In this document: one piece after another, positions 1 through 64,000 of the stretch
Layout of the letters: each line of letters starts with the position of its first letter
Position numbering within the stretch: position 1 is the stretch's first letter
Origin: Mugil cephalus
Lineage: Eukaryota > Chordata > Actinopteri > Mugiliformes > Mugilidae
Direction: 5' to 3'
Assembly: GCF_022458985.1 (NCBI RefSeq)
Contig: NC_061786.1
Coordinates: 20,156,974-20,220,973, forward strand
Length of the DNA: 64,000 bases
Translations under genes and position numbers: made by a program
The notes under the pieces: generated by a model
What the model was told of the DNA's origin: nothing
Databases searched by the model: none
What the model saw: the letters and a program-made list of their open reading frames with translations, nothing else

Positions 1-464
1 TTTGGAGGCTGTGGTTTGCAGGTTTGCTTTCTATTATATTCTCAACACAATTTACCATTTTCCAAAATGATTGTACACTTGAATCACCACCTTTCTGATG
101 CTGTTTCAACATAAACTGAACATTATAACAGTCGTGAAAGTGGTTATAGTGCATCTAATGAACTCCAAGGTGAGTGTAGATTCTTTTGCACCTAATTCAT
201 CCAGTGTCTTCACAAGCTTCACTGCTGTTTGATTAGTATTTACTAAGTAGTGGTTAAAAAATCTGTTTTAATCATTTCAATCTAAACGTAAATGTGTCTA
301 AATGTTCACTAGTGCACATGCAGTTAAGTAGCACGTCCTAAAACTACAACTTGAAACTTATTATTTCCATTTCATGTAGCAGCTGTTTCTGAACTAAGGC
401 ACAGCTCTAATAATAGACGGAGCCATTTTTTTCCCCCTTTCGTCCCAGAATAGCTGCGACTCAC

Positions 465-3400
465 CGACAACAGAGAAGATGAGCGTGTTGGTGAAGTGCT
501 GGTATAGAGACAGCTTCACCACGTTCCTGCGGAGCTTCAGGAGACGAGTCGTTTGGGACAGACTGATGAAAATGTAGTCGGAAATTAAGGAGAACTCACG
601 TGTGCGAATGCATTCAGATGAACTAAACACAACCAAAGGCTTTGAAGTGCTTCGGAACATTATAAACGTGATTAGACATGAGCATCCCTCTCAGATGTTT
701 AAGAGTAAAGGATATCCACCACATGACGCAGGAGTCAATGAGGGAGAGGCTGAGATTAGCCACCAGGGCAACGGTCCCATAGAAACCCTGCAGAAAGAAG
801 ACACGTTTTAATAATTAACATTAAGAAGTCAGAGCCTGGAGGACACCATGGGGTTTTAGGTGGAATTATCCCAGAATTTATCCTTCCCAGCAGCTTCTGC
901 AGAAATCCAGATCTGCACCCTGATCTAAATAATATCCTGTAGTGTGTCACGCTACAATTTTCAAATCTTTTCAGATAAATATCTCCTGAAATTTCTCCTC
1001 AAGTGTGAGATGCAACCCTGACTGAAAAATTGTGTTTTAAAACTTCCTGTAGTCTGGACTCAGTTGAAAGGAGAAAAACTCCCCATCCTTTTTACTTATT
1101 GCACAATTAATTGACGCACGTAAAAGACAGTCTGACTAAAAATGTTGTGTCTTTATTGTCATTTCCTCCTTCACTTTCAACAACGGCGACTGAAACTTTC
1201 GCTGAAGTCGAGTCGTATGAATGCATGTACCTTTGAAACTCCTCAGTCAATCTTTCTTTAATGTGCTGCATCTTTATTGACCCAAAACAATCAATTTGAA
1301 AATTGGGGAGAGGGAAAAGCAGCTGGAAGTACTAAAACAGAAATATGCTACAGCTGAGTGGACCAGTCCCAGCTCTTGGGGTCGGCATCGCCGCAGTGCG
1401 TAGTTACTTTTCTGGGAAGGTGCACGTCAGGCTACAGCGTTTGGGGCTGTGCAGGGCCAGACACAGAAGCACAAACCTATCACTCATTAACAGCTCCCTC
1501 TCTGTTTCCACCGTTGCAATCAGCTGACTGGGAGAGTTTCTGCTTAACCTTCTGAGACCAGAGCTGTTTGCTGTGCATTTTTTAATTTCCCCATTTCTCT
1601 TCATTTGGGATTAGTATAAAAACTAAGCATAGTCTGTGAACAGGAAGTAGGTTTTTGGAAAAAAAATGATGCCCTAATATGTAGAAACAGGGATTATTTA
1701 ATATAATAATATTAATATAAATATCGTATCAATATTATAATAAAGTCACCAATATGTAATAAATTATAAAACTGTTAATTCTCATGTCTGAGCATGGCTG
1801 TGCAAAAGCAGAACTGCAAATAATGAAGTCTCAACGTCCTCAATCGAGTTCTTGCTAACAGGAAGTTGTAGCTCGTTACTATGAATAGAATTTGTGTATC
1901 AATCATAAATAAACAAGTTCTCATTTTATGAGGTTTGTCCGCTTTTGTTACGTGATCGCTCATGTTTTTACACCAACTAGTATCTAGATATGAGGATAAA
2001 AGTTTAAATGAGGCAGAATAATCTGCCACAAACCTGAAACTTAACGTCCCCACATGAGGACGCAGGGTCTCAGGAGGTTAACTATTCCGATTATCAGATG
2101 TCATTACTGTTGAATTTCAATGTGTTTCTACTCTGCTGCTGCTATCAGATGTCTTTTCAAAACTGCTGTGATCCTTCCCCATCGTCACAGCAACTCACCA
2201 GAGACTTCCGCTTATTTGGATCCAATCGCCAAAGACTTTAACTTTTCTCTGCTGTGCACGATATTAAATAAAATCTTTAAAGCCCCTGTCATTGGCTGCT
2301 TTTACAAAAAACACCCTTCAGATAAGAACTGTCAACCTATATCATCATCTCATCTGCCTCCCAGAGACTGAACCTGTCTGCACACTCAAAACAAATTCAC
2401 ATATATAAAGAACGCCTTGAATTCTGCAGTTTCACATAAAACAAACAGCTGGCTCGTAAACGCAACTGTGTGTGTGTTAAAGCCACGTGTGAATAAGACC
2501 GTAGAGTAGTCACACTTACACCTGTCACTCTCAGCACACCTTCCACCGAAGAAAACAGAAGGTAGAGAAGCCCAACAGCTGCCAGACGATGCACCGTGGT
2601 GCCCAACCTAGGTCTGCACAAGAGGAAGGAAACATCCAGTTATTTATATATGTCAACATCCTGAGACCTGGCGTCTGCATACAGGGACATTTTAAGTTTG
2701 TTGCAGCTTATTCTGCTTCATTTAGACCTGTTGTCCTCCATGAACTGGTAGCGAAGGGTCAATACACGTATTTATTTATGCTTATTAACTTTTCTAGTTT
2801 GACATAACATGCAAATTTAACAAATTCACAAGTACACGTTTGAGGACGTTGGGATTTCATCGGTTCCAATTTAGTTTTTGTATTAAATAAACATTTTTTT
2901 TTTATTCCTCTTATGTCAAACTAATCCCAAATACCTAAAGATGTTAATCTTATCTTTAAATCTTTAAATTAAGATGCATGAGGTTATGTATTAGCGGAAA
3001 TAAAACTATTTTTTAAAGGGTTAACTCACTTGACTATGCCATATCCAAGACTGACAATGAGGACTAGGATTCGAGCCAGAGATCGTTTGAGTGCAGACAG
3101 CAGCTCAGCAAATATCACAGCCCCGAGAACTGCAAAGAGAGTAAGAACAGAAATAAACTGATGTCTACAACAGACACTAATCAAAACATGGAAAAAAAAC
3201 GAACAGAAAAAAAGCTTTTCTCCTACCGTAGACTCCTTTGTATCGGATGCTCTGGTACTCGGAGTAGAACACGGCTTTCTCCAGCATGCCGAGGATGATG
3301 ACGGCCCCGATCCAGTACTGGATCCGTAGCAGGTCCCTCCAATAACAGGCGCACCAGAGGAGCCAGAGAGCCCCGAACAGCACGTACACGATGCACATGA

Positions 3401-6400
3401 TCATGAAAAACTGCAGACAGACAGATTTGAGATTTGAGGAAACCTCCAAAAATGCAATATGTCCAAATGAATCAAATAATTGGCCCAGGATGTTAGATTG
3501 TCCCAGGTTATTTACTCCTACTACTTCTGTCACTAGCACAAGTCATTCCTTTTTATGCATGTTGACAATGCCAAATAAAGAGAATGACATTATGCTACAC
3601 AAGTCTCTGCTTTAAGAAAACTGCCAACTCTTCTAAAGGTGGAGCACTTCATTGAAAGAAGCCTAGTTCCTTAGCGTGTTAATAATTTGATTTGCAGCTG
3701 AGCCTTAGCCTGTGTCATTCTAGATGTTGTTGTTGTTTACAGTGACAACACAACATTGTGGATCTTTGGACACTCTGTCTGTTAATCTTTGATATCTTTA
3801 TCTTGTCAGGGATTTGGACGTCGAAGGCCAGATGTGCATCTTGTTTCAAGGACTTGCGCGCTGCACGTCCACTCTGCTTATGTGATACACTCAGGAGTTT
3901 GGAGGTAGATCAGATGACAAACAGACAGAGATTCCTTTTAATTATTAGTGAGGTACCATCATCTGGGGCCAGTCCGCTGGAGAGGAGTAGTCATGTGGTC
4001 CCTTCATCTCCACTTTCACTGGGGAATTAAGGAGAAAACAAACCCGAGACCATTTCAATGAATCTCTCCGGTTTCATAGATAAATATGCAAACATAGTCC
4101 AAAGCTGTTTATGTTCAATAGATGTTTCTCACTTGTAAAAGAAAAGCTGGGCTCCTCTGCTATAATGTCCTCGTCCTCAGCTCCACGAGACAAAAGCTGC
4201 ACGTTCACTATGAACAGATACGGACTGTCTTCCCAGGCTTTGGCCACTGCACCGATATCCTGCACAACGATTAGTCAGAGCCTTGAATATGACGGATTTT
4301 ATTTATTTAGAATATTCCCAGTAAGAAGTAATAAAAGAGTGTCTTACTGGTTTGCCAGGCCAAGTCAGGCTCTGATTGGACGAGTCACTCTAACAAGGGA
4401 AAGACACAAATAAATAAACGTAAAAACCACGACTGAGCTTCACGTTAGCGTGGTCATTATGATCAATCACCAACCTTTGGGCTGGACAGAGGCTGGTAAG
4501 GATTGAAGTCTGTGTAATACGCCTGGAAGAGAAAGGGCACAGTAAAGAAATACATATACACTTAAAAGTATTAGAAGCTGTGAGAATTTTTTTACATTTC
4601 TTCTGCATAAAAATGACTCAAAACATCAACATTCTTTCACATAAGTCCTGATCACAGACAAAGAGAACTCAATCAAACAAAATATTATACTTGTGTATCT
4701 GTTTATTCAGGAAAATGAGCCAATATTACATATCAGAGAGGTACAAAAGTAGGTGCACTTCAAGTTAATTTTGAGGACAAATTAGAGTCCATCTGTTCAG
4801 AAGTTTCTCCAAACAATGTGATGAGACTCAGGAGTTGTCCAGTGTCTCATTGATAGATCTTTAGAGGAGTTGTTGGTTACAACATCATCCCTTAAGAGTT
4901 GGGAATCTACAGATCCACAGTCAGACAGATTGTGAACAAATGGAGGAGAATTAAGGTGATTGTGCGGTCCTCCAGAGACGTCTCAAAGGAACGCAGGATA
5001 ACTTATAAGCAGCTAAAAGTTACCGATCAGCAGTTACTGGAAACCTTCATGTGGAGGCCTAATGTAGATTTTTTTTGTTTCTTGTCGGTGTTGTGCATGT
5101 TTGTGCCTGTAGGTGGCAGTATGTTTAGGCTTGTGCCTATATAGTCACGTAGATTAATAAGTGCAGGTGCACACACTGGAAAAGCCTTGGAGTGTAACGT
5201 TGCAGGTCGAGTATCGTTCTACTAACTTTATGGAAACACGTTATTGTGTCTTGAATAAATCAGCACAGAGAAAGAAGGAAATGTTTGGACATTCTTCTTT
5301 TTTTGTTGCACTTACACCTGCCCTTCATACCAATATGCACAGATAGTGACAAAGGAAGCCACTATACCCGACCTTCATGTGAGGAAAGAGTTGGGGAGGT
5401 TCTGTCCTGAGGAAGCTCCTGTCAATAGACCCTGACGTTTAGTTTAATGTTGCTGTTGCACAAGGAATTGAAAACAAGGGTTTACTTTACTGTTTCACTT
5501 GTTTGACTGGGTTCTCTTTGTCTCTTTGTGGGTCAGTTACTTTTATGCAAACACTTTTAAGCGCCACTGACTGGAGGAAACCAGCGAAATGCTAAAATTA
5601 CAAATAAAGGACTTATGAAAGGCTCCTGATATTAGATACCTGCTACATTAATAAAAACTGAGATTCTACTGATACTAACGCGGCGTTTATGTGCCGTTTG
5701 TTGTAGTGGAAGAGATATCTTCGCCTTTGTCACAGACCTTTGGTGAGAAGAGGGAGGAGCAGTTCTCGAATAACATGTAGCCCTGACTGTGGAAGCCGGT
5801 CCAGCCGTCTCTCAGCATGTGGTCCATCCCAAACATGTTCATGGCTTTGCTGTCCTTCAGAGGGACGCAGAGAGAAGAATCAGTTACAACATGCAACCAG
5901 CTAACCGTCTAAAGTTATGATTATACACTTTACATTTTTAAATACTTTACTCTCTCATTATTATTATGTTAATAAATCGTTTTTAAAGCTCTAGGTACTG
6001 GAGCTCCTACTAACATGTTAAATTATATTTACACTGACTACAAAACAAATATTCACACATCCAGAGGAAAAAGTCAACACTCACTGGTGTGTTAAAGACC
6101 TCGTTATAGCAAACAGACGAGCGCAGGTACCAGCTGATGTTGAAGCCCAGGTTCTTGTCACATGACCCAGGGTCACCCTGGACTGCAGAGAAAGCAAACT
6201 CAAATGTTCGACAGAAATAAGACTTCGCTTTCCATCAGATCACACAGCGATTTGTGCTTTTCAGAGATTTACTTACTCACTTATACCTTAAAAATAAAAA
6301 AAAACAAGATTAATCACGCTGTACGTCCTGAATCATGAGACAATCCAGTTAAAAAACAATTAACATACTTTACGTCTGCAGCATTTTTGTAGATATTTGC

Positions 6401-7861
6401 AGGTATACAGAACTACAGAGCCCCACAGTAAAGGAGACATATCTCTGAAGATCTTTATGGGCTTCGACAGCATCATTAAGTCATATGTTCTGGTGCTGTC
6501 AGAGAATATACACCAAAACAGCATCACAGAACAACCAGCAAACTGAGGCAGACTGTGACGTCACCACACGCTGGACCATAAAGCTGCACCTGAACACACC
6601 ACAAGAGACCGGAGGTTCATGGCTACAGGTGCAAGTTGGAATGCAGATCAACCAGTAAACCAAAAGCCTCACGTCTCTCGTCACTGCAACGCTTGGGGGC
6701 AGAGACTCAACACAGACGAGTTAATGTCATCATGTCGTCTGGTGAAGGCCAAAGTCTTACGTAGAGGTCAGATTACTCACACTTCACGAAGATGGTGGTG
6801 TTGGCGTACAACGTCTTCCGAAACACAGCATGTTGCGCCTGAAAGCCAACAGAGACGATTCAGTCTTAACTTTGTTGGATTCTCTTACGTTATGTTAAAC
6901 TTTGTCGTACAAACCAAACAATGTTGCTGTGCAAATTAGTTAGTTAGTACAGTTGGGGGGGATTTGCATGCATGACAAAGATAATTTGCACTGTTTGTAC
7001 TGAGACTTTTGCACACGTCCAGACTCCATCAAAAGCAGCAAACATAGGCCAAGATCAGCTCACTCTTACATCCTCCTTGGTGGTTTAACCTCCCTTTATT
7101 TACAGTGTTTATTTCAGGAGGATACACAATGATGCATTCATCCAGTGCACACATTTACTTCCTCATAAGAGGAACCAACCAGCTCACGTTACTGTATTTT
7201 CATTCAGGGACCCAACAGCTCAAAACAGACATTTTAGACTTGGAAAGAATTCAAGGATCCACAAGAGGAATTACTTGGTCACAGCAGCTTAGTTGCACAT
7301 AAGAAAAAATTAATAAATAACCTTAACAACCACAAGTAAAAAGAAAATAAACATACACAAATGCACACAAAAAATCCTCTGTTTAGCACTAATGTAATAA
7401 AAAGCTGAATTAAATGCATCTCAACTATAACATGAACCTTTCTAATTACTCATCTGTCTCCTCTTGTGTAACACACCTGCACTACTACCATCACCTTTAC
7501 TTGATGTGGGATAATACAGTTGTCGCCATCTAATAAGAGACGTTATTGTCAGGGAAGCATCATGGCTTTAGATCAGTTTAACATAGATTTAGATTCAGTT
7601 TAAAATATTAGCGCATCTTCTCACACTAACACAATGAGAACTGTCAAAGCGGAAATAGGGGTTGCTAGGGGACAGGTAGCTACCTCGGCTATCGACTGCT
7701 ACGGAAGATTTAGCATGTCGGACCGGGTAATGACGGTAAAGACGCATAACACTGACCGGGTTGATGTCCACGCTCCACACGGAGACCTCCGCCGCAGTAC
7801 CGGGACGGTAAAACAATGCAAAAAGCAACAACCATAGCAGATGCGCCTGAGGATCCGGCAT
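465..7861 (-). CDS. tmem87a: TMEM87A, Golgi seven-helix membrane protein (3' end outside window)
   Basis: Thirteen coding exons read on the minus strand: 7757-7861, 6781-6838, 6085-6182, 5738-5854, 4475-4522, 4348-4389, 4133-4259, 3957-4018, 3227-3410, 3030-3129, 2520-2613, 716-787 and 465-573. All phases join and give about 405 residues. Exon 1 encodes a signal peptide ([18 protein letters not shown]). The lumenal part carries NTTIF and W-Y-L motifs. From exon 9 onward come hydrophobic helices with the family signatures [36 protein letters not shown] and IFISLSQT. Human TMEM87A is about 555 residues as I recall, so the last helix and the acidic tail (about 150 residues) lie left of position 1. 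The family sits in Golgi and plasma membranes and is linked to endosome-to-Golgi traffic and, in some reports, to ion conduction. I chose TMEM87A over TMEM87B because ganc and capn3 follow, as in human. The exon 2520-2613 uses the GTAAGT donor; the nearby GTGTAA breaks the frame. Confidence 0.92.
574..715 (-). other. tmem87a: U12-type AT-AC intron of tmem87a
   Basis: This 142-base intron begins ATATCCTTT, the exact consensus of the minor (U12) AT-AC class. It ends in AC (CGACTAC) before the exon codons ATT TTC ATC. TCCTTAAT, which fits the U12 branch consensus, lies so that its second A (position 585) is 11 bases from the intron end. No GT-AG choice gives the conserved protein: the only nearby GT/AG pair would delete five residues, whereas this choice gives [10 protein letters not shown], matching the family exactly. 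Confidence 0.9.
1544..2081. mobile_element. piggyBac-like MITE, copy A
   Basis: The element is bounded by TTAA on both sides, with inverted ends: TTAACCTTCTGAGACC on the left and GGTCTCAGGAGGTTAA on the right. It lies in the intron between the tmem87a exons at 2520 and 787 and has no coding capacity. A second copy at 45402-45875 shares the inner block ATTATAATAAAGTCACCAA and the 3' block CATGAGGACGCAGGGTCT (CATATGAGG in that copy). TTAA termini are the hallmark of piggyBac-type insertion. Confidence 0.75.
4780..5060 (+). mobile_element. Tc1/mariner-like transposase relic (N-terminal part)
   Basis: Plus-strand translation from 4899 contains [14 protein letters not shown], resembling the helix-turn-helix region of fish Tc1 transposases, followed by a degraded linker. 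No catalytic part follows. It lies in a tmem87a intron. The family call rests on this short motif only. Confidence 0.45.
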
Positions 7862-8074
7862 CTTCGTATCAGCATCTACTCACAAGTGGTGGGCGGATCG
7901 ATCCAGGAATATCGATACTTGCGAACTAGACGTGTGTTTTTTTTTTTAAAGTCGATCTCCACATCAAAATGTCGATACCAAGTCCGTTTCCACAAAAAAT
8001 ATTAACGTTTTTACGACATCGAATCGAGTTAGATTTGATGGAAGCCCTTACATCTAAAGAACACTCTGGTCAAA

Positions 8075-8105
<31 letters not shown>

Positions 8106-8350
8106 GCCTGATATAATTTCACAATTACACTCACAAATGTTCATTGTAAAAATCATCATTTTCAAATAGACGTTTTGAACATATCGACATCGGTATTGGT
8201 ATATTACCCTTGGTATTACTTGGTATCGGATCGAAAGGTATCGTACATCTCTACGGGTCAGACTCACATCCGCCTCCAGTTCCGGGTCCTTCTCAGGTGT
8301 AGTTCACACTTGCGCCGACAAGAGGGCTCCTTCTTTATTGAACCACATTT

Positions 8351-8525
8351 TCCTCTTGCTTTGAACATATATAGTTGACTATCCATCTGCGAAAAAGAAA
8401 CAGTTCTTTATTATTGCCAAATGGCATATCCACAAATGTCGATACACTCATCAAAAAACAGTCCACTTCATCTTTGAAAATGAAGTCAAGCAACATATTA
8501 GAATTATAAGACATTCCACTAAATG
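8351..8525 (+). mobile_element. LINE (L1-like) 3' coding relic, left copy
   Basis: The stretch CTCTTGCTTTGAACA through CATTCCACTAA is a diverged copy of 14580-14770, same orientation. The right copy still reads as a LINE ORF2 C-terminus; this one has several frame breaks. The two copies lie on either side of the intronless gene but outside its putative target-site duplication. Confidence 0.6.
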
Positions 8526-8689
8526 AACATTATGAGGTGTCTTCCAGTGTTGCTAATGTCCCAGTATCGTACCATATATATATATATATAATACACACAA
8601 TGAAAAAAGTAGAATTAGAACACTAAACATTTCAACAATAGTGCAAATGGTATGTATGTTTGTGCAATTTATTGAAATAAATGCGGGAG

Positions 8690-8905
8690 TTATTGCCCAG
8701 TAGGCTGTGAAGGAGAGGATTAAGGCACGAGGGATTTGACGGCTTGCGGGTAGAAGTTGTTTTTTAGTCTGTTAGTTCTGGATTTGATAACCCCGTATCT
8801 CTTCCCAGAAGGCAGTGTGGAAAACAGTCTATATCCAGGATGGGTTTGTTCTGTGGAAATGCGATTACCCACTTCTGGTCATTGCTACAAGTCAACAGAC
8901 TGGAA
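8690..8905. repeat. Dispersed teleost-type repeat, family uncertain
   Basis: The block with GGCTTGCGGGTAGAAG, TTTTTTAGTCTGTTAG and GGATTTGATAACCCCG resembles a sequence I associate with dispersed repeats in many fish genomes. I cannot name the family from the sequence alone. Confidence 0.4.
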
Positions 8906-9871
8906 AAAAAAGAAAAAGTTAAATTCAGCAAAAGTTTAATTCCGATTCCAATAACACAACAGAACAAATCTCCAAATAGACCATGATATGTCAGTCGGAT
9001 ATGTGTAGTGGCGTGTGTATGGTGGTAGAATTGTTGTCTTGATGTTAAGGGAGGGTAGATGGTGAATGTTACCTGTGTTTGTTTTTGTTTTGTGAATGAT
9101 GTGCTGTATTCTCATGCCTGTAAGTAACGAAAACTGCATTTTTTTCCATTTGTTTCTGTGCAAAGAAGAACAAGTAATGTAGGAGAATATTTACATTTAA
9201 GAAATTATCCTTCAAAAACATTTTCTTAAGATAAATTAGTGCAGTTTGGGCACATAGCTGTCTTCTGTTTAGTCCTGGGTCTCAGTGTTGTGTTCTGTCC
9301 ACTTCTCTTTATAAAAAAAAAGTGGACAATTAGAGATAGTTGGGAAAGTTTTCAATGACAATTGCAGTTACAAATCCAAATTCATGTTAAAAAGTCAAAG
9401 TAACGAATGTTGATACTGAACTGATACGACAGTAGGTAACAAAAGGGCTAATGTTGGCTAAACTTTATGCTGTATTTATGTCAGGATTAATTAAGTCAAC
9501 ATTTTGGAGTGATTACGAATTGGTGATAGATGTCATACATTACCCAGAGATTCATGTCGTTCATCCATTTCTCAGTCCGTATTATATACATACGGCCTCT
9601 ATTTCTTAAAGTTTTTCTGTCTAACGTCGCCGGCCATTACGACATGCGCTACGACATTATATATATGTGCGTGTGCCTGACTAACGGTAGCAATTTCATC
9701 CGTTTTCCGGTCGACAAATGCTAGCAACGCAAAAATAAACACTGACTACATGTGGGATTTGTATTTACCGCTAGTGGTTCGTTTTCACCAAGATGGGGGG
9801 TGTGGCCTAATTTGCACATGATGTTATCTGCATATGACACCACTGTAACTGTCGGTGTGTGGGCGGGGCTT

Positions 9872-9884
9872 GTTGCTAGGCAAC
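9872..9884. promoter_or_regulatory. X-box (RFX site) upstream of EF-hand/WD40 gene
   Basis: GTTGCTAGGCAAC is a near-palindrome fitting the RFX X-box consensus RYYNYY-N(1-3)-RRNRAC. It lies 180 bases before the ATG at 10064 and just downstream of a GC box (GGGCGGGGC, 9861-9869). X-boxes typify promoters of ciliary genes, which suits an EF-hand/WD40 protein of this kind. It lies upstream of the putative 5' target-site repeat, so it would predate the insertion. Confidence 0.6.
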
Positions 9885-10063
9885 GTAGCTGAGTTTGGCT
9901 ATGATCGAAGCCAAAGTGATCAAAGTCAATATTAGACTTCATAGTCATCTGGCTTTTATTTATTTACGGGATTCTATGAGAACCGTCTCAGACACATCAG
10001 AGGGTAAGAAGGTAGTAGTAAGTACGTGAGTAGTGACATCGTACCAGCAACAAGCGCACAGAA

Positions 10064-13000
10064 ATGGACAAGCACAAGATGGAGGAACAGGTGCCAGAGA
10101 ACACAGACAATGAAGAAATTATGTTTACGTCTGAAGATTTTCCAGAGCTCGTTCGCATATTCAAAGAGGCGGACGTCGATGGAAGTGGAGGGCTGGACAC
10201 AGACGAATTCTGCGAGGCGATGAAGGAGTTGTTCCCCAACGCAAAAGCAGAAGACCTGCTAGCCCTCCATATGAAAATTGACGCAAACTGCGATTACAAC
10301 GTGGACCTCGGTGAGCTTTTGGATTATGTGAGCAATAGTAAGAAGGCAGTAGAAACCTTGGACCACAAGAACCAACTTTTCCCAAGACCTTTTAAGGTCA
10401 TTCCTGTAGATCACTATAAATCGATAGTTAGTTTGATGTACTGTCCTCTCAAGGATGAAGACGTTCCCAATGTTAAAAGAAAAAAAAATGATCCTAAGAA
10501 TGACACGGATGATTCATCAGACCAAACCAGGCCTTACAAAACATACCAGTACATTTCCATCACTTCTGATGGTCTGCTGAAAATCTGGGGTGATGACTTC
10601 AAGAGCTCTCGCACAGTTTCGCTGCAGGAAAAACAGGAAGAGGCACCTCCCTTTTCGCACCAAAAGAAAATAAGTGTCACTGACATGGTGTACATAAAGG
10701 AACTCAATAGGATCGCTGTCTCTACTTCTGAGAGGGAGGTGTTGTTCTGTTTTTACAACCAGTCCCCTCTGGAGTTTGGAACACAGTACTCGTTAATTGA
10801 GGAGGAAAACTTTGTGAACGTCCTGAACTACTGGTCTGACGGCAAAAAGGCAATATTTTCCTTTGGTGATGCGGTTGGCTCTTTCTCTTTTTTCATATCT
10901 AATGATGTGAATTCAGGCCTCTTCTCCCCCAAAGCATTTGAGATGATCTCCTTGAGACCTTACAGATCCGCTTACGTTTCGACCCTTTTGAAGAACCAGA
11001 ACAACAACTTCAACAGCTTTAGGATTTCCCTCTTCATCGACGAGTGCAGTCAGATTAAGTACTTTCAATGCATCGAATCATTTGCGGTCTGCGGTAGGTC
11101 TTCTAAGGTGATGGCCCTCGTATGTTTGTCCTTTCATTCCAAGTCCAGCAAACCCAGAATCTCTAAAAAAGTATTTAGGAGCACTGGACATCATGCGTTT
11201 TTCTCCTGTGCTGAATACTCCCCTTGGTCTGACTTTATGTTGACTGGTGGTACAGATGGATCAATGAGAATTTGGCTTCCCTTCAAGAACACATCCTGTG
11301 CACTTGACTTACCAGGACACAAGACACCCGTCACCCACCTTGTCTACAATACTATTGAAAACATATTTATCAGTCTTTCAGTTGATCAGAACATCCGTGT
11401 GTGGACTGATGGCGACTGGATCTGTAGACAGAGTTTTTTCGTTGAATGTTTGAGCAAAGCTCCGATCACCAGTCTGTATTACAACACACACAACAATGAG
11501 CTGTTTGTGGCGAACTCAAGTATGGCGCGGTGTCTGGGATGTGGCACAGATATTTTTAAAGATGAGCTAACATCCCACTACAAGCCTGTTTCCTCCATGC
11601 TCTACCATGGCATTTTCAAACAGATCATCTCCGTTTGCTGGAACGGCATGGTGACGGTGTGGGACGTCTTCACTGGGAAGGCCGTCATGCAGTTCAAGAT
11701 CACGTCAGATGATTGTGTGGGCCCCATCATCATGGTATTTGATCAACCTCAGCGAAAATTAATAACGGCCGATCAGGATGGCAACATCAGCCAATGGAAT
11801 TTCAACAATGGGATAAATCTCGGGACTATTTCTCTCACCGTCCCGAAGAGGGTAACAAGTATCCTATGCAGAGAAGACAGATTGTACGTCGCAGCAAGGC
11901 ATATGAGCGTCCTCTTTGACTTTGACACGGACAATTGTGACCACAGATTTTGGAAGCATCGCTTACTGAAGGACATTGCCTGTGTGGATGTGCACGAACC
12001 CATTCTGGTTACTGCATCAAGCACGGGAAATGTTGTCATCTGGGATATAGAAACTACTGAGGTTTTGTTTTATCTCACAACCAGTGAAAACCCACGGACA
12101 TGCATGGCATTAAAAGGCGACCAAGGACACGTTACTACAAAGTTTGCCCAAAGAAAGCAAAAGAAAGGGAAGGAGGCATGCATGAAAGAAGAGGAACTTT
12201 CCATTGGCTTTCATTTTATATGTCTGAAGACCAGGGAGGTGACTTGTAATACAGCCACAGTGCTGTCAACAAACGACGGCTATATCTTTGCCTGGTCGAC
12301 TCTCATAAAGGGAGGACTGATAGGAAAGTTTAAGGCAGTGGACAGGGATGATGCCTTTATTACATCTATGGTCACGGATATGAAGGAAGACAATCTAGTG
12401 ACCGGAGATTCTACAGGAAGGGTTTGTTGGTGGAATATTTCCGATTTTGGTTTTAAAACAAGAGACGACAAAGGACCATTTGAAAAAATACAAGGCTGGC
12501 CGGTGTCACTGTGTCCACCTCCTTTGCTGGGCTCCTGGGAGGCTCATCAAAGTAAGTTGGTCAGTGTTGCATGTGACCCTTTGTGTAAAAACATAATTAC
12601 TGCTAGTCTGGACTGCAACGTCAAACTGTGGACAAACTCGGGTACGTATGTGGGCCTTTTTGGAAAAGACACGTGGAGGCAGATTTCTGCACAGTCCCAG
12701 GCTAAGGAGAAAACTGACCAGGAGAAAGACAAAAAACCAGATACACCACCAGCAATCGCTGATGGGCCAAGCTCTGTGCCTCAAGAGTCACCACCGCCAT
12801 CGCCACCGCCACCGCCATCACCATCGCCATCAACATCGCCGTCACCATTGCCATCACCACCGCCGTCACCACCACTCTCACCGTCGCTGATAGACTTACA
12901 ATTTTCGATAAAGACACCTGTAAAGGCGATAATAGATGAGGTTATGTTCCCACAATATGCAGTCTTAAATGTCATAAATGAAAAGTCACAAAATTTTGCA

Positions 13001-13555
13001 TCGGAGCTGCAATTTTGGAAAAAAGAGACTCAGGAGTGGAGAAAAGAGCTGAATCGATCAACCATGAAGATAAAAGAAAGACTACCCGATAAATACCACT
13101 CAGAATCACCACAAAAACAGCAATCAGCTGGTATGCGGAAGTCAGGACTCAAACCAAAACCTGGTAGGGTTCAGCCCGCACCACATCCACCCAGCAAAGT
13201 ACAGCTCCCAGCCATCGCAGCTAAAGGTGAGCTCACACATCTGACCCCACAGTCTGGTGGTAAAAGACTGAAAGACAAAACAGACAAACCGGAATCTAAA
13301 CATGTACACCTGCCACCCATCACTGGTAAGGGTCCTCTGACTCCCCCCACCACAGGCCAAGATGGTACAGCTAAGCAGGGATCTAAACTAGGGTCAAGTA
13401 AAGTACAGCTCCCAGCCATTGCGGCTAAAGGTCAGCTCACGCGTGCGCCTCTGATCCCACCCATCCAAGGCCAGTCTAGCGGTGAAAGACTGAAAGACGG
13501 TGCAAACAAACCGGGATCTAAACGTGTACACCTGCCACCAATCCCTAAGGTCTAG
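10064..13555 (+). CDS. Intronless EF-hand plus WD40-repeat protein (WDR49/WDR64/EFCAB8 type)
   Basis: A single open frame of 1163 codons. EF-hand loop 1 is canonical (residues 37-48, DVDGSGGLDTDE) and loop 2 is a weaker DANCDYNVDLGE at 73-84. At least eight WD40 blade ends follow from about residue 160 to 860, for example SDGLLKIW, GGTDGSMRIW, SVDQNIRVW, WNGMVTVWD, DQDGNISQW, STGNVVIWD, STGRVCWW and LDCNVKLW. Next come a proline/serine tract (about 906-942), a short conserved-looking segment (DLQFSIKTPVKAIIDEVMFP) and a basic, proline-rich tail with two tandem repeats. This layout matches the EF-hand/WD40 family that includes WDR49, WDR64, EFCAB8 and the fly WDY protein, several of them ciliary or testis proteins. 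Every neighbour is heavily split, so an intronless gene this long points to retroposition. The intact frame suggests selection. The exact orthologue is not assigned. Confidence 0.88.
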   Translation: MDKHKMEEQVPENTDNEEIMFTSEDFPELVRIFKEADVDGSGGLDTDEFCEAMKELFPNAKAEDLLALHMKIDANCDYNVDLGELLDYVSNSKKAVETLDHKNQLFPRPFKVIPVDHYKSIVSLMYCPLKDEDVPNVKRKKNDPKNDTDDSSDQTRPYKTYQYISITSDGLLKIWGDDFKSSRTVSLQEKQEEAPPFSHQKKISVTDMVYIKELNRIAVSTSEREVLFCFYNQSPLEFGTQYSLIEEENFVNVLNYWSDGKKAIFSFGDAVGSFSFFISNDVNSGLFSPKAFEMISLRPYRSAYVSTLLKNQNNNFNSFRISLFIDECSQIKYFQCIESFAVCGRSSKVMALVCLSFHSKSSKPRISKKVFRSTGHHAFFSCAEYSPWSDFMLTGGTDGSMRIWLPFKNTSCALDLPGHKTPVTHLVYNTIENIFISLSVDQNIRVWTDGDWICRQSFFVECLSKAPITSLYYNTHNNELFVANSSMARCLGCGTDIFKDELTSHYKPVSSMLYHGIFKQIISVCWNGMVTVWDVFTGKAVMQFKITSDDCVGPIIMVFDQPQRKLITADQDGNISQWNFNNGINLGTISLTVPKRVTSILCREDRLYVAARHMSVLFDFDTDNCDHRFWKHRLLKDIACVDVHEPILVTASSTGNVVIWDIETTEVLFYLTTSENPRTCMALKGDQGHVTTKFAQRKQKKGKEACMKEEELSIGFHFICLKTREVTCNTATVLSTNDGYIFAWSTLIKGGLIGKFKAVDRDDAFITSMVTDMKEDNLVTGDSTGRVCWWNISDFGFKTRDDKGPFEKIQGWPVSLCPPPLLGSWEAHQSKLVSVACDPLCKNIITASLDCNVKLWTNSGTYVGLFGKDTWRQISAQSQAKEKTDQEKDKKPDTPPAIADGPSSVPQESPPPSPPPPPSPSPSTSPSPLPSPPPSPPLSPSLIDLQFSIKTPVKAIIDEVMFPQYAVLNVINEKSQNFASELQFWKKETQEWRKELNRSTMKIKERLPDKYHSESPQKQQSAGMRKSGLKPKPGRVQPAPHPPSKVQLPAIAAKGELTHLTPQSGGKRLKDKTDKPESKHVHLPPITGKGPLTPPTTGQDGTAKQGSKLGSSKVQLPAIAAKGQLTRAPLIPPIQGQSSGERLKDGANKPGSKRVHLPPIPKV
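13192..13552 (+). repeat. In-frame tandem repeat in C-terminal tail of EF-hand/WD40 protein
   Basis: The word AAAGTACAGCTCCCAGCCAT recurs at 13196 and 13400 (204 bases, 68 codons). The second marker TACACCTGCCACC recurs at 13305 and 13527 (222 bases, 74 codons). At protein level two units read SKVQLPAIAAKG...RLKD...KP.SK.VHLPPI. Both spacings are multiples of three, so the repeat keeps the frame. Confidence 0.9.
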
Positions 13556-14440
13556 TCCACCTACAGACACCAACATCCTAAAACCACGTAAAAGCCAGTA
13601 AGGCAAACCAAGTTGTTTGTGCATGTTTTCTCTGTGGGTTTTCCCCGAGTCCTTCGGTTTCTCCCCACATTTTGAAGACTTGCACATGCACTGTATCACA
13701 AAAAAAAAAAAAAAGTCTACTGTCTGTCTTATTTCACCCACCACCAAACTGTTTCTTGTTTATGTTAAAAGTTTCTTCCTTGGTGCTTCATGTCTTGCTT
13801 TACTTCCTGTGATTATGTGATTGGTTTCACCTTGTGTGCTCCTTCCTCTGTCGTCTCACTCCGTCTTTGTCCCTGTCCTTTGTCAATTGGTCCATTCATT
13901 TATCTCAAGGTTCTTTATATGTCTGCACATATGAAATTTGTTTCTCAGTGCCAGGAGCATAATATACACGAGGAATATAAAAACATAGACATACAGTGCA
14001 GAAGGTTAAACTGTTTTCTTTCTCAAGGAACACATTGACGAGACACAGTTGCATTGGTAACCATCATTCAAACTTGTTGTCGTTGGTTGTGTCCATGTTT
14101 CTTAAAAAAATACTTCATCACAAAACTGCAAAACTGTCCTCTTATTTAATACAATATTCACAGCCTGTACAATAGACATAGCTTGTTCCCTATAATTGTG
14201 TCAATGTTACACTTTTTGCTATTTATACGTCTGCTTAAATGTGTAATTTCTTATTTATGTACCTGTACTATATGCAGTCATAACATGGTTGCATCTAATC
14301 TCATCAAAAAAAAAACAAAACAAAAAAAAAGAGGGTAATGAATAATTGAATGCCAAGGATTTTATGTCAATGCACTGATAAAATATTACTATTACTTTAT
14401 TAAAAATACCATAAAGCTGTTTATCAGCCACTATTTATTA

Positions 14441-14915
14441 GTGAAGAAGTATACGAGGAGGAGAAAGAACAGATGCTCTTTCTATGAAGGACACCCTGTA
14501 GATGTTATTTTAGTTTTGACCTTTCTCGACCAAACTATGGGAAAATATTTGCAACTTGATTTCTATTTTCTACATTGTTCCTCTTGCTTTGAACACATAC
14601 TCTTTGGCTTCACTGACTATCCATCTGTGAAAAAGAAAGAAAGAAGAAATATCATTAATCTTATTATACATTTAGCCAAATGGCGTATCCATAAATGTCA
14701 ATACACTAATCAAAAAACACTCATCTCCACCTTAGAAAATGAGGTCAAGCAATATTTTAAAGGTATTAGACATTCCACTAATATGAAAGTCACTTTGGTG
14801 TATTTGTATATTTGTATATATTCTGTAATATTGTATCTGTGATGTGTGTGGCCCCCTGGCGGTTGTCATTGCACTGCACTGGTTTGTATTTCCTAATAAA
14901 GTTTATTTAAAAAAG
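14441..14915 (+). mobile_element. LINE (L1-like) ORF2 C-terminal relic with 3' end
   Basis: An open stretch of 133 codons (14441-14842) ends in a pattern typical of L1-type ORF2 C-termini (IINLIIHLAKWRIHKCQYTN, then ENEVKQYFKGIRHSTNMK). A polyadenylation signal AATAAA (14895-14900) and a short A run follow. It lies between the EF-hand/WD40 gene and ganc and is related to 8351-8525. Confidence 0.65.
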
Positions 14916-15063
14916 AAGAGGAGGAGGAAGCGGAAGACTCAGCAGCAGCAGAAACAGGAGGAGGAGTTTAACAACTTCAAACGTGAAAAAATAATGTAGT
15001 TGTTGTACAGACAAACCAAACCCGACTTTAGACCACAGGTGTTTCTGCTCGTGTCTGGTTGTA

Positions 15064-18000
15064 ATGGCGGAAGTGAGTCAAGCCGTTATCAGGTACAAAC
15101 ACCTGTTGACATTTCACATTTCACATTACACAGCCTGTCAGTGTAGTTACTATGATCAGTGTTCTTTATTACTACATTTATTATCCGTGGCGCTGTCTCG
15201 ATAACAAGCTTCTGCAGATTTATTTCCATCCAGTGTTGCATCATTATGGCGTTAAAATCATGACAAAATCTTACAGACACACAGGTTTTACTCGCGCCCA
15301 TTTATTCACAAAAAAACTCAGTGTGGTTTGCAACTATTTACACTTAACTATTTTTATTTCAAATAGTAAACGAATAGTAAACAAATGCATCATGCTTCAG
15401 AAACAAATACAGCTTGTTTTACACATATTACACACGCAAAGAATATTTTCTTTCAATTACAAAAAAAAGAAAAAAAAAGAAAAGAAACTTTTAAGTACAA
15501 ACTAACTAACCAGTTATTAGACAGCCAGGAAAAGAGTCCGTATCCCACCTCTTGTATTTCTGTTTACTTTCTGTTTGCTTGTGTCTCAGCGTTGTCCCTG
15601 ATGATGAAGGCAAAGAGAAGTTCAAGAAGAGCCACCACGTGGCTTTTTACAGGTATGTGGTGCATTTAGAGAATTCATGAACACAGATATGAACCACTCA
15701 CCTAGACCAGACCAGACACACACACAAAAAGAAACTCAGAAAACATGCATAGAAGATTGAGCTGCATGTCGTTTCGTTTTAAATGCACATTAATTAAACC
15801 AGCGCTGGCGTTTCTTGTCCCTTTTGAGGCGACAGATTCAGGGGCCAAACTTGCAGCACCGGGCCCTTTTGGAAACGCTGGTGCTCACGGAGAAGGGGGC
15901 ACGTTTGGAGCTGTTGGAAACAGCCACACAGGTCAGTGTGTTTGTATTGACAATATTTGTGAGGTCTGTTGCATGTTCTACTACAATGACAATAAAGGCT
16001 CATTGTATTTTATTATTGTATTTTAAGAAAAACCTTTGTTGCCATCACATTTCACACTAACAATATTTTATTATTATTTTTATTATTTGAGATATTAATA
16101 ACTGAGTTACTTTTGGAGTTTGACACGAATATGTTTAGACAGAGATTTAAAATGATGTGTTTTAGTCTCTTATCATTCCAGCCTTTTTGCAAAAACACAC
16201 TGAATGCTGTTCATGAAGATTTTGGAGCTCATTAATGGTCATAGTCGCTTTTTAAAGCCAAGACTCTGAAGTTTCTGTCACGAAAGTCAGAATTGCTCTA
16301 AGTGGTTTTGTTCTTGAGTAATCAAAGTTGGCGCACAGTTAAAAAATAAGAACAAGTTGTTGGGTTCACCTGAATTTTTTGGTTTTTGAAAAAAACGTGT
16401 TGGTTGAACCCTACTTTAATTAATGAAATCAGAAGGAAATGACATATTGCATCATGCAGCATTTAGTCAAACAAGACTCCTGTACAAAGCTCTGTTAAAG
16501 AATTAAAAACAGTCTCACAAAGTATGTAATGATAAAGTAGAATTTCACCATAAATGAATAACACATTTATCCATAAAACATTAATAAAAATCCACCAGCA
16601 CGTCACCAGTATAATTATCTAATTCATTTTTAATATCTGTTCACAGGCCAGGCTGCTTCTTTCTTTGTCACCTTTCAAATGTGACACTGTGAGGATATTA
16701 ATAGATGAACTCCAGCCCATTAAAGCACGATACCGAGTTCCAGATGTGATGACCGAGGAGCCGCCATGTGAACAGTAAGAGCAGTCTTTTGTCTCTCTTT
16801 GGACAAATACAACAGATTAACTTCAGTTTTTTTATTCAGCTTCTTGGAAACAATCTCGATTTGCTGCGGTTTTACCTCCTTTCCTCCTTTTTCCTCTGGC
16901 AGGTTGAGAGTGGAGACGCAGACTAAGGACTCTGTCACCCTCTCTTGGTCTTCGGGACGTCACCGGGTACATGTGTGCCGTTTCCCTTTCCGTCTGGAGA
17001 TCCTGTGTGAGAACGAAGTGATGCTCACATTCAACTCTAAAAGCAAACTGTGGTTTGAAAGGCTGGAAGATCCACCTACCAGGTACTGGTAAAATCACCG
17101 GATGAGATTTACCTTTATCGACCTTCCCTTAGAAATACAAGGTGATACGGAAAAAACAAACAAACAAAAAGAGAAAATACAGCAATCTACGCGGATAGTA
17201 ATTAATTAAATACTTTTCTGTTTGTGTTTTTCTCATGGACGCTCCTCACGGTAGCGAGGTAAGACTAAATATTATGATGTAATAGTGCTGTTACCTTGAA
17301 CCTTGGTCCAGTGTGTAATTACCTGTTTATTCTTTGTCGCCTTTGTTTCAGCTTCCAGGCGACCACACGTTGTGGAAGGAGACATTCAGACAGTTTGTGG
17401 ATGTCAAAGCTAACGGTGTGTACCTGAAACCATCCCTGAAAACAAATAATTTGACGTATTTTAGTGTTTTAGTTTGACCCATCCACTAATATCGAGGGGG
17501 TGGAGCTTATGACCTATACTGCAGCCAGACACCAGGGGGAGCTCTACTCGCTTTGGCTTCACTTTAGAGGATCTGTCCCGCCGTCCATCTTTATTTACAG
17601 CCTCAGGTTTCAACATAAACTGAACATTAACGACCATGAAGCTAAAATTTAACTGTTTAATTAAATTGCGTCCGTTTTAACTAGTGTATCTAATTAACTG
17701 CTCATCCAGCGTCTATTTAAATCTGTTCAGGTCCCAGCAGCATCGGAGCAGACCTCTGCCTTCATGGATTCAGCCATGTTTACGGTCTACCAGAACACTC
17801 TGACAACCTGCAGCTCAGAGACACGAGGTCCACGCTTGTATTTCACGTCGTCACTAGCAACCGTGTCCTTTGCCTTCAGCTTTCAGGGTTTGATCTGTAA
17901 CTTCGTCTAAACATTTCTCTCCGTCTCAGGGGTGGGGAACCGTACCGGCTTTACAACCTGGATGTTTTCGCCTACGACTTGCACAGTCGCCTCGGCCTGT

Positions 18001-21000
18001 ACGGATCCGTGCCGCTGGTGGTGGCCCACAAGCCGGACAGGACTCTGGGAGTGTTCTGGCTGAACGCATCAGAGACTTTTGTAAACGTAGAGTACTCCAC
18101 CACCGACCATCAGGTAACATCTGGTTCCAGTGATTGTCTCATGCCGTGTCTGAAACACCAGTTTAATATTTCTGTTTCATTTGTTTGATTGTGTTCTACT
18201 TTCAGGACGTGTTTTGAATATTTTTTATGCAGAAATGTAGAAAATCTGAGGGTTTTGTTTTTATTTATTTGCCAAGGGTACCTGTAAATGTTTAAACTCT
18301 TAGTATTTCATATATTTCACTTAGTTTTTCCAAAAAAAAAGAGAATTTAGGGACAGTGATAGTGCAGGTTATTTAAAAACTGTAAGACATTGTAAGGCCC
18401 CGATGAAGACCTGTGTGCTTTTAACCATTTTTTTGCTTAAATAAAGGCTTTTTTTATACTTTTTCTACCACAGAGAGCCTTTGCAATCTTTCCTTTTTGA
18501 TCCCTCACTTCACACATCTCAAATATAGCACCTGTGTAAAGAACTACTTTGAACTATCCCGAGCTCCCTAAGCTCTTTGTGTTTTGTTGTAAGACATTTT
18601 ATAAGGTAGACAAACTTTAGAAAATGATTTCCATCTTCACTCAGGACGACCAGACCCCCCCGGTTAAAAAGAGGAGGGTGCAGCCTCAGACCGACGTCCG
18701 CTGGCTGTCGGAGAGCGGTGTGATCGACTGCATGGTTCTTCTGGGGCCCAGTCCACGGCAGCTCTTCAGCCAGTACGCTCAGCTGACAGGTTGGCTGTGC
18801 AGCACTAAATTTATTCTACACACACATATATATATAAAAAATAAACTTAAATGTGTATATTGTTTGTGTGTCAGGATACCAGGCCCTGCCCCCTCTCTTT
18901 GCCCTCGGGTACCACCAGTGTCGCTGGAACTACGACGACGAGGCCGACGTGAAGGCCGTGGACGCCGGGTTCGACCTCCACCGCATCCCTTACGACGTCA
19001 TCTGGCTGGACATTGAGCACACGGACGGGAAGCGCTACTTCACCTGGGACCCCGTTCTGTTTCCCGAGCCGGCAAACCTGCAGCGCCACCTAGAGAAGAA
19101 GAAGAGGAAGGTTGGGGTCAGCCTGAGAAATGTGCAGCGTTTAGAGCTTTTTCGTGTGTTTTTTCATGTTTTCCTCGTGCGTTTCAGCTGGTCGTCATAA
19201 GTGATCCTCACATTAAGGCCGATCCTGAGTGGTCCCTCTATCGTGAGGCCAGAGACGGAGGACACTTTGTTAAAGACAGAGAAGGACAGATCTACCGGGG
19301 CTCATGCTGGCCTGGTAATGTTTGTTTACACATGGAGACCTCACCTTATATTTGCCATCATGGTTGTGTTGTTTATTTCTAACTAGGGTTCATGTTCTTT
19401 CTCAGGTGAGTCCTCTTACCTTGACTTCAGCAACCCAGCGACTCGAGCGTGGTACTCCAGATGCTTCATGTTGGATAAATACAAGGTGAGGTTGTTGGGA
19501 AGTTTATTTTTGAGGTCGCAAAAAAAACAAAAGACTTGTGCAGTAGTCATGGATTTCCTTTATTCATACCCCTCCCACCACAAAAGCTCAGCTGCCCACA
19601 AATGACGCCAGTGTTCGTGGTTGGGAATTGAGCATTTTGAGCTTTGAAGTTGATGTTGGACGCAGGGAAAATGGGCAAGTGGAAGGATTTGAGCTGGGGT
19701 TGGGTGTTGCTGGTCTGCAGTGGTCAGTAGCAGCTGTTAAAATGGTCCAGTGACAGGTTCATGGACAGACAGGGACCTTAGAAGCCTGGACTGTGGTGGT
19801 TGGATCAAACAGATGAGCTACTGTAACAGTAAAGCTGACTCTGATAGAAAGGAGACAGGAGGTCCATGCTGCCTCCTGTCCACTGATGAAAGCTCCAACA
19901 ACAGGACCAAGGAGACATGGACGAAGGAAGCTAATGAATCACGATTTCTTGGACATGTGGATGGCTGGATTTTGCATCACTTCACTGGGGAACAATCGGT
20001 CAATCTTCTAGTGGAAGACCTCACTTCCTGAAGCTAGTTGCAGACCATCAGCACCCTTTCATGGAAACTGTGTGGAATTCTCCCTGTTACAAAGCAAAAA
20101 TGGTTCAGTTAAGAGTTCAAGGTGTTGACTTGTCTTCCAAATTCCCCAGGTCGCTGACCCCAGTCCAGCATTTCTTATTTTAATAGAGCCTCCACCTCTC
20201 AACCTGCAGGAACTTAAAGGATCAGGTGGTCATAATGCTATGGCAGATTGCTGTATTTTCTTCAGCGATTTGTTTCTGCAGACAGATGTAAAAGCATTCA
20301 GATGTTCTCTCTGTAGTTTTTGCTGTTTTTTCTTGTTGTTACAGTGTTTCTGTCTTGACTCAGGGGTCGACGTCGTCCCTGTTTGTGTGGAACGACATGA
20401 ACGAACCGTCCGTATTCGACGGACCGGAGCAGACGATGCCGAAGGACGCAGTGCATTATGGGGGATGGGAACACCGGGATTTACACAACCTGTACGGCTT
20501 TCACCAGGTGAGCCGGTCACCTTTATACATCACCATATATGCAATTTCCATGCAGAGAAATTTGATTTTGAAGACGGATTTTGAGGAAATTAACGAACCT
20601 CAGCTAATGTTAAAGTGCATTAAGTGAATTCCTGCTTCACATTTAAATGAAATGTTTGTTCTCACAGCACATGGCCACAGTGGAGGGTCTGATAACTCGA
20701 TCAGGTGGCTCACAGAGACCTTTTGTGCTGTCACGCTCTTTCTTTGCTGGATCGCAGAGACTTGGTGAGCTACTCGAACTGTTCACACCATCTCTGTATA
20801 TTTCACTGTCCGTCGTCACTGACTGTGTTTGGGATGCAGGAGCCATATGGACGGGTGACAACGTCGCCACCTGGGATTATCTGAAGATGTCGATCCCAAT
20901 GCTTTTGTCTCTTAGCTTGGCAGGCATAGCGTTCTGTGGAGGTGAGCACATCGCTGAACGTTTAGAGAAGAGTTTTAAGTTAGCTCAGGTTCTGTAGTTT

Positions 21001-24000
21001 ATATTTAATGGATTTAAAACGTCTCTATACGGTCTCTATGTTAAAACATTTATATGATGAAGAACAAAAATATATTTATTTTAAGAATTACAGCCTTTCC
21101 AATGACACTGACAACTAATATGAGACATTTCAGAATAAAATTATAAAATTTAAAAGAAGGTTATTTATTCATTTATTTTATTCCCAGTGTGCAAACCTAC
21201 TACCTCTTTAATCTTTCTGGTTTTCAGCTGACGTCGGTGGGTTCGTCCAGGACCCGGAGCCCGAGTTGTTGGTGCGCTGGTACCAGGCGGGCGCCCTGCA
21301 GCCGTTTTTCCGAGGCCACTCGGCGAAGGAGACGAGGCGCCGGGAGCCCTGGCTTTTTGGAGAAGAGGTCACGGCTGCGATCCGCACCGTGATCCAACAA
21401 AGGTATCGGCCCGGTTGGAGAGTTTTCCTCCGGCCCGCTTCAAAGACAAAAAAAAAAGTTTGTGTGGTTACGTCACACTGTAAAGTAAGTCAGTGTTATC
21501 TGTCGTGCACTCAGGTACTGCTTGCTGCCGTATTGGTACACCCTGTTTCACCAGGCTCACACCTCTGGATGTCCTCCACTCAGGTTGGTGTTGCTGCTAT
21601 CTGCTGTTCAGTGGTTGAATTTCAACTACAGAGGTGGAGAAATATCTAGTCATTTATCAGTTCATAGATAGATAGATAGATATCCAATAGATACTAGATA
21701 GGTATCAGACAGATACTAAATAGATACTAGATGGATACTTGATAGATATCAGACAGATACTAGATAGATACTAGATGGATACTAGATAGATATGAGATAG
21801 ATACTAGATAGATATCGGATAGATACTAGATAGATATCAGACAGATGCTAGATAGATATCCAATAGATACTAGATAGATATAAGATAGATACTAGATAGA
21901 TATCAGATAGATACTAGATAGATATCGGATAGATACTAGATGGATATCAGATGGATCCTAGATAGATATCAGTTAGATACTAAATAGATATAGGATAGAT
22001 ACCAGATAGATACTGATAGATATCAGATAGATACTGATAGATACTGGATAGATACCAGATACTGGATAGATACTAATTTTATTCTCGTGTTATTCTACAG
22101 ACCTCTGTGGGTGGAGTTCCCTGCAGAGCAGAGCACCTTCTCTGTGGACAACCAGTACATGATCGGTGACTTTTTATTTTTGCACATTTACTCTGAAAAT
22201 CCTGAGATAACTGAACTGATCTGGGTCTAACTCTATTATTTTGGCGGGGCAGGAGGAGCCTTGTTGGCCTGTCCTGTAACTGAACCAGGTGTTAAAGAAA
22301 TCAAAGTCCTACTCCCTGGATGTGAAGAGGTCAGGTTTAGTGTTTATACGTAGAGAATCATCAGCGTTTACATCAGCTGTGACGTTAAAGCTGGTTTCTG
22401 CTCTAGGTTTGGTATGACATCCATTCTTCAAAGGCCCACAGAGGAGGGGGGGCTCTGAGTCTTCCCGTCACCCTGGACACAGTCAGTGTTAACCTCATGT
22501 CGCCTCAGCCTCAGATTATATTATATGAAGGAGACGTAGCTTTGATGCTGTTGGTGTTTCCTCTGCACAGGTTCCTGTGTTCCAGCGCGGCGGCTCAGTG
22601 CTGTGCAGATCAGAAGGAAGTGGTTCTTGTACAGCTGACGTCCAGCAGCTCCCCCTCTCCGTCACCGTGGCTTTAAGCTCCCAGGTAACCTCCGGAGGAT
22701 ATTAAGAAGCCGGCTTTATATTTAAATACCGATAAATGTAAAAGCCGAAAACACTAGGGTCATGATTTCACCATCAAAATCTGCCTGAATTATTAGAAAT
22801 TTAACGCTTTAATAAATTAAAAACTGTGTATTTTAATTAGGGACAAAGTCATCATGGTAAATACTCTGATGTATATTTGTATATTATTTATCTGAAAGTG
22901 ACAATGCATGTTAATGAACAAACATAGAGTAAAAAAAGATGCTAATATCCAACAGGCAACATAACAGATATAATAAACAAGCAAGCTTCTTACAAATTGG
23001 TATAAATATATATACACTACAATGTTTTAGTACCAGGATCCTCTGGTCAGGGCTTCATCCTACAGCAATAATGACCCAAAACTTTAGTCAAAGCTATTTA
23101 TCAGGATAAAAACAAGATGGAAAGCTTTGAAGAGTGAAAGCAAAGCTCCCTACAAGTGACACAATAAAAAAAAAAAGAAAAATGTTCTAAAACGTTTTGA
23201 CCCCTAATATATATATTCATATCTGTAAATTTGTGTTCAGACATGTTGACGTGTCTATGTTTTAATCAGTGAATCGTTCCTGCCTCGTCTCTCGTTTCTC
23301 TTCAGGCCGTAGCTGAAGGCGAGTTGTACCTGGACGACGGTCACTCCTTCAGATACAGAGACGGACAGATGTTCTGTCTGCGCAGGTTCAGCATGAGGTC
23401 AGGTCGTCTGCTCTGCCGGTGAGTCACAGTCAAAGAAGAGGGCTCCAGGTTTAACATAAGATAACATAAGACAAGACAAGTCAAGAAGAAACAGTGACTA
23501 GAAAAGAAATTAAACAGGACACAAACACAGAGCAGGCAGGCAATAAAGGTACAGCTCGTCGTGCAGAGGGTGTGAGGGATTATACAATGTTGCACAGATT
23601 TTTCAGTCCCACTGCAGCAAAGATTAGCGCGATTAGACTTTTAGAAGGTCTTCAAGAGTCGACTGTAGAAGATCAAACATCCTCAGTCTCCTCTTCTGTT
23701 CCTTTTTACAGTATTCCTCCACATGCTGGCTCTCGATGTTAAATAAATAGTTTGAATCCATTAAAACTCACACGTGACGGTTTGACGCCTGCTGTTTTCT
23801 TTCAGTTCTGCTAACGAAGAAGGAACATTTGACTGTGGGACCATCATACAGTCGGTCACCATCCTGGGGCTGAAGAGCAAACCGTCCACTGTGGTTGTCC
23901 ACGTGTCAGGTGAGGAGGACACAGCAAAAGTTTGGCTACAAGTTTACAGATGCTAACTAACAAACTAATAACCACCTTATATACACAGGAATAATGTAAT

Positions 24001-24511
24001 TAGTGGAATTAGTGTGCATTGACATGAATAACATGGAGCAGGAAGGTGAAATGTTGTCCCGGATAGAGAGCAGATTGTCCAGTGTCCTCCTGTCCCTCTC
24101 TGTGACAAACATCTCCAACCCAACGCCAACAACATGCCCAGATATTTGGATCAACTTGTCAATACTAGTGGTGTCAAATACCAATGTTGAAGGCAAACAT
24201 GCTTCTCCTCTTGGGAAAAAGGGTGTTTGTGTATTTCCTGCTGTTGCCACAAGGAGGCGACAAAGCTTCCTGACTGCAGCTTTAACTAATACTACGACAT
24301 AATTTCTTTCACTGTGCGCTGCTGCGTTTGTAACTGGATATAAATACAAAAATATGTTATAGAAAAGCTTCACATGTTTTTTTTTTTGTTTTCATCACCA
24401 GGTGTTACTGACACTGCAGCTGCGTTTCAGTTCTCAGAGACCAGCTCCAAGCTGACGGTCCACGGCCTGAACCTCAGAGTGGCAGCGGACTGGGAGATCC
24501 AGATAGGTTAA
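15064..24511 (+). CDS. ganc: Neutral alpha-glucosidase C (glycoside hydrolase 31)
   Basis: Coding exons: 15064-15092, 15590-15652, 15829-15931, 16647-16774, 16903-17082, 17255-17258 (micro-exon, inferred), 17352-17415, 17731-17827, 17930-18113, 18645-18789, 18875-19110, 19188-19314, 19406-19485, 20364-20507, 20668-20764, 20840-20941, 21228-21402, 21515-21583, 22101-22165, 22253-22329, 22407-22481, 22571-22684, 23306-23418, 23806-23909, 24402-24511. The sum is 894 codons plus stop (human GANC about 914). GH31 marks: the nucleophile motif [10 protein letters not shown] (Asp about 491), the acid/base region WTGDN (Asp about 567), [15 protein letters not shown] and FCGADVGGF. It hydrolyses terminal alpha-glucose units of oligosaccharides and glycogen-like substrates at neutral pH. 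No signal peptide is evident, unlike ER glucosidase II (GANAB). Naming follows similarity plus position next to capn3. The ATG at 15064 is in a short first exon whose GTACAA donor gives the right phase; the stronger GTGAGT nine bases inside does not. Confidence 0.93.
17255..17258 (+). other. ganc: Putative 4-nt micro-exon of ganc
   Basis: Exon 16903-17082 ends in phase 2, but the next recognisable exon (17352-17415, ...[15 protein letters not shown]) needs phase 0. The only GTAAG-type donor preceded by an in-frame AG acceptor in between is CACGGTAG-CGAG-GTAAGA. It contributes CGAG, completes an AGC codon and adds GAG, restoring the frame. Human GANC has a longer exon here by recollection. A frame error or an assembly base slip is the alternative. 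Confidence 0.45.
17608..17725. repeat. Dispersed repeat abutting a ganc acceptor
   Basis: TTTCAACATAAACTGAACATTA here is shared with positions 106-127 at the left window edge, and both copies later contain a TAATT...CATCCAG(T/C)GTCT block. This copy ends about 25 bases before the acceptor of the ganc exon at 17731. Confidence 0.5.
19715..20248 (+). mobile_element. Degenerate Tc1-like transposon in ganc intron
   Basis: The stretch follows the order of a common fish Tc1 transposase gene with many gaps: GATCAAACAGATGAGCTACTG, then GACTCTGATAGAAAGG, CCTTTCATGGAAAC, ACAAAGCAAAAATGGTTCAG, GGTGTTGACTTG..TCCAAATTCCCC, and the terminal GTGGTCATAATGCTATGGC. No open frame remains. It lies in the 0.9-kb intron between exons 19406-19485 and 20364-20507. 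Confidence 0.7.
21664..22073 (+). repeat. ganc: GATA-type microsatellite/minisatellite in ganc intron
   Basis: About 410 bases built from TAGATAGATATCAG and TAGATACTAGATAGATA variants with no coding content. It fills most of the intron between exons 21515-21583 and 22101-22165 and is likely length-polymorphic. Confidence 0.95.
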
Positions 24512-24671
24512 CTGAGACTACGGAGAGTTCTGTGATTTTTACTAAATGATGACTTGTGCCAAAGCTTCACGTTTAAATTCTGAGCCCTGAATCCGTCCAC
24601 ACGCTTGTGTTTCTCAGAGCAAGTCTGAACAAACCAGACACATCATCAGCTGTGAGCAGCAAGATTATTTT

Positions 24672-24677
24672 AATAAA
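24672..24677 (+). promoter_or_regulatory. ganc: Polyadenylation signal, ganc
   Basis: AATAAA lies about 160 bases after the ganc stop codon (24509-24511), the first canonical signal downstream. Confidence 0.65.
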
Positions 24678-24873
24678 CACTTTCTAAACAATAGTTATTA
24701 TCTGGCCGAAAGTTTCCTTGAATGAATGTGATGTTGCATTTGTTATACCAACATTGTTTTTTTTGTCGCTGTGTGACCTGACTTCTTCTTCTTGTTCTTC
24801 TTCTGCTCCTCAAAGTCAAACACAAGAATAATTCAACAAGAAATTATTGAAATAGCCAAATCTCTACAGGAGA

Positions 24874-25401
24874 TAGTGATGTTTGATACTAGTGAGATCC
24901 AATACCGATAAATCTAAAACAAACAAAAAAAGTGTATTTCAAATCATTGTGTCATAAAGAATACTAGACATCAGAGTAATTTATTTATTTATTTTAAACT
25001 CTGAAGTATTGAGGTAGAGGCCTCATTCACTATATAGCTGAGCTAATACAACAACAGAAAAACCACAACCATACAAAATATGTGAAAATTCAGTTTCAGA
25101 CACTAAAAAAAAGAAATAAATAAGACCATTAAAATAAATTATTTAATTATTAAAGAACTACAATAAAATGAAAGCTTGTATCTTAATTGTGACCCTGTTC
25201 TCTCCTCTTCTGTCCTCCTCGTCATAAATGCCTCATATTTTGTGTTGTGGTTCAACCTGAGGCTTCGTTATAATAGTTTAGTAACTTTCCACTGTGTTAC
25301 TACATCACCTCTAATGACTGAAGTATCGAAAGATTTGAGAATCAATTTTAGAGCATAAAGACCTGGTATCGGAAGTATCGATATTTCAATATCGATCACT
25401 A
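24874..25401. mobile_element. MITE-like element between ganc and capn3
   Basis: The left end TAGTGATGTTTGATACTAG is roughly inverted at the right end (ATATCGATCACTA, preceded by GGTATCGGAAGTATC). The interior is AT-rich and non-coding. The TATCGATA-type ends resemble the repeat at about 7888-8260. The rest of the interval 24512-26290 holds the ganc 3' end and capn3 upstream sequence, including a CAGCTG E-box at 25960-25965 and CCAAT boxes near 25992 and 26143; nothing else was recognised. Confidence 0.45.
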
Positions 25402-26290
25402 ATGGGAAACACTAGAATGAAATATTTTAAGTAAAGATCACTGAGAATATTTCAGTTTAAAAAGCATAAAAAGTGACTGTTTAGTCTCAGCCGCTTTCTG
25501 TTTTCTCTCTAGTTGTTGCCTTATTCGTGTTGGGATCGGGAAAGGAGGCAAACGTCACAGAAATTAGTTTTAAGCTTCTGTTTTTAAAGCTGTGCGCTGG
25601 TTTGGATTCTCTTGAGACGACGAGATCTGAACATCTGGGCGAATATCTTTTTCGATTTTGATCCCTGACGATGACGTTTGTCACCTGAAGCGTCCCAGTG
25701 GCCTATTTGTGATCCCCCGTCTAAACCCCCCAAAAAACGGCGGATTGAGTTCAGTGCTAAAAATGGACGATGCTCCTCTTCGTAGCATTATCCTGCTCCA
25801 GTTATGCTGAGACTGCTCGACGCTGAGCTCCATTGAGAACAGGTTTAAAGGGCTTGAATGCCTTCTGCTGAGGCAGGCCATCTAACGACCACTCTTTACA
25901 TGCCCTCTGGCGCGGCCCGCTGGCCTTTGTCACCCAACAATGATGGCACCGGAGCACCGCAGCTGGGGAGGGATCATTGTCCCCCTCTCGGCCAATGGGA
26001 ACGCGACGAGCCGACGTTCAGGTGCAGCCTCCGTGCATGTGTGTGCGTATGTGCAAAGGTGAATGCATGTGGAGTGAATGTCTCTTTCACACCGAGCATC
26101 GACTCTGTGACGAAGGGGAGGGGGACGTCACGCAAAGGAAGAGCCAATCAGATATTAGCTGTTTGGATTTATGCCAGGGTCTTTAGGGCTTGTAAGACTT
26201 TAGTACAAGAGGTAAAAGCCAGTTTTTTCTTTTGCCCTCCCCAAAAAAAAAAAAAAAAAACACGGAAGAGAGGAAGCGAGCCGAGACGAG

Positions 26291-29200
26291 ATGCCTTATA
26301 CACCGTCTGGCTTTTTCTGCGACCGGTTGATCCGGGAACGAGAGCGGAGGGACGGGGAAGGGTCCCTGAACAAGCCCCTGCGCTTCAACGGCCAGGACTA
26401 CAACACCCTGAGACAGGAGTGCATTCAGAGGAAGAGCCTGTTCGAGGATGACTCTTTCCCGGCCACCGTCGAGTCTCTGGGCTTCAAGGAGCTCGGGCAC
26501 AAGTCCAACAAGGTCAAGAACATCGTCTGGAAGCGGCCTAAGGTAGGACGGAGAGGGTTCAGGGTGTTATTTTGTTAGAGCTGACGAGGGATGTTACCTG
26601 AGGATGGACCTGAAATACCACAGGAGGGAGTGGAATTAAAGGAACGTCCAATAACATCAACTTATATTTGTGAAGTTTTCAGTGTTTGCAGCAGAGACGT
26701 CCGACTGATTCTTAGTCGACCCTGAAGTGACGTTAACTCCTGTTTGTGGTTTGTCTTCTGCAGGAAATCTGTGAGAATCCCCAGTTCATCGTCGGAGGAG
26801 CCAGCAGGACCGACATCTGCCAGGGAGATCTCGGTAAATCAAGCTTTATTCATGTCAACGATCGGATCACATTTATTCTTTTTGCAGTGAAACTACAGTG
26901 AAACGCTGGAGAGGAGCATCATCCTGTCATTGTTTAGCTCTTTCTAGATGTGGGAACCCTGCTGACTGAAGCAAAAAAACAAAAAAAATAACACACACAA
27001 GACATGTTGGGAAGTGTTTAGGTGATAACATGGTGGCAAACATCCCGTGTATTCCCTGCACACGGCCTCCCTGCCTCCCTCCCTCCCTCCCTCCTCCCTC
27101 CCCTCGTATTGTGCCTACTCTTTTGGAAGGGAATCCATCCAGCAGCACTTCTCATTGTTGTTCAGATTGGACCACAAATAAAGGGACAAAAGTCCTGGCA
27201 GACACTGTTAACCGTTCCCCGTTGAAAAACTTTTGACACTGTCCCCCAATCAGAGAATGCAGACGTCAGCAGCGTTTCTTTTCCTCATGCAAAACAAAAA
27301 AACAAAAAACAAAACAAAAAACTACATCCAGGAGAGATGTTGATGAGAGGCTGTAGAGCTCCACTACTGAACATTTATCAGACACTTCATCCCAGGAGCA
27401 GATCTTATCACCCGGTGGCTGTTTCCTCTTATTAAAGACATTATTTGAAGCTTCGTCTTTCTGTGTCCAGGTGACTGCTGGCTGCTGGCTGCTATTGCCT
27501 GTCTCACCCTGAATGAGAAGCTTCTCTATCGAGTGGTTCCCCACGAGCAAAGCTACTCAGACAGCTATGCCGGCATCTTCCACTTCCAGGTCAGAAACAA
27601 TCACCTGTTCAGTCTCCACTTCTGTTTTTATCATTTTATACCTTCTTAAAATCAATTTACGGAAAACTAAACCCATAAGTGGATGTTAGAGCTTCAATAA
27701 GTTGACCTTCATCATCTCATTAATATTTTCAGGCAGTTTTGTTGTACATATAAGAGTCTGATGAGTTTTCTTTTTGTGCATGAGAGCTAAATATAAATCA
27801 CCTGAACAATGCTAACTCAGCTAACACCTCTGACACAACAGAACAAACCACAGTAGCGTTAGCACAAGGCTAAGTTAGAGCTAACGGCTGAGAGCACACT
27901 TCTTTCTTCCTCACTGCGTTCACAACACAGTTTTCTATGTAGCCCAACATATTTGAAGACCCTGAATGTAAAGTCTATAACATAAACAAATTAATTTAAA
28001 ATGAACTAAATTAACTTAATTAAACTGACACGGCTTTGGTTTTTGATTTCAAAACATCTGCAAACTGACGGCCAGAAATGTGTTTCACAGCAGGGTTAGG
28101 AGAATGTCTGAAATGAAAAAACTTTCTTGTCTTTTTTTATTTTTTTATTTTAAATCTGTCGTATCCAACAGGCTCTTAAAAACAATAAAAGACAAGATGC
28201 CCGTCTTGTGTAGCAGATTTCCTTCCCCAGTAGCTCGGTGTGAAGTTAAACTCTGACTTTAAAGTTTTTTATTTAATTTTCTGAATAAACAAATAATAAG
28301 ATACTAAAAGAAGATAGGATCTTTTTTATTGTATTATATTTATTGTATTTTTTATTGTAATTGTCCAGTAAAAATGAATCCTGGAAACAGTTTAGCCGCT
28401 CTCAAAAAATTAATTAAATGATTGTGGAATAAACAGAAAAAAATAGTGCTTCTTTTTGTGAATAAGTAAAAAAAAACCTTTGGTGTAGGGGTGATAAATT
28501 AGAATAAATAAACGGATAGAAGACGGTGACCAAGGTCCAAAGTTTAAAAAGACTTTACTAAAAGTGACTAATCATAAAAAGTTGAAGAAATGTTTTTTCA
28601 CTTCTCCTCCCTGACCTCCTCCTGTATCCCCTCAGTTCTGGCGTTACGGCGACTGGGTCGACGTCGTCATTGACGACCGCATCCCGACTTTCAACAACCA
28701 GCTGGTCTTCACCAAGTCCGCCGAGAGGAACGAGTTCTGGAGCGCCCTGCTGGAGAAGGCCTACGCCAAGTGAGCCGCTTTACTCTCCGACTGTTCACGT
28801 TACATGAAAGGAAGATAAATTACCGACACATCCCACGTCTTTGGATCCCTCCCGGCTGCAGATTTAGGCTTTAAACTTGCACATTTTGATTCGTCGATGA
28901 ACGTAGCGTCTCTCTGTTTTCAGGCTGCACGGCTCCTACGAGGCCCTGAAGGGTGGAAACACCACGGAGGCCATGGAGGACTTCACCGGTGGAGTCACCG
29001 AGTTCTACGAGATGAAGGAGGCTCCTAAAGAGCTCTACAAGATCATGAAGAAAGCTCTGGAGAGGGGCTCGCTCATGGGCTGCTCCATCGACGTGAGACA
29101 CCTTTTAATCTCATTCCTACTTCTAAAATATAGTTTAATTTAATAAAGCTCTGTGGTAAACCTTAGATTATTTAAAACCAAACTCAGAAGCAATGCATGG

Positions 29201-32200
29201 TTTATTTACATTACACTAACTTTTTAACTATTTAAGCAAAAGCAACATGTTTACGATGGTTATTTCACATTGAGCTTGTGGTATTTATTCACTGATTTTT
29301 ATTATTTCTGCTTCATAATGATCTGTTTAATTTTTTCCACTATATGATGAGCTGCATGCCCTCCACAGACATTAAATATTTCCTTTATCCTTTATCCACA
29401 GTCCCTGGTTCCTGCTCGCTTCGAGACTCGTACCGTGACGGGTCTTGTGAAAGGTCACGCCTATTCTGTGACGGCCGTGGACGAGGTAAAGCTCAGCCAG
29501 GGGATAATAGCGCGTGGGACGATCCCAAACGTTTGTCTTATTATGGGGGGAGGGGGTTTACATGAGGGGCATGCAAATTCAAATATGAGAACCTCCAACT
29601 TGTGTGTGTCCCTGCAGTGTAAACCGTCCCAGCACAAAGACTCTAAAGTTCGCCTGGTGCGTCTCAGAAACCCGTGGGGTCAGGTGGAATGGAACGGCCC
29701 CTGGAGCGACAAGTGAGGATGTTTTAATCTCGATCTTTAGCCTGAATTAAAAACTTACTCTGAAGACTTTAACGAGATCTTCTCTCCGACAGCTCCAAGG
29801 AGTGGGCCACGCTCTCCAAGGCCGATAAAGACAAGCTGCAGCACCAGAGCGCCGAGGACGGAGAGTTCTGGTCGGTGGAACGTCGTCTCGGCTTTTCACT
29901 GTAGAGTCTGCGAAGTATCTAAACGTTCTGTTTCCGTCCAGGATGTCGTTCGAGGACTTCAAGAAGAACTACACCAAGATCGAGATCTGCAACCTCACCC
30001 CCGACGCCCTGGAGGACGATAAGATCCACAAGTGGACGGTTTCCGTGAACGAGGGCCGCTGGGTGAGAGGCTGCTCGGCCGGAGGCTGCAGGAACTACCC
30101 AGGTACCGTCCAGAGTGACGCTGACGCTCGTTCCAGTTCCTGGTAAAATATCGTCAAAGAAACCTAAATGCTAGCTGAAATGTCCCGCAGATACTTTCTG
30201 GACCAACCCTCAGTACCGCCTCCGTCTGCTGGAGGAGGACGACGACCCCGAGGACAACGAGGTGGTCTGCACCTTCGTGGTGGCGCTGATGCAGAAGAAC
30301 AGGCGGAAAGAGCGCAAGATGGGGGCCAACCTCTTCACCATCGGATTCGCCATTTACGAGGTGTCCGCGCTGGTTCTCGTTGGCTGGTTGGAGCGTTAGG
30401 GCAGATTAAATAACAACGTTTCTTAGCATTTGTTTAAATTCCCATTTTGATTGTTTCCTAGTCTTTTAAAGAAATTAGTAAAAAGAAACATGTCTCTATG
30501 TTTTATTAATTTTTAAAAGACTTCAATCCTGATGTTGCCTCTTTCTTTCTGCAGGTGCCAAAGGAGGTAAGAAAGATGTAAACCACACTCACACTGGAGA
30601 AAGAGTTTGCAAGTTAATCACACAATTTACAAATTAGTTATCTATTATTTAATATATGTACAGTAACTGTCATGACCTCCCCTCCAGATGCACGGAAACA
30701 AGCAGCACATGCAGAAGGACTTCTTCCTCTTCAACGCCTCCAAGGCTCGCTGCAAGTCCTACATCAACCTGCGCGAGGTGACCCAGCGCTTCCGCCTCAG
30801 CCCCGGCGAGTACGTCATCGTTCCCTCCACGTACGAGCCGCACCAGGAGGGAGAGTTCATCCTGCGAGTCTTCTCCGAAAAGAGGAACACCTCAGAGTGA
30901 GTGGGTGAGGGCGAGGTGGGGGGGTGACCTGCAGGGGGCGCACTAGGCTGCATGAGGACGCCACCATAGAGAGTATTTTTATTGGTGTATTACTTCATTT
31001 CATTTTTTTTTAAGTAGGGCTGGGTATAGAATACAAATAAACATAAAAGTCATGTTAGATTCTTTGCACTGATTGTCATTTCTAGGAAGTGGAGTATATT
31101 AATGTGGAAAAACTCAAATTGAAGGAATTTCTGAGAGTTGCAACACTGTTTGAGACCAATTTAAATTAAGATTTAATCAGAAAAAGTAGGAGTAACATCC
31201 ATCCAGTCTCACATTTAAAGATGTACCTTTTACTCTCAAATCAGACAAAGAAAAAAATCCTATTTAAGATTAAGAAACAGGCAAGTTTTTGGCATTTTTG
31301 CTCAAATAAATTATACAGATTAATTTAATTTGCTGCAGATGAACAATTTGGCTAAACAATGCTGTTAATATCCCAATGAATATGCATTTTAATATGCAAA
31401 ACAAAACAGAATTATTAAGAGACGCTCAGCAGTGTTACAAGTCTTTTACAGATAAACAAAAAGCAAATGTTCCCAGCCCTGCTTGCTAGAATCTGCCTTT
31501 TACTGTGCGGGTTTGTGTGTCTGCTGATGGGGGTTGGGGGCTTGTGTCGGAGTGCTTGGCGGGTGGGACACAAAACCACCAAGAACAAACTGTTTTAACG
31601 GCGATTTGATTTGTAGAGCTGGACGAAATCGGCCCCAGTTCGAAGCTGTTATGGAATCTTTTTTAGGACAAGCGACTTCAGATATGGGCACGATCTGGTA
31701 AACGTTCTTTAAGCATTCAGTGCTGCATACTCTACAAAACAGCCACCTCCCCTCCCTTGCTGCCCGTGGAGGACCAGACCGGGGGGCCGGACCATGGATC
31801 ATGAAAATTAGTTATTCATAAGGCTAATTAAAGTTAAAAAAAAAAAAATCAGGATTGCCCAAAACAAGAGAAAACACTTGACGGGAGGAAGCAACAGGTG
31901 GTATAAAACTAACACACTTTATTCACAGCTTCATTTAACAGTTTATTATTTTTACATTTACAGTGCAGCAGGATTATGGGACTATAAGCCTCTAGAAACT
32001 GTCAGTTTTATTAATTTATTTGCTCAGTATCTGTAAAGAATAGGAGAGAACAGGCTTATGGTCCAGATGAGAGGATGTTGTCACCATGGTGACCGCTGTT
32101 TGTTCATCTTCATCCAGGGAGATAGAGAACAGGATCGAGGCCGACCATCCAGTGGTAAGTGTCCTCTCGTTTTTCTTCTACATCCTTATAAAGATTTAAC

Positions 32201-35200
32201 CTTTTTTGTGGTCAATAAATCCTTATTTTATTCATTTATGTTATGTTTCTTTGCAACTTGTGAAAAACATCCATCACATACAAATTTGAAATCTTCAAGT
32301 GTTTGTGACGGAAATTTAAAAAATTTTGGTCATTTGATTTTAATTTATGCTTTTATTTAATGTGTAATTTAAAGGTGAAAAGTAGAGCCCCTATAAGAAA
32401 GTATTTACCACATCAGATGTTTTCTGCCGTTCTGTTTTAACCGTAAAAGTGTGAACAGATTTCTACAAATAAATGTAAATTAATTAAAAATATATGAAAC
32501 CTGGAAATTCTCTCAACTCAACGATGGAAACTACGATAAGAAAGGCAAGATAAAATATATACAGTATATATCCAATATTAAAAGTAACAATATTTACTGA
32601 TATATTACAAGATAAATATCATTTTACAAACACAGCATGATGCTGCCACCACCGTGCTTCTACCTTCAATCTGATTTTCACGAAAAGGTTGAACAAGTCA
32701 CAGAAATGACTCAGACACACGGCTAATCTTCAGATTTCTTTTATTTCCTCGCCTTCTTCTCTACTTCGCTGCTCCGTGGCGCTTCAGCCGGCCCCGGCCT
32801 CGGCAGGAGAGGAGAGCGAGGAGGACCAGCAGTTCCGGACTATTTTTCAGGAAATAGCCGGCGACGTGAGTGTAGGGAGAGAAATTTACGTACTTAAGAA
32901 AACTTTTACAATCCAAGCCTGTTTTAACTGCAACTAATATCTAAAAAACATGTGTTACAACATCTATATCCTGTCTTCTTCTTGTTCTTCTTCTACTTCC
33001 ATGTCTCTGCGCGACCACTTCTGTCTCTCAGGAAATGGAAATCTCAGCCAACGAACTAAAAAACGTTCTTAACAGAGTGATCACCAAACGTGAGTCAGCT
33101 GAATGGTTTTCACTTTGTTTGTATTCCTTGATATTTAAATGTGACACTGTTGCTTTCTATTATTTTAAAACTGTAAAACTATAATGATATTTTCTACTCT
33201 GATCTAACAATGACAAGAAAAAGTCATTTTATTATTAATTATCCTGACAAATGTTTGTAGTACGTCGCTGACTCACCCTGCACTAAGGGGCGTGTACTAA
33301 TTCTGCATCCAATGAAACACGTTCTCAAACTTTCATGCCTCTGCTCTGACTCTTTATTCCAATATGTGACTTAATGGGAGCCTCAGTCCAGAAAAATGGA
33401 AAATAATTGATACTTCTACAGTAGCTTAAAGAAATGTACATTAATATGGTTATTATGTCCAACAATGACAAGAAAAAGTAATTTATTTATTTTTTTAAAC
33501 AAATGTTTATTCCTATGTTTTTTTTTTGTATTTATCTTTGATAAGCTAATATAAGATAAGATATATTACACTTTTTAATAGAAGAAATGTATGGAAGGGT
33601 ATTGCATTTACTTGAAAAAAAAATCTGGTAATTTATTTTTTGGTTTGATTTCTGGGCTAATTATTTCTGTTTTTCTGAGTAATATATGTTTATAATTTTT
33701 AATTTATTTATTTTTGGGCTTGTTTAATTTAAATCAAGAACCACCAGAACCACTGGCGGGCTGGTGGTTCTCACGGGACTTCGAAGTACCTCAATAATTT
33801 GGGGGAACAAAAAATCTGAAAACAAGAAAAAAAAATATGAAAAACATACTCTGAAAAACAAACCAAAAATGTGTATATATTACTCAGAAAAACAGAAATA
33901 ATTATCCCAAAAAACAAACCAAAAAGTAATTTTTTTTTTAATTTGAATGCAATACGCTTATGTAGAAATTCACCTGAATACTGTTATGTTTATGTAATGA
34001 ACTTGTAGCTGAGATGAGACTTGAAGTCTGTGACATTAAGTTTTAATAATATTAATAATCATCATCTCTCTCCCTCCAGATAAGGACCTGAACACCGAGG
34101 GCTTCAGCCTGGAGAGCTGCAGGAGCATGATAGCTCTGATGGACGTATCCTTTGTATCGAGTGCATCGGGCCGACTGCGTCGTCTCTAGGAGGCACAGTC
34201 TGCCGAGACCCGTGGCAGGGTCTGTGATGGACGCTCACAGGGTCTAGGTCTCCAGTCACCCCCCCACCCACACCCCTGCCCCCACCACCTCCTCCACCCC
34301 TAAACACATTCACAATTTGACCCCCGACCTCAAACGTCACCTCAGTGATTTCCTTTTTCTCTGTTATGCTGCAGCTTGAAGTGAACAGTCTGTTGCTCGT
34401 GTTTGGTCTTAACTGCGTGTGTTTAGATGGACGGGACGGGCAGACTGAACCTTCAGGAGTTCAGACATCTGTGGAATAAGATCAAACAGTGGCAGGTGGG
34501 AGTTTAGACGTCGCTTTCTAGCGTTCGGTAGTTTTTTAGCTCATGTGCGTGACGTAGATAAAACCTGCTCTTTTTCAGGGAATATTTAAACACTACAACG
34601 CCGACCAGTCCGGTACCATCAACAGCTACGAGATGAGGAACGCTGTCAACGATGCAGGTAACAACACGCACACTTTCTTCATTTATTTCTTTATTTCTGT
34701 TACAGTTAATTTAATAAGCTAAATTCAGATCATCCAGGTCATGATATATCTAAAAAACAAAGCTAGAACAAAAACAACTGGACTTATTTGAGTTTTCTTG
34801 AAGACATTTTATCAGAGTCTTTAGTTGTAAATGATGGATGATGGTGGAGAACACCCGGGTTAATATAAAGTATAACATGACATGGATTGATGAGAATCTC
34901 CAAATATCAGTTTCTGTTGACTGAATTTTCTTTGCTGAGGTTTTGAGATATAATTTGATTTCAGTGGAGGTGAATGGAATTTAGTTTTCTTGACAATTTT
35001 TGTTTGTTTTACATCAAAAACCAAAATATGACGTGTGCACGACATGATATGCAAGAAGAGGAAGGCTGCAAAGATGCTGAGGCAAAGAATTAAGCTAATA
35101 AATATATCTAGAAATATATATAGTAAGTTATTTAATAAAAAAAAATCTTCTTTTCATCTCATGAATCTGTTATGGTTAAAAAAACAGAATATTTTCCATT

Positions 35201-37195
35201 GAAAGTTTGTCTTTTAACTCAAAACCTCAGCAAATAAAATGAAAACGAGCTAAAAGTTCACACAGTGCTACTAAAGCTACTGCTAATTTTATGAATTAGC
35301 TTTTATATGATGCATATTTATATAATTAAAAATTTTATCCATTTGGAACATTTCTGTTTTCTAAAACACAAGTTAAACCTGATGAACTGATCCATGGACG
35401 TTCTGTCCTCGAGCACATTATTAGCCACAAGCTAATCCATCCCACCAGCCGTCCTGTTCATCCTCCTTTCTTACAGACCACAGTCCCACCGGCTGATCTC
35501 TCTCTCTGTGCTCATTCAGTCTTTGCTGCAGATGAACTTACGGCTCGAACCCGTCCTCTAAATGTTCTCGTCACTGTACAGTCATGTGTCTTGTGTCCCG
35601 CTCAGGCTTCCGTCTCAACAACCAGCTGTACGACATCATCTCCATGCGCTACGCCAACGAGAGCATGAACATCGACTTCGACAGCTTCATCAGCTGTCTG
35701 GTTCGGCTCGAGGCCATGTTCAGTAAGTCGGCTCTGAGATACATCGGACACATCCAAGCCAGTGATGCTCAACTTTTTTTGGGGCCCTGCACCCCCTTGC
35801 ATATATTTGAGTCCTCAGGGTAGAAAAATTAGCTTAGTTTAATATCAAGTGCTAACCTGACCATGCAATTAACACCTTCCTGCAGATGTCTAATAATAAG
35901 AGCATTATTAAGAAATGAATGGTGTATGTCCACTGAAACAGTAGGAGCCTCATAATTTGAAATAGAGATTTTCTATTTGTAATTAGAGAAAAAAATCTTG
36001 TTCCCCTCTGTAGTTTATGTAGATAAATGTCACATACAGTAAATATAGTAAAATAATTCTATTTCTATAAATGTTTTTTAAAGGATATTTTATTTTCACG
36101 GACCCCTTGCAATTACACCACAGACCACTAGGGGTCTCCAGACCCCCGGTTAAGAATCTCTGATTTAAGCCGGTGGAGGAGTTTGATAATTCAGCAATAA
36201 CCAGACTAAAGCACTTCTAAATGACTCTAATTTAGGGTTTTTAAATTGCAATGGAGCTCCCAAAGTCTCTGGAAACTAATTCAGTCTGAATGTTGGTGAA
36301 TACTAGAAAAGGATGAATGATTTCTAGGGTTTAAAATGTGTACATACATTTTTTTTTATAGCATTTGGTCTATTTACCTTAAATCAAACATAGCTGTTAG
36401 ATACTTAAAGTTTCACACTGTGCTTTAATGCTTTAATGTCCCAATGAAATCGGTTTCTTTTCTGCTAAATGTCGCATCTGCTCCAATCTCTGACCCAACA
36501 ATGACAAAAAAAAAGTCAGTTGTCAGTTTCCTTAAACTGGAATTTTCTGGAAAATGGTTTGGGAAACACTGATGACTAATCGTGCACCAGGGGTCGTGTG
36601 CTAATTGTTCATCTAATCAAGTGTTTTCCCATAATTTAAATCCTCTGCTCCGGTTACTTAGGGGGAGGTGGTCTCTTTAAATTAAATAAAAACAGAAGCT
36701 GCAGCATCTCAAGTTGAGATCCATGGATTCGTTCAGTTTGTCCTGAATAAATTCTATTTATCTCTTTTAAATTAAAACATAGTTACCCGTTTAAATAATG
36801 TCTCACTGTATTAAAAGCACTATTTTTCATTTTCATTTTGCATTTCTCTCTCTGTTCATAGACGAGTTAAAACACACTTGATGTCTTTTTATTCTCAGGG
36901 GCGTTCCAGGCCTTTGATCAGGACGGAGATGGCACCATCAGACTCAGTGTCCTGGAGGTAATAATACATTTAAGATAATGTTTGGACATATATATATATA
37001 GTTTTATCACTTGGGGATAATAAAGATCTGAATTGATCTCTTAAAGGTTAAAATGTGGTCTGCAGAGAAACTTGAGTTTCTTCCTAGACAGACTGTCTAA
37101 CTCTTAATGCATGGTATGAACCCTGTCCTCCTGTCCTCGTCTCCTCATCCTCTTGTCTCCGTCTGCAGTGGCTCCAGTTGACCATGTACGCCTAG
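26291..37195 (+). CDS. capn3: Calpain 3, form lacking IS1 and most of IS2 (Lp82-like)
   Basis: Exons: 26291-26542, 26764-26833, 27471-27589, 28636-28769, 28924-29092, 29402-29485, 29618-29712, 29793-29870, 29942-30102, 30191-30360, 30555-30566, 30688-30896, 32118-32154, 32788-32865, 33032-33089, 34080-34144, 34427-34495, 34579-34657, 35606-35722, 36899-36957, 37169-37195. They encode 713 residues. Domains: N-terminal region (1-84), cysteine-protease core with Cys110 (GDCWLL), His267 (KGHAYSV) and Asn294 (RNPWG), C2-like domain, then a penta-EF-hand domain from about residue 530. Calpain-3-specific words [17 protein letters not shown] and AIYEVPKEMHGNKQH settle the paralogue. Calpain 3 is a calcium-activated protease of muscle sarcomeres (p94) and lens (Lp82). 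The Cys-His spacing is 157, human p94 minus its IS1. The N-terminus resembles classical calpains rather than the p94 NS region. Neighbours ganc and znf106 match human. Confidence 0.94.
30555..30566 (+). other. capn3: 12-nt micro-exon of capn3
   Basis: TTTCTGCAG-GTGCCAAAGGAG-GTAAGA encodes V-P-K-E, joining ...GFAIYE to MHGNKQH. The residues are conserved in calpain 3, and short exons at this position are familiar in calpain genes. Confidence 0.9.
31016..31480. mobile_element. MITE-like element in capn3 intron
   Basis: The ends are exact inverted repeats, AGGGCTGGG (31016-31024) and CCCAGCCCT (31472-31480). The AT-rich interior is non-coding. The GGGCTGGGTAT start is common in fish hAT-like non-autonomous elements. 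It lies in the 1.2-kb intron between exons 30688-30896 and 32118-32154, whose remainder shows nothing else recognisable. Confidence 0.5.
32634..32690 (-). mobile_element. Tc1-like fragment in capn3 intron
   Basis: CATGATGCTGCCACCACCGTGCTTC is the reverse complement of a stretch typical of fish Tc1 transposase genes. A related piece lies at 63631-63660. Too short to delimit further. Confidence 0.5.
33599..33955. repeat. Long imperfect inverted repeat (palindromic MITE) in capn3 intron
   Basis: The left arm GTATTGCATT...TTTTTTGGTTTG...GGGCTAATTATTTCTG then TTTTTCTGAGTAATATAT is mirrored by the right arm ATATATTACTCAGAAAAA, CAGAAATAATTATCCC, CAAACCAAAAAG, AATGCAATAC. Arms are about 100 bases around a centre holding ACCACCAGAACCACTGGCGG and GCTGGTGGTTCTC, itself a small hairpin. 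Confidence 0.8.
34145..34426 (+). other. capn3: U12-type GT-AG intron of capn3
   Basis: The donor reads GTATCCTTT, the exact U12 GT-AG consensus. The acceptor side has TCTTAAC with its second A 14 bases before the terminal TTTAG, close to the U12 branch-point spacing. The intron splits ALMD from [12 protein letters not shown] inside an EF-hand. All other capn3 introns have ordinary U2-type donors. Confidence 0.72.
35760..36163. mobile_element. hAT-like MITE in capn3 intron
   Basis: The left end CAGTGATGCTCAACTTTTTT and the inverse of the right end (CAGAGATTCTTAACCGGGGG) match in most of the first 14 positions. Inside are CACGGACCCCTTGCAATTAC and GACCACTAGGGGTCTCC, typical of abundant teleost hAT-type repeats. 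No coding capacity. Confidence 0.6.
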
Positions 37196-37690
37196 AGAGG
37201 CCCATCTCCTCCCATGTGAGGACCAGACCTGCCAGCCTTTACCTCAGTATTCAGTGTGCCCGACCGCCGTTCGCTTTCATCCACCTCCAGCCTCACCCTC
37301 CCCTGAGTCCAGGCCCCGCTCTGCTCTGCTTTTCCTCTTCCTCTTCCTCTTCCTCTTCTCGGTTTCCATTTCTCTCCATCGACAGTAGATCTCAGGCATT
37401 TCCTTCTCCACCTTTCGTCCTCACATACCTCCGGTCTCTTTTCAGTCATGGGTTTTGTTTTGACTCTTATTTTACCGAAACACTCTCAGGCAGCAAACAC
37501 ACACAACCTCTCTTATTTTATTTTATTTTGTCACAATACCTCACAGCGACTCAACTCAACACATTTCTGTTCTCCTCCTTTAAACCACTCCTCATCTTCT
37601 GTCATCGGGCCGAGCAGCAGGGGCCTTTCTTCCTCTTTTACATCTCTGAAAGCTAGTTACAGGAAGGACGTAGCTACACTTATTTTTGTC

Positions 37691-38014
37691 AATAAAACAA
37701 TCCTCCTGGTTTCACTGTGCTGCCGAGCCGTGTCGAGCGCCACCAGACAGCGCCCCCTAGTGGACAAACTCAGGCTTCTTCTGTCCATCTCCATCAACTG
37801 TGTCCAGTCCGCCAGTCTCTCACGAAGATGAGTCTCACGAACGAAACCGCGGAGCCGACGAGTTTTTTCGTCTTATTTATTTTCCACAACACAGACACTC
37901 GAGGTTCAAATATGGATTAGAAAGAATATGGCTAATGGGTTGGACTGCAGCTTTTATTTTTCTTTCTATTAAGGCTTTGGTCGAATGAGTGTAATGCATT
38001 TTTAACCAAATAAA
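37691..38014 (+). promoter_or_regulatory. capn3: Polyadenylation signals, capn3
   Basis: Canonical AATAAA words lie at 37691-37696 and 38009-38014, about 0.5 and 0.8 kb after the stop. The interval from the stop includes a pyrimidine/CTTCCT-rich run near 37328-37358 and is taken as 3' UTR. Confidence 0.6.
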
Positions 38015-38098
38015 TGAATGTGTAGTTATCGGTTTGACTGCTTTCTGTTGTTTTTAAGACAAACATGACAAACATTTTTGGAGTTGCAAACATTTTCT

Positions 38099-38104
38099 TT
38101 TATT
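38099..38104 (-). promoter_or_regulatory. znf106: Polyadenylation signal, znf106
   Basis: TTTATT on the plus strand is AATAAA on the minus strand, about 1.35 kb past the znf106 stop. The stretch between here and 39450 holds A-rich runs, a (GA)n tract near 39158-39184 and no open frame of interest, consistent with a long 3' UTR. Confidence 0.5.
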
Positions 38105-39450
38105 TATAACTTTTATTTAAGATTGCACTTATAAAACATCTCTTCAGAACGTTGATAACAACTGAAAAACGTGAAGAAACTCAGGAATGCTGGGTGTGAG
38201 GCGACCTGCACGGCTTTCCCTCCGTCGTAAATAGCGAGTCAGTGAGGAGAAGTGGCGGCTCTGAGATTAACTCGGCTAAGAACAAACGCAACAAGCAGCT
38301 CTTTGAGCTTCCAGCAGAGCATCAGCTGGGCTTTTACGCAGATTAAAAAGTGGGTGAAATATTCCTTAAAAAAAGAAAAAAAAAGTGGCTTTGTTCTACC
38401 ACTTGTTGTCTTCTTTTTGTTTTTCTCCTAAGAGGGTGAGGTATGGCATGGGAGATGAATCCTAATTCTTCCCTTCAAGCTCTTCCATCAAACACCTCCT
38501 CTAAACATCCTTCACCTCCACGAATCATCATATTTACTGTGGGGAAATGCTCAAATATAAAATAAATTCCTCAAACCCGCCCGTCGCACTCACTCGAAAC
38601 GGGGTTAAAAAAAAACAAAAAAAAAAACAATCTGTCGAGGAATAAAGGAGCACACGCACACAAACGACACACGGCGCCATCTCCTGGTTTCTGTTATCAC
38701 TGCAACCTCAGGCCACACAACAAAGTCCCTCCTGCGTCTATCAACCGTCTCAACGAGCAACAAATAAATAAAGATAGAAACTGTGTTTTCTTTTTCTGAA
38801 AGTAAAATGAAAACCCAAACCAAAAAAAAAAAAAAAACTCCTTCATAAGAAACAATCACACCGTTAACCGTGATCTATGAGGATACGTTGAAATCCCTCC
38901 TCATGAGCTCATTACTCAAATAAAAATAAAACAGGTTGCTCAACACCAACAACTGCACAACAACAATAAAAAACATCTCTCAGCCCATGCCATGTTGTAG
39001 CCAGCCAGTCTGGAGGACGGTTATCGGAAAGCGTGACAGGTCCCTCGAACACCGGCAACTCTGACGTTTCTCCAGCAAACAAAAGTCAGGTTGTTCTTTG
39101 TCGTCGTTTACTTTTTTTTTTTGGTCAGTGAAAACAGGAAGGAAGTGTAGTGGTCGGACAGAGAGAGAGAGAGAGAGAGAGAGAAAGGCATGTTTTGTAA
39201 AAAAAAAAAAAAAAAAAAAAAGAATAATGACAACAGCAGCGCAACCAACCCTCCTTTAAAGATTGTATTATGGTTGGATTCCAACACCGAACATAAAGGA
39301 TGGAGTCGTCGAGACGCCGCTCGTCAGGCTCCAAACAGGAGCGCTGATGAGAGAACGTGGCCCCCCCAATATGGGAGGTTAACAGGAGAGGGGCGGGTAC
39401 AGACTACAGGAAAAGGGCCGAGGGAGAAACTAGGTTCCCACCATCAGCCC

Positions 39451-51352
<11,902 letters not shown>

Positions 51353-51914
51353 TTTGAATGCAGGTAGATCTCAGCCCATTACTGTCAAAAGAAAGAACTT
51401 ATTCAAGTTAAATGACTCAAGGATATCATCCTGATTTTTAAACAGTTGTGGTTTTACCTCAACTGGATTTCATGACAACAAATAACGCCGCTGTGTGCGG
51501 TATGTGAGTGATCACCATTGGACCGGGACACGTCATCATAGTAGGAGGATCACGTTTGTTTGTTTTTTTTTTTTTTAAAACAACCACACCTTTCAACAAC
51601 ATACCTCTGTGCTACATCCTGGACGCCAGCAGAGTTCAACCTGGACACTAGTCTAAATCTAGTCTGCTGATAGAGCAGCTCTGCAGCCAGGAGTTAGAGC
51701 CGTGGCAGCACCGGGGCTAAGTCTGGACTTGTTTAACGGTCACAAACAGGGTGAGAAACGAACGCCAGCCGCGAGTCAACTGCTGCTCAAGGTCTCGTGT
51801 CATGTGGAGGCCTTTGTAATGAAATGTTGCTGGTGTATGAATTTGGGGAGGCACAGAGAGCTCAGATACACCCACATTAAAGGGAATCATTGCTCCCATA
51901 TCTATTATTTATAT

Positions 51915-52095
51915 CTGAAACATAAACTCTCTTACAACCTTCAAATCCAAACTCAAAACTCATCTTTTTAAAACAGCTTCCTCCCTTTAAATCACTTTCT
52001 CTTTCATCTCATGTCTATATACTTTTTAAATCTGTTTTTATTTTTATTGCATTTTGACCCTGTGTGCTCTGAAAGGGAGCCCACAAATAATGTGT
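51915..52095 (+). mobile_element. L2/CR1-type LINE 3' end
   Basis: Translation gives FKSKLKTHLF followed by a short tail, the usual C-terminus of fish L2-type reverse transcriptases, then a 3' tail with TTTTATTGCATTTTGACCC. Confidence 0.55.
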
Positions 52096-53059
52096 TATCA
52101 CTATTTATTTAAGTTTAAGGACTTAAAACACATGACATGGGCTCGGAGAATCTAATATCAGTGAGTGCATGAGACCAAGTTTGACTCAGGAGAGGAATGA
52201 ATCAAAACAATTCCATAAAGGATTCCTCAAACAGGCTAATCATCACAAACTAGAAAAACTGGCCGTCTAACCCTTCCACAGACAATGACAATGTTCTTAT
52301 GTGGATTTTTAACATGTGAGAACAAAACTAAAGAAGCAAATTCCTAAAATAAATGTGCACAAAGATGAACCTTAAGTTTGTTAAAGCTTTATTGTCCATC
52401 TGCCGAAACACAACTTTCCCATCTTCCCATCTTCACTGACGTTAAATATATAATTAACCCTGTGTCTTGTTTGTTTACTTCCAAAGCACCGGCTGTTTAT
52501 AACATTAATAAGATCATATTCCCTCTCAGTCTGTGAATCTTTAGAGAGCAGCAGACGGGACAGTGAGAGATGCTTGATTCATTTCTAAACAGTCATGTTA
52601 GATAATTATGTAGCCATGACAAAATGTTTTAAAATACACAGATTGCAGTTAAAAGCGTTTCTGTTGCTAGCATCGTGCAGAAATTACAAACGACAGCTGT
52701 ATCTGAAGATATATTAAAAAAAAAAAAAAAATTCAATAAAAAATAACTTTGAGTTCAAACTATCTTGCAGGGCGTTTTTCTGAATAAGACAGAGCAACCA
52801 AATAAATCACATTTACTCAAACACTGGCAACAACTTCCACTCTTATCAACAATATACAGCACTATTGACAAATGTTAGCATGTAAGCTACCTAGTTCAGG
52901 AGTTTATCATTTCGAGTAGTGCAGTATTTTACCACCTGTGGTAGCAAGCGAGCAAAGTTATGTAGTTTTCTTTTAGTAAATTTCACAAACTATTTGAACA
53001 CTCCAAATTATGAAGTTGGAATCCAGTAATACAGGTGAACTGCGCTGGAGGGAGTGTGA

Positions 53060-53330
53060 AGCGTTGGGTGACTTCAGTCATATATTCTGGGGCTGCCCCA
53101 AAAAACATGGGATTTCTTGGTATTAATTTCCCTTTGGAGCCAGCACTGTACATACTGGGTACAATTCCAGACAGTATGACGGATAAAAATACCTAATCTT
53201 GCAAAGAAACTATGCTAAAAATATGATAACATCTTCCCGGTTAAAGCCACAGACATAATGCAATGGAGAAACAGGGTAAAAAAATACAAATAAATGTGTT
53301 TATCGTGGAGAAAAGCAACTTCTATTTCCA
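53060..53330 (+). mobile_element. L1-like LINE ORF2 relic
   Basis: Broken frames still show HIFWGCP, EPALYILGTIPDSMTDKN and a DIMQWRNRVKK segment, in the order expected near the C-terminus of L1-type ORF2 proteins. Stops and a gap show it is dead. Confidence 0.65.
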
Positions 53331-53994
53331 CAGCAACACAAGATTACACCTTGTTTTTTCTCGAATTTTCTCCAAGGGATGAATAAAGTATTTTACCTGT
53401 TGAAAGATGGTCATTACTAGCACAGGAATCTGGTCACCTCCTTCTTTGACTTTTTGTTTTATATTATAATTATTATTATTATTCCTGGTATTTGTAAAGT
53501 ACTTTTTGCTAATGCTGAAACACATTTCGTCCGTGTTTGTTGGGGTTGTCTTCATGTGTGTGTATGTCAAATAAAAACATTAGTTTAAAAAAAAAACAAT
53601 AACAATAACATAAAGTTGGCACAACATGCAGCCAAAAACGCAACTGGCTGTTACTACTTAGCTGCCCCTCGAAAATAAAACAACAAGGCAACAGGACTGT
53701 CTGACTCGAGAACAGAATAAAATAAATAATATAATTTGTTAATACGAACCGTGTCTCACTGTTTTCGTTTACTTGGTGCTAAACTATAGTTAGTACGTTA
53801 GCATGTTAGCAATGACATGCTAACAACAAACACCAACGTTAAACCACACATAAACGGACAAATAATTGAATTCTAAGGGAGCACAGCTTCGACAGTTTAG
53901 TTATGCTTATATACGCCACGAATACGAAGTCTGGGTTGTTTACTACCTTAATAACATCCAAAACTGTGTCGGACTACAGCATGTTTGCATCCAT

Positions 53995-54480
53995 CCTTTG
54001 CAGCTAACAACAACATCTTCTTCTTCTTCTTTGGTTTCGGCAGCCTAGACTCATACAAGGCGTATTGCTGCCCCCTACTGTTTTTATGCGGTACCTGCAC
54101 AGACGCTGCAGCAGCTTCTTCAATTGTTCCAGTCTTCCTTCCTTTCAGTTTTATTCTGGTCATGACTACATCATATTTCCTGGTGCAACCAAATGCACTT
54201 ATTACTTTTCCCTATATATTATAAAATATGCTGCCTTTGCTTCCCTTATCTCATAAGTTCTGTGACATTTCCTTTGCTGCCTGGTTTATTGCAGATAAAT
54301 AAAAAATAATCTAATAAATTATGATCCTTAATTGTCCCACAAGCTGCGCCTCTAACCACAACTCCTATGATGAGTATTCAGGTGGTCAAATCTTAATTAT
54401 TCAATCTGCTTGTTCCTGCTTTATTGCATTTTTAGCCATGACGTCTGCTTCCTCATTTCCCTGTTACACCCACGGGGGTA
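53995..54480 (-). mobile_element. LINE RNase H-domain relic with (GAA)n-type 3' end
   Basis: Read on the minus strand the frame contains GNEEADVMAKNAIKQE, the end of an RNase H domain in non-LTR retrotransposons. The minus-strand 3' end is an AAGAAGAAGAAG tract near 54016-54034. Several stops interrupt it. Confidence 0.65.
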
Positions 54481-54755
54481 TAACGTGCACATTTCTGTTA
54501 TTAAGTCTTGTCTTTTATTGCCTGTATAGTTGGTGCTGAATCATTGCATACGACTGCATAACTTGATTTGTAGTCCTCCGCTCAGCTGATTACCTGAATA
54601 TACTGAATGACCAGGTTATTCCATCAACAAATTTGTATATTCTTGGCTACTTTGGTTAAACATTGTCCAAGTGAACGTAAATAATGTTCAAAATCTACAG
54701 TTTTCATATTTCTTGTTAAATAAACTTTAACAATGAGATTCAGGCATAAAATGTG

Positions 54756-54761
54756 TTTATT
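54756..54761 (-). promoter_or_regulatory. pacc1: Polyadenylation signal, pacc1
   Basis: AATAAA on the minus strand, about 0.6 kb past the pacc1 stop codon. The intervening sequence is AT-rich and carries no exon, so it is read as 3' UTR. Confidence 0.45.
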
Positions 54762-55368
54762 TTCGGATACATCTTAAAATGTAGCATGTGAGATATAATA
54801 TTGACCAGCAGAAAAATTCACAATTCAAGTAAATCTGAACAGCAGTGAACACATGATGTACATATTTCCAAACACGTTGTGCTTCAATCAACTGGAAACA
54901 GCAGTAAAACCAAAAGAGATAAAGAATATGCTACAAAAATAAACAGCAAGTTAACAATATTCTGACATTTCATCTTAAAGAAATAGTATCAATGCACTGA
55001 GAATAAGTCCAAAATCCAGCAACATCTTCACCACAGTTCACATTTTCTGAGTTTTAAACCTGAAACATCTGGTTTTTAAATAAGCTTTAAAAGTGTCTCA
55101 ACTCTCAGCAACAATTCATTTCATGCATGTGCAAGTTCCAGGGATCACAGTGATATGAAACATGTGAAACATTTGAAATACAACAACAACAACATCAACA
55201 AAATCACGATAAACGATTAAAGTGTAATCATTACTCTGTTGAAATAAATGGAAGCATCAATAAAATGTTCTAAACGTAATTAATAAACACGACTTGATGC
55301 TAAAAATTCTCACCTCAAACGGTAGTGACCTCAACAAATGTAGCAGTGCGTCATTTTTACAAAGTGTT

Positions 55369-58300
55369 TCAGTTTATCGGGTTCAGTTCCCGCACTTTAT
55401 TCCTCAGGTGCCTCTTACGCATCCTGATAATCCACTGAATAGTGAGTTTGGCAAAATTAGCAGCTTTGAACAGGGCCATAAAGACGCCGCAGAGGATGGC
55501 CACAGAGCTCCAGGGGTTTGCAGTCACTATCTGTTTGAAAAAAAAAAAGGAGGAATAAATCCCGTTAAACGCTGGTGTTTAGAATGGAAAGTGGTAAAAA
55601 AAAGTACTCACCAGTCGGATTTCTTGCATGTAAGGATCTCGCCATTCGAACACGGCGAAGAAGAGCTGGTTGGTTTTCTCTATTCCAGGTCTTTTATCGT
55701 TGAATTTCACTACAGCGGACTAGAGGATCCAACACAAATCATGGAATTAAAGCTTTAAGAGTCACCACACACACTCACTGGCCACTTTATCACCAACACA
55801 AATAGCTATTAGCCAATCACACGGCTGCAATTCAATGCATTTAGGCGTTGACGGCTACTTCCAGCAGGATAATGCACCATGTCACAAAGCTCATATCATC
55901 TCAAACTGGTTTCTGGAACATGACGATGAGTTCACTGTACTCCAATGGCCTCCACAGTCACCACATCTCAATCCAATATTTCACCTTTGGGATGTGGTGG
56001 AACGGGAGATTCACATCGTAGATGTGCAGCCAACAAATCTGCAGCAACTGATGTTATCATGTCAATATGGACCAAAATCTCTGAGGAATGTTTCCAAACA
56101 CCTTGTTTAAAATAAGTATATCATGAAGAATTCAGACTGTTCTGAAGGCAAAAGGGTGGCCAGTGAGTGTATATTTGAGCCTGTGTACGCTGGCTGAGAC
56201 ATTGATACCTCTTGTCGAAACTCGACAGCTTCGTTGATCTTCCCAGACGTCCTCACCAGAGACATCTTGACCCAGGTTCTGAATCCTCCGGAGAAGGTCC
56301 ACATGGAGTAATTCCTCTCACAGTCCTTCATGAATTCTGATTTATTTGCACTGGAGATCCAGAAAATCACACATGTTTTTAAACAGAGCCAAAAACCACA
56401 CAATGGTTTGACTTTTAAAAGACAAATACAGCAGCGATCAGTACGAGCTGTTTGCACGTACCTCTCGATCAAGTCGCTAAACTTGGCAAAAAGCATGTAA
56501 GTGATGTCGCTGAAATCCTCCTCAGTCTCGTTTTGACTGAACTGCATGAAGATCAGCTCTTTGTTCCTGACGTCAGACGGGCCTCGGACCACCAGAGCAT
56601 GTTTCTGCGGCACACAAACAGAGACTATGATCTGTCTTTTTTTTATATATATATATATATATATATGGAGCGGTATAAGGTTAGTGGTATTATTACAGAT
56701 TTTACCTGTGTTTGATTTATGAACGGCCCAAAGTACGTCACGTTGACGATCTCACAGTCGCTCTCCTGAGGCTTGCCGGGGTCCACTAATGGAGGGATGT
56801 AGTCGTGGTAGTGATGCCTGCAGCTGAGTAGCCGAGCGTTGCCGGGATACAGAGCGATACCTGCTCAAAGGAGGAACAATAATGGATGACAACGTTTGAC
56901 CAACCACTTGTCACAAAGATCAATATCAGCTCAGTCTGGGTGCACAGGACAATAAATACTCATTACATAACACAGCAAACTTAACACATTATTCCTGCTT
57001 TTAAAATGATCTAATTAGCAGTAATTTGCATGTTCCTGCACCTTGCTCCAGCTGTTGTTAATGTAAACCCCACACGGTTAATTATTTTCAAAATGACTTT
57101 GTATTTATTCAGCCGTAACTATTTCACTGTGAGGGAAATTAGATTGTAACTTAAAATGAGATGCACCAAACCAAAATCAAAGTACACTACACTGACTGTG
57201 GTGTGTCTGGACCAAAAAGTTGCACCTGAACACACCACAAAGACCAATAGCCAATGACCAGCTGGCACATTACACCGTAGTTCTACGCCCACGTGAGACG
57301 AAATAACTCCTCATACCAGCAGGGGTCAGTAGTCTGTGTCTGTTATTCAAAACGATGGAGGCTAGGAAGCTACAAGAAAATCTAGGAAGTTTTAGAGAGT
57401 TGACCTGTCCTGAATCACGCTGATAAGTTGGTAGATATGTTATTAATGCTAGATGAACATGTGGGAGCAAACTAAGAGTTCAGACGAAATGAAGATGAAA
57501 ACATCTGGTCAGAAGATGAAGAACTTATCACAACAATATCTCTTACCAACAATCTTATCTCATTAAAGACGCTCAGGGCTGTAATTAGTGTAATACGTGT
57601 AATAAGCTCAACTTTCAGAGCTAAAAGTCCATTTTTGTCCATTGCTTCAAGCTTCAGCTTTTTGTAACTGTGCAGAACCTCACCTCTTCTTCTCCGCTGC
57701 AGATCTTTGGCTGTTTTAATTCATTTATCGCTATAAGCCTTTGTTTGTGTTAACTGTGGCGTCTAGTTTCCGTGTAAAGCTTGGTTTACACTCCTGCAAC
57801 CGGTCCATGCAGAACCTTTACCACAGGCCTTGAGCACCGGTGTGTCTGCATTGTTTCGCAATTACAACCACTAAATCATTAGTCAGCTGCGTTGAGTTTG
57901 CTCACGCTGGAGTTGAAGTTAAGAAATGCTGATCAACAATAACTTTAACTGAAATCACAGAAGACAGAGAAGACGTTCGTAGGAGGATTTTCTGTTGTTG
58001 TCTGTGAACAAGGAAATACATTTCGGACCAGTCACAGTTGTGCAGTTGGAGTGCAGCATCCACAGCTACTTACGTCGTACCGACGCCGTAGAAGTGACGT
58101 GCAACTATAAAAAAAACCCCAAAATGACCCTTACCAGGGGGTGAAAACGAGTCCACTTCCTTGTAGGTAACGGACATGACCGGGTGGTTGAGCTTCTCCA
58201 AGAACTCCGAGATGGTTTGGTAGGCCAGGAACACCGCCACCGCCGTCAGCAGCAGGTAGATGAAGATGAGCACCACCGTGAAGACGTTTTTCAGACATGC

Positions 58301-60258
58301 TTTACTGAATCTCATGGGCGGACTGTTCCCCCTGAATTCATCCTCTGCAGCGGAAAATAAGAAATATGAGGGGAAACGCCTCAAACTGCAGCTGAGACAA
58401 GAACGAACTGAATATACATGTACATGTTTACATTAACATGACGCTAAAACCCTATAAACTATACCGCAGCTAGCAGCTTGTTAAAGCTGAGTCCAGTTAA
58501 AAAATGTATGAGGTAGTGATTCAGTGACACGCTTCGGTTAAGACTCACTGTCGTACCTTGTGAGATGCTGTCATTGGGCTCTTTGGGCTCCAGCTCTTCA
58601 GTGACATCGTCAAAGAAGTTTGGAGACTGCATGATACCTTCATCATCGTCTTCGTCGTCATTAAACTGTGAAGAAAACGTTTATTACATATGAACAGGAA
58701 TCAATGAATGAATGAAAAAGACAAGAACTATTTGAAGCAACCTGCAAACTGACATAAATTATCTTCAAATTTAAGAAGAACATGACTGCAAAGACATTTT
58801 AACTCATTTATTTCAGTGACAGTAAATAATAGAAACATCGCGCAGACTCTCTTATCTGGTTTCCGCTAAATTAGTTTCACTACTGGACATTTGTTTGTCC
58901 TCAAAAGTGTCAGCAGTTCTTCAGAGACTGAGGTTATTTGCCGCGTCAACAAGCAATAAAAATGAAAGAAAAAGATACAAACGAGCTACAAAGACATTTC
59001 TGACAGTAAGTCCTGCAGTCACTTTGTCCAAGCACAGCTACAAACAGATATGATAACAACAGCACAGACAGCCAGCAACTACAGCTATGCAATACACAAC
59101 AGCACCACAACTACCAGCTTCCCCAAACAAGTTCACCAGCTGCATGTTTGTGACAGCTTTGGGTCTGGTTGCAGCAATGAAAAATGCAGAATAAACACCA
59201 GATAATGACAAAAAAATGCAGAAAACTGTTGGAGGAAAACCTGCAAAGTGAAATAAAACAACCATTAGGAGTCAAATGTCTGCAAAGAAATTTAAACTTA
59301 TTGATGGTTTATAACAGAAACACCTGACACAACCACAAATGACAACCAGTGGTGTGAGTGTTTCTAAGTGTGACTGCAGCTACAAATAGATGTGAAACAA
59401 CCTGTACGTCACAAAACAGATGCAACAACTACAGCTATGCAACAAGGTTCTATCATAAATACCTCACAGCACCACAAACTTACTCCAAACTAGTTCACCA
59501 ACTAGACATTTGTGACACCTTTAAGTGTATAAAACTGCAAAATGAACAGTTGGAGGGAAACCTACAAAGTGAAATAAAACAACCACAAAGAGAAACTGCT
59601 TTCTATGGGTCAAGATGCATAAAAGAAATGTTATAAACAGATACACGGAGACATAAAATGAGGACAACAAGGTGTAAAATGTCTGCAAGAACTTATTAAT
59701 GGTTTATAACAGAAACACCTGACAGCACCAAAATGACAACAGGACCTTTACGAGTATTTCAAAGTATGACTGCAACTCCAAAGAGATGTGATAAAAACCT
59801 ATAAGCCACAAACTGCAAAATAAACAACAAACAGGGACAGAGGCAGAAAACTGTTGGGGGGGAAACATAGAAAGTGACACAAACAACCACTAAGAGGCAA
59901 CACTAGGAGCCAAATGACCGCAGAGACATTTAAACTAGTTCTATAATTGATGATAAACAACTATAAACTACTGACAGCGCCACTATTGTCTGGTTATGCT
60001 TCAACAAGCTCCATTTTACAGCTGACACTAGCAGGAAGGACACATGTATTATTCACTGCTGTCCTCAACTGTCCAGTCACATGATGCCAACTGAACCGGA
60101 CACTTTGCGGACCCTCCACTCGGCGAGGAAGTCCCCAGACTGCTGCCCTCGCATTTTCTTTTAAACAAACATTCAAGATAACACACACCGACACACAAAC
60201 ACGAAGCAACTTGTTACTTTACCTCTTGGTATGACCGAGAGCTTTCCTTTCTCCGCAT
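55369..60258 (-). CDS. pacc1: Proton-activated chloride channel PACC1 (TMEM206)
   Basis: Eight coding exons, minus strand: 60223-60258, 58557-58665, 58135-58344, 56706-56860, 56462-56604, 56209-56350, 55612-55719, 55369-55530. They total 354 residues (human about 350). The start MRRKESSRSYQE aligns with the human N-terminus. An acidic cytosolic segment (FNDDEDDDEG) follows. TM1 lies at about 69-90 (VFTVVLIFIYLLLTAVAVFL). The extracellular domain has IALYPG, cysteines, NQT and NET sequons, and SGGFRTWVKMSLV. TM2 lies at about 309-325 (VAILCGVFMALFKAANFA), followed by a basic tail (RMRKRHLR). It forms trimeric anion channels opened by extracellular acid, in plasma membrane and endosomes. All exon phases join. 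Human PACC1 lies beside NENF head to head, as here. A 390-base Tc1 derivative occupies one intron. Confidence 0.95.
55781..56170 (+). mobile_element. Short Tc1-like element with transposase C-terminal remnant
   Basis: Perfect 15-base inverted ends: ACACTCACTGGCCAC (55781-55795) and GTGGCCAGTGAGTGT (56156-56170). A 91-codon open stretch (55835-56110) keeps the transposase words QQDNAPCHKA and HLWDVVERE. The expected PDLNPIEHLW reads PHLNPIFHLW, so the final catalytic Glu is Phe. It is an internally deleted, inactive copy in a pacc1 intron. Confidence 0.85.
56642..56667. repeat. (TA)n microsatellite in pacc1 intron
   Basis: About 12 TA units directly 3' of a T run, between exons 56462-56604 and 56706-56860. 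Confidence 0.9.
59035..59930. repeat. pacc1: Three diverged ~310-320-base tandem units in pacc1 intron
   Basis: The marker ACCTGCAAAGTGAAATAAAA starts at about 59240, recurs as ACCTACAAAGTGAAATAAAA at about 59560, and as ACATAGAAAGTGACACAAAC at about 59865. CAACTACAGCTATGCAA recurs near 59076 and 59427, and TAACAGAAACACCTGACA near 59313 and 59708. The rest of the 1.6-kb intron (58666-60222) is AT-rich with nothing else recognised. Confidence 0.75.
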
Positions 60259-60578
60259 TCCTCCACGCTTCACCTGTAAAAGCTGCCGTAGACTATTTCT
60301 GCAAAGTCAGACTTGTTTAATGTTTTGATCTTAAATAAGGCATATTTGAGGAGTTCAGGTTTCCGCTCTGGAGGGATACAAACCACTCACACGCCCGAAG
60401 ACACATCCCACTAAAATTAAGAGCCACCTACAGGACGAGACCCAATAACAAGAAAAGTTGTTTCCTTTGGTTCATACCTAGTGCTGCATTCAGGTGCTCA
60501 TAGGAACATTCAGAGTCCCAAACACAGCCGCCACAAACTGAGCTACATTCAACATTTTAAATGATTACAGCACAATGA

Positions 60579-60638
<60 letters not shown>

Positions 60639-62615
60639 AAAGCAATGGTTCAGTAGAAATCCTTTCTTCTAAATGAAATGCTAACTTTACAGAATGCATG
60701 GTTTTATATTGTAATTCCATTGGGATAAAAAAAAAAGTGGTTTGAATGGAAGTCAATGGGGCATTTTTGACCACAAAGGTGTCTGTACATAAAAAATGCA
60801 ATCAAATAATTTTTATTGCTAATCTTTGACAAATCCAAAACTCTAATCACCACCAAAGCCACATCCACCTGCTGTTTAATTTATGGAATATAATCCCGTT
60901 TTGGGATTGGGATTGTTTTGTGAAACAAAACAAAACAACAACAAAAAAAAACAAACAAACAATTAATTCTTCATATAATCAGACTGGCATTTACGGGGTT
61001 AAAATCCTGTTGAAATTTTGGCAGTTTTGAGCAGGTTTGAAGTTGTTAAAGAGATTTGTGTAATAAAATCTGACACTAAATAATAAATACTTATGCAGTC
61101 AATTCAGTTTTATTGCTAATCTTTGACATATTCAAGACTCTAATCACCACTGAAGTCATCTCATCCCCCAACTCTTTATTTCATGGAAAAGTTTTTTTTT
61201 TGTAACAAATAATGAAATATTTCTAAATATTAGGCATTTAAAGGGTTAAAATCCTGAAAGTTATTGAAATTTTGGTAGTTTTGATTAAATCTGATTAAAG
61301 ATATTTTAAGATGGTTGTTTTGTTTTGTTTGTTTTGGAGGGAAATATACTGTTGCTCCAAATAAAAGCAGGAACAAAAAGATTTAATGTGCAAATTGTTT
61401 GTGTTTAAATGCTTTTCAGATATGTTAACTGATGTGCTTAATATATGAACTTCAGGTAGATGGAGTCAAGCTAAGGTTTTATTCTTGTATTCAATGTTTA
61501 AGCTAAGCCAATGACACTAATATGTCATTATTTAAAAATTTCCAACAAATTATAGGTCAAATATATTTACTACATTTGAATATGAAAAAAAAATGCTTTG
61601 TCATTCGGTGAAAACAAGAACATAAACAAAAATGCATCATGTAAATTTGAGAACTTTATTTGGGTACAGTCAAGCTAACCGCTTCTTCCTATTGAGTATG
61701 GACAAATTAGCTAAGCTAAGCTAACAATCTATCAACGGCAACGATCTCCAGTGTGTAATTTCATATTTAAACCATATCATATATAAACTAAAAACAATCT
61801 GCAAGTAAGTAAATTAAATGTAAATATTGAGCTGCTTTTTAAATGACTGAGTCAGTTTTTGTCAGTCAGCAAAAACGGATGGCATTAAAATTTCCTATAG
61901 CAACGAATGCATCCTCAAATATTACACACTTTAATAGAAAATTCCTTACAAATTAAAATTTTCTGACAAATTACAAACCATATACATTAAAAAGCATGAC
62001 ATTTACAAAAAAACTGTGTCACTGGGAGAAAATATGGACAATAAAATAATTATTACGTTAATTTGAAAATTTTAGTTGGGAAGGCATCAGCCAGGCTAAA
62101 CTGTTGTTTCCAGTGCTAAATGCTAAACTAAGCTAATATTTACTAACTATTTGCTGGCTGTAATCTTACACAGACTTTAATGACCCACATGGAAATTTAC
62201 CTGGTCACAGAAGCTCATCTGCTCATAAAAGAAACACTCTTATTAAAAATAATAATAATAATAATAACACTGGCAAAAGGATAAAGATAAATAAGATAGC
62301 TAAAACAGAAAATAGTGTAAGCAACAAATGTACAGAATTATCTTATGAACAAATATACAAAATCAGTCAGGAGTGGGCGAAACAGTGTCCAGGGCGAACC
62401 AAACACATAACAATGAAAAAAAAACAATATGACAATAAATACACGATAATAGTTTTATTAAATACCGAAGCATTTTTTTATGACGATTGACTTTTGTGAA
62501 ATCCTTTCACCAACGGCTGCGTTTAAAATTTCCGACGCTACTGAACGCCTCCTCTGCTACAAGGAAGTGAATGAAAGAGTTTCCGCATCAGCCTCGTCCT
62601 AACAACCATCCTACC
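60259..62615. other. Intergenic region between divergent pacc1 and nenf
   Basis: It contains a (GAAA)16 microsatellite at 60577-60640 and a diverged ~300-base direct duplication (60812-61040 and 61108-61300). AT-rich DNA follows with AGCTAAGCTAAGCTAAC near 61705, then the nenf upstream region. No open frame of interest was found. Confidence 0.7.
60812..61300. repeat. Local direct duplication upstream of pacc1
   Basis: TTTATTGCTAATCTTTGACA occurs at 60812 and 61108, 296 bases apart. Both are followed by A.GACTCTAATCACCAC-type text (AAAACTCTAATCACCACC, CAAGACTCTAATCACCACT), and further on by GGGTTAAAATCCTG and TGAAATTTTGG. It is a tandem duplication or two adjacent copies of one repeat. Confidence 0.8.
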
Positions 62616-63146
<531 letters not shown>

Positions 63147-63429
63147 TGAACATCCTCCTCACCCACCCACCGCATTGTCGCGGGTCACTCCCACGGGTGG
63201 AGAGCACAGATATATGACACCCTGTTGCAAAACAAGCCGTGCAATCTGAAGTGGGACACACAATTTCACACAAGTGCATTTTTTTTCCCCATATATATAT
63301 ATATATTTTACACACAATAGACTTTTATAGGAAGGACATAATGAACACAAAAGGACATTAAAACAGTTAGGAATTAATTTTACGAGTGTAATAATATTAG
63401 AGAGCCTTATTTCCATTTAAATTTCTTGT

Positions 63430-64000
63430 ATCATAGCATTCGTATTAGGTCAGATGTTTACATTCCCTTTTTAACTTGGGTTAAACTTTTTGACTGCCCT
63501 TCCACTTCTTCTTGCAGTAACTAGTATGGATCTTAGTTCATTCCTCCTCACAGAACTGGTGAAATTTTAAAGGCCTCCTTGCTTGTACATGCATTTTCTG
63601 TTCAGTCCTGCAGCAAAGCAGCTACGCAACATGATGCTGCCACCGCCGTGCTGCTTCACAGTTGAGATGGTATTCCTTAGATTGCAGGTTTCGCCCTTTT
63701 TTCCCCAGACAACGTTCATTATCGTTAAAATACAGTCCTTTTTCCAGTCTTAAGACAGGAGAGACCTTTGTCCCCACGTGCAGCTCAAGACCTTCCTCAC
63801 TGGGTAACCTTCTAAGTTGTGTTGATGTTGTGTAATATGATGACTCGTTTTACTGTGGATACAGATATTTTTGTACCAGTTTCCTCCTCTGTCTTAACAA
63901 GGACTTTTGCGTTTGTTCTGCGATGGATGTTCATGGTCACCTCTTAGATACAGGGTGTGTCTCCTTGTGAAGTACAAACGAATGTGGTACCTTACCAGAT
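63430..64000 (-). mobile_element. Degenerate Tc1-like transposon in nenf intron, cut by window edge
   Basis: The text reads as the reverse complement of a fish Tc1 element: near 63455 GTTTACATTCCC (sub-terminal region) and at 63631-63660 CATGATGCTGCCACCGCCG (transposase coding part). The frame is broken. The right end is not in the window. Confidence 0.65.

Follow-up and report, generated by a model that had tools for sequence, protein, structure and literature searches.

Eight inverted-repeat loci of the mullet genome carry one derived layout, and the gene to which they are related is located as an intact copy in the window, as we call the whole 64 kb stretch of DNA analysed here. The gene belongs to a dispersed intronless family with a common promoter-like region, and we see about an even chance for the reading in which the inverted-repeat loci could act as hairpin silencers of this intact copy. 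A single genome seems to combine the gene with copies that are broken and with eight derivatives in inverted-repeat form, of which seven retain the promoter-like region, so that the birth and spread of hpRNA loci would be directly testable; if the reading is true, the family may offer a vertebrate case in which to test conflict over RNA silencing.

Copies of the gene and the inverted-repeat layout

Copies were searched for in 635 Mb of genome sequence on 24 contigs. The search with the whole protein returned 69 matches, with 40 of 5324 candidates scored, and the search with residues 1-884 alone returned 44 matches, with 35 of 35 candidates scored. The preliminary description of this DNA had pictured a lone insertion, but the same genome holds at least 11 further intronless copies (three broken linear copies and eight inverted-repeat loci), and the gene of the window is the sole intact copy among the matches found. 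The linear copies contain many frame-breaking indels. A further family fragment, at C10:6506083-6507636, lies outside the copies compared in detail.

The layout of the eight loci runs from the 5' region (present in seven) and an N-terminal scrap (in six) through an inverted C-terminal array and an opposite-sense array, which follow each other in this order in all eight, to a 3' segment (in four). By sequence comparison, the scraps are sense pieces of the N-terminal part of the gene (10064-10943, plus strand), and in C5 and C20 the sense part stops at 10943. The same kind of comparison showed a segment at 12327-12577 (plus strand) to be inverted, whole or in part, at five loci. Four loci (C5, C8, C18 and C20) break at the same point, residue 755 (12327); for C5 and C8 the layout map shows the edge of a query piece at this position, and the common breakpoint rests on separate comparisons. 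The C-terminal repeat tail of the gene (13153-13560, plus strand; units 13193/13397 and 13250/13472) is expanded to arrays at other loci, and the shared 3' non-coding segment (13574-14117, plus strand) is found in the linear copy C10a, where homology reaches 14117, and in loci C2, C16, C20 and C1a, where it reaches 13961-14017.

It is extremely unlikely that the arrays encode repetitive LP(A/P)I-type proteins and represent a secondary gene family and not hairpins. In the window gene the repeat forms part of the coding sequence, and stop-free runs extend to 263 aa (396 aa in C18, possibly flank), but the longest run is 150-263 aa in seven of the eight loci, flanks counted, against longest arrays of 1.7-7 kb per locus, and both orientations stand head-on within one unit. 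The length of these runs also favours an inert amplification without any RNA role, in which a unit with terminal repeats, mobile or copied segmentally, took the gene to many chromosomes and the C-terminal minisatellite was then expanded and inverted by replication errors, which we consider a serious possibility at somewhat under even probability. The copies are dispersed, four of the loci have a sharp left end, and a direct repeat of about 110 bases is present at both ends of three of the eight (C1b, C5 and C16, the last one partial), as such amplification would have it, but the constant order of the two arrays speaks against it.

Small LTR-like and gene-carrying mobile elements are dispersed units with terminal direct repeats, and the family resembles them in its dispersal and, at three of the eight loci, in such repeats. 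It differs from them in that no transposition gene appears in the Pfam listing of the window ORF (best 25 of 33 matches) and in that by-eye inspection of the locus ends settled no target-site duplication of the units.

The window gene and the origin of its intronless frame

The preliminary description had reported one long intronless frame for an EF-hand/WD40 protein, with WDR49, WDR64 and EFCAB8 as its candidate family and TMEM87A and GANC as its neighbours; our results bear this out for the WDR49/WDR64 group, with TMEM87A on one side and a GH31 gene on the other. The single-exon ORF at 10064-13555 (plus strand; C17:20167037-20170525 of assembly G000) is free of breaks and codes for 1163 aa, with EF-hand loops at residues 37 and 73 and WD40 propellers after the EF-hand region. 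TMEM87A is located upstream on the minus strand (Pfam GOLD and GOST_TM; PDB TMEM87A, E 4.4e-31), and a GH31 glucosidase downstream on the plus strand. Domain matches and an alignment to the WDR49/WDR64 type that is collinear across the EF-hand region and the WD40 repeats indicate that the protein is a member of this EF-hand/WD40 class. WDR64 was the best PDB match for the whole protein (E 3.7e-25), in three collinear stretches of which the first is weak alone. The window gene differs from WDR64 and WDR49 in being intronless and in its proline-rich tail of LP[AP]I repeats. WDR64 is placed on the sperm doublet, at the CCDC96/113 complex, in passages of PMC11779644, and the window protein may act in the axoneme as a calcium-binding scaffold protein of the WDR49/WDR64 type.

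Both EF loops appear canonical by eye, and AlphaFold with single-sequence input gave a mean pLDDT of 31. An Rfam search returned zero matches, NCBIfam gave a single match well under its cut-off, no relative was found in the viral contigs searched, and a codon-usage score on the ORF was uninformative.

A multi-exon relative with 25-41% identity to the window protein is found at C16:17679401-17686200; it matches as separate collinear pieces, some of them weak alone, and splice signals were present at the few places inspected. Comparison of the two sequences suggests that the intronlessness of the window gene is derived, and an RNA-copied ancestor is plausible since introns interrupt this relative, which lies in the same genome, at places where the ORF is continuous. 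The founder of the family would have lost its introns long ago through such an RNA copy. The search with residues 1-884, with all 35 candidates scored, found this distant relative and no close multi-exon parent. The retrogene reading of the preliminary description survives in part, as the single-exon frame does contrast with a multi-exon relative, but a recent parent and target-site edges were not found; the search for a same-genome parent that it had suggested yielded a remote relative.

On the branch of the window copy, 7-8 stops are expected under neutrality and 0 were observed. Changes private to this copy in comparison with C10a and C7 number 19, 13 and 15, with no third-position excess, and amino-acid constraint therefore looks weak. 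Most fish retrocopies are intact (151 of 195 in zebrafish, from a part of PMC3136929), and the window gene resembles the intact fish retrogenes treated in sections of PMC3136929 and PMC3091775 in that it is a copy, in one exon, of a type of gene with many. It differs from them in being multi-copy, in having a 5' region common to the copies and in that no recent multi-exon parent was found. A term search of the main text of a sea bass paper on single-exon genes (PMC8207432) found WD repeats unmentioned.

A single retrocopy inserted at 9999-14330, flanked by target-site repeats and ending in a poly(A) tail, as first proposed for this gene, is now very unlikely. In its favour are the intronless ORF, the multi-exon relative and the sequence elements themselves, which are present as described: AGAGGGTAA at 9999-10007 and again at 14330-14338 (both plus strand), the latter adjoining an interrupted A-rich tract at 14306-14330 (plus strand). 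But homology to the other copies starts at about 9668 in the longest case and passes through 9999 in six of the seven loci with the 5' segment, which displaces the proposed left edge and span: the common unit starts 331 bases or more to the left of that edge and includes the X-box/GC-box region. A third AGAGGGTAA copy lies at 11847, inside the ORF. As a control, 57 A-runs of at least 8 were compared in the same geometry on both strands, omitting runs that lie within 5.2 kb of the start of either strand; a match of at least 9 was seen in two (the window case and one other) and of at least 8 in five, which puts chance nearer to 2-4% than to the roughly 0.5% first estimated. The 9-mer pair was rejected as target-site repeats because the left copy is inside the shared unit, a third is in the ORF and control A-runs match too. 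AATAAA is absent ahead of the A tract, and the sole one from the stop codon to 15100, at 14895, was rejected as a clear signal of the window gene, as it adjoins the remnant of a repeat that occurs again at 8345-8527. Later DNA copies of a retrocopy could carry its flank along, yet the terminal sequence that adjoins the 5' segment in the other copies was searched for in the window and not found.

The shared 5' segment

The non-coding segment at 9668-10063 (plus strand), present whole or in part in seven of the eight inverted-repeat loci, is by inference from its sequence a promoter with a 5' leader. It includes a palindromic RFX X-box, GTTGCTAGGCAAC (9872-9884), matching the consensus on both strands, and an adjoining GC box (9861-9866, plus strand). 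With the consensus taken from PMC2375033, this X-box is the sole site in 64 kb to fit GYTRYYN1-3RRHRAC on both strands and the sole RTNRCCN1-3RGYAAC match, with the reservation that an X-box by itself is no predictor of RFX control (PMC2375033). The loosest consensus is satisfied in five of the seven other copies with the 5' segment and fails in two. Blocks 9870-9899 and 9930-9959 have the top mean pairwise identity (0.90, eight copies), and the X-box and GC box lie within or adjoining the best-conserved non-coding blocks, which argues against inert amplification. That the copies have this region in common also argues against a simple retrocopy, which would be promoterless. Under the hairpin-silencer reading, the gene's X-box may place it under RFX control in ciliated cells or sperm.

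Folding potential and a possible silencing relation

In the hairpin-silencer reading, one copy would have been rearranged to a hairpin unit and then spread with the same promoter. Transcribed from this shared promoter, such units would yield long double-stranded RNA that corresponds to the C-terminal part of the intact gene. Through RNA interference this RNA could reduce expression of the gene, in the manner of Drosophila hpRNA loci; this last step is the least certain. Drosophila hpRNA loci, such as Nmy/Tmy against Dox and hp-ODox (parts of PMC10317233 and PMC10292708), silence testis genes, and passages of PMC10317233 describe hpRNA origin as an ongoing conundrum in which promoter acquisition may be the problem. 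Compared with the fly loci covered in those passages, the mullet inverted repeats are likewise related to a coding gene, distant from it and matching it in sequence, and have a long, foldable inverted repeat; they differ in that most have one promoter-like segment and the founder layout, in that their arms have diverged and in that they occur in a teleost. Among the entries listed for vertebrate or fish hpRNA in the open-licence literature, no such report was found. We regard it as unlikely, although conceivable, that the family is a vertebrate counterpart of the hpRNA conflict, in which eight or more autonomous hairpin loci, having spread through the genome with the RFX promoter of a selfish or over-active sperm-axoneme gene, would restrain that gene and be active in the same cells as it.

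In folding energy every one of the eight inverted-repeat loci was more stable than all five of its shuffles, by a modest margin in C1a, while neither of the two window controls was. Arm-bridging pairs exceeded all shuffles in seven of the eight, the exception being C1a; in loci with several turns one chosen turn was folded, which in C1b was other than the promoter-nearest one. Exact inverted stretches reach at least 40-80 nt, and each locus shares 15-53 exact 21-mers with the window transcript, counted over both strands. If read as one transcript, the loci could make long double-stranded RNA.

Compared in 150-base windows, the best match in the other arm of the same locus averages 69-86% identity by locus, and other loci beat the own arm in 130 of 182 windows, a test that is biased because other loci supply more sequence. 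No arm homogenisation was seen in this comparison, except perhaps in C1a, where the trend is reversed and the own arm was better in 13 of 16 windows. The hairpin reading is weakened by these values, since the arms are this far diverged and mostly no closer to each other than to other loci, which is also what inert amplification would leave. The repeat tail of the window gene itself has an ordinary folding energy, and its 165 centre-bridging pairs are more than in its five shuffles.

A dispersed intronless family with one intact copy

Our results show that the intronless EF-hand/WD40 gene (10064-13555, plus strand) belongs to a dispersed intronless family whose members have a promoter-like region in common, and that the window holds the sole intact copy found. 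The unbroken frame reported in the preliminary description was confirmed, with 1163 aa and no internal stop; the remaining two plus-strand frames contain 59 and 80 stops across the same interval. Pfam identified EF-hand and WD40 domains, both above cut-off, with EF loops that start at residues 37 and 73 and both look canonical. The best PDB match of the whole protein was WDR64 of the sperm doublet (E 3.7e-25), to which residues 43-107, 312-587 and 733-875 align collinearly, the first of these stretches being weak alone.

A search of the fish's own genome placed the window at C17:20156974-20220973 and returned 69 matches (40 of 5324 candidates scored). Twelve loci were compared: the window, three linear copies (C10a, C10b and C7, numbered by contig) and eight inverted-repeat loci (C1a, C1b, C2, C5, C8, C16, C18 and C20). 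The linear copies are partial, intronless and broken, and 24/32, 17/21 and 18/22 of their aligned indels are not a multiple of three. Two broken linear copies at 23.75 and 23.83 Mb of contig C10, in opposite orientation and 80 kb apart, share 96.9% identity over 1459 aligned bases and are a recent inverted duplication. A further fragment at C10:6506083-6507636 matches residues 592-697 at 40% and residues 629-674 at 74%.

The gene had been described as a lone retrocopy with its left edge at 9999, but homology runs across this position in 6/7 loci (in C2 it ends at 9986). At the DNA level, homology to the non-coding 5' segment (9668-10063) starts at 9668 in the longest case, and that to the non-coding 3' segment (13574-14117) reaches 14117 in C10a. 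Both copies of the 9-mer proposed as a target-site repeat are present (9999-10007 and 14330-14338), but a third lies within the ORF at 11847, with 3 observed in 64 kb against 0.45 expected. In a control set of 57 A-runs of at least 8 on both strands, with equal distance, a 600-base search zone and runs within the first 5.2 kb of either strand left out, at least 9 matching bases were found in 2/57 runs and at least 8 in 5/57. The interval from the stop codon to the A tract (14306-14330) contains no AATAAA; the sole one up to 15100, at 14895, adjoins a repeat remnant (14572-14787) that is 72.7% identical to a second copy at 8345-8527 (E 4e-31; 0/500 shuffles). These remnants of one repeat lie on the same strand on either side of the gene, and we take them to be a LINE-like C-terminus, a likeness that found no confirmation in Pfam or PDB.

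Left of the 5' segment, C16, C5, C8 and C1b stay alike for ~145 bases and then end sharply, while C2, C20 and C1a are alike further left still, the extra stretch being the 3' tail of the unit. A terminal repeat of ~110 bases (J) starts these ~145 bases and is repeated directly at the 3' end of C1b, C5 and, partly, C16. A 38-base piece of J lies downstream of C10a, and no match to J was detected in the window.

Origin of the intronless state and selection

A genome search with residues 1-884 (35/35 candidates) listed no further intact copy, and no recent multi-exon parent was seen in the genome search. It did return matches resembling exons at about 17.68 Mb of contig C16, with 25-41% identity to the window protein (residues 382-435, 513-575, 578-610, 647-678, 754-802 and 819-875). 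Since gaps resembling introns part these collinear pieces, and the few places inspected show usual splice signals, the intronless state of the window gene looks derived. Some of the pieces are weak singly and, as WD40 repeats, also align at other places of the query. One matches WDR64 at the corresponding place, with 13 other distinct sequences (other WD40 proteins and designed propellers) outscoring WDR64.

The dN/dS of the window copy against C10a, C10b and C7 was 0.59, 0.52 and 0.76, about the expectation for one constrained and one decaying copy. Window-private changes by codon position, relative to C10a and C7, numbered 19, 13 and 15, without third-position excess; relative to C10a and C10b, a comparison that also counts the C10 stem, they numbered 51, 52 and 71. 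No stop was seen on the window branch, against ~7-8 expected if neutral. With the zebrafish-carp silent rate from an excerpt of PMC3091775, a dS of 0.21-0.25 would put the age very roughly at 25-30 million years.

Promoter-like region and inverted-repeat loci

The sequence GTTGCTAGGCAAC at 9872-9884 is the sole site in 64 kb where both strands fit the restricted X-box consensus, and also the single match to the least degenerate form (consensus forms from an excerpt of PMC2375033). Because simple shuffles give ~1.1-1.5 restricted-consensus sites per 64 kb, an X-box at most 200 bases from the window start codon would be a ~0.4-0.5% chance event. A GC box adjoins the X-box, and CpG is not depleted in 9401-9800. 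The X-box consensus is retained in 5 of the 7 inverted-repeat loci having the 5' segment, and its block is one of the two best-conserved 5' blocks (0.90; all measured blocks, 0.43-0.90). This X-box/GC-box region may act as a promoter.

The eight inverted-repeat loci have a layout in common, in which all eight contain an inverted C-terminal array followed by an opposite-sense array. The 5' segment is absent only from C18, a sense N-terminal scrap is present in six loci (absent from C2 and C16), an inverted piece of 12327-12577 in five (absent from C2, C1a and C1b), and the 3' segment was found in four. Array direction switches more than once in C5, C8, C20 and C1b. A breakpoint at residue 755 is common to C5, C8, C18 and C20, the bases beyond it being the same in the first three and different in C20. 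In the multi-exon relative, one exon begins to match at about residue 754, beside this breakpoint.

The longest inverted pair spans 0.6-1.8 kb by locus, and the listed pairs show 66-86% identity and include uninterrupted identical runs of at least 40-80 bases; the three linear copies contain no inverted pairs. For 1400 bases around one chosen apex per locus, the predicted folding energy ranged from -593 to -951 kcal/mol and lay beyond all five shuffles in 8/8 loci, the shuffle means being -409 to -542. Arm-bridging pairs exceeded the shuffles in seven, the exception being C1a, which also has the weakest predicted fold (-593 vs -542 kcal/mol); two controls from the window gave ordinary energies. 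Each locus has 15-53 exact 21-mers, strands summed, in common with the window transcript (9901-14305).

These features suggest that the inverted-repeat loci could be transcribed as hairpins and take part in silencing. The closest system by its working, in excerpts of PMC10317233 and PMC10292708, is the Drosophila hpRNA network, in which hairpin-RNA loci silence testis genes. However, the arms here are diverged, with locus means of 69-86%, and local homogenisation is generally lacking: across 182 windows, the locus's own arm was the better match in 46 and another locus in 130, with 6 ties. C1a is an exception, its own arm being better in 13/16 windows. Inert amplification, in which the inverted repeats would play no part as RNA, is therefore kept as a nearly equal rival to hairpin silencing.

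Gene neighbourhood

TMEM87A lies upstream of the ORF on the minus strand, and we read its start, with a signal-peptide-like sequence, near 7861; the plus strand downstream encodes a GH31 glucosidase, with a calpain beyond. Fragments at 55751-56107 and 4896-5141 are, by motif, presumably Tc1-type transposase-like, and the latter falls inside the TMEM87A gene span. A minus-strand exon at 58073-58432 we take to be PACC1/TMEM206-like, and a minisatellite of TATCGTATTG at 40834-41158 shows an extreme CpG excess.
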